A stretch of DNA of 55,337 bases, taken from positions 1 through 55,337 of the forward strand of contig CAIPYV010000033.1 in assembly GCA_903869365.1 (NCBI GenBank). Reading direction: 5' to 3'. This document shows, piece after piece, positions 1-55,337 of the stretch (position 1 is its first letter; every line of letters begins with the position of its first letter). The position numbers and the translations under genes are program-made. Source of the DNA: an uncultured Chlorobiaceae bacterium. GTDB taxonomy: Bacteria; Bacteroidota; Chlorobiia; Chlorobiales; Chlorobiaceae. The notes under the pieces are model-generated. The model was not told the DNA's origin. It did no database searches and was given only the letters and a program-made list of their open reading frames with translations.

Positions 1-2814
1 CGGCGTCTTGAAGGACTGGAACCACCCGATAATCAGCAGGTAAATAATGACAAGCACCACCGCAAACGCCGTACCCAAATCGCGGAAGACCTCAAACGTA
101 ATCTGCCACTCCCCGTCCCACTTCATAGAAAGCTGATCCTCCGATGTTGGAACTGCCGTATAGAGCGGATTAATTGAATACCCGGCAGGAAGCTTGATCT
201 TCTGTATTTTTTTATCCATGTCGAGCATCGCATAGACCGGACTCTCCGTCGCACCGGCAACATCCGCCGTCACATACACTACCCTGCGAAGATCCTTATG
301 AAAAATGCTCTTATCCTGAATTTTCTCCTCAACCTTCACCAGCTCCGACAGTGGAATCATTTCACCGGCACGCAATCGTGTTGTCAAACTGCCCATACCC
401 TGTGACTGCACAAAAATACCGGTAAGATCATGCAGCGTTGTTCTGTCAGACTTTGGCAACCGAACCTGAATGGTTACCGGATCAAAATCATTTGCCGTAT
501 GAATCAGCCCCACATCCATACCCGCAAGCGACATGCGCAGCGTCTGGGCAATCTGTTCGGCACTGACACCCCTGAAAGCCGCACGCTCTTTATCGACAAC
601 CAGATTGTACACCTTCTGGTCAGCCTCAACCACCCAGTCAACATCCACCACACCAGGCGTCTCCTTAAACACCTGCTTCACCTGGGCCGCAAGCGCAATC
701 TGCTCACCCTGCGACGGCCCATAAATTTCAGCAACCAGCGTCGACATCACCGGAGGCCCGGGCGGAATCTCCACAATCTTCGCGTTCCCGCGGTACCGCA
801 CCGCAATCCGCTGCACACCCGCACGGACCCGCCTGGCAATATCGTGGCTCTGCGCCACACGCTCACCCTTATGCACCAGATTCACCTGAATATCAGCCAT
901 ATTCGCCTTCTGACGCAAATAGTAGTGACGCACCAGACCATTGAAATTGATCGGCGCATTCGTCCCCACATAGTACTGATAGCTGCTCACCTCCGGAACG
1001 GTTTTCAGATAAGCCGCAATCTCCCTTGCCACACCCGCCGTCTGCTCCAGCGAACTACCCTCCGGCATATCCAGAATCACCTGAAACTCATTCTTGTTAT
1101 CAAACGGCAGCATCTTCATCTGCACAGCCTTCAGCGGCACCATCGCAATCGCACCGGCCAGCATTAAACCAACAACACCGAAAGCCAGCCACCGTTTAAC
1201 CGGGCTTTCAATAAACGGCGTCAGAATCGTCCTGAAAAACTTGTAATACCCCGTCTTGGTCACATCATACTCCTCCGTGTGGCCACTCTCCGACTTCAGC
1301 AGGCGGAACGAAAGCCAGGGCGTCGCAATCAGCGCAACCAGCAGCGAAAAAATCATCGCAAGCGAAGCACCAATCGGCATCGGACTCATATACGGCCCCA
1401 TCAGACCCGACACAAACACCATCGGCAGCACCGCCGCAATAACCGTAAAGGTCGCCAGAATCGTCGGATTCCCCACCTCATTGATCGCCGTAATAGCCGC
1501 CTGCAGTTTCGGCTGACGCTTCATGGCAAAATGACGGTGGATGTTTTCAGCAATGATAATGGAATCATCAACAACAATACCGGTAACAAAAATCAAGGCA
1601 AAGAGCGTCACCCTGTTGAGCGAATAGTCCAGCAGGTAATAGATCAGCAGCGTCAGCGCAAAGGTGATCGGCACCGAAGCCAAAACCACAAGCGAACCCC
1701 TCCATCCAAGGAAAAATCCGACAACAATTGTTACTGCCACAACGGCCATAAGCAAATGTTCAAGAAGGGTCATGACCTTTTCTGATGCTGTCGCCCCGTA
1801 ATTCCTTGTTTCAGTCACCGTGATGTCAGCAGGAACAACGGTCTCCCTCAGACCAGCAACCCTTGCCATAACCTTGTCGGCAAGCAGAGACGCATCGCCA
1901 CCTTTCCGCTTGGCAACAGTAAGGGTCACCGCAGGGTACTCTCCCGAAACTGAACCTTTGGGAGCAGCTGCAGCCCATCCGAAAAAGTTGTAGTTATTGA
2001 TCTCTTCAGGCCCATCAACCACACTGGCAACATCACGCAGATACACAGGCGACGCACCGTAGATAGCCACGACAATATTACCAACATCATTGGCACTCTC
2101 CAGAAACTTTCCTGTTCGGACAACAATCTCCTGGTTCACCTGCTTCAAATCACCGGATGTCATCTGACTGTTTGCCATCTGTACTTGATGAGTAATCTGC
2201 AGCGGGCTAACGTTGTACTTCTGGAGCTTTTGCCTGTCAAGAACAATCCTTATCTGACGTTTCAATCCACCCTTAATCTCAACATCACCGATATTTTTTA
2301 TTTTTTTCAATTCATCGGCAACCGCAACGGCAGCTTTCCTTATTTGATATGGATCGTTACTCTTGCTCCAGAAGGTGAGATTAAGCACAGGAACATCGTC
2401 AATAGAGACCTTCTTCATCAACGGAAACTGGACACCTTGAGGCATCTTGTCCATGTTTTTCATCAGAGTAGACCAGAGCTTGACCATGCTCTTCTCCGCA
2501 TCCTCTCCTACTTTATAGCGAACTGTCACCAAGGCAACATCAGGCATAGATGTTGAATAGACATAATCAACGCCGGGAATTTCAGTCAGCGTCCTCTCAA
2601 TCGGCTTGGCAACCCGAGCCTCAATCTCGGCAGGTGGCGCACCAGGAAAAGGGATAAACAGATCAACCATGGGCACTACAATCTGTGGTTCCTCCTCTCT
2701 TGGCGTCATAAACGTCGCCATGATTCCTACAAGGAGAGCAGCCACCATCAAAAGCGGCGTAATCTTCGAATTGATAAACTGTTTTGCAAGTTTACCGGCA
2801 ATACCTTCATTCAT
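1..2814 (-). CDS. RND efflux permease, HAE1/AcrB type (3' end outside window)
   Basis: Inner-membrane proton-driven pump that would work with a periplasmic adaptor and the TolC-type channel encoded just upstream. The frame is open from ATG at 2814 to the window edge, about 938 codons, so roughly 100 C-terminal residues are missing. The start MNEGIAGK follows a strong GGGAGG ribosome site. The N-terminal helix is followed by the porter motif FPGAPPAEIEARV. TM4 carries GIVVDDSIIIAEN, with the adjacent Asp pair used for proton relay in drug-type (HAE1) pumps; this argues against CusA/CzcA metal pumps. The last visible segment GWFQSFKTP matches a late transmembrane region of the family. No adaptor gene lies between tolC and this gene; it may lie downstream, outside the window. 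Substrate unknown. Confidence 0.9.
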   Translation of the reverse strand, partial: MNEGIAGKLAKQFINSKITPLLMVAALLVGIMATFMTPREEEPQIVVPMVDLFIPFPGAPPAEIEARVAKPIERTLTEIPGVDYVYSTSMPDVALVTVRYKVGEDAEKSMVKLWSTLMKNMDKMPQGVQFPLMKKVSIDDVPVLNLTFWSKSNDPYQIRKAAVAVADELKKIKNIGDVEIKGGLKRQIRIVLDRQKLQKYNVSPLQITHQVQMANSQMTSGDLKQVNQEIVVRTGKFLESANDVGNIVVAIYGASPVYLRDVASVVDGPEEINNYNFFGWAAAAPKGSVSGEYPAVTLTVAKRKGGDASLLADKVMARVAGLRETVVPADITVTETRNYGATASEKVMTLLEHLLMAVVAVTIVVGFFLGWRGSLVVLASVPITFALTLLIYYLLDYSLNRVTLFALIFVTGIVVDDSIIIAENIHRHFAMKRQPKLQAAITAINEVGNPTILATFTVIAAVLPMVFVSGLMGPYMSPMPIGASLAMIFSLLVALIATPWLSFRLLKSESGHTEEYDVTKTGYYKFFRTILTPFIESPVKRWLAFGVVGLMLAGAIAMVPLKAVQMKMLPFDNKNEFQVILDMPEGSSLEQTAGVAREIAAYLKTVPEVSSYQYYVGTNAPINFNGLVRHYYLRQKANMADIQVNLVHKGERVAQSHDIARRVRAGVQRIAVRYRGNAKIVEIPPGPPVMSTLVAEIYGPSQGEQIALAAQVKQVFKETPGVVDVDWVVEADQKVYNLVVDKERAAFRGVSAEQIAQTLRMSLAGMDVGLIHTANDFDPVTIQVRLPKSDRTTLHDLTGIFVQSQGMGSLTTRLRAGEMIPLSELVKVEEKIQDKSIFHKDLRRVVYVTADVAGATESPVYAMLDMDKKIQKIKLPAGYSINPLYTAVPTSEDQLSMKWDGEWQITFEVFRDLGTAFAVVLVIIYLLIIGWFQSFKTP

Positions 2815-2887
2815 ATCTTCTGAACCTCCCTTAGTCACAAGCGGACTTTTTTTAACAGTTACCCCTTCATTAAAGATCTTAAATCCT

Positions 2888-4213
2888 CTAATTTCCCTGA
2901 TAATATGCGAGCTCACTTTTTGCCACGCAGAAATCATACTTCGCCTGGTTCAACCGCATCTTCGCATAAGTATGCGCCTGCTCCCTCATCAACAGCTCAA
3001 ACGTCATCGCCATACCCGTTTTATACTGAGCCCCTATGTAATCAAGGCTTACTTTACCCTCTTCAATTGACTTCTGGGCAACCGCAATTCTGGCTTTAGC
3101 CGTTCTCATCGACCGTATTGATTTATCCACTTCCGCAATGCTGTTGCTCCTGGCGTTTTCATAGTTGAACATCGCTTCACGCTCCTGGGCTTTCGCTTCC
3201 TGAATACGACCAGCCGAAGCCATCCCATCAAAAATATTCCACTGCATATTCAAACCCATCGCCCAGCTTGAACCGCCACTGAAAATATTGTCACTGTGCA
3301 GATTGGTCTGCAGAAATGCATTCACACGGGGATGTCTTGATGCACGGGCCATATCCGCCTGGAAACCCGCAATCTGCCTGCCAGTTTCAAGAGCCTTGAG
3401 ATCTGATCTGTTTTCCAGCACCGATTGATCACCGCCACCTGGCAACACACCCTCCACCATCAGATCACCGGTCGGAACAAGAGTTACCCCGGAATCGAGA
3501 TGCAGCATCACTTTGAGGGCATCGGTCGCATCTTTTACCGCATCGTGCAGCATCAGCTTCTGCTCCTGCAGCTCAGCAAGCCTTACCTCTGTTGACAGCT
3601 TGTCGGATTTTGTCATCAAGCCAACACTAAAAGCTTTCGCTGCCTCGTTGCTATGCCCCTGCATGGTTTTTATGGATTGCTCGACAGCCTCTATATTTTT
3701 CCGGGCAAGGATAAGTCCGTAATAGACTTTACTGACCTGAAACCCGATGGTCTCCTCCGTCCTGACTGCGATATGCTCCTCTGCTTTTTTTGCAGTCAAC
3801 GCAATGGTCCGGCCTATTGCAGCATCAGCATTGTAAACGGGCTGCATAACCTGAAGAGAGGTATTGAAATCGTTGATGACATTGGGATTATTCAGCTTGT
3901 CAGGCAGAAAATCACTCGACTGAATACTGCTCTGCTGCAGCTTGAACACCAGCGCCGCTCCCGGATCGTTTGTCACCATAAGAGTCTCAGACAGGGTTAC
4001 TTTCGGTAACGACGACTGACGACTCTGAACCACCCTCGCCTCAGCCTGATCAACCCTGCTCCGGGAAGCCTTAATGGAAGAATTGTTCTGACGAGCCATG
4101 GAGATGGCGTCAGAAAGAGAAAGCTTTATGGTTGTTTCACCGGCTTGAGCCTGAAGCGGCGAGCTCAGTGACCCCGCCACACAAAAACCGAGCAATACTT
4201 TATAGACCTTCAT
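2888..4213 (-). CDS. TolC-family outer membrane efflux protein
   Basis: Outer-membrane channel/tunnel partner of the RND pump. 441 residues, the usual length for the family. An N-terminal signal peptide (hydrophobic residues about 5-22, ending near LQAQAG) precedes two long alpha-helical repeats with the typical L.DA...A..NN.....S motif near residue 35. The start lies 6 bp after the stop of the CsoR/CstR-like repressor, so regulator, channel and pump form one operon. The gene ends 73 bp before the pump gene, without an adaptor between. No metal-binding His/Met cluster is visible that would fix a substrate. Confidence 0.85.
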   Translation of the reverse strand: MKVYKVLLGFCVAGSLSSPLQAQAGETTIKLSLSDAISMARQNNSSIKASRSRVDQAEARVVQSRQSSLPKVTLSETLMVTNDPGAALVFKLQQSSIQSSDFLPDKLNNPNVINDFNTSLQVMQPVYNADAAIGRTIALTAKKAEEHIAVRTEETIGFQVSKVYYGLILARKNIEAVEQSIKTMQGHSNEAAKAFSVGLMTKSDKLSTEVRLAELQEQKLMLHDAVKDATDALKVMLHLDSGVTLVPTGDLMVEGVLPGGGDQSVLENRSDLKALETGRQIAGFQADMARASRHPRVNAFLQTNLHSDNIFSGGSSWAMGLNMQWNIFDGMASAGRIQEAKAQEREAMFNYENARSNSIAEVDKSIRSMRTAKARIAVAQKSIEEGKVSLDYIGAQYKTGMAMTFELLMREQAHTYAKMRLNQAKYDFCVAKSELAYYQGN

Positions 4214-4219
4214 GGTGTG

Positions 4220-4471
4220 CTACTGTTTTGTAATGAGTTTTAAAATCTTTTCAACACTTCTCGAGTCGTCATGATTGACGCACTCCTTCAGGTTCCGCTG
4301 GAGTACTAACGAAAATGTATTGTCAAGAGCTGCTTTTGCTGCCTGAAACTGAGTAATAATCTGGGAACACCCCTCATCCCTTTCAATCATCCTTGTCAAT
4401 CCCTCAACCTGACCAGCCACCCTTTTCAGCCTCAGAATCACATCTTTCATAGAATCAACGGTTGTAACCAT
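4220..4471 (-). CDS. CsoR/RcnR-family repressor with CstR-like Cys pair
   Basis: All-helical DUF156 tetrameric repressor. With start ATG at 4471 (MVTTVDSM; an upstream extension to 4528 would run through the operator) the protein has 83 residues. Cys35, Asn60 and Cys64 sit exactly where copper-sensing CsoR has Cys36, His61 and Cys65. Loss of the His with both Cys kept is the pattern I associate with CstR, which senses persulfide/reactive sulfur through a Cys pair 29 residues apart, as here. The neighbouring divergent rhodanese fits sulfur sensing better than copper sensing. It is first gene of the operon with tolC and the RND pump, and probably autoregulates through the dyad at 4503-4519. Family assignment is firm; the ligand is inferred. 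Confidence 0.82.
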   Translation of the reverse strand: MVTTVDSMKDVILRLKRVAGQVEGLTRMIERDEGCSQIITQFQAAKAALDNTFSLVLQRNLKECVNHDDSRSVEKILKLITKQ

Positions 4472-4502
4472 TATCGTAGTATTAATAAACAAGGAAATAC
4501 CT

Positions 4503-4519
4503 ATACCCCCTATTGGTAT
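4503..4519. promoter_or_regulatory. Candidate CstR/CsoR-type operator, site 1
   Basis: ATACC-N7-GGTAT dyad, extended by one base each side to TATACC/GGTATA, with a C-rich centre. It lies in the divergent region between the CsoR/CstR-like repressor gene (starts 4471, minus) and the rhodanese gene (4543, plus). Identical arms and spacing recur at 12344-12360 and 14168-14184. CsoR-family operators are typically short dyads with TACC/GGTA-like arms around a G/C tract, so this is probably the autoregulatory site. Confidence 0.65.
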
Positions 4520-4542
4520 ATTAAACAAAAAAAACTATAATA

Positions 4543-4956
4543 ATGCAAGAGATAAATTCATCACCAACGCTATTTACCATGAACCAACCCCAGGAAGTTA
4601 GCCCCACGAAAGCCCTCGCAATGATTAAAAAAGGGGCATTGCTCGTTGATGTCCGTCAACCAAAAGAGGTAGCAAAGAAATCATTTGATGTTCCCGATAT
4701 CATGCTGATTCCTGTAAGCGAGTTAAACAAACGCTACCAGGAAATTCCTGTTAACCGCAAGGTAATTATAGCCTGTCACGTTGGCAGCCGTGGATCGATG
4801 GCTACTCGTTTTCTGATAAACCAGGGATACAGCAAAGTAGTCAATATGCAGCAAGGGATTGCCCGATGGGAAAAAGAAGGGCTTCCAGTCAAAAGTGAGG
4901 TAAAACAAAAATCCGGATCATGGCTGAAGCAGCTTTTCAGCAGAAAGTCAAAGTAA
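4543..4956 (+). CDS. Single-domain rhodanese, cytoplasmic
   Basis: Sulfurtransferase that would carry sulfane sulfur as a cysteine persulfide. 137 residues without a signal peptide. The rhodanese domain spans about residues 18-116, with LLVDVRQPKEV at its start and the active-site loop ACHVGSRGS carrying Cys78. A basic tail (KSGSWLKQLFSRKSK) follows. The alternative start at 4579 (MNQPQEV) would remove 12 residues and is equally possible. It is divergent from the CstR-like repressor, with the operator dyad between them; rhodaneses are standard members of CstR-controlled gene sets, which supports a persulfide-handling role. Confidence 0.85.
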   Translation: MQEINSSPTLFTMNQPQEVSPTKALAMIKKGALLVDVRQPKEVAKKSFDVPDIMLIPVSELNKRYQEIPVNRKVIIACHVGSRGSMATRFLINQGYSKVVNMQQGIARWEKEGLPVKSEVKQKSGSWLKQLFSRKSK

Positions 4957-5054
4957 CCCGCTGCTGCAGGGATGAAAAAGCCATAGGGAAAAGTCAAATC
5001 CGGAAAATGACAGAACTATTCGAGCACAGCGATAAGGCTGTCGCCATTAAAAAT

Positions 5055-5888
5055 TTACCTGCTGATCATTGTTTCAAGTATTTGTCGTAGCTCGCTCATT
5101 TCAATCTTGTTGTTTTCAGCGATAGATTTTAACGGAGCATCAAGTTTTGCTTCAATGCCTTTCTGCTTCAGTGCAAGCTGCAGTGAAGTCGCCGCAACCC
5201 CGCCCTCGTCGGCTATGTCCTGCAAGGTTTTTTTCCCGAAACCCTGCCCCTTTATGTTATGCCTTCCGGTTTTCTCCGGCGCAATAAATGCATAGACCTC
5301 TTCAGCTGTCTTGCCATTCAGGCTTGCTATTTCAGCAAGAGTTTGTTCCACGGAAGCGACCTTTAATCCTGCCTTTTCCAGTTTTGCTTTTAAGGCTGCG
5401 GCATCACCGCCAAGTTCTGGCTGCTCTGCAAGTTGCGTAAGGGTCATGAGCTCTGCATGTGGAACCGGAGCCTGCTTTTCCTGACGCTCCCATGAGCCTG
5501 AAATGGCATCGCCAAACTTGATGACTGCCGAGAAGGGTTGGATACCATAATATGTTCCTATGCCGAACAAGGCGGAAAGCGTGATGATGGAGAGCAGTTC
5601 CGCGGGGCTTTTCACTCCCTCGGCTGTCTTTGATTTCAGGTAGGAGAAAAACGCTTTCCAGTTAATAACAAACAGGTGAAACAGTGAAAGGATTAAAAAG
5701 GCAAACCCGAAGATAATATGTTGGTGCTGCCATCCCCTTTTTGTCAGACCGATCAATCGCCAGTCAGTCCAGTTGGCAACCCTTCCGGGAGGAGAGATAT
5801 AAAGGATCACCCCCGACACCAGCATCACGAGCACGGCAATGAAAAGCCCGAAGCTTATAAAAACCCTCCAACTGAATGCTTTTTTCAT
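5055..5888 (-). CDS. DUF4405-type membrane protein with long C-terminal extension
   Basis: Probable membrane-bound b-type-haem-like electron carrier. Hydrophobic helices at about residues 9-30 and 58-75, with HQHIIFGFAFLILSLFHLFVINW carrying paired His residues, match DUF4405 proteins that resemble cytochrome b of formate dehydrogenase/hydrogenase. A third helix lies near 95-115. The C-terminal 150 residues are soluble and contain two similar modules (GLKVASVEQTLAEIASLNGKT and GIEAKLDAPLKSIAENNKI), suggesting an internal repeat of a small helical domain. It overlaps the dihaem cytochrome gene by 4 bp (ATGA), so the two are probably translationally coupled and work together. Function not assigned. 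Confidence 0.65.
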   Translation of the reverse strand: MKKAFSWRVFISFGLFIAVLVMLVSGVILYISPPGRVANWTDWRLIGLTKRGWQHQHIIFGFAFLILSLFHLFVINWKAFFSYLKSKTAEGVKSPAELLSIITLSALFGIGTYYGIQPFSAVIKFGDAISGSWERQEKQAPVPHAELMTLTQLAEQPELGGDAAALKAKLEKAGLKVASVEQTLAEIASLNGKTAEEVYAFIAPEKTGRHNIKGQGFGKKTLQDIADEGGVAATSLQLALKQKGIEAKLDAPLKSIAENNKIEMSELRQILETMISR

Positions 5889-6115
5889 GGCTCAGTGATT
5901 GTTGGTGTCCATTGCCTGGTCGTGTGGCATGTTGAGCAGTTTGCTTTCGACTGGCCATGCAGCTTATCATCTGGCTGGTCACGTCTATGGCATCGTATGC
6001 ACTGCGCTGAAGCACTCAGCCTGCTATGGTCAAAACTTGCGTGCTGTTCAGTGCTTTTCGCTGAAATTGCTGCAGGACTGAACAGCACTATAGTGATAAA
6101 CAATAATCTTTTCAT
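5885..6115 (-). CDS. Small periplasmic dihaem cytochrome c
   Basis: 76 residues with an N-terminal signal peptide (MKRLLFITIVLFSPAAISA). Two haem c sites, CIRCH and CSTCH, lie near residues 39-64. His residues in FDHSR and KLHGQ are likely distal ligands, so both haems may be bis-His and of low potential, as in class III-like miniature cytochromes. The stop overlaps the start of the DUF4405 membrane protein by 4 bp. The likely role is shuttling electrons between the periplasm and that membrane protein; the donor is unknown. Confidence 0.72.
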   Translation of the reverse strand: MKRLLFITIVLFSPAAISAKSTEQHASFDHSRLSASAQCIRCHRRDQPDDKLHGQSKANCSTCHTTRQWTPTITEP

Positions 6116-6143
6116 GGGTTCAAGGTACGTTCTAAAAGCTCGG

Positions 6144-6557
6144 TTACTGGTTCATTCCCCGGCCTTGGCCCATGCCCATTCCTCGACCCATCCCCATATT
6201 CGGGTTGTACTGATCCCATACCCATTCAGCTACAGTTCTCAGTTCTGAATCTGGCAGTTTGAGAGCAGGCATAATGCCGAATCTCGTAATGGCTTGAGGA
6301 TCTATTGCCTTGTTCTTTTCCGGTGCTTTCAGGTAAGCAACAAGGTGATTGACCCCATCTTTTTTTGTTGTGAATTTCTGATGGTATCGTGAAGCGAGGG
6401 GGGTAATCGGTGGTGCGTTTTTTGGCGGCGGCATTATGGAATGGCAGACACTGCAGTTTTTGTCAAAAATAGCTTTACCATCTCCACTGCCTGTTGCTGC
6501 TTGTGCTGCAGAATTGAACATCAATCCCATACTCATTATCAACAATAATCGTTTCAT
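6144..6557 (-). CDS. Monohaem class I cytochrome c with Gly/Met-rich tail
   Basis: 137 residues: signal peptide (MKRLLLIMSMGLMFNSAAQA), one haem site CSVCH near residue 35, and a candidate axial Met in FGIMPALKLPDSEL, the layout of class I cytochrome c. The last 20 residues are an odd low-complexity tail of Gly, Met, Arg and Gln (NMGMGRGMGMGQ). It is upstream gene of the dihaem cytochrome and DUF4405 gene (28 bp gap, same strand), so one operon is likely. Electron transfer role; partners not identified. Confidence 0.75.
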   Translation of the reverse strand: MKRLLLIMSMGLMFNSAAQAATGSGDGKAIFDKNCSVCHSIMPPPKNAPPITPLASRYHQKFTTKKDGVNHLVAYLKAPEKNKAIDPQAITRFGIMPALKLPDSELRTVAEWVWDQYNPNMGMGRGMGMGQGRGMNQ

Positions 6558-7009
6558 AGCTAGAAATCATTGCATTAATTAAAACTTTTCTTCTCTCTTA
6601 TAAATGTAGTAAAATAATCAATACAAGACTAAATAATTGATTGATGCAAGAGGTTTTTTTAAATATAATAGTTTCATAACACATTTATTATAAATATTTT
6701 AAGCTATTATAATAATATTATGTTAATATGATTTTCTTTGCATATTTAAGAACTTTTTAAGAATTGAACAGGTGTATAGATAATGAATTTTGAGTAACAA
6801 TTGTGAATAATTCAGCTCAATAAAATGCCGTTTTTTATACAATTGTTAATATACTTTTTATGCACTTTATACTCTTGAGAGGTAACTCACTTATTAATAG
6901 CACGCCATGATATATCAATTGTTTATCAATGCGCAAAGTTGTATTATTAATCGAATAAACCCTATTTTTTTATCCCCTATTTCACTCACCGTTAAACAAG
7001 AGAGAACAC
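6558..7009. other. AT-rich divergent intergenic region, no gene seen
   Basis: About 450 bp, markedly AT-rich by eye (notably 6590-6760), between the cytochrome operon (minus) and the DUF2892 gene (plus). It probably holds both promoters. No tRNA-like fold, plausible ORF or convincing long inverted repeat was found. Confidence 0.5.
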
Positions 7010-7237
7010 ATGCAGAAAAATGTAGGACAAACAGATAAAATAATCAGGATTGTTATCGGAACTGCCGTTATTGTCTTAGGTGTCATCAATCAATCGTGGT
7101 GGGGAGCTGTTGGACTTGTCCCGCTTTTAACCGCGTTTATAGGATTTTGTCCTCTTTATACCGTGCTCAAGATTTCGACAGGTGAAAGTTGTTCCTGCAA
7201 TGAAAAACCAGGCAAAAACAGCTCCTGCAAGTTATGA
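7010..7237 (+). CDS. DUF2892 (YgaP-like) small membrane protein
   Basis: 75 residues. Two transmembrane helices (about residues 13-27 and 31-48) are followed by GFCPLYTVLKISTG, the conserved C-terminal motif of the family, then a Cys-rich tail (SCSCNEKPGKNSSCKL). These proteins occur alone or fused to rhodanese domains, as in E. coli YgaP, and often sit by sulfur-transfer genes. The start follows an AGAGAG purine run. A paralogue lies at 9009-9212. The four-Cys tail is unusual and might bind metal or sulfur. Confidence 0.8.
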   Translation: MQKNVGQTDKIIRIVIGTAVIVLGVINQSWWGAVGLVPLLTAFIGFCPLYTVLKISTGESCSCNEKPGKNSSCKL

Positions 7238-7317
7238 TGCCAGAGGTGTACAAAGCAGCCTTTGTCCGCGTTTCAGGTTACTTTGTACATGCTTTGAGGA
7301 TCAAGTCTTACCCTGCG

Positions 7318-7512
7318 TCAGGAGTGCCCGCCAACGACAATTCGCATAATCTTAACATTTAATACGATAAAGCGAACAAATTGCCACAGCAGGTTTTTTC
7401 GCCAGTAGAGAGTGCCTTTTGACGGTACCGGCGGATAAGCTTCGTCGTAATATGCCTTGACTTTATTGGTGCCCAGAGGTTTTCAAATTTGAGGTTATGA
7501 TCAAAATAATGG
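7318..7512 (-). pseudogene. Unannotated small frame downstream of SQR, probably 5'-disrupted
   Basis: Reading the minus strand, 54 sense codons from 7482 to 7321 end in TGA at 7320-7318. The translation has AYYDEAYPPVPSKGTLYWR followed by a hydrophobic amphipathic stretch (LLWQFVRFIVLNVKIMRIVV) and ends GGHS. This composition looks coding rather than random. No ATG precedes it; the frame opens after a stop at 7485. One extra G in the GGG run at 7472-7474 would join it to the neighbouring frame (DHNLKFENLWG), which is open back to the end of the SQR gene. It may be a broken small membrane-associated protein co-transcribed with SQR, or a gene with a non-standard start. Family not identified. 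Confidence 0.4.
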
Positions 7513-8967
7513 TTATTCCGGAATCAACCACCAGAACGGATAGCCCTTTGCTTTATGGAAAAAAATATAGTGAAGAATGAATTTCAGCCAATGTCCGGCA
7601 AGACCAGCCTCTCCAAGGGAGTAGTTCATGTCACGGCCCCATTCAGGATACTTTTTCCAGTCAGGGACTACCGGAAAGAGGGTCATTGAAGCTCCAAGGC
7701 CATCCAATGAACCAAAGCCGGCAGATACAACGCATGCTGCACCCATTCTACTCATCGATGCTTTATGGCGATGCTCTGTTGCTCCATGAATCTTTTCTGC
7801 AATATTCAGCGCCACAATTTTTCCCATAACACCGGAGGGCATGCCTGTACGAGGTGGCGTCGGAAATATCTGCCTACCGCTCGGGCTTGTCATAGGTTTC
7901 GAAATCGGGTGCGGAGGCGCAAAGGCAATACCCGGAGCATAGATGTTTTTGAAAAGAGGGTTCTGGTAGATCGTCGGCCAGTCTTCACCCTCCCAATCCT
8001 CAAAGGCCTTCGGTGTGTAATTTGCATCTACCTTCATGAACTTGTTCGGTGCAAACATGTTGTCGGTAATCTCCACACCACTCTTATCGAAAGCGGTCAT
8101 CCCTACGCCTGAGAAGGAAGGAATAAGCATGGCAAAATCAAACTCCTGGGTCAGTTCTTCACCTGCAAGCGTCTCGTAGTGCGCTTTGCCTGGCTCTACA
8201 TGATGAACCCCGGCTCGTCGGATCCAGTTGATGCCGTACTCAGCCATAATGGATTCCGTAAAGACCTTTGTCGGGGTGTAATAGCCTCCCCTGTTGATAA
8301 ATGCGCCTGCCATTCCAAAATCACCCAACTCATACTCATTGGATATCCAGGTAATCTGTGCTTTATCGCTCAGACCGCGTTTTGAAATCTCATAAGCCAC
8401 ATTCAGAATATATTCAAAGGCCGCACCCTGACAGGTTGACATTGCATGGCCAGTGCCGATCAGGATACGCTGCTTGTGACCAGCCTGCATCTTTTTGATA
8501 TTGTCCTGAAGGTGTTCCCAGGCATGGGCGGCATGGCTGTACGTGCACACCGAGAAGCTGTTTTTATCAGGACCAAGCCCCTCTGTTGCGTCGAAATTAA
8601 GCTTCGGACCGGTTGCATTGACCAGATAATCATAGTCAACGTTCTCCCTCTGGCCATTGCGCTGCGAGTCGGTGTACTCAATGGTAACATACCCTTTCTG
8701 GCTTTCCGCATCACCTTCGGGATGGATTTCAACCGCTTTGGCTTGTTTAAGCACAATGCCCCATCGGTTATAGACTTTTTTCAATTCAAAGCGGACATCA
8801 TCAATAGTCATCTGGCCGACACCGACCCAGATGTTTGAAGGAATCCACTGGTAGTAACTGTTCGGGGTTACAACGACGACCTCGTGATGTTTGCCAAGTT
8901 TCTTTTTGAGAAACGAAGCTGCTGTGTGGCCGGCAACTCCTGCTCCTAATACAACAACTTTTGCCAT
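7513..8967 (-). CDS. Sulfide:quinone oxidoreductase-type flavoprotein
   Basis: FAD enzyme that would oxidise sulfide to polysulfide or persulfide and reduce the quinone pool at the membrane. 484 residues. The N-terminal dinucleotide site is VVVLGAGVAGHTAA. Cys141 (SVCTYSHAAHAW), Cys179 (STCQGAAFEYILN) and Cys412 (AACVVSAG) match the three Cys expected in SQR enzymes. The C-terminal amphipathic region (WLKFILHYIFFHKAKGYPFWW) suits membrane attachment. I cannot assign the SQR type from sequence alone; type IV or VI (SqrD/SqrF-like) are candidates. The upstream DUF2892 gene (41 bp away) and the small frame downstream make a likely operon. Confidence 0.8.
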   Translation of the reverse strand: MAKVVVLGAGVAGHTAASFLKKKLGKHHEVVVVTPNSYYQWIPSNIWVGVGQMTIDDVRFELKKVYNRWGIVLKQAKAVEIHPEGDAESQKGYVTIEYTDSQRNGQRENVDYDYLVNATGPKLNFDATEGLGPDKNSFSVCTYSHAAHAWEHLQDNIKKMQAGHKQRILIGTGHAMSTCQGAAFEYILNVAYEISKRGLSDKAQITWISNEYELGDFGMAGAFINRGGYYTPTKVFTESIMAEYGINWIRRAGVHHVEPGKAHYETLAGEELTQEFDFAMLIPSFSGVGMTAFDKSGVEITDNMFAPNKFMKVDANYTPKAFEDWEGEDWPTIYQNPLFKNIYAPGIAFAPPHPISKPMTSPSGRQIFPTPPRTGMPSGVMGKIVALNIAEKIHGATEHRHKASMSRMGAACVVSAGFGSLDGLGASMTLFPVVPDWKKYPEWGRDMNYSLGEAGLAGHWLKFILHYIFFHKAKGYPFWWLIPE

Positions 8968-9008
8968 AGAGACTCCATGTTTTCAATGGTTTTGAATGAT
9001 CCTCTCAT

Positions 9009-9212
9009 CTACTTGAACGCATGACCGGGCACAACGCCGACAGCCTTGAGGATTTTGGCAAGCGGGCAGAACCCTGTAAATGCAGCCTGAAAAAGGTTTG
9101 CACCCACAAAACCAGTGAACCAGAGCCAGTTCTGGTTATGATAGACGGAGAGTAAAACGCTGGCAAAAATAAAAACACCGGCAATCGCAAACACAAGACG
9201 ATCAATATTCAT
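9009..9212 (-). CDS. DUF2892 small membrane protein
   Basis: 67 residues starting at ATG 9212 ([13 protein letters not shown]). An in-frame upstream extension to 9491 overlaps the FISUMP gene and is not family-like. Two helices are followed by [16 protein letters not shown], the family motif. It sits 41 bp upstream of the SQR-type gene on the same strand, in keeping with the frequent pairing of DUF2892 with sulfide and persulfide enzymes. Lacks the Cys-rich tail of the copy at 7010. Confidence 0.78.
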
Positions 9213-9291
9213 CGTGCAAAAAATTAAAAGGTTAAGGTGATTTTGTTTTGACAAATTTATAATTGCAAGCTGTATGCCCTCATAAAGCTGG

Positions 9292-9960
9292 TTAATCCTT
9301 GACGCATCGTACAGAAATACCGATATTTTTATTGGCCATGCCTCTTCGCAATGCAGCATCGAAGTAGCCCAGCGACCGACACCAGGCGCTCTTTGCGGTA
9401 GATTCCGTAGAAGACCATACTCTGCTGTATTCACCCGGCAGCATGAATTTCCCGTCGGTGTCCCGGCGAGCGCCAGCCGGAAGGGCGTCAAAACCGCTTA
9501 TGTTGCTTCTCTCGCTTTTCTGTTCCTTCCATATCGTTGCAGCTTTCAGCGTACCACCGGCAAGAGCACTTCCACCCAGCAGATCGCCGAGAGCGCTCCA
9601 TTCAGCATCAGTGGCCACATGCCACCCCTTCGGGGCAATGCCTCGCGGATCGTTGACTGCATACCAGTTATAGAGCTTTCCAAATAGTACGCCGTTTTTC
9701 TGCTTGTTATCGTTATAACACCAGGCGCCCGTTCTGAGCGTAGCCCACTCTTTGGGATTCCTGACTTCCGGAATGGCATCGCCGTTCCGGTAATGCGCAA
9801 CATCAAGATTTTTTCCAGTCCAGAGCATTGAGCCAGTCTGAACGGCAGGGTAGCTGTTCCCGTCTTGATCAACAACCTTCCGGGGTTGAGTGCTGCAGCC
9901 AGTCGAAAGAAGCAAGGCAGCAACTACTCCGGTTATGACAGAAAGTCTCCACCTATGCAT
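9292..9960 (-). CDS. FISUMP-domain lipoprotein
   Basis: About 222 residues from ATG 9960 ([11 protein letters not shown]); a start at 9981 is possible. The signal sequence ends in the lipobox LSTGC, so it is probably lipid-anchored. The rest matches the Fibrobacter succinogenes major paralogous (FISUMP) domain: [52 protein letters not shown] and a C-terminal ISVRCVKD. These cell-surface domains resemble the C-type lectin/FGE fold; function unknown. It is last gene of a run with a methyltransferase, SQR-like flavoprotein and OsmC, and overlaps the methyltransferase end by a few bases. Confidence 0.75.
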
Positions 9961-10696
9961 TATGCTGCAGTTGACCATCAATTTTAGTGGCAGTAACCAG
10001 AAAGATCGTATATGAGGCCGGTACGCCCGATCTGTTTATTTTTTTCAAGGTGTGAATCGTCTCAAACGATTGTGGCTCCAGGCCCGCAGCATGCAGCATT
10101 GCCGCAAGTCCGTCACGCTCAAACCCGTGATGCACCTTCTCAAGAGGGTCATCATGAAACAGGCCGTCCTCCTCCTCAAGGTCAGCAATACAGATCGTGC
10201 CGCCAGGAGAGAGCAGCTGCGAAATCCGGCTTAAAAACCCTGCGGTATCTCCGATATGGTGCAGGGTCATGCTGCAGTACAGCAGATCAAAACGTTGTTC
10301 ATCAAGAACGCTCTCAGAAGGTGATAAAAGATCAAGGCAGCTCACGTCGATGTTTGTTATCCCGAAGGTATCGATCTTATCCTGCAGTACCGCCACCATT
10401 TCCCGGGAGGTATCAACGGCATGAAGCTTCTGCACCAGCGGAGCAATTGCAAGCGAGACCAACCCCGTGCCGCAGCCGAATTCCAGGGCAAGCATGCTCT
10501 TTGCAGGCTTTGCTGCTGCAATGATTGCGTGAGCAACACACGCTGCAAGCGCTTTGCGTTGAGGGTTGTCATCCCACTGCCGGGCTTCCCGATTAAATTT
10601 ATCAGGACTGTTCCATGTGCCGGACGTTGTCTGCTCCATCGGCAAATCCTGTTCGCTATGGCTGTGTGTCGGTTTTCCGACCAGATTATTGTTCAT
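9953..10696 (-). CDS. Class I SAM-dependent methyltransferase
   Basis: 247 residues. Motif I is ALEFGCGTGLVSLAIA (residues about 69-84), an acidic residue ends the next strand (LHAVDTS), and LLYCSMTLHHIGD and GGTICIADLEEEDG follow the methyltransferase-11 pattern. Substrate cannot be read from sequence. It overlaps the SQR-like gene by 4 bp (10693-10696) and precedes the FISUMP gene, so it is translationally coupled in an operon with redox sulfur functions. A thiol- or small-molecule methylating role is only a guess. Confidence 0.8.
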   Translation of the reverse strand: MNNNLVGKPTHSHSEQDLPMEQTTSGTWNSPDKFNREARQWDDNPQRKALAACVAHAIIAAAKPAKSMLALEFGCGTGLVSLAIAPLVQKLHAVDTSREMVAVLQDKIDTFGITNIDVSCLDLLSPSESVLDEQRFDLLYCSMTLHHIGDTAGFLSRISQLLSPGGTICIADLEEEDGLFHDDPLEKVHHGFERDGLAAMLHAAGLEPQSFETIHTLKKINRSGVPASYTIFLVTATKIDGQLQHNA

Positions 10697-11844
10697 AACC
10701 AGCGTTTTGAAAATTTATAAGAGTGGCCCCAGCTTTGTTTCAGCCAGTGACCGACAATCGGCAGCGGGATAAACACCTCCCTGAGGCTGTTCTTAAAGAC
10801 AAAACCGGCGCCATCGCCCATATCCATCACACAAAGCACATTCAGATGAGCCTGATACCCCTTCATGGCGCCCTGCCGTCCCGAATGCTCTATGGCAGCA
10901 TTAAAAGCGGCATTCCCGGCCATTAACTCAGCAATGTGCCCCTGCTTGGCTTTCCATTCCGGGCCTTCAAGAGCAGCCGCATCGCCGACGGCATACCATC
11001 CCTTGACTCCCTCAATCCGGCAGAAATCATCAATACGGATAAACCCCGCACTGCTTTGAGGGAGGTTTGATTGCATGATGACGGCATCACCCTCACCGGC
11101 GGGGATAAACATGGTGAGGTCACTTTCAAGCTTACTCCGGTCTTCAAAAACAACACCATCCGGTTCAAACCGACTGATTTTTTTGCCGTAACGGGTCGCA
11201 ATGTTTTTGGCTTTTAACAGGGCTGCCATGGCCGAAAGAGCTTTTTTCCCCATTCGCGCACCAGGCTCGGCCATAGGCGCAAAAAAGGTCAACTCGAATT
11301 GGTCACGGATACCCAGTGTCTTCAGGTGATAATGCAGGTTGAAAAGCAGTTCAAATCCAGGGCCGCCACGCACCGCGCTGTTATCTTTGGGATTACCGCC
11401 AAATCCGAAGGCAATCCTGCCGCCTCCGCGAGCAACCAGCGTCTCAATCTTTGCCTTCAGGCGCAGCGACTCTTCAGGCTTGCCGCAAATGGAACAGGTA
11501 TGCTCAATACCCTCATGCTTCAGCTTCGCAGCGCCGAGCGCGACAACCACAAGAGCGGGGGAGTCATGAACACCCTCCTTTTCAAGGGTGACGGTTCGAG
11601 CGTCGCCATCAAGCCCGACAACCCTGTCGATCGTCAGAGAAAAACCGTGCTTGCGGGCCAGTTTCCGGAGCGGCATCGAAACATCCTTGAACGCCATGTT
11701 CCCGACCGGAATCCAGATCGCCAGCGGATAGATAAACAGATAGTCCCGTTCCGAAACCAGCTCAACCTCAAACCCTTGTTTCCGAAAAGCAATGGCAGAA
11801 GCAACACCGCCAATGCCACCACCCAGAATCAGCACCTTATGCAT
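10693..11844 (-). CDS. SQR-like FAD oxidoreductase, atypical
   Basis: 383 residues. Rossmann motif ILGGGIGGVASAIAF, FAD-binding GWYAVGDAAALEGP near residue 300, and a C-terminal segment (LREVFIPLPIVGHWLKQSW) like SQR membrane anchors. The CVMDMGDG motif keeps the C-terminal redox Cys region, and HTCSICGKPEES gives a CxxC near residue 116. The central Cys of SQR is replaced (SAVRGGPGFELLF), so chemistry may differ from classical sulfide oxidation. It lies 3 bp downstream of the osmC-like gene and overlaps the methyltransferase, forming osmC-flavoprotein-methyltransferase-FISUMP. The upstream operator dyad at 12344 suggests control by the CstR-like repressor. Confidence 0.75.
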   Translation of the reverse strand: MHKVLILGGGIGGVASAIAFRKQGFEVELVSERDYLFIYPLAIWIPVGNMAFKDVSMPLRKLARKHGFSLTIDRVVGLDGDARTVTLEKEGVHDSPALVVVALGAAKLKHEGIEHTCSICGKPEESLRLKAKIETLVARGGGRIAFGFGGNPKDNSAVRGGPGFELLFNLHYHLKTLGIRDQFELTFFAPMAEPGARMGKKALSAMAALLKAKNIATRYGKKISRFEPDGVVFEDRSKLESDLTMFIPAGEGDAVIMQSNLPQSSAGFIRIDDFCRIEGVKGWYAVGDAAALEGPEWKAKQGHIAELMAGNAAFNAAIEHSGRQGAMKGYQAHLNVLCVMDMGDGAGFVFKNSLREVFIPLPIVGHWLKQSWGHSYKFSKRWL

Positions 11845-11847
11845 AGC

Positions 11848-12249
11848 TCAGCGCGTTACCGTAGTGACGACAAACTCAGGAGGCGATTGAATATGCTTCT
11901 TTACCGCACACAGATTAGCCGCACTGATAATGGCATCCTTGTATTTTTCAGGAAAATCCTGTGGCAGTTCAATGGCAATCTCGATTTTTCCTATCCCACG
12001 CCCCGACTCATGAACCGTATGAGACTGAACAATGCGGATATCATCGGTCGGGATACCTCTGCTCTGGCAGAAGGAGAGGACAAAGATGCCGGCACAGGTG
12101 CCGATTGAAGCAAGAAAAAGAGTAAAAGGCTCAGGCGCAGAACCCTCGCCGCCGGCATATTTCGACTGGTCTGTATGGATGGTAAAGCCGTTAAACTCGG
12201 CATTCACCTTCTTTCCACCCCCGAACGATACAATCATTTCGCTTTTCAT
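11848..12249 (-). CDS. OsmC-family protein
   Basis: 133 residues with the OsmC fold markers GGEGSAPEPFTLFLASIGTCAGIFVLSFCQSRGI: the first Cys in GTCAG and the second in the NLCAVKKHI region are the redox pair of OsmC/Ohr proteins that reduce peroxides or react with persulfides. First gene of an operon with an SQR-like flavoprotein 3 bp downstream. The divergent region to the NifX-like gene has the CstR-type dyad. A role in removing organic peroxide or reactive sulfur fits both family and neighbours. Confidence 0.8.
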   Translation of the reverse strand: MKSEMIVSFGGGKKVNAEFNGFTIHTDQSKYAGGEGSAPEPFTLFLASIGTCAGIFVLSFCQSRGIPTDDIRIVQSHTVHESGRGIGKIEIAIELPQDFPEKYKDAIISAANLCAVKKHIQSPPEFVVTTVTR

Positions 12250-12343
12250 AAATAAGATAAGAGTGACAAAAGTTCTTTCCAGGCCGGAACCTGAACAAAA
12301 AAAAACGGTTGTTTTTATTCCGTTAATTTATCATTTTATACCT

Positions 12344-12360
12344 ATACCCTGTATTGGTAT
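12344..12360. promoter_or_regulatory. Candidate CstR/CsoR-type operator, site 2
   Basis: TATACC-N7-GGTATA dyad (core ATACC/GGTAT), same arms and spacing as the site beside the CsoR/CstR-like gene. It lies between the osmC-like gene (starts 12249, minus) and the NifX-like gene (about 12436, plus), so it could control either or both. The central bases differ by only two positions from site 1. Confidence 0.6.
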
Positions 12361-12435
12361 AAATCCATTATATGCATCGTTTCCCTAATCTGCAAGTCAT
12401 AGACCATTTATTATGAAACCGTTCCTGTTTTTTTG

Positions 12436-12852
12436 ATGGTTGGACCATTAGAAGAACAGGGCGGTAAAAACTCAAGAATGAGTGAGCATTTCGGAAGCGC
12501 CCCATATTATGCTGTTGCCGATACCGGTGCGGGTTCTTTTGAAATCATTACGAATACCTCAATGCATCACGATCACGGGCAGTGCACCCCTGCAGATTTT
12601 TTTGCAGAACTTGGAGTCAGCGCATTGATCTGTATCGGCATCGGGGCCGGGGCTATAGCAAAACTTCGGATGCTCGGAATTGATCTCTTTATGGTTCATT
12701 CTGCACATAAAGCATCAAAAAAGATGGCTGTTTATTCGGCCATCTTTTTTGATATGGATAACTCGGATCATCATATTCTCTACTCAATTCTGAAAAGTAC
12801 CTCCCCGAAAGAAATAGAGTTCATGATCTTATACCTTAAAGATCACAGCTGA
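12436..12852 (+). CDS. NifX/NifB-C-like protein with abnormal ends
   Basis: The central part matches the dinitrogenase iron-molybdenum cofactor family: [25 protein letters not shown], the [11 protein letters not shown] His/Cys cluster and [22 protein letters not shown]. These small proteins bind Fe-S or other metal clusters. The N-terminus is short by a few residues versus the usual MKIAVPLE start and lacks a clear ribosome site; an ATG at 12414 opens a frame that stops after seven codons at a T-run, consistent with an indel. From about residue 93 the protein loses family similarity where a perfect terminator-like hairpin (12714-12753) is read through. The 3' end overlaps the flavodiiron gene by 17 bp. 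It may be a decaying gene. Confidence 0.6.
12714..12753. terminator. Perfect bidirectional terminator hairpin inside ORF
   Basis: Two 15-bp arms, ATCAAAAAAGATGGC and its exact reverse complement, enclose a 10-base loop. A GC-containing stem flanked by A and T runs gives an intrinsic terminator on both strands. It lies 83 bp beyond the stop of the flavodiiron gene (minus) and within the 3' part of the NifX-like frame. Confidence 0.7.
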
Positions 12853-14059
12853 GCTGATACATTGCAATCATTCTTTCAGCAAAAGCCTTCCCGAAAGCGT
12901 TGCACAGCGCAAATTCCTCATCATGAGGTTTGAACTTCACCCTGACGTTCTGATCAAAAACCTTCAGCTTCAGCATTGAAAAATTTGTTTCTATCATCTT
13001 GACAGCCTCGCCGCTCCATCCAAAAGAGCCGAATGCTGCACCAAGCTTGCCCTTGTCTCGAATAGGATTAATGGCGGCGAAGAGTTGATAAATCTGAGGC
13101 AGAATGTTCTGGTTTAAGGTTGGAGACCCTACAATAATGCCCGAACAGTGAGCAATTTTATCCTCAAGGTTTGAAAAGGATACCGTTTCAATATCACAGA
13201 TATCAAGAGTGAAGTCACACGACAGCCTCAAACCGTCAGCAATCTTTTCAGCCATAAGAGTTGTATTTTCATAGGCGGACACATAGGCTATCAGGATGTT
13301 TTTTTCGTGCGGCATGGCAATGGCCTTGGTAGCATAGCTCCATGAAAGATCAACACACTCCTGCCAGTAAGATCGCAGGATAGGGCCATGGCCGGGGCAG
13401 ATGATCTTGATATCAAGGGGTTTGATTTTTTCAATGGCCTGCAGCATGTACTTGCTGAAAGGTCTCAGTATGGCATCAAAATAGTGGGCGAAAGCATCGT
13501 TAAAATTACCGACAGCATCATCGAACATTGCGTCATGGCAGAAATGAGAACCGAATGAGTCGCAGGTGAAGAGCACCTGGTCTTCCTCCAGCCAGGTGTA
13601 GATGGTGTCAGGCCAGTGCAGGTTCGGCGCATTGATGAAATGCAACGTTTTATTGCCGAGACTCAGGGTATCGCCGGTTTTCACGACAAGTGACTTGAAG
13701 TCATGACCAGTCTGATCGCGCAGGAACTTGATGGCATTACCACTGCCGACGACGATGGCGTTCGGCGCTACGGCAAGCAGGTTTTTGACATTGCCGGAAT
13801 GGTCGGGTTCCGTATGGTCGACAATGATGTAAGCGATATCAGCCGGATCAACAACCTGTTTTATTTTAGCCAGATATTCTGGCCAGAACTTCTCCTTGGT
13901 TGTTTCTATGATTGTTTTTTTCTCGGCATTGATAAAATAGGAATTATAGGTGGTTCCGTATTTTGTTTCCATCACAATATCGAACGTGATAAGGCCTGGA
14001 TCCAGAACACCTATCCAACTGACATCACTGGTAATGGGGAGTACTTTATTGTCGGTCAT
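12836..14059 (-). CDS. Flavodiiron protein (rubredoxin:oxygen/NO reductase, FprA type)
   Basis: Reduces O2 to water or NO to N2O in anaerobes, taking electrons from rubredoxin or NADH systems. 407 residues from ATG 14059 ([10 protein letters not shown], preceded by an AGAG purine run); an extension to 14107 is less likely. The beta-lactamase-like diiron domain carries H82-x-E84-x-D86-H87 (HTEPDHSGN), then [26 protein letters not shown] and ICPGHGPI. The flavodoxin domain starts about residue 255 ([12 protein letters not shown]). The CstR-type dyad lies 109 bp upstream. The rubrerythrin at 51833 is a functional cousin in oxygen defence. Confidence 0.9.
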
Positions 14060-14167
14060 ATTTATTCTCTGGAGTTGATTAACGTGTTGAAAATATTTTA
14101 TAATCAATTGTTTAGAAGCAAGTTATAGAGTACGATCAAAGTTGCGGACCAAAAGATATCAATACAT

Positions 14168-14184
14168 ATACCCTGTATCGGTAT
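14168..14184. promoter_or_regulatory. Candidate CstR/CsoR-type operator, site 3
   Basis: Third TATACC-N7-GGTATA dyad, matching sites 1 and 2 in arm and spacing and differing from site 2 at one central base. It lies upstream of the flavodiiron gene (start 14059, minus), the only gene it is placed to control. Confidence 0.6.
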
Positions 14185-14222
14185 AAAGCTACAAAAATTA
14201 ATGAAAAGATCAATTCTTGTCT

Positions 14223-14262
14223 GAAAAAAAAGCGTAAAGCGTTTTTAACCCCATTAACGCTT
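14223..14262 (-). terminator. Predicted intrinsic terminator, minus strand
   Basis: On the minus strand a 7-bp stem (AAGCGTT/AACGCTT, loop 12 bases, 14262-14237) is followed by a run of eight T (A-run at 14224-14231 on the plus strand). It lies about 125 bp beyond the stop of the methyltransferase that ends the sox cluster, so it may end that transcript before the flavodiiron promoter. Confidence 0.5.
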
Positions 14263-14387
14263 CATGGCTGAGAGTCGGTAAGGTTCTCATCAGGCACTTA
14301 TCGAACCAGCATATCCGTGCCCGCCTTTATTCCCATTTTTTTCAAGGAAATTGGAGCAAGGGATTGGCCGATTAAAAAAGGATGTTC

Positions 14388-15014
14388 TTAGCGTTTCTGA
14401 AAATAGCAGTACATAAATTGCTGAGTTACACCTGATGGTGTTACATGAGATTCTTTCTCGTGTTGGATCAGGTTGAACGAATCACCAAATTCAGCATGTA
14501 ATTCATTTGAACTATAGCGTCTTGCTTGTAGTCCGCTGCATTGTATCGGACCATCTTCGGCAAATGTTGCAACGATGATGTAAGCTCCAGGCTTGATAGC
14601 TCTTCTCATGAGCTGAACATACTTTTGCCGATCTTCCTTTGCGGTAAGAAAGTGAAACACTGCTCGATCATGCCACAGCTCATAGGTATTATCAGCAAGT
14701 TCCGCCTCCAGAATATTGGCTTCCAGCCACTCCACTTGCTTACTTCTCTCTGAACCGATATGGTTTTTGGCAGCGGCAATTGCTGCCGAAGAAAGATCAA
14801 GAACGGTAAGATTCGAATAACCATCGACAAGCAAATCAAGCACAAGCGTTGAGGCCCCCCCACCAACATCAATGATCGGGGCTGATAATTCAAGGCCGGT
14901 TTGCTTGATCAATTGTAAAGAGTGCACTGCATGTGCCTGATACCAGCTAACAGAACCTGTTGACTTTGTCTTATAAACATGTTCCCAATGCTCTTTAGCT
15001 TGCATAGTATTCAT
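14388..15014 (-). CDS. Class I SAM-dependent methyltransferase at end of sox cluster
   Basis: About 208 residues from ATG 15014 (MNTMQAKEHWEHVYKTK); the track-length start at 15038 adds eight hydrophobic residues and looks spurious. Motifs: EHWEHVYKTKSTGSVSWYQ, motif I IIDVGGGASTLVLDLL, LTVLDLS, YELWHDRAVFHFL and GAYIIVATFAEDGPIQCSGL. This matches a family of small thiopurine- or thiol-like methyltransferases, also found beside rhodanese genes. It follows soxW by about 70 bp on the same strand, so may be co-transcribed. Substrate unknown; methylation of a sulfur compound is a reasonable guess only. Confidence 0.78.
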   Translation of the reverse strand: MNTMQAKEHWEHVYKTKSTGSVSWYQAHAVHSLQLIKQTGLELSAPIIDVGGGASTLVLDLLVDGYSNLTVLDLSSAAIAAAKNHIGSERSKQVEWLEANILEAELADNTYELWHDRAVFHFLTAKEDRQKYVQLMRRAIKPGAYIIVATFAEDGPIQCSGLQARRYSSNELHAEFGDSFNLIQHEKESHVTPSGVTQQFMYCYFQKR

Positions 15015-15085
15015 GAGTAATGGGAAAAATGAAAACAACCAACGTTTGGGATCAATTAGAGAAAATTGAAAGGAAGCATCGGCCC

Positions 15086-15634
15086 TTACTTTTTCAAAGG
15101 GCTTTGAAGTGTTTGAAGAATAAAGTGTTCTAATTCATCTTTTGTTTGCACACCGGGTCGAACAGTAAGAAGTTTGCCATCCCTCCCTATAGCAAAAAGC
15201 AGAGGAATCATACGCACCCCACCACTGACCTGTCGGCTGAAGGCGTTGATGATGTTCTTGTCAGCCATGATTACCGGATAATTGATATCATATTCCCAGA
15301 TTAAATCATGCATGGATTTATCGTTATCCTTATACGCCATACCGATAAATGTAAACCCCTTACTCTCATATTTTTTTTGCAAGGCAACTATGTCAGGAAT
15401 CTCACTGCGACAGTAGGGACACCAGGAAGCAAAAAAATTAACAATATAGCCCTGCCCCAAAAGCTTGTCACTGGAAAGATGAAGCCCCTGCAAACTTTTT
15501 TCTGAAAAAAATGGAGCAGTGACAACTTCTTCAGAAACTTTATCAGCAGACTGTGCAGCAGCTTCCTGATATGACGATACTGAACATGCAGTCACGAACA
15601 TCAGCGCCGTAAGTAATAATAATCGAACACTCAT
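15086..15634 (-). CDS. soxW: SoxW: periplasmic thioredoxin-like lipoprotein
   Basis: Thiol-disulfide oxidoreductase of the TlpA/ResA type that keeps SoxY or the Sox proteins in the right thiol state. 182 residues. Signal with lipobox VTAC (Cys17), so membrane-anchored. Active site ASWCPYCRSEIP near residue 72 and the cis-Pro region RMIPLLFAIG. It lies 27 bp downstream of soxB, at the end of soxJXYZAKBW as in other green sulfur bacteria. Confidence 0.85.
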   Translation of the reverse strand: MSVRLLLLTALMFVTACSVSSYQEAAAQSADKVSEEVVTAPFFSEKSLQGLHLSSDKLLGQGYIVNFFASWCPYCRSEIPDIVALQKKYESKGFTFIGMAYKDNDKSMHDLIWEYDINYPVIMADKNIINAFSRQVSGGVRMIPLLFAIGRDGKLLTVRPGVQTKDELEHFILQTLQSPLKK

Positions 15635-15661
15635 CGCATAAAAAAATTCGTAATATTTTTA

Positions 15662-17416
15662 TTAGGTGAAATCCAGCCCGGGATTATTTCCTGCATTTTT
15701 CAGAACTGGAACATTAAGTTTCCTGATTTCTACGGTCTTAACATCCTGAAGGTAACTTGCCACCGTATCCCAAATGGGTTCACCGTTTGATTGAGCACCT
15801 ACTGTAGCCCAACCTGCAACACGGTATTTTTTCGATGCATCAAGAGGTTCACCATTTTCCAGACGCATCTCATCAATACGCTGCCCTATAGGTGCTGAAG
15901 GATCAATACGATACGACATTCCGCCAACACGCACCATATCACCACCCTGCTGATAATATGGGTCAGGATTGAAAAGGTTATCTCCAACATCTTCGAGAAT
16001 ATTTTTGATCTCCATCCCGCTCATATCTCTTGCATAAGTTTCGGGATAAGTCATACAGGTCTGATCCAATACATGTTCCATGGTAATGGTTTGACCAGGC
16101 AGAACAGTTGTTCCCCAGCGGAACCCGGGGGAAAGAGCAATTGTCGCATCGTTACGTTTCCTGAGAGCATCGCAGATAACCTGATCGTACGGGCCGTCAA
16201 AATTCCCACGGCGATAGAGCAATGATCCTGCCGTGGCAAGAGATTTTTGGAGTTTGTCAAGATGTGGTGCTCTGATGCGATCAATCAGCGCCTGCATTGA
16301 TGGGTCAGCAGAAAGTTCATTAGCAAAGACCGGAAGCAAGCGGTAACGATACTCCTTCACACCGCCATTGGCAAGCTTTAAGTCCATGACACCAAGAAAC
16401 TTGCCGTTTGTTCCACCGTTGGTGACAAGAGTCCTGCCTTTGCTATTGCGTACTTCAAATGGCCGGGGCACAGCATCATGGGTATGACCACCAAAAATCA
16501 CATCAATACCGGTTACTTCACGCGCAAGTTTGATATCGACATCCATACCATTATGTGATATCAAGACCACGGCATCCGGCTTATCCTTGGATCGAATCAT
16601 GTTGACGAGTTCCTGCAGATCCGTGGCATTGATGCCGAATGTCCAATCAGGGATAAATCTTCCGGGATTGGCAATAGGTGTATAGGGAAATGCCTGCCCG
16701 ATAACAGCAATCCGATGTTTACCCAGCTCTTTGATCACATAGGGACGAAAAGCATGCCCTGTTTTTTCGTCGTATGCCTGAGCACCGTTAAAAAGCGCAT
16801 CCTCTTTGACCTTGACATTCTGCGCAACAAAATCTCCCTTAAATGCTGCCAGATTTTTTCTAATCTCATGTTCCAGATACGTAAACTCCCAGTGTCCGGT
16901 CATAACATCAACGCCCAGCAAGTTACAGACTTCAACCATATCAGCCCCCTTGCTCCAGAATGCGGTTCCAGAACCTTGCCATGTATCGCCACTGTCAAAC
17001 AGAAGGGTTTTGGCACTGCCGAACTCTCCTCGAACCTTATCTACAAGAGTTTTCAGATAGGCGAAACCGCCCACCTTACCATACTTCTGTGCGGCATCGA
17101 CATAATTAACCGGTGTGAAGGCGTGGGCAAGCGGACTACCGGAAGAAATACCATAATACTTCAGCAATGAACCTGTTACAAGGTGAGGAGGGCGACCCAG
17201 TGCTTCACCGATACCAAGGTTAAAACTTGGTTCACGATAATATATCGGCAATAGCTGAGCATGAGTATCGGTAATGTGCAACAGGCGAACATCACCAAAC
17301 CTTTGTATCTGGTAGATATCGGTATTCAGAGTCTTGCTGCTGGCTATTCCGGGAATCATACCAGCAGCACCGGCCATACCAAGAAGACGTAAAAATTCAC
17401 GGCGAGACAGAGACAT
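15662..17416 (-). CDS. soxB: SoxB: SoxY-thiocysteine sulfate hydrolase
   Basis: Periplasmic Mn-dependent hydrolase that releases sulfate from SoxY-bound S-sulfonate. 584 residues. A twin-arginine-type leader (SRREFLRLLGMAGAAG) precedes the metallophosphoesterase fold: LLHITDTHAQLLPIYYREP, DSGDTWQGSG, GHWEFTY, VVLISHNGMD and FGGHTHD. The C-terminal 5'-nucleotidase-like domain has QTCMTYPETY and YRVAGWATVG. Lies 32 bp after soxK. No sign of disruption. Confidence 0.95.
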   Translation of the reverse strand: MSLSRREFLRLLGMAGAAGMIPGIASSKTLNTDIYQIQRFGDVRLLHITDTHAQLLPIYYREPSFNLGIGEALGRPPHLVTGSLLKYYGISSGSPLAHAFTPVNYVDAAQKYGKVGGFAYLKTLVDKVRGEFGSAKTLLFDSGDTWQGSGTAFWSKGADMVEVCNLLGVDVMTGHWEFTYLEHEIRKNLAAFKGDFVAQNVKVKEDALFNGAQAYDEKTGHAFRPYVIKELGKHRIAVIGQAFPYTPIANPGRFIPDWTFGINATDLQELVNMIRSKDKPDAVVLISHNGMDVDIKLAREVTGIDVIFGGHTHDAVPRPFEVRNSKGRTLVTNGGTNGKFLGVMDLKLANGGVKEYRYRLLPVFANELSADPSMQALIDRIRAPHLDKLQKSLATAGSLLYRRGNFDGPYDQVICDALRKRNDATIALSPGFRWGTTVLPGQTITMEHVLDQTCMTYPETYARDMSGMEIKNILEDVGDNLFNPDPYYQQGGDMVRVGGMSYRIDPSAPIGQRIDEMRLENGEPLDASKKYRVAGWATVGAQSNGEPIWDTVASYLQDVKTVEIRKLNVPVLKNAGNNPGLDFT

Positions 17417-17448
17417 AAGAAAAGGTATTTATAGATGTAGAAAACACT

Positions 17449-17760
17449 TTAACTTTTTGGTATGTAGATTTCCCACTGCTTGCTCATCAACCGTCCTTGT
17501 TCCAGCGCCTGCTGACCTTCAATAAGAGCCTTCCGTGCAAGTTTCTGTGCATCTTCCTCCTGACCGTTTGCCAGAGCTTCCTTCGCTTTGGTGATCAGAG
17601 AAGCTGTATCCCTCCACTCATAGCCAATACTTGCAGCCTCTTTTCTTGCGGCATCAGCCTGCTCAATAAGTACCTTGGTGGTAATAACCTCAGCACTCAA
17701 TTCTCCAGTGCTTAACATAACAGCAATCAGCGCTGCCACGAATAGTATTCTACTGATCAT
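17449..17760 (-). CDS. soxK: SoxK: SoxXA-binding protein
   Basis: Small periplasmic protein that binds and stabilises SoxXA (SAXB-like). 103 residues from ATG 17760 (MISRILFVAAL), behind an AAGGAG ribosome site; a longer start would overlap soxA. After the signal peptide comes an alanine-rich helical region (EQADAARKEAASIGYEWRDTASLITKAKEALANGQ), with KLARKALIEGQQALEQGR. Position between soxA and soxB is as expected. Confidence 0.88.
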   Translation of the reverse strand: MISRILFVAALIAVMLSTGELSAEVITTKVLIEQADAARKEAASIGYEWRDTASLITKAKEALANGQEEDAQKLARKALIEGQQALEQGRLMSKQWEIYIPKS

Positions 17761-17770
17761 TGTTTTCTCC

Positions 17771-18628
17771 TTATTTTCGTGAAGCTGGTCCATTGAAGCT
17801 CAAACCATTTGACATGACGGTCTCAAAAAACTCAAGGTTACGGTACTCCTCACTTTGGGCGGCAAAAGACTTTGCTCCAATGTTATCGCTACAACCGCCA
17901 TAGCGTTTGTGCAACGTGCCTATCTCCCCCCATTTGGAACGGAACACAGGGAAATGAGTCGTATGGCCTAATGCTGGACTGAGAATTTCAGAGCGTACCC
18001 AACCACCGGCATACTTCACATGACAACCTGCACAAGACATATTCAATTGTCCACGTTTGGCATAAAAAAACTCCTTGCCCTTCATATAGGCTTTGTAAGC
18101 CCCTTCACTTTCTACCTTGACATCAACCGGTTTTCCCCTGCTGATAAAAGCCATATAGGCTGATATTTTGGCAATATCCCCCCCTTTGTACTCAAGAGGT
18201 TTTTCTCCATTGGCAACACGGCATTCGTTTATTGCCATCTCCAGAGTCACGACCGTTCCCTTTTTTTCATCGTAATAGGGATAATTCTGGCGGACGACCC
18301 CTCCATTTTGAAAATAAGCAGTATAGGTCTTGCCGTTTGCAAAAGGTTTTTCAAACAATACCTTCCCATCTTCAACCGCTATAGAATAAGGAGGAAACTC
18401 CTCTATCTCCTTCCACTGCTGGCAGGCATCTGCATCGATAGCATAAACGCCATTGGCATAATCAGCGAACTTGACTTCAGGAAACCGGGCCGCAAAAAAA
18501 TCTCTGAATACCTTGATGTCGGTTTGAACGTTGGCCTGAAAATCGGCAGCCACAACTTGTCGAGCTGCCATCATGGCAACAAGAACAAGCAGCAGCGCAA
18601 GAGATCGTTTAAACAGTGTTTGTTTCAT
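17771..18628 (-). CDS. soxA: SoxA: cytochrome c subunit of SoxXA
   Basis: Forms the heterodisulfide between thiosulfate and the SoxY Cys with SoxX. 285 residues with a signal peptide. One haem site, C199-A-G-C-H203; the N-terminal haem of dihaem SoxA proteins is absent, as in other green sulfur bacteria. Cys246 in YGGCSDNIGAKSF is the catalytic/axial Cys. soxK follows after 10 bp, soxZ precedes after 25 bp. Confidence 0.93.
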   Translation of the reverse strand: MKQTLFKRSLALLLVLVAMMAARQVVAADFQANVQTDIKVFRDFFAARFPEVKFADYANGVYAIDADACQQWKEIEEFPPYSIAVEDGKVLFEKPFANGKTYTAYFQNGGVVRQNYPYYDEKKGTVVTLEMAINECRVANGEKPLEYKGGDIAKISAYMAFISRGKPVDVKVESEGAYKAYMKGKEFFYAKRGQLNMSCAGCHVKYAGGWVRSEILSPALGHTTHFPVFRSKWGEIGTLHKRYGGCSDNIGAKSFAAQSEEYRNLEFFETVMSNGLSFNGPASRK

Positions 18629-18653
18629 GGCACCTTCTTGATTTATTTAAAGT

Positions 18654-18959
18654 TTAAGCTGCGCTGATAAGGCTGTCTACCTTTTCGCTTCCACCTTTAT
18701 TATCAACCCAGGAAACACTTACGGTTTCTCCAACATTGCCTCCGGTAAACTGAAAGGCCAGATAAGGGTCCTTTGATACTCCGGGGCCCAGTTCTGCCTG
18801 AAAGACAGTCTCTCCTTTGTGCTTTGCCGACAATTCAGTAATAAAATGCCCTGGAACTATCTTACCGGTTTCATCCTTGCGCCGTCCAGTCTCCATGACA
18901 TGCTGAATAAGAACTTTCACTAAAACAACATTATTCTGTGCTACAGCCTTTACCTTCAT
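18654..18959 (-). CDS. soxZ: SoxZ: sulfur-compound carrier partner
   Basis: 101 residues, partner of SoxY in the SoxYZ carrier. The Ig-like fold is marked by VKVLIQHVMETGRRKD, GKIVPGHFITEL, GPGVSKDPYLAFQF and VSVSWVDNKGGSE. It lacks a signal peptide, as expected since SoxYZ is exported through SoxY's leader. Between soxY and soxA. Confidence 0.92.
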   Translation of the reverse strand: MKVKAVAQNNVVLVKVLIQHVMETGRRKDETGKIVPGHFITELSAKHKGETVFQAELGPGVSKDPYLAFQFTGGNVGETVSVSWVDNKGGSEKVDSLISAA

Positions 18960-18996
18960 AGCAACACTCCATTCAAAATTGTTTAAAAATTATTGG

Positions 18997-19458
18997 TTAA
19001 CCACCGCAGCCGCCAATCGTAACCTTGACCTCTTTCGATGCCTTGTAAAGTTTACCATTGGCCTGAACCAACACGACGAGGTTACCGGTTTTAGCCATTC
19101 GAAGCCTCAGTGAAATATCAGGCCCCATTTTCGGCATAACATCGAATGACGCTATCAACGGTGCAGCGTTCGATTCAGAAAAAATAGTGATGTTGGATGC
19201 CCCTGGTATGTTAGCCGATATTGTTACCGGTACATAGGCACCATTTTCAGCAATTTCCGGAGACTTGATCTTGATTTCTGTTGAATTTTCAACCGGCATA
19301 TTGCCGTATTTTGCTGCAATAGCTCCTGCAAGGCTCTCAGACATAAAGGCTTTGTCGCTCCATTTTGCAAAAGCCCTTTTTGGAATAATCGCAAATACTG
19401 CAGCACAAGCTACCGAACTACCAACTGACTTGATAAATTGTCGACGGGAAAAACCCAT
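18997..19458 (-). CDS. soxY: SoxY: covalent sulfur carrier
   Basis: Carries sulfur intermediates on a swinging C-terminal Cys. 153 residues. A twin-arginine leader (SRRQFIKSVGSSVAC) precedes the body, and the C-terminus is the diagnostic KVTIGGCGG with Cys151. 37 bp upstream of soxZ. Without SoxCD in the window, the sulfane sulfur on this Cys must be removed another way, as in other SoxCD-less sulfur-depositing bacteria. Confidence 0.94.
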   Translation of the reverse strand: MGFSRRQFIKSVGSSVACAAVFAIIPKRAFAKWSDKAFMSESLAGAIAAKYGNMPVENSTEIKIKSPEIAENGAYVPVTISANIPGASNITIFSESNAAPLIASFDVMPKMGPDISLRLRMAKTGNLVVLVQANGKLYKASKEVKVTIGGCGG

Positions 19459-19511
19459 ACCTACCTCCTGTGAGAGAATATTAATTAGTGAGACACCCCG
19501 AAAAAAAGAGC

Positions 19512-19859
19512 TTACAAGCTGTACATGTAATCAACAACAAGATCGACCTCCTCATGAGTCAGTATACCGTGCTTTCCAAATGGCGGCATAATACTTTGTG
19601 GATTCTTTTTTGTTGCATCCCATATCTGGTCATGCAATACCTTTCGTTTCGGATACCGCAGTTTCATCTGCAGGAGAGGCGGCCCTAAATTACCCGGCAT
19701 CTCCGCACCCTGAATCGCATGACAGGCCAGACAATTTCCCTTCATATTATCGGAGGAAATCTGTTTACCTTTCATGATCTTATCTTCAAGTGTAGAGGCC
19801 TTTCCGGGTGAAGGCAGCATCAGGATACTCACTGCAGCTATCATGACGAATCGCTTCAT
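19512..19859 (-). CDS. soxX: SoxX: monohaem cytochrome c subunit
   Basis: 115 residues with a signal peptide (ends near GKAS). Haem site C43-L-A-C-H47, with AIQGAEMPGNLGPPLLQM and SIMPPFGKHGILTHEEVDLVVDYMYSL containing the axial Met and class I C-terminal helix. Electron acceptor part of SoxXA. First gene of the XYZAKBW run; a 353-bp gap separates it from soxJ, so it likely has its own promoter. Confidence 0.92.
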   Translation of the reverse strand: MKRFVMIAAVSILMLPSPGKASTLEDKIMKGKQISSDNMKGNCLACHAIQGAEMPGNLGPPLLQMKLRYPKRKVLHDQIWDATKKNPQSIMPPFGKHGILTHEEVDLVVDYMYSL

Positions 19860-20212
19860 CTTCTGTCCCTCAGGTTTGTATTACTGGAATAAAGAATTAT
19901 TACACACAACTTATAGAGTACGACAACACATCACGACCTGTCAAGAAAAGACCATAGTCTGCAATCTGATGATGCAATATGGATTGTCAGGACAGTAACG
20001 GGAACGTTCTTAAAAATCTACAACAGTGGTATCCATTGGGGAAAAATGGATGCAATACGAAAGTCTTAACAGTATCGTGCAGAACTTTTTTTGAATTATT
20101 AATTCTGCTGGGTAAAAAAGAAAGCATTAAGAGCAAACATACCTTTCAGTGTATAGCCATACAGTTATATATGATAAATTTTACGGTCTACCAAAATATT
20201 TTCTCATAAGAG
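19860..20212. promoter_or_regulatory. soxJ-soxX intergenic region, probable soxX promoter
   Basis: No plausible gene. On the minus strand a TTGACA box (19949-19944) lies about 85 bp before soxX, followed by TCGTACTCTATAA (19923-19911), a string also found upstream of the flavodiiron gene. An AT-rich element ATACAGTTATATATGAT lies at 20159-20175, similar to elements near soxJ, dsrC and dsrE2. Confidence 0.45.
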
Positions 20213-21505
20213 TTAACCCCAGACATCCTTGGTGATATTTTTGTACCAGCTCCAGGCTAAAGCAGCTTCCTGACGAAGATATTCATGGCTGGCATCTAAA
20301 GGCGTTAATCCTTTGGTTCCATTGATATCGACAATGCCAGCTGGCGTCACTTTGTAAACACCGGCAACCGAAATAGCATAACCATTATCGATAAGGCTGT
20401 AACAGTTGCTTAACAGAGAAGGGGAGCCAGGTTGGCGCCCACGGAAAAGACTGACTATAGCAGCAGCAGCGATCTTTCCCTGATTGTTGGCAGCAAATCC
20501 GGTTTTAGGCATTTCTCCAGCCATACAAGCATCGCCGATAACATGAATACCCTGATGTATTGTAGATTCAAAGGTTTCGGGATTGACAGGGCACCATCCG
20601 GTTGCATCAGTAAGCCCAGCTTCATAAGCAATTCTGCCAGCTTTTTGTGGCGGAATAACATTGATCATACCGCCATGCTCATCACCGAATTCCGTAACCA
20701 CTGTCATGGAAGCAGCATCAACCTTTTCAATATTTCCTCCGGCTGTAGCAGCTCTCCACACAATCATGCCAGGATAGAGTCGTTCCCACCCTTGCATGAA
20801 AAGCTCCTGCATCGAGAACTTTTCCTTGTGGTCAAGGATGATGACTTTTGATTTCGGCTTGTTTTTTTTCAGATACATAGCGATGAGACTTGCTCTCTCA
20901 TAAGGACTTGCAGGACAGCGGAAAGAATTGACTGGGGGGCATATCAAGACATTGCTGCCATCCTTCAAGGCAAGGAGCTGTTGACGCAGAAGAAGTATTT
21001 GCGAGCCTCCTTGAAATCCATGCGGCATAATATGTTCAGCCACCTTTTCACTATATCCTTCTATGGTATCCCATGTAAAATCAATTCCAGGTGAAACAAT
21101 AAGCCGATCATAGGAGAGCACCTTTCCGCTTTTCAGTTTAACTTCTTTTTTTACAGCATCAATTGACACCGCAGTATCGGGTATAACGGTAACGTTATAT
21201 CGGTTCTTCAGCGTTGTGTAATGTTGTGCAATATCCTGCATGGTTTTCAAACCAGCCAAAACCCAATTACTGAGAGGACCGGTATAAAAAACTGCTTTTG
21301 GCTCAATGAGCGTAACGGAAAGAGACGGATCAAGCTTCCTGAGATACTTGGCGGCGGTAGCCCCTCCAAATCCTCCTCCGATAATCAGCACCCGATTTGA
21401 TCCGGCAAATGCTGATTTTGTGAAACCGGCAATCCCCAAAGAAAAAGCCGTAGCAACGGAAACAAGCTGTTTATTGAAATCTCGACGTGACAGTTTGCGT
21501 TCCAT
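20213..21505 (-). CDS. soxJ: SoxJ: FccB/SoxF-like flavoprotein
   Basis: Periplasmic FAD protein related to flavocytochrome c sulfide dehydrogenase and SoxF. 430 residues from ATG 21505 ([13 protein letters not shown]). Twin-arginine leader [25 protein letters not shown] motif [14 protein letters not shown], redox Cys in [13 protein letters not shown], and [25 protein letters not shown]. No linked haem subunit gene. First of soxJXYZAKBW; the divergent rhodanese suggests shared control. Confidence 0.88.
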
Positions 21506-21619
21506 AAGTACCTTATCCTTTTTTTTATCTCTTAACAATACCTGCTATTGAATACCCGTTTCTGGATAGACAGCGTTTTTTTTGATAGAAGTTACATGAA
21601 ATTTATTTAATATCCGATG

Positions 21620-21638
21620 TAACTATATGGTTATATAT
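21620..21638. promoter_or_regulatory. AT-rich dyad upstream of soxJ and rhodanese
   Basis: TAACTATATGGTTA is a near-perfect dyad in the divergent soxJ/rhodanese region, extending into TATAT. Related elements lie at 20159, 37421 and 40038. Possibly an operator for a sulfur-responsive regulator, but the region is AT-rich in general. Confidence 0.35.
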
Positions 21639-21663
21639 TCACCAATTAATTTAAAGTCTCATT

Positions 21664-22254
21664 ATGAAAAAAATTGTAGCACTGGTCGCAACTGCCCTTT
21701 TCTTTTTGACTGCATTGACCTATGCAGGTACATTCGACCCCAAAACACTGCCGGAAATCAAACAAACTGTGTCAGGAAAATATCTCTCCGCCAAAGACGC
21801 TTTTGAGATGGTAAGCCATAACCATGACAAAATTTTGTTTCTTGATGTAAGAACCCCTGCAGAGACTGAATTTGTTGGCATCGCTGATCAGGTTGACCTC
21901 AACATCCCTTATATGCTCCAGGATTATTCGACGTGGGATGTCAAAAAAAACCGATTCCTTATGAGCCCAAACTCTGCTTTTACTATGAAAGTTGAAGATG
22001 CTTTGAAAGCTAAAGGCCTTCATCATTCCGACACGATTATCCTTATATGCCGTTCTGGCGACCGCAGTGCCAGTGCCGCAAATCTGCTCACAAAAATAGG
22101 CTGCACTAATATCTACTCAGTTTATGATGGGTTCGAGGGTGATCTGGGTAAAGAAGGTGCCAGCAAGGGTCGCCGTCTGGTAAACGGATGGAAAAACGCC
22201 GGTCTCCCTTGGGGTTATACACTCAATAAGGAAAGAGCATATATCACTGAATAA
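21664..22254 (+). CDS. Periplasmic rhodanese-like sulfurtransferase
   Basis: 196 residues. Signal peptide (MKKIVALVATALFFLTALTYAG), rhodanese domain from about residue 40 (SAKDAFEMV, FLDVRTPAETEFVG), and active-site loop ICRSGDRSASA with Cys near residue 130. Insertion DLNIPYMLQDYSTWDVKKNRF is as in rhodaneses exported beside sox or thiosulfate genes. It could move sulfur from thiosulfate or SoxY-persulfide. Divergent from soxJ with about 158 bp between starts. Confidence 0.83.
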   Translation: MKKIVALVATALFFLTALTYAGTFDPKTLPEIKQTVSGKYLSAKDAFEMVSHNHDKILFLDVRTPAETEFVGIADQVDLNIPYMLQDYSTWDVKKNRFLMSPNSAFTMKVEDALKAKGLHHSDTIILICRSGDRSASAANLLTKIGCTNIYSVYDGFEGDLGKEGASKGRRLVNGWKNAGLPWGYTLNKERAYITE

Positions 22255-22331
22255 TATTTCTAAAAAATGCTCATGAATCAACGCCTGCCAATCTTTCCTG
22301 CATGGCGCTGGTTCAAACACACACTTTTAGT

Positions 22332-22364
22332 CACCCTCTCTGGATAATAAGATCACAGAGGGTG
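22332..22364 (+). terminator. Predicted intrinsic terminator after rhodanese
   Basis: CACCCTCT and AGAGGGTG form an 8-bp perfect stem with a 17-base loop, followed by an A/T-rich stretch. It lies 78 bp after the rhodanese stop. The T-run is weak. Confidence 0.5.
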
Positions 22365-22469
22365 GTTAAAATTATTTGAGGTTTCCACAATCATGCTGAC
22401 TCCTAGAGCAGCTTTTTTGTAGCGAGGATCGCCCCATAGAGCGATAAAATTATAACAGAAAGAGATCCA

Positions 22470-23402
22470 ATGAAAGAGAACATTAAGCCGAAAATCGTCT
22501 TCCTGGTATTGCTGTTGGCAAGTTGTTTGCCCTATGTCAGCGCACCAATGGCTTTGGTAGGCGGAATTGCCTTTGGTCTGACAGCAGGCAACCCCTGGGG
22601 GAAAAGTGTCTCCCTATGGACGAGACGGCTGTTGCAGATATCAGTTGTCGGCTTAGGGTTTGGCATGAACCTGACTGAAGTTATCATGACCGGAAAAGAC
22701 GCATTTCTGTATACCGCCATCAGCATAAGCCTTACCATGGCAGTTGGCCTTTTACTTGGCAAAGTATTTCAAACAGGTAAAGCAACTTCTATCCTTATCT
22801 CTTTTGGAACTGCTATCTGTGGCGGCAGTGCTATCGCAGCCATGGCTCCAGTGATAAAAGCAGAAGCAGAAGAGACAGGAGTTGCTCTCGCCACCATTTT
22901 TACCCTCAACTCCGCTGCACTTTTACTCTTTCCGCCAATGGGGCATCTATTAAATATGAGTCAGCGAGAGTTCGGGCTATGGGCCGCTCTGGCCATTCAC
23001 GATACCAGCAGTGTCGTAGGTGCCGCTGCCGCATACGGCTCTCTTGCCCTGGCAATCGGTACAACAGTCAAATTAACAAGAGCACTCTGGATAATGCCCT
23101 CCGCTCTTTTAGGAGCCTGGTTTACAAAATCAGAAGGAAAAGTGAAGGTTCCGCTTTTCATCATCGGTTTTGTCGTAGCTGCCGTCATCAGCACCCTCGT
23201 CCCACAATTTGGCAACACATGGCATGGACTTAACGCAATTGCAAAACAGAGCCTGGTAGTAACACTATTTCTTATCGGAAGCGGGTTGACCAGAAACGTA
23301 TTGGCCAAAACAGGAGTAAGACCACTGGCTCAGGGGTTAACTCTCTGGGTCGTAGTATCTGTAGCAAGCTGCACGGCTATTCTTCAAGGATGGATCAAAT
23401 AA
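22470..23402 (+). CDS. YeiH/UPF0324 putative sulfate/sulfite exporter
   Basis: Inner-membrane transporter of the PSE family. 310 residues, about nine to ten hydrophobic helices. Family motifs include QISVVGLGFGMNL, SFGTAICGGSAIAAMAPVIKA, ALAIHDTSSVVGAAAAYG and SLVVTLFLIGSGLTR. In a sulfur oxidiser it could expel sulfite or sulfate made by Dsr and Sox. Ribosome site AGAGA before ATG 22470. Flanked by terminators, so probably monocistronic. Confidence 0.85.
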   Translation: MKENIKPKIVFLVLLLASCLPYVSAPMALVGGIAFGLTAGNPWGKSVSLWTRRLLQISVVGLGFGMNLTEVIMTGKDAFLYTAISISLTMAVGLLLGKVFQTGKATSILISFGTAICGGSAIAAMAPVIKAEAEETGVALATIFTLNSAALLLFPPMGHLLNMSQREFGLWAALAIHDTSSVVGAAAAYGSLALAIGTTVKLTRALWIMPSALLGAWFTKSEGKVKVPLFIIGFVVAAVISTLVPQFGNTWHGLNAIAKQSLVVTLFLIGSGLTRNVLAKTGVRPLAQGLTLWVVVSVASCTAILQGWIK

Positions 23403-23442
23403 CCACTCTGCCTGTGGTTCGATTTCAAGGAGGCACTATAGA

Positions 23443-23481
23443 AAAAAGCACCAAGCTCTGATTTGCTGCAAGGTGCTTTTT
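23443..23481. terminator. Bidirectional intrinsic terminator
   Basis: AAAAAGCACC and its exact complement GGTGCTTTTT enclose a 19-base loop. It serves yeiH (plus) and the csmB-like gene (minus), which converge here. Confidence 0.7.
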
Positions 23482-23503
23482 CTGTAACTGTAAAAATATC
23501 GAG

Positions 23504-23731
23504 TTACTTTTTCGGAGCAATAATGGACGTGACATTCTGCACTACCTGACCCAGCGTGTTGGTTGCACTGCCAAGAAGATCAATAGCAGTCTTGCCAAGA
23601 GGCTCAATAATTTGTACGACACTTTTAACCCCGGTGCTTACCAGTTCAACAGAGTGCTGAACAAGCGTGCCGCCAGTATTAAAAAGATTACTGATTGCAG
23701 CTGCCAAATCGTTGTTTGTTTCGTTTGCCAT
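23504..23731 (-). CDS. CsmB/CsmF-like chlorosome envelope protein
   Basis: 75 residues, no Cys, amphipathic and alanine/valine-rich throughout: ISNLFNTGGTLVQHSVELV, KSVVQIIEPLGKTAIDLL, NTLGQVVQNVTSIIAPKK. This resembles what I recall of CsmB, a chlorosome envelope protein, ending in IAPKK. It would sit in the lipid monolayer of the chlorosome. If right, the gene marks the organism as a green sulfur bacterium. Identity by recall rather than alignment. Confidence 0.6.
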   Translation of the reverse strand: MANETNNDLAAAISNLFNTGGTLVQHSVELVSTGVKSVVQIIEPLGKTAIDLLGSATNTLGQVVQNVTSIIAPKK

Positions 23732-23847
23732 GATTGTTACTATTTAAGGTTATTAAAATACGGACCGTAGTAAAATGTGAATTCAATATACGCACCACCT
23801 ATACACATAATTTAGCCTATTTATACCGAATATGCTAATCTTACCAC

Positions 23848-25248
23848 TCAACCCTCAGCACTCCGAAACACTCTCCTATATGCTGTTTCAGTTGTATTAT
23901 TGGCCGTTGTCACCGTAATCTTCTCAGGAATGGACTGATAACAGTGCTTGAAATTTTGGACACACGTTGGTGATGAAAAATAAATCTCGTCAATGAAATC
24001 AAGATCTATAGTCTCATCCTGTTCATGATTTGCCAGAGAATAAAGACACAACGGAGTCACCTTGTTTTTTAAAGCAATCAAAGCCTTTACCAGATACTCA
24101 TCAATGATAGTCGAACAAGGAAGCAGCATGGTTTCATGTTCGACCCCTTTATTTCGAAAAATGTCTATATGTTCACTGGGGCTTACAGCTTCAAGACACA
24201 AATCAGGGATCACTCCATAGTTTTGCAACTCCGAAGCAGCCGCATTGCCCAAAGTGTATAGTTTATTTTTTGACAGATAACGAACATCTTTGCCGTATTC
24301 ATGCAAGTATTTAAAGAAGTAAGTCACGGAAAGCCTGTTTGGGAAGAAAAGGACGGAATACTCTTCGATACCACAAAAACACTGTTCAACCATTTTCTGG
24401 TCGGCACCATCAACCCTGTGAGTACGGAGCGGCACAACGATATACTTCTCACGGTTGAACCTTACCTCATCATCACCGGTGATAAGCACCTTCTTCTTTT
24501 TGGAGTACCAGTTATCCTCGATAAACTGGTTGATATTGGCACCAATGATAAGCAGAGCAGGAGAATAGACTGCTTTTTCCCGCTTTCTTAAATCACCAAG
24601 CGTACCAGTAAAAATTTTTTGATTGTATCTCGTCGCATTTTGAACAATAGCCACTTTGGTATCGTCATTCCATCCCTTGTTGACAACAGCATCAAGAACA
24701 TCATGAACTGACGATGCTACCATGTAATAAACAAGAGTATCAGCATCCGGAACCTTGATTTTGTTGATTGGATGTCCTGTACAAAAAGCAACAGAAGAAG
24801 AAATTTTTCTCATGGTCAAAGGGATTTCACTATAAGCACTTGCACCATAGGCGGCAGTAATCCCAGGAACTATTTCATACCCTATGCCATGCTTCCTTAA
24901 CACCTCTATCTCTTCCCCACCCCTGCCGAAAACAAATGGATCTCCTCCTTTTAATCGAGCTACTATTTTCCCTTGCCGGGCATGACGAAGCAATTCTTCA
25001 TTAATGTCATCCTGCTCAAAGTGATGGTTATCTTTTCTTTTGCCCGTATATATTTTCAGGCCATGAAATCGTTCGACCAGTTCGCTGCTAACCAGATCAT
25101 CATAAAGAATCACATCAGCCTCACAGAGAACCCTTTCACCCTTAAGAGTCAGTAATTCAGGATCTCCCGGACCAGCTCCTATGATATAAACATATCCCTT
25201 GCTTTGAATTTCAGCTTTCTCGTTATGCAACGGTACAGCAGTTGTCAT
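23848..25248 (-). CDS. dsrW: Uroporphyrinogen-III methyltransferase/synthase fusion (DsrW position)
   Basis: Makes precorrin-2, the siroheme precursor, needed by DsrAB. 466 residues. The N-terminal half (about 15-250) is a full [48 protein letters not shown] and [13 protein letters not shown]. The C-terminal half is diverged and HemD-like ([42 protein letters not shown]). It is last gene of the dsr cluster; green sulfur bacterial nomenclature places dsrW here (from memory). It complements the upstream dehydrogenase gene. Confidence 0.82.
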
Positions 25249-25281
25249 TATTACTTCCTTTTATAGATAGACTTATGGAGG

Positions 25282-25752
25282 TCAATTGTTCTGAAGTATG
25301 GCTTTTATTTTATCTCTCCATGCAACAGATTTTTTTACATTTTGACCATTGGAAGATATGGCAACCGTCATCTCATCCTGTTTAAAAACAGCAGGCGAAA
25401 TGAAATCGGACAGCTCTCTGTTATCCACCACATTGACCAGAATTCTGCAGGCTTCAGCATCATTTTTAATCCTGCGGTTTACCTCAATGTTGTTCGTGCA
25501 TGCATAGACAAGAAAGAACCCGTTCAAGTCGTTTTTTTCATACTCCTTGTATATCTCAGTGAATCCTTTTTCTTTCAGCTCATCATGGATAGCAGGAGAG
25601 AGAATAGTAATATTGGAGGTATACTTTTCAACGGTCAGTATCTTGTGCATGGCAATTTTACCGCCTCCGATGAACAGAATCTTTTTATCATCTATCCTGA
25701 TATTGATCGGCAGAAACATCTTCATAATAGAGCAGTTACATCCTTCTGTCAT
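25282..25752 (-). CDS. dsrV: Precorrin-2 dehydrogenase/sirohydrochlorin ferrochelatase-like (DsrV position)
   Basis: Met8/CysG-N-like enzyme for the last steps to siroheme. 156 residues: MFLPINIRIDDKKILFIGGGKIAMHKI (NAD-binding), LVYACTNNIEVNRRI, ILVNVVDNRELSDFISPAVF and VAISSNGQNVKKS. It lacks the long C-terminal dimer domain of CysG, so is shorter than typical (about 200). The start ATG overlaps the dsrP stop by 4 bp; an inner start at 25725 is possible. Co-operates with the downstream methyltransferase fusion. Confidence 0.8.
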   Translation of the reverse strand: MTEGCNCSIMKMFLPINIRIDDKKILFIGGGKIAMHKILTVEKYTSNITILSPAIHDELKEKGFTEIYKEYEKNDLNGFFLVYACTNNIEVNRRIKNDAEACRILVNVVDNRELSDFISPAVFKQDEMTVAISSNGQNVKKSVAWRDKIKAILQNN

Positions 25753-26825
25753 TTCGAAACGCAGTGAGAAATCTCTCCTTTCACCGTTACAGCAACCTTG
25801 AGCAGTATCGTAAGCAGGAGAACGCCGATTGCCCAGATTCCCAGGGTAATGGTTCTTTCTAACAGGGTAGGCGAGTATTCAATCATCTCATACCCAACCC
25901 CATTGTTGAGCCAGATGGAAATAACCAGACCGGCACAGGCTGCGGGTAACCATTTTGATGAAGTTCTCAATGCTGGTATCAACAGCACTGCTACTGAGCC
26001 AAGACCGATCATAAGGGAGAACCTCATCAACGGCACAGGATTACTGTAAAATACTGTAAAAAAATCCGTACCGATCAAAAAGAAATTTGTTACCCCGGCA
26101 TAGGTTGCCAATACAGCAAGCTTCTCTCTTGCTTCACTGCCAACCTCAAAACCAGTCGTTTTTTTCAAAATGAGGGCAAGCAAAATTAACAGTGACGCGC
26201 CTGAGGCAAATGAAGAAACAAGAAATCGTGGAATAAACGCAGCCGGGAACCAGAGATTATGGTACGGTAAAACTCCGTGGAGTATGGCCGTAACGGTAAG
26301 CATACCGATTACCAGAGGAAAGGAGAGATAGATGACAGGCTTGAGCCATGTCGGAGGAAGAACTTCTTTTCTCTCAGCACCCAATAATCCCCAACCGATG
26401 ATCAGGCTTATAAACAAGTTGGAGTTCAGTGCCAGGAGATCCCAGAACATCATGGAATGAACATGAGGATAAAGTAAAACATTGAGTATCCGATCAGGCC
26501 TGCCCATATCAGCCAGGACAAAAAGCAGGCACATCAAGGTAGCCGAGGCCGCCAGAAATTCACTGATAATGACAATTTTACCAAACGCCTTAAAGTTATG
26601 GAGAGAGTAGGGGAGCACTACTATCATCGCCGAAGCAGCAATACCAACGAGAAAGGTAAATTGCGCACGATAAAGCCCCCAACTCATATTGTGGTCCATA
26701 CCAGTAACAGTGAGTCCAAACCACCTCTGCTGACTATAAGCCGACATGCCAAAAATAATAACCAGAAACAGGAATGTTATCCAAGTCCAGTATTTTCGGG
26801 TTCCTTTCAGAGCTTTTTCGAGCAT
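25749..26825 (-). CDS. dsrP: DsrP: NrfD-like membrane subunit
   Basis: Quinone-interacting integral membrane subunit of DsrMKJOP. 358 residues with about ten hydrophobic helices; MSWGLYRAQFTFLVGIAASA and LADMGRPDRILN match the NrfD/PsrC family. It lies 9 bp after dsrO and overlaps dsrV by 4 bp. Confidence 0.92.
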   Translation of the reverse strand: MLEKALKGTRKYWTWITFLFLVIIFGMSAYSQQRWFGLTVTGMDHNMSWGLYRAQFTFLVGIAASAMIVVLPYSLHNFKAFGKIVIISEFLAASATLMCLLFVLADMGRPDRILNVLLYPHVHSMMFWDLLALNSNLFISLIIGWGLLGAERKEVLPPTWLKPVIYLSFPLVIGMLTVTAILHGVLPYHNLWFPAAFIPRFLVSSFASGASLLILLALILKKTTGFEVGSEAREKLAVLATYAGVTNFFLIGTDFFTVFYSNPVPLMRFSLMIGLGSVAVLLIPALRTSSKWLPAACAGLVISIWLNNGVGYEMIEYSPTLLERTITLGIWAIGVLLLTILLKVAVTVKGEISHCVSK

Positions 26826-26834
26826 GGAAAATGG

Positions 26835-27623
26835 TTAGATAATGTAAAAGAGTGATGGTTTAGTGCCAAGTTCGGGTTTCCGCTGCACGGTTTCGTTGCT
26901 TTCCAAAAGTATGCGAATATCAGACCTCGGATCGTTGAGGTCCCCGAAAGTCATAACATTTTCCGGGCATGCCTCAACACATGCAGGAAGCTGATTCTTT
27001 ACAAGTCGATCGGAACAGAAATTGCATTTTTCTACAACACCCTGCTCCCTTGTCGGGTATGCAGTAGTTGGTTCATGAATCGCTGTCCGAGGATCCTGCC
27101 AATTAAAACTTATTGATCCGTATGGACATGCCGCCATGCAGACGCGACAACCGATGCAGCGGTGATAATCAATGGCAACAATACCGTCCCACCTTTGGAA
27201 AGTAGCACCTGTTGGGCATACGCGTGTACAGGGTGATTCAGCACAATGATTGCAAAGGGAAAGATAGGATCGTTCGGTAATTTCTTTGTTCTGTAATTGA
27301 TGACTTGCGGTCGGAAAAACCTTCTTATAGGTACTTTTTTCAATCCACGTGACCTTATCCTTTGAATGACTGAAATCAGGAACATTATGCGCATGATGAC
27401 ATGCTGTTATACATAAATGACAATCTTTCTTACACTTACGCGTATCAATAAGCATCCCTAACCGAATATTTCCAGGGAGAGTAACCTCATCCCATGCTGG
27501 TAAAACTGTTTTTTCCAGAGACGTTTCAGGAATCAAGGTCATCAAACCCGATGCAGCTCCAAGACAAGCGAGAACTCCTAAACCGGTTTTTTTGATAAAT
27601 GTTCTTCTTTCTTCGTTCATCAT
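26835..27623 (-). CDS. dsrO: DsrO: periplasmic iron-sulfur protein
   Basis: 262 residues. Twin-arginine leader [18 protein letters not shown]. Multiple [4Fe-4S] motifs: [39 protein letters not shown] and [21 protein letters not shown]. Passes electrons between DsrJ and DsrP. Start overlaps the dsrJ stop by 4 bp. Confidence 0.93.
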
Positions 27624-28018
27624 GGTGTTTCACTGGGTGACAGATGACAATTCCAACATGTTGGTTTGACATTGGCATATACATGGCAGTTAAAGCAAAA
27701 AAGCCGGTTATTTTTATGACAGCCAAGACAGGTATCAAGACTTTTCATGAATTTGCTGCCATTAGGAGCGATATAAATACGATCTCCCGCGGTAACAGGA
27801 GCTTGTTGCCATTCGCGCAATACCTGCATATGATTAGCGTGCATGAACTCTTTCTTGGCAATGCATTTCGTACTGTCTACCGATACTGGATGCTGGGAAT
27901 GCGTTGAAGAGATCCTCGTAATTTTTTCGGCACTACCATTCTGCAGAAAAACATACAGCGAAGCAGACAGTCCAAGAGCAAGAGCAACAAAAAGAATGAC
28001 TATATTTTTAATCTTCAT
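27620..28018 (-). CDS. dsrJ: DsrJ: periplasmic trihaem cytochrome c
   Basis: 132 residues from ATG 28018 ([12 protein letters not shown]), behind GAGGAG; an ATG four codons upstream is less well placed. N-terminal membrane anchor and three haem sites CLGCH, CFNCH and CWNCH in the last 50 residues. It overlaps the dsrK end. The protein feeds electrons into DsrMKJOP. Confidence 0.92.
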
Positions 28019-29657
28019 CTTTCTCCTCATCCAGCAAACCGGTCATAGGATTCTCCCTCAGGTCCTCAGTTCTCTTTTTTTCACCATGCATGACAAGTGC
28101 GTTCCCTACCAATTCATGGAGTCCATAGACTGCAACTCCAGGATTCCAGTACCTCATCAATGCAGGCAGACTTGCCCGATCAATGGCACAGATTGTCACC
28201 AGCGAGTCAACCTTGTGCTTTTCCTTTACATACTTGACCGCATTTGCTCTCGGAAACCCTCCCCTCATGCGTATTTCCATAAACTCTTCTGCATTGAGTC
28301 CGCTACCAGAACCACAGCAGAAAGTCTTCTCCCTGATGGTATTCTCCGGCATTTCATGAAACGAGTTGCAGACATTGCGCAGTATGTAACGTGGTTCTTC
28401 AAACATGCCCATCCCTCTGGCAACATTGCAAGAGTCATGAAACGTAGTCTTCAGATGGTCATTACGTTTAGGATCCAGCTTCAATTTTTTATGGTATATC
28501 AGATCAGCCGTAAATTCAGCAATGTGCACCATTTTTGTAGATACCGCATTACTGAATTTCGTTCCGGTAATTGGTGAAACCGGCTCTTCAAGAAAATCAG
28601 CAGGCCCATTCATGGTACTCATGTACTGATGCACAACACGCCACATGTGACCGCATTCTCCACCAAGAATCCATTTAACCTTAAGACGCTCAGCTTCATG
28701 GTACATCTTGGCGTTAAGTTTCTTCATCATGTCATTGGAAGTAAACAGACCAAAATTACCTCCTTCCGAGGCATAGGTACTGATGGTATAATCCAGACCG
28801 ATATGATGAAAAAGCAAAAGATAGCCCATCATCGTATAAACTCCCGGGTCACCGAAGACATCACCTGATGGCGTAATGAACAAAACTTCAGCCCCTTTGC
28901 GGTTGAAAGTCGGATTGACTTTGATACCCGTATGATCCTCAATGTCCTCGGCAAGTGACTCTATATTCTGCACAAACGTATGAGGCTCAATACCGAGATG
29001 ATTTCCTGTGCGGTTGCAATTTGCAACAGGAGCAAGAATCCAGTTATTGTTAACCCCGATCAGATTCAACAACTCCCGCGCCAGCATGGTTATTTCAGCG
29101 GTGTCAATACCGAGCGGACAAAAAACTGAGCACCGACGACATTCTGTGCACTGATGGTAATACATGTGCCACTCTTTAATAACCTCCGCAGTCAGTTTTC
29201 TTGATCCAGAAAAACCCTTCAGGATCTTCTCGGCAAGAGTGAAATCATTGCGATAGACAGATCGGATCAGTTCCGCCCTGACCACAGGCATATTTTTCGG
29301 ATCTCCGGTACCAAGAAAAAAATGACATTTGTCAGCACATGCACCGCAACGGACACAGCTATCAAGATAAAGCTTCAGAGAACGAAATTTCTTCAGACGA
29401 AGCTTCAATCCGTCACTGATAATTTTTTGCCAGCCCTGAGGTAATTGCCAGTCGTTGTCAGTAGCTGCCCATTTACGAGGGTTTGGAAAGCCGAGTTCCT
29501 CAACAACATCAATCTTTGCAGGAAAACACCAGTTCCCATCACGAAACTCAAAAGGAGTCTCCCACCACTCTTTGCTGGCATAGTCTCCTTTTAGAATGCT
29601 CGGCTTCTCATCAAAGTTTTTTTTGAGATCGGAGAGTTTCGGAACGTATTTCGACAT
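28008..29657 (-). CDS. dsrK: DsrK: HdrD-like catalytic iron-sulfur subunit
   Basis: 549 residues, cytoplasmic face of DsrMKJOP, thought to act on the DsrC trisulfide. Two [4Fe-4S] motifs, CVRCGACADKCH and CTECRRCSVFCP, and CCG-type motifs with FHDSCNVARGMG and TFCCGSGSG. Two bases after dsrM. Length and motifs normal. Confidence 0.94.
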   Translation of the reverse strand: MSKYVPKLSDLKKNFDEKPSILKGDYASKEWWETPFEFRDGNWCFPAKIDVVEELGFPNPRKWAATDNDWQLPQGWQKIISDGLKLRLKKFRSLKLYLDSCVRCGACADKCHFFLGTGDPKNMPVVRAELIRSVYRNDFTLAEKILKGFSGSRKLTAEVIKEWHMYYHQCTECRRCSVFCPLGIDTAEITMLARELLNLIGVNNNWILAPVANCNRTGNHLGIEPHTFVQNIESLAEDIEDHTGIKVNPTFNRKGAEVLFITPSGDVFGDPGVYTMMGYLLLFHHIGLDYTISTYASEGGNFGLFTSNDMMKKLNAKMYHEAERLKVKWILGGECGHMWRVVHQYMSTMNGPADFLEEPVSPITGTKFSNAVSTKMVHIAEFTADLIYHKKLKLDPKRNDHLKTTFHDSCNVARGMGMFEEPRYILRNVCNSFHEMPENTIREKTFCCGSGSGLNAEEFMEIRMRGGFPRANAVKYVKEKHKVDSLVTICAIDRASLPALMRYWNPGVAVYGLHELVGNALVMHGEKKRTEDLRENPMTGLLDEEKDED

Positions 29658-29659
29658 AG

Positions 29660-30655
29660 TTATTGCTTTTCAACCGGTAAATTCGCCTTTTTCATCTTTT
29701 CTCGATAATCATCCTCATATTCGGCATATGTCCTGAATTTTGTCGGGGTATTCCAGGGATTCACATGCCTCTTTTCTCGACTATTGTTGCAAAGAATACG
29801 TGTAGGACTCAAAAAAATAGCACCCATGTGCATCAGTTTACTGAAGGGAAAGTATATCGCCAGGACACAAACAAGAAAAAGATGAACGTAAAACAGAACA
29901 CCGATTTCGCCAGGAGCATCAAAGCTAAAATTAACAAGTCTCAGCATCTGATCTTTTATAGCCATCACATCAACCTTGGTCACATATCGCATAAAAACGC
30001 CAGCAATCACAATAGCTACAATAAGAACAAGCGGAAAATAATCAGTTGGTAAAGAAATGAGCCGCATCTTGGCATCATATACTCTTCGCACAAAAAGAAA
30101 AGTCAGAGCCGAAAGAACCAGTGCATCAGTAATATAAAAAGAGGGTAGTGTAAGATCCAGAAAATGGTCTGCAATGTTAAGAGCATCGATAAAACCGGGA
30201 ACCATCACAAAAAAGAAACGAATATGATGAAGGCCTATCAGCAGAAGTGACCAGTGAAACACCAAACCGCCAATCCAGAGCCACTTGCTTGACCCATAGA
30301 CCAGATTACCTCCTTCACGTAACTCAGTTCTGGTATTGAGAAACAATGATCGGAAAAAAAATACTTCTGCAAGTACCCTTAAAACGACATGCCAAAAACG
30401 TGATGGACTGTCCAACCTATCCTGCTTGATCCAGTCAAGAGATTTTTCCTGCCCGCAGGTCGTAGTAATCCGAAATGGCAAAGGTGTTTTAAGCCAGTCA
30501 AAAATCCGATAGGCAAAGCCTGCAATGAATACCGAAAAAGCAAAGTATGGAATAATAACCCCGAACAGATAATTCAGCCCTGCATACTTGACTCCAATAA
30601 GCGGTAGCAGCGTTAAAAATGCCACAATAAAAAAGGACATGAGAACTTTTTTCAA
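29660..30655 (-). CDS. dsrM: DsrM: NarI-like cytochrome b subunit
   Basis: 331 residues, about six transmembrane helices, with His residues for haem b in WIGGLVFHWSLLLIGLHHIRFF and FYVHLFLVCVLAIYFPFSKLMHMG. Exchanges electrons with the quinone pool and anchors DsrK. Overlaps dsrT by 4 bp. Confidence 0.92.
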   Translation of the reverse strand: MKKVLMSFFIVAFLTLLPLIGVKYAGLNYLFGVIIPYFAFSVFIAGFAYRIFDWLKTPLPFRITTTCGQEKSLDWIKQDRLDSPSRFWHVVLRVLAEVFFFRSLFLNTRTELREGGNLVYGSSKWLWIGGLVFHWSLLLIGLHHIRFFFVMVPGFIDALNIADHFLDLTLPSFYITDALVLSALTFLFVRRVYDAKMRLISLPTDYFPLVLIVAIVIAGVFMRYVTKVDVMAIKDQMLRLVNFSFDAPGEIGVLFYVHLFLVCVLAIYFPFSKLMHMGAIFLSPTRILCNNSREKRHVNPWNTPTKFRTYAEYEDDYREKMKKANLPVEKQ

Positions 30656-31107
30656 GCGTTAACCCTCCTTAGCGCCATATGCATGCTCCGACTGCTCTCT
30701 TCCACCTTAAGCTGATAAATTATTTCACGATGTTTCATGAATAAGTCAAACGAATCAAGCAATAGCTGATTAGTGCGAGCGCGCAGATCTTCCTCAACCG
30801 CCTTGTCCGTTGTACTGGGCACAATTTCCAGCAAGATTTTTTGAAGTTCAAAAAACATGCTCATTGAGCGTGAAGGAAGAAAAGGATGAACAGCAAGTAT
30901 GCGTGAGAACCGGTTGATTCCCTCTCTGCACAATTCACCACCATTATCAAACCCGTCAAGAATCATGCCCATGGCCTCATCAAGCACTTCAAAGAGAGGG
31001 GTGCCGGGTACTATTTGTCCTGTAAAAAGAGCCAGGGCATGCTCAAGCCAACGAGCAAGTATCTCCTTTCGTTTTTCCTGAATCGCACTCTCTAATACGT
31101 TACTCAT
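30652..31107 (-). CDS. dsrT: DsrT: RsbRD-N-like protein
   Basis: 151 residues, soluble and helical (LESAIQEKRKEILARWLEHALALF, FSRILAVHPFLPSRSMSMFFELQKILLEIV). This matches the RsbRD N-terminal sensor-like domain, but with no STAS domain. Encoded between dsrH and dsrM only in green sulfur bacteria and relatives. Role unknown, possibly in regulation or assembly of DsrMK. Confidence 0.85.
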   Translation of the reverse strand: MSNVLESAIQEKRKEILARWLEHALALFTGQIVPGTPLFEVLDEAMGMILDGFDNGGELCREGINRFSRILAVHPFLPSRSMSMFFELQKILLEIVPSTTDKAVEEDLRARTNQLLLDSFDLFMKHREIIYQLKVEESSRSMHMALRRVNA

Positions 31108-31168
31108 AAAGCAAAAATAAAATCATTTTCTTTTCCGTTCTAAACCAGTGGAGTCCCAAAGCAGGTGA

Positions 31169-31462
31169 TCACAACCAACTGTTTACCTGATGTTCCTCTA
31201 CCAGTTCAACAAAACCTTCGTAATCGACAACCCTAACCCCATCAGCAACGACAGTAATTCCCCTTGCACCAAGATCTGGATGAAGAGCTAAAACGGAATT
31301 ATTTTTCTGGATAGTTTCAATCAACGACGCAAACTTGTTGCCAGCCTGAACAGCGTAGACACCGTCTTCAATGAACAAAACAGAATCACCGGGCTGCAGA
31401 AACCGACGGCATGTTTCCAGGCTATCGCTGGCAAATGGAGATTTATTGATGGTATGGAGCAT
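31169..31462 (-). CDS. dsrH: DsrH: TusB-like subunit of DsrEFH
   Basis: 97 residues. MLHTINKSPF start, LLPGDSVLFIEDGVYA-like core (QPGDSVLFIEDGVYAV) and VVDYEGFVELVEEHQVNSWL match TusB/DsrH. Cys18 is its only Cys and the likely sulfur site. It follows dsrF after 76 bp. Confidence 0.88.
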   Translation of the reverse strand: MLHTINKSPFASDSLETCRRFLQPGDSVLFIEDGVYAVQAGNKFASLIETIQKNNSVLALHPDLGARGITVVADGVRVVDYEGFVELVEEHQVNSWL

Positions 31463-31538
31463 GATAACACCTATGGTTTCAAATTATTTTCACATTCAAG
31501 AGTCACCCAGAGTAATCTGGCGGAAATAATGGACATTC

Positions 31539-31928
31539 TTAATGATGAATAACGACATCCTGTTCGTTCATCAGTTTGCCTATTTCGCCAGAACCCAGCA
31601 CTTCAACTTTGACAAGAAGATCGTCCTCTGTCAGTCCACGTTCTTCAAGAGAGAGTTGATCAACATAAAGCTTTTCAACATCGTAGCCATCCAGGGCCAT
31701 GAAGGTTTTCGCAAAGCCTTTGATACCGATTGCTGCAGTGTTCTGATCTTTTTTCAATGCATAAACGCCGTCCCCGATAAAGGCAACCGAAAGATCCTGT
31801 TCATAGGCTGCCATAATAAGAATCATTTCAAGACCCTCATAGGTATAAATTGTCCCGTGAGGTGCATGTCGCATGACATGCATGATTTTTTTGATATTTA
31901 TATTTTCTCCGACATCAATATTTCCCAT
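31539..31928 (-). CDS. dsrF: DsrF: TusC-like subunit of DsrEFH
   Basis: 129 residues, no Cys: IMHVMRHAPHGTIYTYEGLEMILI, FIGDGVYALKKDQN and KLYVDQLSLEERGL mark DsrF/TusC. Structural subunit of the hexamer that passes sulfur to DsrC. Two bases separate it from dsrE. Confidence 0.9.
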   Translation of the reverse strand: MGNIDVGENINIKKIMHVMRHAPHGTIYTYEGLEMILIMAAYEQDLSVAFIGDGVYALKKDQNTAAIGIKGFAKTFMALDGYDVEKLYVDQLSLEERGLTEDDLLVKVEVLGSGEIGKLMNEQDVVIHH

Positions 31929-31930
31929 GT

Positions 31931-32290
31931 TCAGTCTCCAAAAGTTATTAATCTGTCGTTACGAATAGCAATATCAGTGAGAGTACCAAGTCCGGTAATA
32001 GAGGCCCCCTCGATAAGAACCTCATCGCTGATTCCTCGACGTTTTGAAGCAGCAATACAAGCAAGAATTTCGACGCCGTGCTGTTTATGTAATGCATCCC
32101 AGCGGGCAGCAATATTTCTGTCATCCTGTGGAGGATCCATAAGTTTTGTAACATTACTGACGCCATCATTGTAAAGGAATACCGCATCAACGGTATGACC
32201 TTTTTTTATAGCTGCTTCAGCAAATTTATAAGCCGAATCAGAAGCCTGATGGTTATACGGCCCTTCCTTAAGCAAGATTCCTATTTTCAC
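31931..32290 (-). CDS. dsrE: DsrE: TusD-like active subunit of DsrEFH
   Basis: 119 residues. KIGILLKEGPYNHQASDSAYKFAEAAIKKGH and the conserved active Cys in VEILACIAASKRRGI. Accepts sulfur from TusA or rhodanese and donates to DsrC. Confidence 0.92.
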   Translation of the reverse strand: MKIGILLKEGPYNHQASDSAYKFAEAAIKKGHTVDAVFLYNDGVSNVTKLMDPPQDDRNIAARWDALHKQHGVEILACIAASKRRGISDEVLIEGASITGLGTLTDIAIRNDRLITFGD

Positions 32291-32343
32291 GGGCGGTCAA
32301 ATCGTTAAAATATTAGAGAAAATGGACTACCATACGCTGTTCA

Positions 32344-32757
32344 TCAAGTGCCAGGCATTGTTTTGGCTGTTTCATACAAAACACTCCATAGTTTGGAAGA
32401 TTCAGCAAAGGGTTTTTCGATGTACTGAGATAAGTAAAGAGCATCAATGGCCTGAGCTGTATTTCCGTTTTTCAGTGCATCCAAAGCCTTTTGTCCAGCA
32501 TCAGCAGCATCATTTCCCGTAAGTTGAACCTGATTCCAGTAATTCACTGCTTCCTGAGAAAAGACAAAATTTCTGGGAAGAGCCTTTGCCTGTTCGAGTG
32601 ACACCACTTCAATGTTGCGCGGCCCGAACGTTGCGGGCCAACCAGTATTAGCCCAGTTCCTTGAAATTTCAATTGCATGCTGAAGAGTGATAATTAAATC
32701 ATCAACCATAAAGCTGTTGCCTCCATCATTTTCGAAGTTATCATTTCTGCCCGTCAT
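32344..32757 (-). CDS. dsrU: DsrU-position hypothetical protein
   Basis: 137 residues from ATG 32757, which overlaps the dsrL stop by 4 bp (ATGA) and is therefore preferred over the track start. Soluble, no Cys. ITLQHAIEISRNWANTGWPATFGPRNIEVVSLEQAKALPRNFVFSQ and ALDALKNGNTAQAIDALYLSQYIEK suggest helical hairpins. It sits between dsrL and dsrE where green sulfur bacteria have dsrU. No function known to me. Confidence 0.7.
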   Translation of the reverse strand: MTGRNDNFENDGGNSFMVDDLIITLQHAIEISRNWANTGWPATFGPRNIEVVSLEQAKALPRNFVFSQEAVNYWNQVQLTGNDAADAGQKALDALKNGNTAQAIDALYLSQYIEKPFAESSKLWSVLYETAKTMPGT

Positions 32758-34490
32758 AGACCCTCTCCCATTCCCATCTGGATATACCCTGATGGGCAAA
32801 CCAAGGAACAGATATGACATCCTACACATTGAGTATAATCCGTGTAAACTACCTCACCGGAAGGGTTTTCTTTAAATCGCTTGACGGCATCTTGCGGACA
32901 GAAAGAGACACACTGCTTGCAATCGAAACAGAGACCGCAACTCATGCAGCGTTCGGATTCCGTCACAATCTGTTCTTTTGTCAACGGCACAAGAAGTTCA
33001 TCGTGGTTCCCGACAACATTCTCCGGTTTTTTAGTTTCTCTTGTTGCCTGCTCCGAATGAAAAAAGTATAACACATCCTGCTTCTGAACTTTTGCCACTT
33101 CACGATAACCCTGTTCAGGAAGCGCTTCACCCTTCAAAAAAGCATCAATAGAGTTTGCTGCCTTGCGGCCATGACCGACAGCAGTAGTGATAAGGTCAAC
33201 TTTTATGGCATCTCCTCCTCCAAAGACCTTTTGCTTGCCTGGTAGGCGGAAATAACGATCGACCTTGAGCCATTGATGGGCATTGGTGATGCTTTCAAAG
33301 CCCTGCATGTCAGTTGTCTGTCCGATGGCAGCAACAACCATATCACACGCAATCTCAAAGGTTTCATCAGTGTTCTTGTAGCGTAAAAAAGGAATAGGCG
33401 AATTCCAACCATCCTCGCCTTTTTCTTTCCTGATCATTGTTGTGCAAACCAGTCCCCTGATGCCGTTTTCACTCTTCAATACCTCAAGTGTTCCCGTCAT
33501 GTAATGCATGGTTGTTCCTTCCCTGAAAGCATCATCAAACTCTTCAGGAAAACAGGCCATTTCTTCTCTCGGTACGCCTGAAATCAAGAGAGCCTCAGAC
33601 CCGAGACGCAGTGCCAGCCTCGCCACATCCATAGCAACGTTCCCATCACCGATAACCACAACCTTTTTGCCGACAGAAACTGAATCACCTTCAATTTCAT
33701 ACTGTTTTAAAAATTCAATAGCGTTTGTTGCTCCATGCGTATCAGCAAAACCCGGAATCGGCAACCCTCTGCCAACTTGAGCCCCCATACCCACAAAAAC
33801 AGCATCATACTCATTTTCAAGCTCTTCAAGGGTAATGTCACTACCGATACGGACTCCCATTTTTGTCTCAACACCAAGGTCAATGATACGCTGAATCTCA
33901 GCCTCAAGGATAGCGCGATCCACACGGTAACCCATTATTCCATAAAGAACCATGCCGCCCAATTTTTCATTGGCATCATAAATGGTCACGGCATGACCTT
34001 TTCTGCGAAGCTGGTAAGCTGCAGACAAACCCGCTGGACCACCTCCTATGACAGCGACCTTTTTACCAGAAGATGGGCCTGGTCCGGGAAGCTGAAGTTT
34101 TGCTTCAATACCATAATTGCCAATAGACTGCTCTACAGCATTGATCGCAACACTTTCATCATGATGTATTCGGTTGCATGCCCCTTCACAAGGATGGGGA
34201 CAAATCCTGCCCATAACAGCAGGAAAGGGGTTGGCCTCCACAAGCCTCTCCCATGCCGATCTCCATGGATCATCGGACTTTTCTACACCATTAAGAAACC
34301 GATGATAGCCCCGAATATCTTCACCAGCGGGGCATTCAGCACTGCATGGCGGAACTTGTCTTACATAAACTGGGCATTTATGACTTTGATCCCCAAATGC
34401 GACAATCTTTTCTGTTCCCTGCAATTCACTGTACTCAGGAAACTTGAAATTGATCGCAAAATCGAGAATGTTATTGGATTCTACCTTCAT
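32754..34490 (-). CDS. dsrL: DsrL: iron-sulfur flavoprotein NAD(P)H oxidoreductase
   Basis: 578 residues. N-terminal Cys cluster CPVYVRQVPPCSAECPAGEDIRG and CPHPCEGACNR, FAD site VAVIGGGPAGLSAAYQ, NAD site VVVIGDGNVAMDVARL, and C-terminal ferredoxin domain CMSCGLCFDCKQCVSFCP and CVGCHICSLVCPSG. It resembles the small subunit of glutamate synthase. Takes electrons from DsrAB to NAD(P). 15 bp after dsrB. Confidence 0.93.
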   Translation of the reverse strand: MKVESNNILDFAINFKFPEYSELQGTEKIVAFGDQSHKCPVYVRQVPPCSAECPAGEDIRGYHRFLNGVEKSDDPWRSAWERLVEANPFPAVMGRICPHPCEGACNRIHHDESVAINAVEQSIGNYGIEAKLQLPGPGPSSGKKVAVIGGGPAGLSAAYQLRRKGHAVTIYDANEKLGGMVLYGIMGYRVDRAILEAEIQRIIDLGVETKMGVRIGSDITLEELENEYDAVFVGMGAQVGRGLPIPGFADTHGATNAIEFLKQYEIEGDSVSVGKKVVVIGDGNVAMDVARLALRLGSEALLISGVPREEMACFPEEFDDAFREGTTMHYMTGTLEVLKSENGIRGLVCTTMIRKEKGEDGWNSPIPFLRYKNTDETFEIACDMVVAAIGQTTDMQGFESITNAHQWLKVDRYFRLPGKQKVFGGGDAIKVDLITTAVGHGRKAANSIDAFLKGEALPEQGYREVAKVQKQDVLYFFHSEQATRETKKPENVVGNHDELLVPLTKEQIVTESERCMSCGLCFDCKQCVSFCPQDAVKRFKENPSGEVVYTDYTQCVGCHICSLVCPSGYIQMGMGEGL

Positions 34491-34505
34491 TAATATCTCC
34501 TTATG

Positions 34506-35585
34506 CTAAAAGCGAACGTGAGCAGACTGGTTGAATGTAGTTCTCGCATGACGGTAGCTGTCAATCATATCCTCATCAAAGGTGAGCCCCGTCTCTTCAA
34601 AAAAGCGTTTCCATCCTATCCGGTTTATCCATTCACCGATACGTTCCCAGGGATGACCGCCCTCCTTGTAAGCAAGAAGGATTTTACCAACAGCATCAGT
34701 CACCTCGGGCCACCGAGGTGGATTATTTGGTAGATTATGGGCAACAATGCTCATTGTTGAAGGTTTGGAACGAGCGTTGCTGTTTTTACCACCAACCCAT
34801 ATTGCAAACTTTGAATGTTCGGGATGATTGATTTCCATTGCCGGGCAGGCTCCGAAACATGCGCCGCAGCAGATGCATTTCGCCTCATCCACCATAAGAG
34901 ATCGTTTACCGTTCACAACAGTTGGTCTGATGGCTGCAACAGGACAACGGGCAACGGCTTTCGGTAATTCACAAACAAGAGAAAGATGATCATGATTTAT
35001 CCGTGGCGGGCGAGTGTGCTTTACAACAACAGCAATATCTGCCTGACCACCGCAATTGATAGAGCAGCACGATGTCGACAGCCTGACCTTGTTTGGCATC
35101 TGCATATTCTTGAATTCATGGTACAGTGTATCCATCATTGACTTGACCACACCGGATGCATCTGTTGCTGGAATATCGCAATGCAGCCACCCTTGGGTAT
35201 GAGACACTGAGGATACACACATCCCTGTGCCACCAACGGGAAGACCCATCGCTTCCAGCTCCTTGATCATTGGCTCGACATTCTCTTGATGCGGTGTAAG
35301 AAATTCGACATTATTACGTACCGTGAAGCGAAGGTAACCGTCACAATATTTGTCCGCCACATCACAAAGCCGTCTTATCATATCCACAGTATCCTGACGC
35401 GGAGTGCCTGCACGAACAGTATAGATGGTATCACCGCTTTCAGCTACATGCATGAGTACACCCGGCTTGGGTATCTCATGATATTTCCACTTTCCATAAT
35501 TCGCTCTCACAACAGGATGCAAAGCATCCTCATAGGTGTGAGGACCGGACTCTATGGTTTTCCATTTTTTTTCTGGACTGCTCAT
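34506..35585 (-). CDS. dsrB: DsrB: dissimilatory sulfite reductase beta
   Basis: 359 residues from ATG 35585 (MSSPEKKWKTIESG), behind AAAGGAAAG. Contains the Cys clusters for the siroheme/Fe-S site (STSCCSINCGGQ and VARCPVAAIRP) and a ferredoxin domain CICCGACFGACPA. In sulfur oxidisers runs in reverse, oxidising DsrC-bound sulfur to sulfite. 80 bp after dsrA. Confidence 0.94.
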   Translation of the reverse strand: MSSPEKKWKTIESGPHTYEDALHPVVRANYGKWKYHEIPKPGVLMHVAESGDTIYTVRAGTPRQDTVDMIRRLCDVADKYCDGYLRFTVRNNVEFLTPHQENVEPMIKELEAMGLPVGGTGMCVSSVSHTQGWLHCDIPATDASGVVKSMMDTLYHEFKNMQMPNKVRLSTSCCSINCGGQADIAVVVKHTRPPRINHDHLSLVCELPKAVARCPVAAIRPTVVNGKRSLMVDEAKCICCGACFGACPAMEINHPEHSKFAIWVGGKNSNARSKPSTMSIVAHNLPNNPPRWPEVTDAVGKILLAYKEGGHPWERIGEWINRIGWKRFFEETGLTFDEDMIDSYRHARTTFNQSAHVRF

Positions 35586-35665
35586 AATATTTTCTTTCCT
35601 TTTGAGGTGTAAAGGTGCCTCTTGCAAAAAGTTAACTTCATTGTCAGCAACCGGTTAATATGCGG

Positions 35666-36919
35666 TCAATATTTGGCTTTGAAATATGGATTATCGCGCG
35701 GTCTTGAGACCATATTAATGTCCGCTTCCAGACCAATTCCCTCGAGAAACTGCTTAAGGCCAACTCTTTCGATGGTTTCACCGATCCGTTCGTGGTCGAG
35801 ACCGCTGTCATCCCACCATTCGATAATCTCTTCAATCTTTTCGATAAAAGCCTCGATATCTTCATCAGACTCCATTTTCATGTACGGAATGATCAATGAA
35901 CCCATGTTCACACCGACCTTGAGGGTGTTCTTGCCTCCCATCAATAAAGAGATACCCCGCTCCTTCCCTGGAGAGAGCGCTTTTGGCATGGCGTTCAAAC
36001 AATGCATGCACCGCACACAATCCCTGGTTTCAATCACCATTTCCCCGTTTTTTAGCGATATTGCCTTGGTTGGACAATGGTTTATGACGTTATTGACCAG
36101 CGCATCGATACCCTTTTGATCTATCCATGCCTTTACTTCATCTCCGTCCACCTCGATAGCATCTTTCCATGTCCCGATCACTGCAAGATCAGATCGCATG
36201 ATTGAGTTGGTACAGTCATTTGGACATCCCGAGAACTTGAATTTGAGCTTGTAATTCCATTCAGGCCGATGAAGTACGCCTACAAAATGCTTCAGTACAC
36301 TTTGATGCAGCTTAAGATTATCATAACAGGCATTTTCGCAACGCCCGGGCCCGATACATGAAACAGCGGTTCGCATTCCAGCTCCAGCACCACCAAGGTC
36401 CCATCCCGCCTGATTAAGTTCATCAAAACACTCCTGAACTTTATCCTGTTCAATTCCCTGCAACATGATATCCCCAGTCTGACCATGCAGAGCTATCAAT
36501 CCGCTACCATACTTCTCCCAAATATCACAAAGCTCTCTCAGCATAGCAGTGTTATAGTGCAACCCCGGTGCCGGCTGAATGCGCATCGTATGAAATTCAG
36601 ATGCCTCAGGAAACTTATCTTTAATGAGAGAATAGCGAGTAATGATTCCTGCACCATAACCATTTACAGTTACAAGACCACCTTTCCAGTAACCCATTTT
36701 GGTGTTATAGGAGTATTCAAGCTGGTCCATAACCCCACGCAACATGGGCTTTTTCGTTCTTTCTGCAAGCTCCTTGAAGCCGGAAATAAAACTTGGCCAA
36801 GGACCTTTTTCAAGCTCATCAAGCATTGGTGTCGGATTCAGAAAATTTTCATTTTTTTCCATTCCAGCCTCATCGCTCTTCTGTACTTCCTTTGAAGCAG
36901 CACTTTCAGCACCATCCAT
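35666..36919 (-). CDS. dsrA: DsrA: dissimilatory sulfite reductase alpha
   Basis: 417 residues from ATG 36919 (MDGAESAAS), placed by AAAGGAGG seven bases upstream; the longer frame would overlap dsrC. Siroheme motif CIGPGRCENACYDN and FSGCPNDCTNS, ferredoxin motif HCPTKAIS and DCVRCMHCLNAMP. Follows dsrC after 53 bp. Confidence 0.95.
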   Translation of the reverse strand: MDGAESAASKEVQKSDEAGMEKNENFLNPTPMLDELEKGPWPSFISGFKELAERTKKPMLRGVMDQLEYSYNTKMGYWKGGLVTVNGYGAGIITRYSLIKDKFPEASEFHTMRIQPAPGLHYNTAMLRELCDIWEKYGSGLIALHGQTGDIMLQGIEQDKVQECFDELNQAGWDLGGAGAGMRTAVSCIGPGRCENACYDNLKLHQSVLKHFVGVLHRPEWNYKLKFKFSGCPNDCTNSIMRSDLAVIGTWKDAIEVDGDEVKAWIDQKGIDALVNNVINHCPTKAISLKNGEMVIETRDCVRCMHCLNAMPKALSPGKERGISLLMGGKNTLKVGVNMGSLIIPYMKMESDEDIEAFIEKIEEIIEWWDDSGLDHERIGETIERVGLKQFLEGIGLEADINMVSRPRDNPYFKAKY

Positions 36920-36972
36920 AGTACCTCCTTTGATTCTCAGTAAATTGAGGTCAGCAAACAGCTTTCCGTTTA

Positions 36973-37308
36973 TTATACGCAACCAGTAGGCTTAGGCAAC
37001 CCCGCAACTTTGCAGGCCTGCAAAGCCGGACCTTTTGGGAATAGTCTATAAAGAAATTCTGAAGCCTCTTTCTTATCCATATTATTTTCATTAGCAATGG
37101 CTTTGGTAAGTACCTTGACAGCTGGTGCTATCTGGTACTCTTCATAATAGCCTCTCAGGAATCTGATCAGACTCCAATGCTCTTCCGTCATTTCGATCTC
37201 ATCTTCTTCCGCCAGCTTTTTAGCCACATCCTCTGTCCAATCCCCGAGGTTTTCAAGGTAGCCATTCTCATCAGTCTCGTAGGTAACGCCATTGACTTGA
37301 ATTCCCAT
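36973..37308 (-). CDS. dsrC: DsrC: sulfur-carrier substrate of DsrAB
   Basis: 111 residues with TEEHWSLIRFLRGYYEEYQIAPAVKVL, KKEASEFLYRLFPKGPALQACKVAGLPKPTGCV. Both C-terminal Cys (Cys99 and Cys110) are present, so it is an active DsrC. Has a 148-bp upstream gap with an AT-rich dyad; may have its own promoter. Confidence 0.95.
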   Translation of the reverse strand: MGIQVNGVTYETDENGYLENLGDWTEDVAKKLAEEDEIEMTEEHWSLIRFLRGYYEEYQIAPAVKVLTKAIANENNMDKKEASEFLYRLFPKGPALQACKVAGLPKPTGCV

Positions 37309-37420
37309 AATTCACTCCTTTGATAAATTTTTTATAAAATAACGGCCTCTATTTCCAAATACTTATAAGACAAACGTCGCAAACAATATTTTCCGCAAAA
37401 CCAGTCAAGCAAGAATATGC

Positions 37421-37440
37421 TTATATAGTTATACAGTTAA
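37421..37440. promoter_or_regulatory. AT-rich dyad upstream of dsrC
   Basis: TATATAGTTATACAGTTAA region, about 113 bp before the dsrC start and just before the dsrN stop at 37457. It shares the half-site TAACTRTAT with elements at 20159, 21620 and 40038. Confidence 0.35.
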
Positions 37441-37456
37441 TTGGTAGTTTTTTACA

Positions 37457-38857
37457 TCAAACAATATCTCCAGTTGCTTTAAATTGAGCAGCAAGAGAGA
37501 CAAACGTTTCAGCCCACTCTGGATTTCCGGCGGCATGGAGATGTGCAAAAGAAGCAAAAAGGTTTCGATAAAGTACCCCATCGCGTTTACCGGTTACACC
37601 ATATCCACGGAGCACGTCAAACTGATAAGAGCAATTTCCGCTTGTCATAAGCGGTGTTGCATAATGAAATTCATGAGCTCTGATCTGTGTATCTTTTCTG
37701 AACCATGCACTCTCCCTGTTGCTCCGTAAATCAAGGTAGCCATGCCCTGCAGGACGCTGCTGAAAACCGATATCTAAAGGAAGTATCCCCGTGAGAGCGT
37801 ATTGTTTCCCCTCATAGAGAGCTCCTCTGCTCAGATAGATCAACCCACCGCATTCAGCATAGAGAGGTAATCCCGATTCAACCCGTTCACGAACCTCCCT
37901 TAACAGAACCTTGTTGGCGCAAAGTGCCTCAAAGAACAATTCTGGAAATCCTCCGCCAAGATAGAGAGCATCCACATCAGGCAGTAAACTCTCATGAAAA
38001 GAATCAATAAAAACCAGCTCTGCACCCTGATCCCTCAAAGCATTAAGGTTATCAGGATAGTAAAAACAGAAGGCCGCATCCCTGAATACCCCTATTTTAA
38101 CCACAGGGGAAAATCGGCTTGCACGAGCCTCAGTATGATAAAGAGGTAAAGGAGGGGCCTGGTAAAAAAGGGAGTTGATCGCATTCATATCACAATAATG
38201 CATTAACCTTTCAGCAGCACCTTGAATGAATTTGCTGGCATTAACCGTCTCTTCAACTGTTGTCAATCCAAGATGCCTTTCAGGAATAACAAGTTCTTCG
38301 TCAATCGGAATTGCTCCAAGTACAGGCACCTTACAATACTCTTCAATCGCTTGTTTTTGCTTATCCACTTGCCGCTGGCCTCGTACTTGATTTAAAATAA
38401 CACCAGCAAGGATAACGTGAGGGGGCATTGCCTGTATTCCCATAACCAAAGCGGCAATGCCCCTGTTGATTTTTCTGCTGTCAACAACCAGCAGAACGGG
38501 AGTTTTCAGAGTTTCAGCCAATCCGGCACTGCTGTCGGAACCATCAAGCGACACGCCATCATGAAGTCCATGATTGCCTTCAATGAGAGACAGAGCATTT
38601 TTTTCGTGGATGCTGTGTTTCAAAAATAACTCCAGACAAACATTCGCACCAGTCAGATAAGGATCCAGATTATAACATTCATTGCCGCTGGCAACTTTGT
38701 GCCACATAGGATCTATGAAATCCGGCCCCTTCTTGAAACTTCTGACCGATATGCCTTTACTCCTGAGATAATATAAAATGCCAAGGCTGACGATCGTCTT
38801 GCCTGAACTTTTTTGGGGCGCTGATATCATCAAACGCGGTAACCTCACCCCTTCCAT
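37457..38857 (-). CDS. dsrN: DsrN: cobyrinic acid a,c-diamide synthase-like (siroheme amidase)
   Basis: 466 residues. CobB/CbiA-like: P-loop-like MISAPQKSSGKTIVSLGI, KGPDFIDPMWH, and glutamine amidotransferase Cys in LYLGGGFPELF and YAECGGLIYLSRG. Amidates siroheme for DsrAB. First gene of dsrNCABLUEFHTMKJOPVW here. Confidence 0.9.
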   Translation of the reverse strand: MEGVRLPRLMISAPQKSSGKTIVSLGILYYLRSKGISVRSFKKGPDFIDPMWHKVASGNECYNLDPYLTGANVCLELFLKHSIHEKNALSLIEGNHGLHDGVSLDGSDSSAGLAETLKTPVLLVVDSRKINRGIAALVMGIQAMPPHVILAGVILNQVRGQRQVDKQKQAIEEYCKVPVLGAIPIDEELVIPERHLGLTTVEETVNASKFIQGAAERLMHYCDMNAINSLFYQAPPLPLYHTEARASRFSPVVKIGVFRDAAFCFYYPDNLNALRDQGAELVFIDSFHESLLPDVDALYLGGGFPELFFEALCANKVLLREVRERVESGLPLYAECGGLIYLSRGALYEGKQYALTGILPLDIGFQQRPAGHGYLDLRSNRESAWFRKDTQIRAHEFHYATPLMTSGNCSYQFDVLRGYGVTGKRDGVLYRNLFASFAHLHAAGNPEWAETFVSLAAQFKATGDIV

Positions 38858-38926
38858 TGTAGATCCTCTTTTTCCATGGAACAGCGGAAGTGTTGCATTT
38901 GATTACATCAACTCTGAAAAAATTAC

Positions 38927-38975
38927 AATCACCATCAATCACCATCAATCACCATCAATCACCATCAATCACCAT
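38927..38975. repeat. 10-bp tandem repeat, about 5 copies
   Basis: Unit AATCACCATC repeated head to tail almost five times between tusA (stop 38996) and dsrN (start 38857). It breaks at a partial copy (ACCATGACAT). Unit length is near one helical turn. It is upstream of dsrN on the transcribed strand and outside any accepted gene. Confidence 0.9.
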
Positions 38976-38995
38976 GACATCACATGCACTCAATC

Positions 38996-39232
38996 CTATT
39001 TTTTCTTGATAAAGTAGGTATGGATTCCAGCCTGTTCTGTATGAGCCACCAACTCGTTTCCTGTACGATTTGACCATGAAGCCATATCATTTATTGAACC
39101 GGGATCAGTAGCTGTCATTTTAAGTACTTCACCGCTATTCAAAGCATCTATCGCTTTTTTTGTTTTAAGAATCGGCAAAGGACAATTCAATCCTTCACAG
39201 TTCAGCTCCGCAGTGCATATTATTTCGGACAT
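38996..39232 (-). CDS. tusA: TusA-family sulfurtransferase
   Basis: 78 residues, EIICTAELNCEGLNCPLPILKTKKAID with the CPxP Cys that carries the persulfide. Relays sulfur between rhodanese, DsrE2 and DsrEFH in dsr sulfur oxidation. Adjacent dsrE2 starts upstream; a typical rhd-tusA-dsrE2 neighbourhood. Confidence 0.9.
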   Translation of the reverse strand: MSEIICTAELNCEGLNCPLPILKTKKAIDALNSGEVLKMTATDPGSINDMASWSNRTGNELVAHTEQAGIHTYFIKKK

Positions 39233-39304
39233 AATGTATAATCTCCCAATGTTATATTTAACTTGTAATGGTTATCTTTTGAGCATTTATGTGAACATTC
39301 GTTA

Positions 39305-39814
39305 TCAGATAAACAACGAAATATTCGCCTCAGCAGCATACTCAAGAAAAGTTGCTGCACCGCCATATTCAACTCCATCGATAAACTCCTCCTTTTCAAA
39401 ACCGAACACATCCATAGTCATCTGGCAGGCAATAAAGCGAACACCAAACTCCTGGCACATACCGCGAAGCTCCTCAATGGTTGCGACACCTTTCTTTTTG
39501 AAAGTCTCTTTCATCAGTGAGGTAGCCATGTTCTCAAAACCAGGAACGTTTCCCGAAATCACGTTAGGAATTGGCCAGTTAAAAGACTGGAACTCCTTGC
39601 CGCCGAAAGGCATTTTCATCGGCATGGCAGGATTGCTATGAGGACAAACCTTGGCACTAATCTCTTTTTTTAGAAGGGGAAGGCCGTAAAAAGTAAAAAA
39701 TATAACGGCCTCCATATCCATAGCCGCAGCAGTTGATGCAAGAATGAAAGGAGGATATGCCCAATCGAGTGTGCCCTGTGAAGCAATAATTGCAAGTTTT
39801 TTGGCGTCAGCCAT
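39305..39814 (-). CDS. dsrE2: DsrE2: DsrE/F-like persulfide carrier
   Basis: 169 residues: KKLAIIASQGTLDWAYPPFILASTAAAMDMEAVIFFTFYGL, KVCPHSNPAMPMKMPFGG, EFGVRFIACQMTMDVFGF. The Cys in ACQMTMDVFG is the conserved sulfur-binding one. A hydrophobic region lies in the N-terminal part. 72 bp upstream of tusA. Confidence 0.88.
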   Translation of the reverse strand: MADAKKLAIIASQGTLDWAYPPFILASTAAAMDMEAVIFFTFYGLPLLKKEISAKVCPHSNPAMPMKMPFGGKEFQSFNWPIPNVISGNVPGFENMATSLMKETFKKKGVATIEELRGMCQEFGVRFIACQMTMDVFGFEKEEFIDGVEYGGAATFLEYAAEANISLFI

Positions 39815-40037
39815 AGTTTTTTCCTGTTTTAAAGCTCTTTGGCAATAGATCGGAATAAAATTCGACCATCTGTTTCTGAAAGAGCCTTCTATCGGTTTTT
39901 AAAATCGGCGAAGTCTTCGAAATCCGGAACAATCAAGCGTTAGTGGGGCTATGTCTGATATTACAGTCTCTGTTCTGGCAGATTCAAAATGAAAAAATCT
40001 TTCAAGTCAAAAATCACTGAATAATCTATATATCCAA

Positions 40038-40053
40038 ATAGTTATATAACTAT
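40038..40053. promoter_or_regulatory. Perfect 16-bp palindrome, dsrE2-rhodanese gap
   Basis: ATAGTTATATAACTAT is self-complementary; with flanks TATATCC upstream and ACAAA downstream. It lies in the 326-bp gap (39815-40140) between dsrE2 and the rhodanese gene, about 225 bp upstream of dsrE2. The rest of that gap shows no gene. Resembles elements near soxJ, soxX and dsrC. Confidence 0.4.
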
Positions 40054-40140
40054 ACAAAATAACTTCAAAATAAGCAACATCTCATTGTGCCTATTATTGA
40101 AATTATTCTCTATCTGTTGTTATTGGTTACAATGGAGGTA

Positions 40141-40632
40141 TCAGTCCAAAAGAGACTTCCCATCGGGCTTTCGTTGGTCAAGACGTACTTTTGCGATAAA
40201 AAAATCATCTGCAATAACCGCGTCAACTTTTCCCCCTGTACTACTGAAAAGCGGCTCTTCATAATCATTCCACCCACGCAACCCTGTCCGGAGTGAAACC
40301 GCATGTTCAAAACCAAGCTGTTTCAAGGTATAAGCAGCCAGAATACTGCGATTACCGGAACGGCATACCACAACGATCTCCCGTTTTCTGGCGGTCACCA
40401 GTTCAGGGACGGTATCCTCATAATCCCATTCACATGCGGACTCAAGAATACCACGGGGAACATTTAGGGATGCACTGATATGCATTGCTTCAAATTCATA
40501 ACTCTCACGGACATCGAGTATGAGAAGATCAGGATTCTCCTTCATGCGATCGACAAGATCCCATGGCATGATTTCCTTGATTTCAGGGAGGCAGTTACGA
40601 ATCAGATCATTATAACTCACCATAGCAATCAT
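40141..40632 (-). CDS. Rhodanese-domain protein
   Basis: 163 residues, no signal peptide. Rhodanese domain about 18-120 (LLILDVRESYEFEAMHISASLNVP, active loop VCRSGNRSILAA, GLRGWNDYEEP). An extra 35-residue tail with FFIAKVRLDQRKPDGKSLLD. Forms rhd-dsrE2-tusA, the usual sulfur relay set that precedes dsr. Confidence 0.85.
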   Translation of the reverse strand: MIAMVSYNDLIRNCLPEIKEIMPWDLVDRMKENPDLLILDVRESYEFEAMHISASLNVPRGILESACEWDYEDTVPELVTARKREIVVVCRSGNRSILAAYTLKQLGFEHAVSLRTGLRGWNDYEEPLFSSTGGKVDAVIADDFFIAKVRLDQRKPDGKSLLD

Positions 40633-40777
40633 AAATTGATATAATGGACAGTCAGGGTGTTTGAAATTGACGACGCACTATGTAATGGCTTCCCTCGACT
40701 TCAGACGATGCTCTGGATATTCTGGCATCGAGGCTGTCTCCGAGGGATTGCTTTGAGACTTCACTCAAGTCATGCGT

Positions 40778-42004
40778 TCATCCTACCTCTTTGCCTGCCA
40801 TCACAAGGGTTGGTGGTGCTCCAAGATGACGTCCTGCAAGCAGTACATTCCAGTAGAGTCCTTCAAACCCGAGTTTTCCATACCAGTTCATTTTTGTTTC
40901 TTTGAGAAGACTGAATGGCCCGAATTTAGGAGCAGGGAACTTGCCATGCAATGGTTCTATTTTATAGTTGAAGTCGATAAGCGAGGATGTCCCCTTCGAA
41001 TAAACGATGAAACAGGTTGAGTGTCCGTCGTATATCTCTTCAGGTTTGACTCCATGGATTTCAGACATGATGTTGAAAACCACAACATCTGCTTCATAAT
41101 GGGCAACCGAACCGGCCTTGGATGTCGGCACATTTGTAGCATCGCCAATCACATAGATATTATCGTGCTTGAGAGCCTTCAGAGTGTTTTGGTGAGTTGG
41201 TACATAGCCGATTCCGTCATCAATACCTGAATTGCTGATGGCAGGATCACCTATGGTGGATGGCACAATGACCAACGTATCAAATGATACCTTGTCACCT
41301 TTTACCGATTCTATATATTTTTCTTTTCCATGGACGGAATTGAGCTCAAAACTGGTCGTTATTTTAATGTTCTTGCTCTTGGCCGACTCAATAAAAACCG
41401 CAGAAGCCTTTGGTTTTGTAAACGCGCCAGCCAGAGGCGTAACCAGTTCTATTTCTGTCTTGTTTCTGATGCCTTTTTTCTTGAAAAACCAGTCTGCCAG
41501 AAAGACAAACTCAATAGGTGCTACCGGACATTTGAAAGGAAGTTCAGCAATATTCATGACCAGTTTACCGCCATCAAACTCTTTCAGCTTCTTGTAAAGC
41601 ATTTCAGCAGCATCAATGGTATAAAAAGAAAAAGCATTTTTCCCCCATGCATCCATCAGACCGTCATTTTCCTCAGGCACTATCTTGCATCCCGTACTGA
41701 TGACAAGAAAATCATAGGAAAATTTATGGTTTCTGGTTTTTACTTCCTTTTTGTTCGGGTCAATATGAGTGATTTCATCAATGACAAAATGAACATCAGG
41801 AAGGATATATTTTTTCCTTGATCGTACAAGAGTACTCGCCTTTTGAATCCCGAAAGGGACAAAGAGCATTCCCGGTTGATAAATATGCTTGTCATCACGA
41901 TCGATCACCGTGATTTCCCAATCTTTTGGCAAGTGTCTCCTCAAGTTATTCGAGATGATCGTCCCGCCGGTACCGCCACCTAATACGACTATCTTTTTTG
42001 ACAT
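40778..42004 (-). CDS. SQR-like FAD oxidoreductase
   Basis: 408 residues. IVVLGGGTGGTIISNNLRR (FAD), YQPGMLFVPFG, IYVIGDATNVPTSKAGSVAHYEA. Cys in STGCKI, LPFKCPVAPIEFV and HSTCFIVYS give three redox Cys as in SQR, and the KCPVAP motif resembles type III SQR. C-terminal segment (MNWYGKLGFEGLYWNVLLAGR) could be a membrane anchor. Placed next to the sulfur relay genes and divergent from the assimilation operon. Confidence 0.75.
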   Translation of the reverse strand: MSKKIVVLGGGTGGTIISNNLRRHLPKDWEITVIDRDDKHIYQPGMLFVPFGIQKASTLVRSRKKYILPDVHFVIDEITHIDPNKKEVKTRNHKFSYDFLVISTGCKIVPEENDGLMDAWGKNAFSFYTIDAAEMLYKKLKEFDGGKLVMNIAELPFKCPVAPIEFVFLADWFFKKKGIRNKTEIELVTPLAGAFTKPKASAVFIESAKSKNIKITTSFELNSVHGKEKYIESVKGDKVSFDTLVIVPSTIGDPAISNSGIDDGIGYVPTHQNTLKALKHDNIYVIGDATNVPTSKAGSVAHYEADVVVFNIMSEIHGVKPEEIYDGHSTCFIVYSKGTSSLIDFNYKIEPLHGKFPAPKFGPFSLLKETKMNWYGKLGFEGLYWNVLLAGRHLGAPPTLVMAGKEVG

Positions 42005-42384
42005 TATATTTTACCTCCATTGTTCCGAATTATGAAGACAAACCCTCATCAGGTAAGGATGTTGGTATTCTAGCAGGGTGTTGGAACTCTCCTACATGCC
42101 TATATATCACTACAATTGTGAAGTATACACAACGCCATCTTGAAATACAAGTATTCTTGCTATCGAAAGCCAACTCAAAAGAATGTTGTTAAATATGATT
42201 TAAGATATTTATTTATAAATAAATAGATGCCTTTTATCCCAACATCTGAATCCCATGTTCTATCGTTTTTTATACCATATTTATGGTATTTATAGGGTAT
42301 GCGCTTGGATATTATGAAGAGATAAAGGTTTATTAGCAATTGTTAATGAGACTGTTGCTGTTCAAGAGTTTTGGCCAGTGAGAG
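42005..42384. promoter_or_regulatory. Divergent control region with two palindromes
   Basis: A 20-bp perfect palindrome at 42206-42225 (TATTTATTTA joined to its complement) and an 18-bp palindrome at 42272-42289 (ATACCATA-TT-TATGGTAT) lie between the SQR-like gene and the sulfate-assimilation operon. The second is about 95 bp before the sulfite reductase start and resembles an operator; its arms are like, but its spacing differs by one base from, the CstR-type sites. Confidence 0.45.
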
Positions 42385-43302
42385 GTGTGGAATTTTAAGA
42401 AACTTAGAACCTCAAAGAGTATGCAGGTACAAGAGAGTTTTGGAGCAACGGTGAGTAAGGTAGGAATGATGGGTCAGAAGCAGCCGGGTTACTATGTGTT
42501 GCGTCTTAAGGCAGTTGCGGGCGAACTTACTGCATCGCAACTTTCATGCATCGCAGGTGTAGCTGAGCACTACGGTAGGGGGCAAGTTCATCTTTCCGCC
42601 CGACAGGGAATTGAAATTCATTACGTGCATCGTGATAACCTTGAAAGTGCAGAACTGGAACTGCAGCAGGGTGGTGTCGAGTTAGGTTCATGCGGACCTC
42701 GGGTTCGGGTGATTGTTGGCTGTCCGGGAGCAGAAACCTGTCGCATGGGTGTATTCGATACAAAAAAGATTGCGAGGGAACTTGATGCACGATATTTTAA
42801 ACAGGACACACCTTCAAAATTTAAGATGGCTGTGACTGGTTGCGCGAACAACTGTACAAAGGCAAACGAAAACGATATCGGTGTCAGGGGAGCCATAGAA
42901 CCGAAATGGGTTCCATCCCTCTGCAGTGATTGCGGTTTATGCATTCCGATCTGCCCAGCCAATGCGATTGAACGTCAAGTGAACAAAGAAGGACATATCT
43001 ATGTCTCCTCCGCGCAGAAGTGCATTAACTGCAGTATCTGTACCTCAAATTGTTCCGACAAGGCATGGGTTGTGGGCAGGAAAGGTTATACTCTCTTTAT
43101 CGGCGGTACCATGGGGAGAATACCCCGTTTTGCTTCTATCCTGAAAAAAGTTATAGAGAGTGAGGAAGAACTCTATCTGCTTATTGAAAAAGCCGTAACC
43201 TTTTACAGAGGCAATGGAAAGAGCAAAGAGCGTTTCGGGCACATGATCGACCGGATTGGCATTGATACTGTAAAGGAAGGAATTCTTGTAAAAGCATTAT
43301 GA
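42385..43302 (+). CDS. Siroheme [4Fe-4S] sulfite reductase, anaerobic assimilatory type
   Basis: Reduces sulfite to sulfide with six electrons, probably from ferredoxin. About 305 residues from GTG 42385, or 293 from ATG 42421 (MQVQESFG). Ferrite-like half domain, then siroheme motif Cys113-x5-Cys119 (GCPGAETC) and Cys153-x3-Cys157 (GCANNC). An inserted ferredoxin pair follows: CSDCGLCIPICPA and CINCSICTSNCS. It is AsrC/Fsr-like rather than CysI. Its stop overlaps cysH start (ATGA), so it is one operon with cysH, cysD and cysN. Confidence 0.85.
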   Translation: MWNFKKLRTSKSMQVQESFGATVSKVGMMGQKQPGYYVLRLKAVAGELTASQLSCIAGVAEHYGRGQVHLSARQGIEIHYVHRDNLESAELELQQGGVELGSCGPRVRVIVGCPGAETCRMGVFDTKKIARELDARYFKQDTPSKFKMAVTGCANNCTKANENDIGVRGAIEPKWVPSLCSDCGLCIPICPANAIERQVNKEGHIYVSSAQKCINCSICTSNCSDKAWVVGRKGYTLFIGGTMGRIPRFASILKKVIESEEELYLLIEKAVTFYRGNGKSKERFGHMIDRIGIDTVKEGILVKAL

Positions 43303-44012
43303 GCAGGGAAAGTGTTGAAAAACTGAGTTTGGAACTCTCAGGAAAACCCCCGCAAGAGATCATTCGTCGCGCGGTTGATTTTTTTGGAGCCGGATCAACG
43401 GCACTTGCCTCCAGTTTTGGAGCCGAAGATCAGGTCATTACCGATATCCTGCACCATGAAAAGCTTCAGGTACCGGTTTTTACCCTCGATACCGGACGAT
43501 TGCCTCAGGAAACCTACGATGTTCTGGATGCAACAAGGAAGCATTACGATATGCCGATAGAAGTTCTTTTTCCTGAAACCTCCGCCGTTCAGGTACTGGT
43601 GACCACCCACGGAGCAAACCTTTTTTACGAAAGCATTGAACTTCGTCGTGAGTGCTGCCGCATCCGAAAAGTGCAGCCTCTGACCAGAAAGCTTGCAACA
43701 CTGAAAGCCTGGATATGCGGCCTCCGCCGCGAGCAGTCGGTCACCAGAACCGCAGTTGCACCCGTTGAGTGGGATGCCGCATTTGGACTCTACAAAATAA
43801 ATCCCCTTGCCGAAGTGTCGGAAGCCTGGGTCTGGGACTATATTAAAAAACACTCCGTTCCCTTTAATGCTCTTCATGAGCAAGGCTATCCAAGTATAGG
43901 CTGTGAACCCTGTACCAGGCCAGTCAAACCGGAAGAGGATATCCGTGCAGGACGCTGGTGGTGGGAGATTGCCGAACATCGCGAGTGCGGTCTGCACCGG
44001 GGGAAAAAGTAA
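43299..44012 (+). CDS. cysH: Assimilatory APS reductase
   Basis: Reduces adenylyl sulfate to sulfite using thioredoxin. 237 residues: [28 protein letters not shown], Cys119-Cys120 with Cys202 and Cys205 (GCEPC) for the [4Fe-4S] cluster that marks APS (not PAPS) reductases, and C-terminal Cys230 in ECGLHRG for catalysis. Adjacent cysD begins 19 bp after the stop. Higher GC than dsr genes by eye. Confidence 0.9.
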
Positions 44013-44031
44013 CATCATCAAGAAAGAAAGA

Positions 44032-44910
44032 ATGGACCATCTCGACAAACTTGAAGCTCAAAGTGTTTATATCCTCAGGGAAGCCTACCGTGAATTTAAA
44101 AGCCTCTGCATGCTCTGGTCAATCGGCAAGGACAGCACCGTCATGCTCTGGCTTGCCAGGAAAGCCTTTTTCGGACATGTCCCCATTCCGCTTGTGCATA
44201 TCGATACACATTATAAAATTCCGGAAATGATTTCGTATCGTGACCGGATTGCACTTGAGTGGAATCTGAACATGATTTACGGTGAAAACCGTGAGGCGCT
44301 TGACCGCAAGCTCACTTTTCCAGATGGTCATACCGATCGTCTCACCTGCTGCAAATATCTTAAAAGTGAAGCGCTAAAGCACACCCTCTCCGGCGAGTGG
44401 CCCCGCTACCGCATGGATCACGAGCTGCAGCACTATGTACTCGATGAGGGAAGGGAGCCCTATACCGGCGTTATTGTAGGCGTCAGGGCCGACGAGGAGG
44501 GGAGTCGTTCCAAGGAGAGGTATTTCTCACCCCGCGACAAGGATAATGTCTGGGATGTCGGTGACCAGCCTCCCGAGTTCTGGAACCAGTTCAAGACCGA
44601 TTTTGCCCCGGGCACCCATGTACGCATCCACCCTCTTCTGGACTGGACCGAACTCAACATCTGGGAGTATATCGAACGGGAAAAAATTCCAGTCGTATCG
44701 CTCTATTTTAATCAGGGCAACGGTACCAGATACCGCTCTCTCGGCTGTTATCCCTGTACCAATCCTGTCGACTCTGAATCCCGAACGCTCAATGAGATCA
44801 TTGATGAGCTCAAAAGCGGCAGGCTATCCAACATTGCCGAACGATCAGGGCGCGCTCAGGATAGTGAAGATGGCGGGCTTGAAACCCTCCGTCGTGACGG
44901 CTATATGTAA
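44032..44910 (+). CDS. cysD: Sulfate adenylyltransferase subunit 2
   Basis: ATP sulfurylase catalytic subunit, makes APS. 292 residues from ATG 44032 ([10 protein letters not shown]). PP-loop [68 protein letters not shown]. The long upstream frame (43903) is out of frame with cysH and not coding. 18 bp before cysN. Confidence 0.93.
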
Positions 44911-44928
44911 AATAATTTTCCCCTTGGT

Positions 44929-46731
44929 ATGATGAATGGACGAGCGCAAATGAATATAGTTATTGTCGGTCATGTCGATCACGGTAAAAGCACCGTCATA
45001 GGCCGACTGCTTGCCGACACAGGGACACTTCCAAAAGGCAAGCTTGAATCAGTAAAAGAGAACTGCCGGAAGAACTCCAAACCCTTCGAATATGCCTTCC
45101 TGCTCGATGCGCTCAAGGATGAGCAGTCACAGGGAATCACCATCGATATGGCTCGCTGTTTTTTTAAAACAGCCCAGCGCGACTATATCATCATCGATGC
45201 CCCCGGTCACATTGAGTTTCTGAAAAATATGATAACCGGTGCATCCAGGGCAGAATCCGCCCTGCTTGTAATTGATATTGATGAAGGCATTCAGGAAAAC
45301 TCTAAGCGGCATGGCCAGATGGTTTCGATGCTTGGGGTGAAGCAGGTCACGGTGCTGGTCAACAAAATGGATCTTGTCGATTTTCGCGAAGAGGTATTTG
45401 AAAAGCTGAAAGCTGATTATTCGGACTTTCTTGCCCAGATCAAAGTCAAGCCGGTCAGCTTTATTCCTGTCAGTGCCCGCGAAGGCGACAACATCGCGAC
45501 TCTTTCAGACCGTATGCCCTGGTACAGTGGAGCTACCGTTCTCGAGCAGCTTGACCGATTCACCAGTGACAAGCAGCTCCAGGACAAGCCCTTCCGCTTT
45601 CCTGTGCAGGATATCTACAAGTTCACCCGAAAGAATGATGACCGCAGAATTGTAGCAGGAACTGTAGCCGCCGGTTCAGTAAGTGTTGGTGATGAGGTGC
45701 TTTTTCTTCCCTCCGGAAAGCAGTCAGCCATCCAATCTGTGGAGTCGTTCCATACAACTCCAAAAAAATTGGCGACAACCGGAGAAGCTGCGGGGTTTAC
45801 CCTCACCACACAGATCTATATACGTCCGGGTGAACTTATGGTGAAGCCTTCTGAACCTTTACCTGAAGTCGGCACTCGTTTCCGAGTCAATATTTTCTGG
45901 GTCGGTAGAGCGCCCATGATCCTGCAGAAGGAGTACAAGCTGAAGCTGGGCTCTGCAAGGGCGTCAGTGAAACTCGCGGAAATATGCAATACGCTCGATG
46001 CCTCAGATTTGAGTTACAGTAACCACAAAAAGCAGCTTGATTGCCGCGATGTAGGGGAGTGCATTCTCGAAACCTCCCGTCCCATTGCCTTTGATCCGGC
46101 CTCCGCAAGTGAGACAACCGGAAGATTTGTTCTTGTTGATAATTATGAGATTACCGGTGGCGGTATTGTCCTTGAGAACCTTTCAGCCGATGAAACCCTT
46201 CTGCAGCGCCACATCAGAGAGCGGGAGAGCAACTGGGAAAAAGGCCTGATCAAAACAAAAGAGAGGGAGCGTGTTAACCGCCACAGGGCAAAGTTCATTG
46301 TTTTTACCGGACTTCCCGGCACAGGTAAACGATCAGTGGCCAAAGCTCTGGAGCAAGGGTTGTTTGACAACCGTTTGAATGCCTACTACCTTGGTGTTGC
46401 CAATATTGACCGTGGTCTTGATGCCGACCTTGGTTATCACGTCGATAATGCAGGGGAGAGGCTGAGAAGAATCGGAGAGCTCGCCCGTATTCTCACGGAC
46501 GCCGGGCTTATATTCATCACCACCATTGATGATGCTGACGATTATGATATCGAAATCCTGAAGCAGTTGAACGAACCAAGTGATATTCTTGTCGTCAATA
46601 TGGGTGAAAACAGCTTTTCAAGATACCATCCCGATCTGCAGATCCCTGCCGGAGGAAGAGTTGCTGACGCCGTACAGGAAGTAGCAAGTATGCTGAAAAC
46701 AAAGGAAATCATCATCGAGTACCAGATATGA
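44929..46731 (+). CDS. cysN: CysN GTPase fused to a degenerate APS-kinase domain
   Basis: Regulatory GTPase of ATP sulfurylase. 600 residues. GTPase motifs [14 protein letters not shown] and NKMD, then beta-barrel domains to about residue 430. The C-terminal 150 residues look like CysC (P-loop [16 protein letters not shown] near 461, [11 protein letters not shown]) but lack the LDGDNVR substrate motif ([17 protein letters not shown] instead) and the usual GKST. Start at 44929 or internal Met at residue 8 (44950). Kinase activity is doubtful; the pathway here only needs APS. Confidence 0.88.
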
Positions 46732-46742
46732 ACCTGAACTAT

Positions 46743-47639
46743 TTATCCAAGCGAGCGCTCAATCTCCTCCCAGAACCTGCCATGACGGGAGACCTGAAGC
46801 TTGAATGCCGGTATTTTTTTTGCCATCTCGCAGCAATTATCAAACAGGTTTCGACGCATTAACCGCTGTTTCTTTTCATTGGCAATGTTCAGATATCTGA
46901 TAAGAAACTGGAGAGAGGATTCGTTCATAAAGGCGATGGATTCACCTTTGCCGACCCTCATGGATGCATCAATATCGGACTGCTCGATGAAAAAAATACC
47001 ATGAACCGGAATGGAGTGTTCTACATTCCAGGTCTTATCCGATATGCCATTCAGATACTCACTCCATGTCGGAAAAGGGTGTGCTCTGTATTGTCCTTCG
47101 CTGTCAACTAAAACAAGCACTTGATCGTCACAGAGAGCAGACCAGTTATTCGGCAATCGGCTACAGCAAGTCGATTTACCAGCACCATGTCCTCCGGCGA
47201 GAATGACACCCTTGCCATCATGTTCAATCAAGGCAGCATGGAACAGAGTTCCGCCAGATCGTATCGTTTCCCTGTATATAGGATACAAGGCTTTTTGCAT
47301 CGCTGCGATTGCATCTTTCTGGTTTGTGAAAGGTTTGATAGTACAAAGCACATCCTGAAGATGTTCATGGTACCAGAAGCAGAGTCTTCCCATATCATGG
47401 AGCTTCCATCCCTTTGCTGCTAATTCGTGTTGTGCACTTTGAGAAGATACATCATCATGCGAATCCTTGCTCATGGAACATATCAAGTTCCTGTTACTCT
47501 CAGTTGTACAGCTGTTATCAAGCCGCATAATAACGCCCATCTGTTCAATCCACGATTGCAGCTCTTCAAAGGTTGTCGAAATCTGCCAACGTAAGCCATT
47601 ACTCAATTGAAGTGCAAAAGCGTACTGTTTACTTCTCAC
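46743..47639 (-). CDS. HprK-like ATP-binding protein, ScmC-like
   Basis: 298 residues. P-loop ILAGGHGAGKSTCCSRL (149-165), followed by a Walker-B-like WSALCDDQVLVLVDSEG and HPFPTW, in the HPr-kinase/phosphorylase-like arrangement. The N-terminal 110 residues (SNGLRWQISTTFEELQSWIEQMGV, WYHEHLQDVLCTIKPF) are not HprK. I recall ScmC of the SynChlorMet peptide-modification cassette being like this; the two small Cys-rich peptides just upstream fit such a role. No radical-SAM partner in the window. Converges with cysN with only 11 bp between. Confidence 0.6.
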   Translation of the reverse strand: MRSKQYAFALQLSNGLRWQISTTFEELQSWIEQMGVIMRLDNSCTTESNRNLICSMSKDSHDDVSSQSAQHELAAKGWKLHDMGRLCFWYHEHLQDVLCTIKPFTNQKDAIAAMQKALYPIYRETIRSGGTLFHAALIEHDGKGVILAGGHGAGKSTCCSRLPNNWSALCDDQVLVLVDSEGQYRAHPFPTWSEYLNGISDKTWNVEHSIPVHGIFFIEQSDIDASMRVGKGESIAFMNESSLQFLIRYLNIANEKKQRLMRRNLFDNCCEMAKKIPAFKLQVSRHGRFWEEIERSLG

Positions 47640-47661
47640 AACTGCGATGCCAATGATTTAT

Positions 47662-47907
47662 TTAAAAATATTGAGAATACTGAATAATTGCACCGCTCGC
47701 GCATCTCCAATCCGATCTATTGGGTAGAACGCCAACGCCGCAGGCCGAGGCATCACCCCCACCAGTACAGTTTCCTGAAAAAATGTAATTCCCGTTATGG
47801 CAATCTTCCGCTATATCAGCACTACTTCCTAAAGGAAAACACAAAGCGCCTCCCAAAGCTTTGAGGCTATGAGCCAGATCGATGAGTACTGGCTTTTCCC
47901 ATTTCAT
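47662..47907 (-). CDS. Candidate RiPP precursor peptide 1
   Basis: 81 residues from ATG 47907 (MKWEKPVLIDLAHSLKALGG), chosen by match to peptide 2 and by GGAG upstream. Conserved leader MKWE-PVLIDLAH-LKALGGA, then core with five Cys at 23, 36, 47, 56 and 69, in conserved contexts (DCHNG, IFSG-C-GGGDA-AC, W-C). Ends 22 bp before the HprK-like gene. Paralogue at 48309. Possibly substrate of a modification system or secreted Cys-rich peptide. Confidence 0.6.
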   Translation of the reverse strand: MKWEKPVLIDLAHSLKALGGALCFPLGSSADIAEDCHNGNYIFSGNCTGGGDASACGVGVLPNRSDWRCASGAIIQYSQYF

Positions 47908-48308
47908 GATGAACTCCATTGTAATGATAAAGAGACAGAGTTGCCACCATACTCTAAGATATTTTTATAAAATATGTTGCAAGTATCGTTCCCGAATGAG
48001 TGATATAATCGATTAATGTCTATCCAGGATGAAGCAGTGGTCAGGGATACCTGCTGTAACTTGAAATGCTGAAATTGATTAAAGAGTTCGTTTGCTTTTT
48101 TTTGGATACGGACTCATATTCTGGGCGTTCTGATGTAAAAAATCCCCAACTGTTAGACGAGTTGTCTCAAATTGTCTCAATAAAAGTCAAGACAACTTGA
48201 TTCATAATACAATATTACTCTGGAAAGTCAAGGCTGAGACGGTGTCAAATGGGATATATTTTTTTTATCCAGGATAGCGGGAGTTCAAGTTTTATAGTGC
48301 AAAAAAGG
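47908..48308. other. Gap between peptide genes
   Basis: About 400 bp, no gene seen. It contains an 8-bp inverted repeat (AGTTGTCT at 48160-48167 and AGACAACT at 48190-48197) with an inner repeat of TTGTCTCAA; possibly a terminator of peptide 2 or promoter of peptide 1. Confidence 0.4.
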
Positions 48309-48566
48309 TTATACATAGGGTTTAATCCTTGGAGCAAGGTCAAAAATTGCCCCCACTGTGCAGTACCATATTGCTTCATCAGGTGCAGCGCCATTGGTGC
48401 AGGCCTCGGCATCCCCGCCCCCACTGCAAGTGCCTGAAAAAATGTAATACCCGTTATGGCAGTCTTGCGCAGCATCAGCGCTGCTTCCAACAGGCCAGCA
48501 AAACGCTCCTCCCAAAGCTTTGAGGCCATGAGCCAGATCAATGAGTACTGGGTTTTCCCATTTCAA
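48309..48566 (-). CDS. Candidate RiPP precursor peptide 2
   Basis: 85 residues. Starts with TTG at 48566 where copy 1 has ATG; no in-frame ATG upstream, but GGGGGA ribosome site is present. Leader nearly identical to copy 1 (MKWENPVLIDLAH). Same five Cys positions and gap-free alignment to residue about 72, then a diverged C-terminus. Upstream sequence is also duplicated. Likely a recent tandem duplication with altered expression. Confidence 0.55.
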   Translation of the reverse strand: MKWENPVLIDLAHGLKALGGAFCWPVGSSADAAQDCHNGYYIFSGTCSGGGDAEACTNGAAPDEAIWYCTVGAIFDLAPRIKPYV

Positions 48567-48801
48567 GATTCATCCCCCTGTAATGATAAGTTCTATATAT
48601 ATAATTCACAAAAAAGTGGCAAAACGCAACATATATGGCTTTATCCAACTCTAATGCATATCATTTATATATGTAGCTGCAAATATTATGCCTGAGGACG
48701 CAAAAAAAATTGATTGGACATCTTTTATCCGGGTGCTGTAAAATGTTCGGATCTGCAGGAAATTGGAGTGAAGTGATGAACAGAAAGGGTATGTAAAGAA
48801 G

Positions 48802-48839
48802 ATTCCCGGCCATTTACCCTGTTGGGTTTGACCGGGAAT
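48802..48839 (-). terminator. Hairpin after 48860 gene
   Basis: ATTCCCGG and CCGGGAAT form an 8-bp stem, with an inner ACCC/GGGT pairing, just beyond the stop of the minus-strand gene at 48860. T-run weak. Rest of 48567-48801 has no gene visible. Confidence 0.5.
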
Positions 48840-48859
48840 TGTAACGTGATTCTGGCTTA

Positions 48860-49168
48860 TCAGTTATAGAAAAATTCTATATGCAGGTTTTCATCGGGTT
48901 GTTCAGTGATATTGTAACGGCCTTTGGTGATAATCGAAAGTCCTTTTTTATCACCGGCGGGTATGATAATCTGCTCAACGTCATCAGCATCTTTTTTCGG
49001 ATAGTTCTGGTTGAAGAAAAGATTCAACACAGAGCCCGTATTCTCAAACTGAAGAAGGAAGCCATTATCATTGACAAAAACCAGATCGTCGTAGGCGTAT
49101 GTTACCTCATGCCCAAGCTCTTCGAGAAGCTGCATAACTGTTCCAAGAGGGCGTGCTGCTGTTTCCAT
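48860..49168 (-). CDS. Hypothetical protein
   Basis: 102 residues, soluble. ARPLGTVMQLLEELGHEVTYAYDDLVFVNDNGFLLQFENTGSVLNLFFN suggests alpha then beta structure; no Cys. I do not recognise the family. It is transcribed toward the peptide genes, about 290 bp away, and has its own terminator-like hairpin. No link to SulP upstream is evident. Confidence 0.6.
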   Translation of the reverse strand: METAARPLGTVMQLLEELGHEVTYAYDDLVFVNDNGFLLQFENTGSVLNLFFNQNYPKKDADDVEQIIIPAGDKKGLSIITKGRYNITEQPDENLHIEFFYN

Positions 49169-49323
49169 AGTTCAATGCTCCTGATTAAGACATAAGAAGA
49201 AGTTGTTGTAAATTTCCGCGCACCTTATTTTAAGGAATAAATTTCTATTATTCTAAATAAATAAGGACTATGCTATAATTTATCATATAAAATAAGGATA
49301 TTTAACAGTTTCTCAACATAGTA

Positions 49324-51027
49324 TTACTTTTCCCGTTCAACCGTAGGGACAAAGTTGGGTTGCCTGCCAAGTTTTGGTTGGCCGAGAATCTCTCTTGCGT
49401 GGTCGAGAGCATCATCAATATTGCCGAAAATATTTTCTTCACCGATATCATCGTATAGTCCGTATTGCTGAAGAGCAAATAAAGGCTGAGCATGCACACC
49501 AGATAAGATCAGCCTGGTGTCAGCTTTTCTGCACTCTTTCAGAAGTTCCTTCATCATATTCAGGCCGGTTGCATCAATTGAAAGCACGTTACGCATTCTG
49601 ATGATGCGGATTTTCGGTGACTTTTCGACAACATGCATGGCCTCCCTGAACTTGCTTGCTGCACCAAAGAAGAACGGACCGTTAAATTCAAAAACCTCAA
49701 CATCATCAGGCACTTTTCTTGTCACAATAGTGTTGGGATCCTCTTCTTCATCACTGTCTTGCAGATCCTTTGTAATAATGCCGACATTGGAAATTTGGGC
49801 CATCCGCTGCATAAAAAGAATGACGGAGAGCAGCATGCCGATTTCTATGGCAAGGGAAAGATCAAAGACAACGGTGAGTCCGAAGGTTGTCAGAAGCACA
49901 ATAACATCGCTTCTCGGACTTTTCAGAAGCTCTTGGAACACCTTGATTTCGCTCATGTTCCAGGCAACAATAATAAGGATTGCCGCCAGCGCGGGCATGG
50001 GGATAAGCTTTGCCCATTTGGCAAACAACAGCATGATCAAGAGAAGCGTTACAGCATGAATCATACCGGCAATAGGTGTTCGTCCGCCGTTTTTGACATT
50101 GGTCGCCGTTCGTGCAATTGCTCCGGTTACCGGAATACCGCCAAAAAGGGGAGTAATAATATTTGCAGCACCCTGGGCTATCAGCTCCATATTCGATTTG
50201 TGGCGGCTTCCGATCATGCCATCAGCTACAACGGCTGAAAGCAGTGCTTCTATAGCGCCGAGCAAGGCGATGGTGGTCGCCGGCATGATGAGCTGCCGTA
50301 TCGTTGCAAAATCAAAAAAAGGAAGCGACGGAGAGGGAATCATTGATGGTATTTCACCGAAGCGGGACTCTATCGTGGCAACATGAAGGTGAAAATATTG
50401 CACGGCCAGCGTTGTAACAATAATGGCAATAAGTGAACCTGGAATTTTTCGAGAAATTTTTGGCCAGAACATAATGATCAGAAGGGCAAGCAAGCCGATC
50501 AACAAACTTGGCAGATCAAGCGTTGACAGGTTTCGGCCGTATGCAGCCCACTTGCCGATAAAATCAGCAGGTACATTGGCGATGGTCAGCCCGAGAAAAT
50601 CTTTGATCTGGCCTGAAAAAATAATGACCGCTATACCGCTTGTAAAGCCCACAATGACAGGATAGGGAATGAACTTGATCAGCGATCCGAACTGGGCGAA
50701 GCCCATAATCATGAGAATAATGCCCGACATGATGGTCGCCAGCATCAAACCGTTAATACCGTATTGCTGGACAATTCCATAAAGAATCACAATAAACGCG
50801 CCCGTTGGTCCGCCGATCTGGACTCTGCTTCCTCCAAGAAAAGAGACAAGAAATCCACCGATAACGGCGCTGATAAGGCCCTTTTCAGGCGATACACCCG
50901 ATGCTATTGCAAAAGCTATCGCCAATGGTAAAGCAACAATACCCACCATGACGCCGGCAACGACATCCTTCATGATCCGGTCAGGGGTGAGTTCCGGTAA
51001 AATTGAAAATATTTTTGGCTTGAACAT
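49324..51027 (-). CDS. SulP-family anion permease with STAS domain
   Basis: 567 residues from ATG 51027 ([13 protein letters not shown]). Multiple transmembrane helices ([42 protein letters not shown], typical SulP motifs) and a C-terminal STAS domain ([33 protein letters not shown]). May take up sulfate for the cys cassette or move bicarbonate; the sequence does not decide. Confidence 0.88.
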
Positions 51028-51202
51028 AATGAATGTCGGAAAAAGAAAATGAACAGTATAGCCCATGGCGGGTATGGACTCCTATATATGTATTTTCTTA
51101 TTCTATCCCAACACTTTCCACCGTTACCAATTGTTCTCGAAAACATTATGTTACAGTCAGTGTCGGAGGAAGGGGAAAGTCAGAAAAAAATATTCAAAAA
51201 CA

Positions 51203-51730
51203 ATGAGCATAAGAGGTTATCAGCAAAAACTAAGGCTGTTACACAAGGTTGTCATGCTTGTGCTGCTTATGGTGCTGGCGGTGCAGGTAGCTGTCGCTGA
51301 AGTTTCCGGCAGCTGGATCTACGAAAAGATCACCGTAGGTGCAGATCAGCAGGAACTTTATACTGCGACACTACAGAGCAGAAACTCAATACATTTATTA
51401 TCCCCCTATGATGGTCTGAATCGTGGATTGATCATGATACGGAAGGTTAAAAGCGGAGAGCCGGAAGTTCTGTTTGCTGTTGACAAGGGTCAGTTCCAAA
51501 TCGGCAAGACGATACGAGTCAGGATTGATGGCGGAAATGCACAGTGGATTACTGTGGATAAGCCAAATGATCGCAGGAGCGACCTCTTGTTCATTGCTGA
51601 ACCAGTAGCTTTTATCAATCAGATCAAAAACGCAAAAAAACTGAACATCGCAGCTCAATTGTCTCAAAACGGAGAAAAGATTTTTGATTTTAACGTTGAT
51701 GGACTGGATTTGACAACGTTGGGATTATAG
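51203..51730 (+). CDS. Secreted protein of unknown function
   Basis: 175 residues from ATG 51203 (MSIRGYQQKLRLL). Signal peptide (HKVVMLVLLMVLAVQVAVA). Beta-rich body: GSWIYEKITVGADQQELYTATLQSRNS, VLFAVDKGQFQIGKTIRVRIDGG. Resembles periplasmic proteins with invasion-associated locus B-like folds, but no family can be named. Start has no strong ribosome site. Confidence 0.6.
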   Translation: MSIRGYQQKLRLLHKVVMLVLLMVLAVQVAVAEVSGSWIYEKITVGADQQELYTATLQSRNSIHLLSPYDGLNRGLIMIRKVKSGEPEVLFAVDKGQFQIGKTIRVRIDGGNAQWITVDKPNDRRSDLLFIAEPVAFINQIKNAKKLNIAAQLSQNGEKIFDFNVDGLDLTTLGL

Positions 51731-51832
51731 CCATCGTTCAATGCACCATTTGCAATCGATGACGGATATTACTATTATTTTCGGTATAATCGAATGAGCA
51801 TTTTGAAGAAATAAAAAGGAGAAACAACGTTT

Positions 51833-52330
51833 ATGTCTACAACGAATGAGAATCTGAAGGAAGCTTTTGCCGGAGAGAGTCAGGCCAACCAGAAGTACCT
51901 TGCTTTTGCAAAGGAAGCCGAAAAAGCTGGTTTTAGTAATATTGCAAAGTTGTTTCGCACAACAGCCCAGGCCGAATCAATCCATGCCGAAGGGCATTTG
52001 GCCGCTCTTGGAGGAGTAGGTTCAACCGCAGACAATCTGCAGGCAGCCATTGGCGGAGAAACCTTTGAGCATACAGAGATGTATCCCCCGATGCTTGAGC
52101 AGGCTGAAACCGATAATCATCCGGCAAAAAAAATGTTTGCCTTTGCCCTCAAGGCAGAGCAGCAGCATGCTGAACTCTATAAACAAGCATTGGAAGCTGT
52201 TCGTAACGGCCAGGATATTACAGCAACCGAGGTTTGGCTTTGTCCCTTCTGCGGTCATATTGAACTGGGTACCCCCCCGGATATTTGCCCGATTTGCGGA
52301 GCAAAAGCCTCACAATTCGTCGAGGTTTGA
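51833..52330 (+). CDS. Rubrerythrin
   Basis: Diiron peroxidase of oxidative defence. 165 residues. Ferritin-like diiron helices (LKEAFAGESQANQKYLAFAKEAEKAG, AQAESIHAEGHLAAL, KAEQQHAELYKQALE) and a C-terminal rubredoxin centre CPFCGHIELGTPPDICPICGAKA. Complete, with ribosome site AAAGGAG before ATG. Terminator follows. Confidence 0.95.
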   Translation: MSTTNENLKEAFAGESQANQKYLAFAKEAEKAGFSNIAKLFRTTAQAESIHAEGHLAALGGVGSTADNLQAAIGGETFEHTEMYPPMLEQAETDNHPAKKMFAFALKAEQQHAELYKQALEAVRNGQDITATEVWLCPFCGHIELGTPPDICPICGAKASQFVEV

Positions 52331-52350
52331 TATCCTCTGTCAGCCTCTTT

Positions 52351-52379
52351 CACGAGGCGGTTGTTTAAATCGCCTCGTG
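52351..52379 (+). terminator. Terminator-like hairpin after rubrerythrin
   Basis: CACGAGGCG and CGCCTCGTG, 9-bp perfect stem, 11-base loop, 21 bp beyond the rubrerythrin stop. Downstream T-run is weak. Confidence 0.55.
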
Positions 52380-52485
52380 ATGTTTAAGTTGATGCGCGCA
52401 TACCTGCAAGGGAAACAAGATGCAAAATCAATACATTGCGGGACCAAGGGGGCAATAGTTAATTGCGGAAGAGAACCACAAAAGC

Positions 52486-52884
52486 ATGGTGACAGAGAGT
52501 ATCGACAAGCAGATCAGGCAAGTGCTTGAACGGCACAACGCCATTCGTCTGGCGCTGTTGTTTGGTTCATTGGCCAAAGGTAGTGCTCATCATGACAGTG
52601 ATCTCGATCTGGCAGTCGGTGCCGATCATCCGCTCGACGTTCATGAAACAATCGAACTTATTTCAGATCTTGCAGAAGCGATAGGACGCCCTGTGGATTT
52701 GATTGATTTGTCAACTGTTGGCGAACCCTTGCTGGGCCAGATCATCGCAGGAGGAAGGCGAATAGTCGGTAGCAATACGCTCTTCGCTGAGTTGGTGCTC
52801 AAACATCTTTATAACCAGGAGGATTTTGTGCCTTATCAGAGAAGAATTCTGAAGGAAAGGAGGATAGCATGGATTGGCTGTTAA
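52486..52884 (+). CDS. mntA: MntA-type nucleotidyltransferase antitoxin
   Basis: 132 residues. Minimal nucleotidyltransferase: FGSLAKGSAHHDSDLDLAVG with GS 27-28 and Asp39/Asp41. In MntA-HepT systems it adds AMP to the HepT toxin. It overlaps hepT by 16 bp, in the normal order. Confidence 0.88.
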   Translation: MVTESIDKQIRQVLERHNAIRLALLFGSLAKGSAHHDSDLDLAVGADHPLDVHETIELISDLAEAIGRPVDLIDLSTVGEPLLGQIIAGGRRIVGSNTLFAELVLKHLYNQEDFVPYQRRILKERRIAWIGC

Positions 52885-53288
52885 TTGAACAGAAACTTGA
52901 GTCTTTGCGTCGATCAATACTCAGGGTTAAAGAGAAATGTCCCAAAAACGCCGATGTACTTGGCAACGATTACGATGCTCAGGATATTCTCTCCCTCAAC
53001 CTCACTCGTGCGGTTCAAATGTGTGTGGATATTGGAACACACCTTGTTGCAGATAGTGAGTTCCCCCCTCCGGGTACCATGGGAAAAACATTCGATATTT
53101 TATGTGAAGCCGGAATAATTAGCGAAAATTTGGCAGGTCGCATGAAAAAGGCGGTTGGATTTCGTAATCTCGCAGTTCATAACTATGAGACCATCAACTG
53201 GGCAATTGTTTTTTCTATCGCAACGGCACACCTTCAGGATTTTGAAGAGTTCGCTCAAAGCGTGGCACGACTGAACGATAATCGCTGA
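52869..53288 (+). CDS. hepT: HepT-type toxin (DUF86)
   Basis: 139 residues, helical HEPN RNase. RX4HXY motif at Arg99-His104-Tyr106 (RNLAVHNY), the catalytic motif. Follows mntA with overlap, a type VII toxin-antitoxin pair. Intact. The 149-bp gap after it has no gene. Confidence 0.9.
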   Translation: MDWLLIEQKLESLRRSILRVKEKCPKNADVLGNDYDAQDILSLNLTRAVQMCVDIGTHLVADSEFPPPGTMGKTFDILCEAGIISENLAGRMKKAVGFRNLAVHNYETINWAIVFSIATAHLQDFEEFAQSVARLNDNR

Positions 53289-53437
53289 TATCTGAAGCAC
53301 TTCCTGCATAAGCCAAAACATGGGCATCTTCGCGATAGTTCTATGGCTCCCATTTCCCCGATTCCCATTCCCCAAAGAATACTCTATATTACAACCACAT
53401 CATTATTCTTTCCGGTTAACCCATTCCATCCCTTATT

Positions 53438-55270
53438 ATGGCTGTAACCTGGCTGCATGTTTCAGACTTCCATTTGAGCGATAAAGGCCCCTACAATCAG
53501 GAGGTCATTCTTAATGCTCTTGTCTCCTCAGTAAAGCGCTTCAGAGCAGAGGGTCACAAGCCTGATCTCATCTTTGCAACCGGAGATATTGCTCAAAACG
53601 GAAAGGCTCAAGAGTACGCCTATGCAACAGAATTTTTCAATGCCCTGCTTGATGCTGCTGGGCTGGAAAAGGAGCGCCTGTTCATTGTTCCCGGCAACCA
53701 TGATGTTGACCGTAAGATGGGTAAAGGCCTTGCTCGAACACTCGACAGCAATGATGATGCCGATGAATATTTTGATCTCGAAACTCCTACACCTCATCTG
53801 ACTCAAAAACTTCAGGCTTTCTCAGTATGGTACAATGAGTATTTTAAGGGTATAAGAACATTTCCCACAAACACAACCTGCAGTCAGGTAGAAGTTCTCA
53901 CCATCAGGAATACACGGATCGCAGTTTTGCCCTTGAACAGCGCCCTCTTCTGCATTGACGATAATGATCATAATAAACTTTTCATCGGACGCCGTTGTCT
54001 GGATAGTGCTGTAAAGCAGTTACAATCTCAGGTTGAAGCCGATCTGAAAATTGCCCTTCTTCACCATCCCCTCGACTGGTTAAGCTCAATTGAACGAGCA
54101 AACATCAACGCAACTCTTGGAGCAGCAGTTGATCTGGTGCTTCAGGGTCACTATCACGAGACAGAGACAGAAGGTATTGCATCAGCGAATGGCGGATACC
54201 TTAAACTTGCAGCTGGAGCGGCCTACCAGACAAGGCAACATCCAAACAGTGCGATGTACGCCACGTTCGAAGGCAATCATGTAGAAATCTTTCCCATCCA
54301 CTACGTCGATAAACCCCGGGAAATATGGACTCTCGACACCGGCATTTTTCCAGCACCACTATATACCAAAAGCTTTCCGATTCCGGGACGTAATAATGCT
54401 GCTTCGCCATCGTCGCCTTCTCTTTCGCAACTACAAAAGACCGCAATATCTTTCCAGGTACCACCAAACTTTATCAATATCCGCGGTGCTCTTTTTACAA
54501 TGGGAAGCCCTGAAAGCGAAGTCGGCAGGAGAGACGACGAAACTGAACATCAGGTGAAGGTGAGTGATTTTTATCTATGCAGGTATGCGGTTACGGTTAC
54601 CGAGTTTCAGGAATTTATAGAAGCATCAGGGTATCGGACGGATGCCGAAAAGGGAAACGGAAGCTGGATGTATGAAGGAGCGGAATGGAAAGAGAAAGAG
54701 GGAATAAATTGGCGATATGGTGTATCAGGTATTGAGCGGAAAGCGGGCGAGTATAATCATCCAGTCGTGCATGTGAGTTGGAATGATGCTGATGCCTACT
54801 GCAAGTGGCGTACCGTAACAACAGGGAAAAAGTTTAGGTTGCCGACGGAGGCAGAGTGGGAGTATGCTTGCCGGGCAGGAACCACAACGCCGTTCAATAC
54901 CAGTGTTAATATAACAACCGATCAGGCAAACTATAACGGGAACTATCCGTATAACAATAATCGGGAAGGGTTGTTTAGGGAGAACACTGTTGCGGTTGAC
55001 ATGTTTGCCCCCAATGCGTGGGGATTGCATAACATGCATGGCAATGTCTGGGAGTGGTGCAGCGATTGGTATGGGGAAAAATACTATGATGAATGTAAGG
55101 CGAAAGGTATCGTTGATAATCCAGATGGCCCGAAAAAGGGTTCGTACCGTGTGATTCGTGGCGGGAGCTGGAACTACTCTGCCGGGGGCTGTCGGTCGGC
55201 TAATCGGAACAACTTCACCCCCGGCTACCGGGGCAACCGTGTTGGCTTCCGCCTGGTTTTCGTCCCGTAG
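53438..55270 (+). CDS. Metallophosphoesterase-FGE-sulfatase fusion, probable DGR target
   Basis: 610 residues. Domain 1 (about 1-270) is calcineurin-like: HVSDFHLSD, ATGDIAQNG, VPGNHDVDRK, LLHHPLD and LQGHYHET, all metal-ligand motifs kept. Linker about 300-345. Domain 2 (347-610) is a formylglycine-generating-enzyme/C-type-lectin-like fold: FTMGSPESEVGRRDDETEH, RLPTEAEWEYACRAG, GNVWEWCSDWYG, YRVIRGGSWNYSAGGCRSANR and GFRLVFVP. The end is typical of variable proteins of diversity-generating retroelements. No signal peptide. The fusion suggests a binding domain steering a phosphoesterase. Confidence 0.82.
   Translation: MAVTWLHVSDFHLSDKGPYNQEVILNALVSSVKRFRAEGHKPDLIFATGDIAQNGKAQEYAYATEFFNALLDAAGLEKERLFIVPGNHDVDRKMGKGLARTLDSNDDADEYFDLETPTPHLTQKLQAFSVWYNEYFKGIRTFPTNTTCSQVEVLTIRNTRIAVLPLNSALFCIDDNDHNKLFIGRRCLDSAVKQLQSQVEADLKIALLHHPLDWLSSIERANINATLGAAVDLVLQGHYHETETEGIASANGGYLKLAAGAAYQTRQHPNSAMYATFEGNHVEIFPIHYVDKPREIWTLDTGIFPAPLYTKSFPIPGRNNAASPSSPSLSQLQKTAISFQVPPNFINIRGALFTMGSPESEVGRRDDETEHQVKVSDFYLCRYAVTVTEFQEFIEASGYRTDAEKGNGSWMYEGAEWKEKEGINWRYGVSGIERKAGEYNHPVVHVSWNDADAYCKWRTVTTGKKFRLPTEAEWEYACRAGTTTPFNTSVNITTDQANYNGNYPYNNNREGLFRENTVAVDMFAPNAWGLHNMHGNVWEWCSDWYGEKYYDECKAKGIVDNPDGPKKGSYRVIRGGSWNYSAGGCRSANRNNFTPGYRGNRVGFRLVFVP
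55148..55270 (+). other. Candidate DGR variable region
   Basis: The 3' end of the fusion gene is GC-rich compared with the gene body and codes for GGSWNYSAGGCRSANRN, then GYRGNRVGFRLV. Ser/Tyr/Gly/Phe/Arg codons here (TAC, TTC, GGC, CGT) could come from AAC or AAT by change at A only, the signature of DGR mutagenesis. The template repeat and reverse transcriptase, if present, would lie beyond the window edge. Confidence 0.55.
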
Positions 55271-55337
55271 TCAGTTGGCTGATCATTCCGGCTTTGCTTT
55301 TGAGCGAGAGTGCAGTGCCAACATTTTGGTGAGCGGC

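Follow-up and report, generated by a model that had tools for sequence, protein, structure and literature searches.

A 2-kb insert with two precursor-like peptides and an ScmC protein in a Chlorobiaceae genome, a probable satellite of a SynChlorMet-type system

Three genes in an inserted segment

The window analysed here, a stretch of 55,337 nucleotides, is the whole of contig C33 from the genome of an uncultured Chlorobiaceae bacterium. Three of its genes lie on the minus strand and are read as peptide 2 (48566-48309), then peptide 1 (47907-47662), then ScmC (47639-46743), with a gap of 22 nt between peptide 1 and ScmC:

46743..47639, minus strand: ScmC, an HprK/PEPCK-type P-loop protein and probable precursor-peptide kinase (298 aa; TIGR04249)
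47662..47907, minus strand: precursor peptide 1, with MKWEKPVLIDLAHSLKALGG leader and five Cys-x(2,3)-Gly units (81 aa; ATG start with GGAG upstream; matched by the HMM built without the window peptides)
48309..48566, minus strand: precursor peptide 2, with KWENPVLIDLAHGLKALGG leader and five Cys-x(2,3)-Gly units (85 aa; TTG start with AGGGGG upstream; matched by the same HMM)
46732..48795, no strand: inserted segment of about 2.06 kb that contains the three genes (blastn/tblastn against the syntenic loci L096 and L097; 6-7 bp at this place in relatives)

The first-pass annotation had likened the P-loop protein to ScmC of the SynChlorMet cassette, and a search with TIGR04249 places it in that family, with 273.5 bits over profile positions 1-292 of 292 against a curated cut-off of 125. 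The same annotation described two peptides with a near-identical leader and five conserved Cys. Their genes form a 248-nt direct repeat of 75% nucleotide identity, each peptide has exactly five Cys at matching positions, and the two are real paralogous genes, a tandem duplication. Peptide 1 would be 85 aa long if an upstream ATG were used. Nei-Gojobori estimates for peptide 1 against peptide 2 are dN 0.24 and dS 0.57 overall (dN/dS ~0.4), and dN 0.05 and dS 0.25 for the leader part (dN/dS ~0.2); this bias towards silent substitutions points to purifying selection on both peptides as protein. Further along the window (52486-53288, plus strand), adjacent small genes resemble, by eye, a pair of MNT nucleotidyltransferase and HEPN genes.

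Judged by comparison with relatives, the locus is an insertion of about 2.06 kb between cysNC and a conserved ORF. Homology with two relatives (blastn, tblastn; L096 and L097) extends as far as the cysNC stop codon (46731) and is found again from 48796 onwards, and both have an empty site of 6-7 bp between cysNC and the next ORF, within a common order of sulfite reductase, cysH, cysD, cysNC, a 102-aa ORF and SulP. The 102-aa ORF adjoins SulP in eight further relatives as well. One of the empty-site relatives (G037) has a full Scm cassette of its own and the other (G080) has no ScmC. Neither terminal repeats nor a target-site duplication were found at the ends of the insert, and no recombinase was seen there; the window contains no tRNA, an Rfam search returned no match and no terminator-like site was found.

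Partner loci in the genome and its relatives

No radical-SAM or PqqD gene of the Scm family lies in the window, as had been remarked at first pass, and the genome search suggested there located these partners on another contig, C118. Across the genome (2.93 Mb in 136 contigs, 99.99% complete), one ScmD (129 bits), one ScmE (628) and two ScmF (604 and 597) exceed their cut-offs, all of them on C118, and no others were found elsewhere in it. The gene order on C118 is ScmD, ScmE, ScmF, precursor, ScmC, precursor, ScmF, S26-type peptidase and ABC exporter. On its other side the cassette is flanked by a PF14907 nucleotidyltransferase-like gene. Both precursors, MKLKW(Q/E)KPKLVDLADGLRAVG..., stand beside ScmC and have the window leader in common (MKLKWEKPKLVDLADGLRAVG) together with a Cys-x(2,3)-Gly core. 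The C118 ScmC lies in one open frame (L022:12141-13283, plus strand) with an 80-residue precursor-like extension, MKWKIPLLIDL...CFNTGCANEKACISG, which has Cys-x(2,3)-Gly-like units and is joined to ScmC with no ATG in between; the frame represents a fusion of precursor and ScmC or, alternatively, a precursor gene whose stop was lost.

A third locus, on contig C77, consists of ScmC and, separated from it by 13 nt, a single precursor (...LWEKPELKAL...). The locus starts within ~55 nt of a tRNA-Lys, where synteny with three relatives ends:

L024:8262-8336, plus strand: tRNA-Lys beside the C77 satellite

ScmD, ScmE and ScmF are absent beside the C77 ScmC, on a contig that ends ~400 nt past the precursor. 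They thus adjoin ScmC on C118, and neither at C77 nor in the window, and the genome holds five precursors and three ScmC over three loci.

ScmC exceeds its cut-off in 4 of the 98 genomes of the class. The other three, all of the Chlorobium group, have ScmD, ScmE, ScmF, an S26-type peptidase and a PF14907-type gene (found by Pfam in two and by BLAST in the third), with a W-x-x-P, Cys-x(2,3)-Gly peptide in the vicinity. The leader that was to be sought near Scm genes in other loci and genomes is therefore present, in its W-x-x-P form, on C118, on C77 and in all three of these genomes. One of the cassettes, in G036, has a tandem pair of divergent ScmC (L044:9757-10674 and 10828-11739, minus strand). 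The founding SynChlorMet cassettes are those of Syntrophobacter and Methanocella. Among 394 Bacteroidota genomes no ScmC was found outside the genus, and none was found in viral contigs or plasmids; a scan of genome contigs returned only three already-known Chlorobium-group loci and two distant HprK-like matches.

Precursor sequences and the ScmC protein

The window peptides follow the leader consensus (M/L)KWE(K/N)PVLIDLAHxLKALGG, and Gly stands at +3 or +4 after 10 of their 10 Cys, a stronger regularity than the first-pass annotation had described. Composition-preserving shuffles of these peptides gave a mean of 2.6 such Cys, and 0 of 20,000 reached 10. The rule extends to 38 of the 39 Cys in the eight precursors found in four genomes (shuffles: mean 11, maximum 23 in 20,000 trials), the sole exception being a Cys that precedes the leader of the G038 peptide.

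The peptides had been put forward as candidate precursors, which agrees with the leader and core that they have in common with cassette precursors and with profile searches. An HMM trained on the C118, C77 and G037 precursors only was run against 6,365 six-frame segments, and its best matches beyond its own training set are the two window peptides (E 2.6e-5 for peptide 1 and 6e-4 for peptide 2). In the reciprocal direction, a profile built solely from these two recovers the precursors of C118 and G037. A search of the 98 genomes with a precursor profile gave six strong matches, every one beside ScmC; as this profile included the window peptides, its value is that nothing strong was found elsewhere.

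The first-pass statement that the precursor of the cassette was undefined when the cassette was named needs correction, given that NCBIfam already has a model for it, TIGR04252 (SCM_precur_ScmA), with a curated cut-off of 35 bits. Peptide 1 (14.5 bits, E 0.031), peptide 2 (10 bits, E 0.79), the C77 precursor (17.4 bits) and the G036 peptide (21.8 bits) all fall below this cut-off, and the C118 precursors have no match to the model. The low scores mark the peptides as divergent relatives that the current model leaves unannotated. By the HMM comparisons the peptides are homologous to cassette precursors, although they are not ScmA by TIGR04252.

In the ScmC protein, H134, K155, D171 and D172 are invariant among seven ScmC sequences, down to 28% identity, and align with the His, P-loop Lys and Asp-Asp of HPr kinase (1jb1). 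The similarity to HPr kinase covers ~50 residues and is weak (E 0.025). We also considered membership of the HPr(Ser) kinase/phosphatase family itself and rejected it, given that TIGR00679 gives 15.1 bits against a cut-off of 240; ScmC is related to that family and stands outside it. The AlphaFold model of ScmC matches the C-terminal (nucleotide-binding) half of PEPCK with a Z of ~10 and an rmsd of 3.5 over 158 residues, a match of moderate weight because the mean pLDDT of the model is 67. The matches listed by Foldseek and VIA-align are PEPCK chains and not HPr kinases. The HPr kinase fold is shared with the nucleotide-binding half of PEPCK, and the absence of HprK among the matches listed is no evidence against kinship. 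In lasso-precursor kinases the same His-Lys-Asp-Asp set is catalytic or required, and it is the precursor, not yet cyclised, that they take as substrate (PMC9266682). Taken together, the invariant residues, this precedent and the PEPCK-type fold make it likely, by analogy, that ScmC is a precursor kinase.

A probable satellite locus and its alternatives

We consider it probable that the window holds a satellite locus of a SynChlorMet-type RiPP system, which supplies precursors and its own ScmC and depends on ScmD, ScmE and ScmF in trans. Given that the satellites carry none of these three, it is the likeness of the leaders alone that suggests maturation in trans, and the radical enzymes of C118 most likely finish the window peptides. 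The short leader, with its W-E-(K/N)-P-x-L motif, would probably be recognised by the single PqqD-like ScmD on C118; the radical-SAM/SPASM enzymes ScmE and ScmF of that contig, acting in trans, would cross-link the core cysteines; ScmC would probably phosphorylate a Ser, Thr or Tyr of the neighbouring precursor; and cleavage and export of a presumably active product would fall to the S26-type peptidase and ABC exporter encoded in the central cassette. The reliance of peptide 2 on a TTG start counts against this reading, as do the unreached TIGR04252 cut-off, the weak similarity of ScmC to HPr kinase, the pLDDT of its model and the window cores, which have no C-terminal Ser, the residue phosphorylated in lasso precursors.

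The locus had also been described as split or reduced, and it is the first of these that fits better, in view of the cleanly inserted segment and the empty site that relatives show. If it were instead the decaying remnant of a complete cassette, with ScmD, ScmE and ScmF lost and the peptides no longer matured, the lack of a radical-SAM or PqqD gene nearby, the TTG start and the diverged cores would be accounted for. We regard this as unlikely, given that all three ORFs are intact, dN/dS is ~0.4 for the peptides and ~0.2 for their leader, and every one of the ten Cys-x(2,3)-Gly units is retained; moreover, the insert is compact, tblastn of ScmD, ScmE and ScmF against the window finds no Scm gene fragments, and C77 is a second locus of like make-up. 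Still less credible, and in our view very improbable, is that the peptides have no part in peptide maturation and are instead small, Cys-rich proteins with a metal-binding or redox role. Such proteins would suit the Cys content of peptides whose modification is only predicted, and the sulfate-assimilation genes next door, but these neighbours are core genes that flank the insertion site, and the peptides adjoin ScmC at every locus found and have their leader in common with the precursors of the full cassette.

A separate question is what ScmC does within a satellite. It could, as an adaptor or a nucleotide-driven chaperone, bring the precursor to ScmE and ScmF and use its P-loop for binding only; beyond the P-loop region its sequence has only weak similarity to true HPr kinases, it accompanies the precursor where the other enzymes are absent, and on C118 it is in frame with a leader-like segment. 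We find this doubtful, because the catalytic His, the P-loop Lys and both Asp are invariant across the seven divergent ScmC sequences and the kinases of lasso systems, which share this motif, have precursors as their substrates. The satellite reading, with ScmC as a likely kinase, might be taken a step further to a two-tier RiPP system, in which the central ScmD, ScmE and ScmF read a common leader and self-contained 2-kb satellites, each with precursors and a dedicated HprK-like kinase, have been inserted around the genome. We offer this extension tentatively, at somewhat less than even chances; if true, the kinase and not the radical enzymes would be the substrate-specific partner.

Compared with SynChlorMet as defined by its models (TIGR04248 ScmD, TIGR04249 ScmC, TIGR04250 ScmE, TIGR04251 ScmF and TIGR04252 ScmA), the system agrees in having ScmC here and the other three above cut-off elsewhere in the genome, and the weak ScmA-model matches fall on the right genes. 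It differs in that the window is without ScmD, ScmE and ScmF, the precursors stay below the ScmA cut-off and the system is spread over three loci. In an open-access library searched at full text, no paper mentions SynChlorMet or its TIGR numbers. To its curated protein models can now be added concrete precursor sequences (eight, from four genomes), a core rule, Cys-x(2,3)-Gly, together with a defined leader.

The HprK-like lasso-precursor kinases (PadeK, ThcoK, SyanK and PsmK) resemble ScmC in their His-Lys-Asp-Asp set within a P-loop/PEPCK-like fold and in a gene that adjoins the precursor. The PF14907 nucleotidyltransferase-like gene of C118 loosely recalls the psmK/psmN pair. Unlike lasso systems, however, neither a lasso cyclase nor a B protein was noted in the cassette, the Scm precursors are without a C-terminal Ser and the partners are radical-SAM/SPASM enzymes.

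For the layout, the closest precedent is that of the prochlorosins, in which scattered ProcA precursors are served by one synthetase, ProcM (PMC10783134). Both have a conserved leader, divergent Cys-bearing cores scattered in one genome and one central enzyme set. The prochlorosins differ in their lanthipeptide synthetase chemistry and in genes that scatter alone or with lanM, whereas each Scm satellite carries its own ScmC. This dedicated kinase-like protein suggests that ScmC is the precursor-specific partner, and it would be an uncommon gene economy for precursors to come with their own kinase-like partner while the radical-SAM enzymes are shared.

Sactipeptides and ranthipeptides likewise combine Cys-rich cores with SPASM-domain radical-SAM enzymes, but ScmE and ScmF score far below the cut-offs of the known maturase models. 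The same genome has another cluster (L028, G000:C43:26000-37269) in which a PqqD-like gene accompanies three radical-SAM/SPASM genes, all of non-Scm families, and at a further locus (L027, G000:C116:12000-22000) PqqD-like and HprK-related genes lie close together and resemble an HPr-rel-A or lasso-type cluster.
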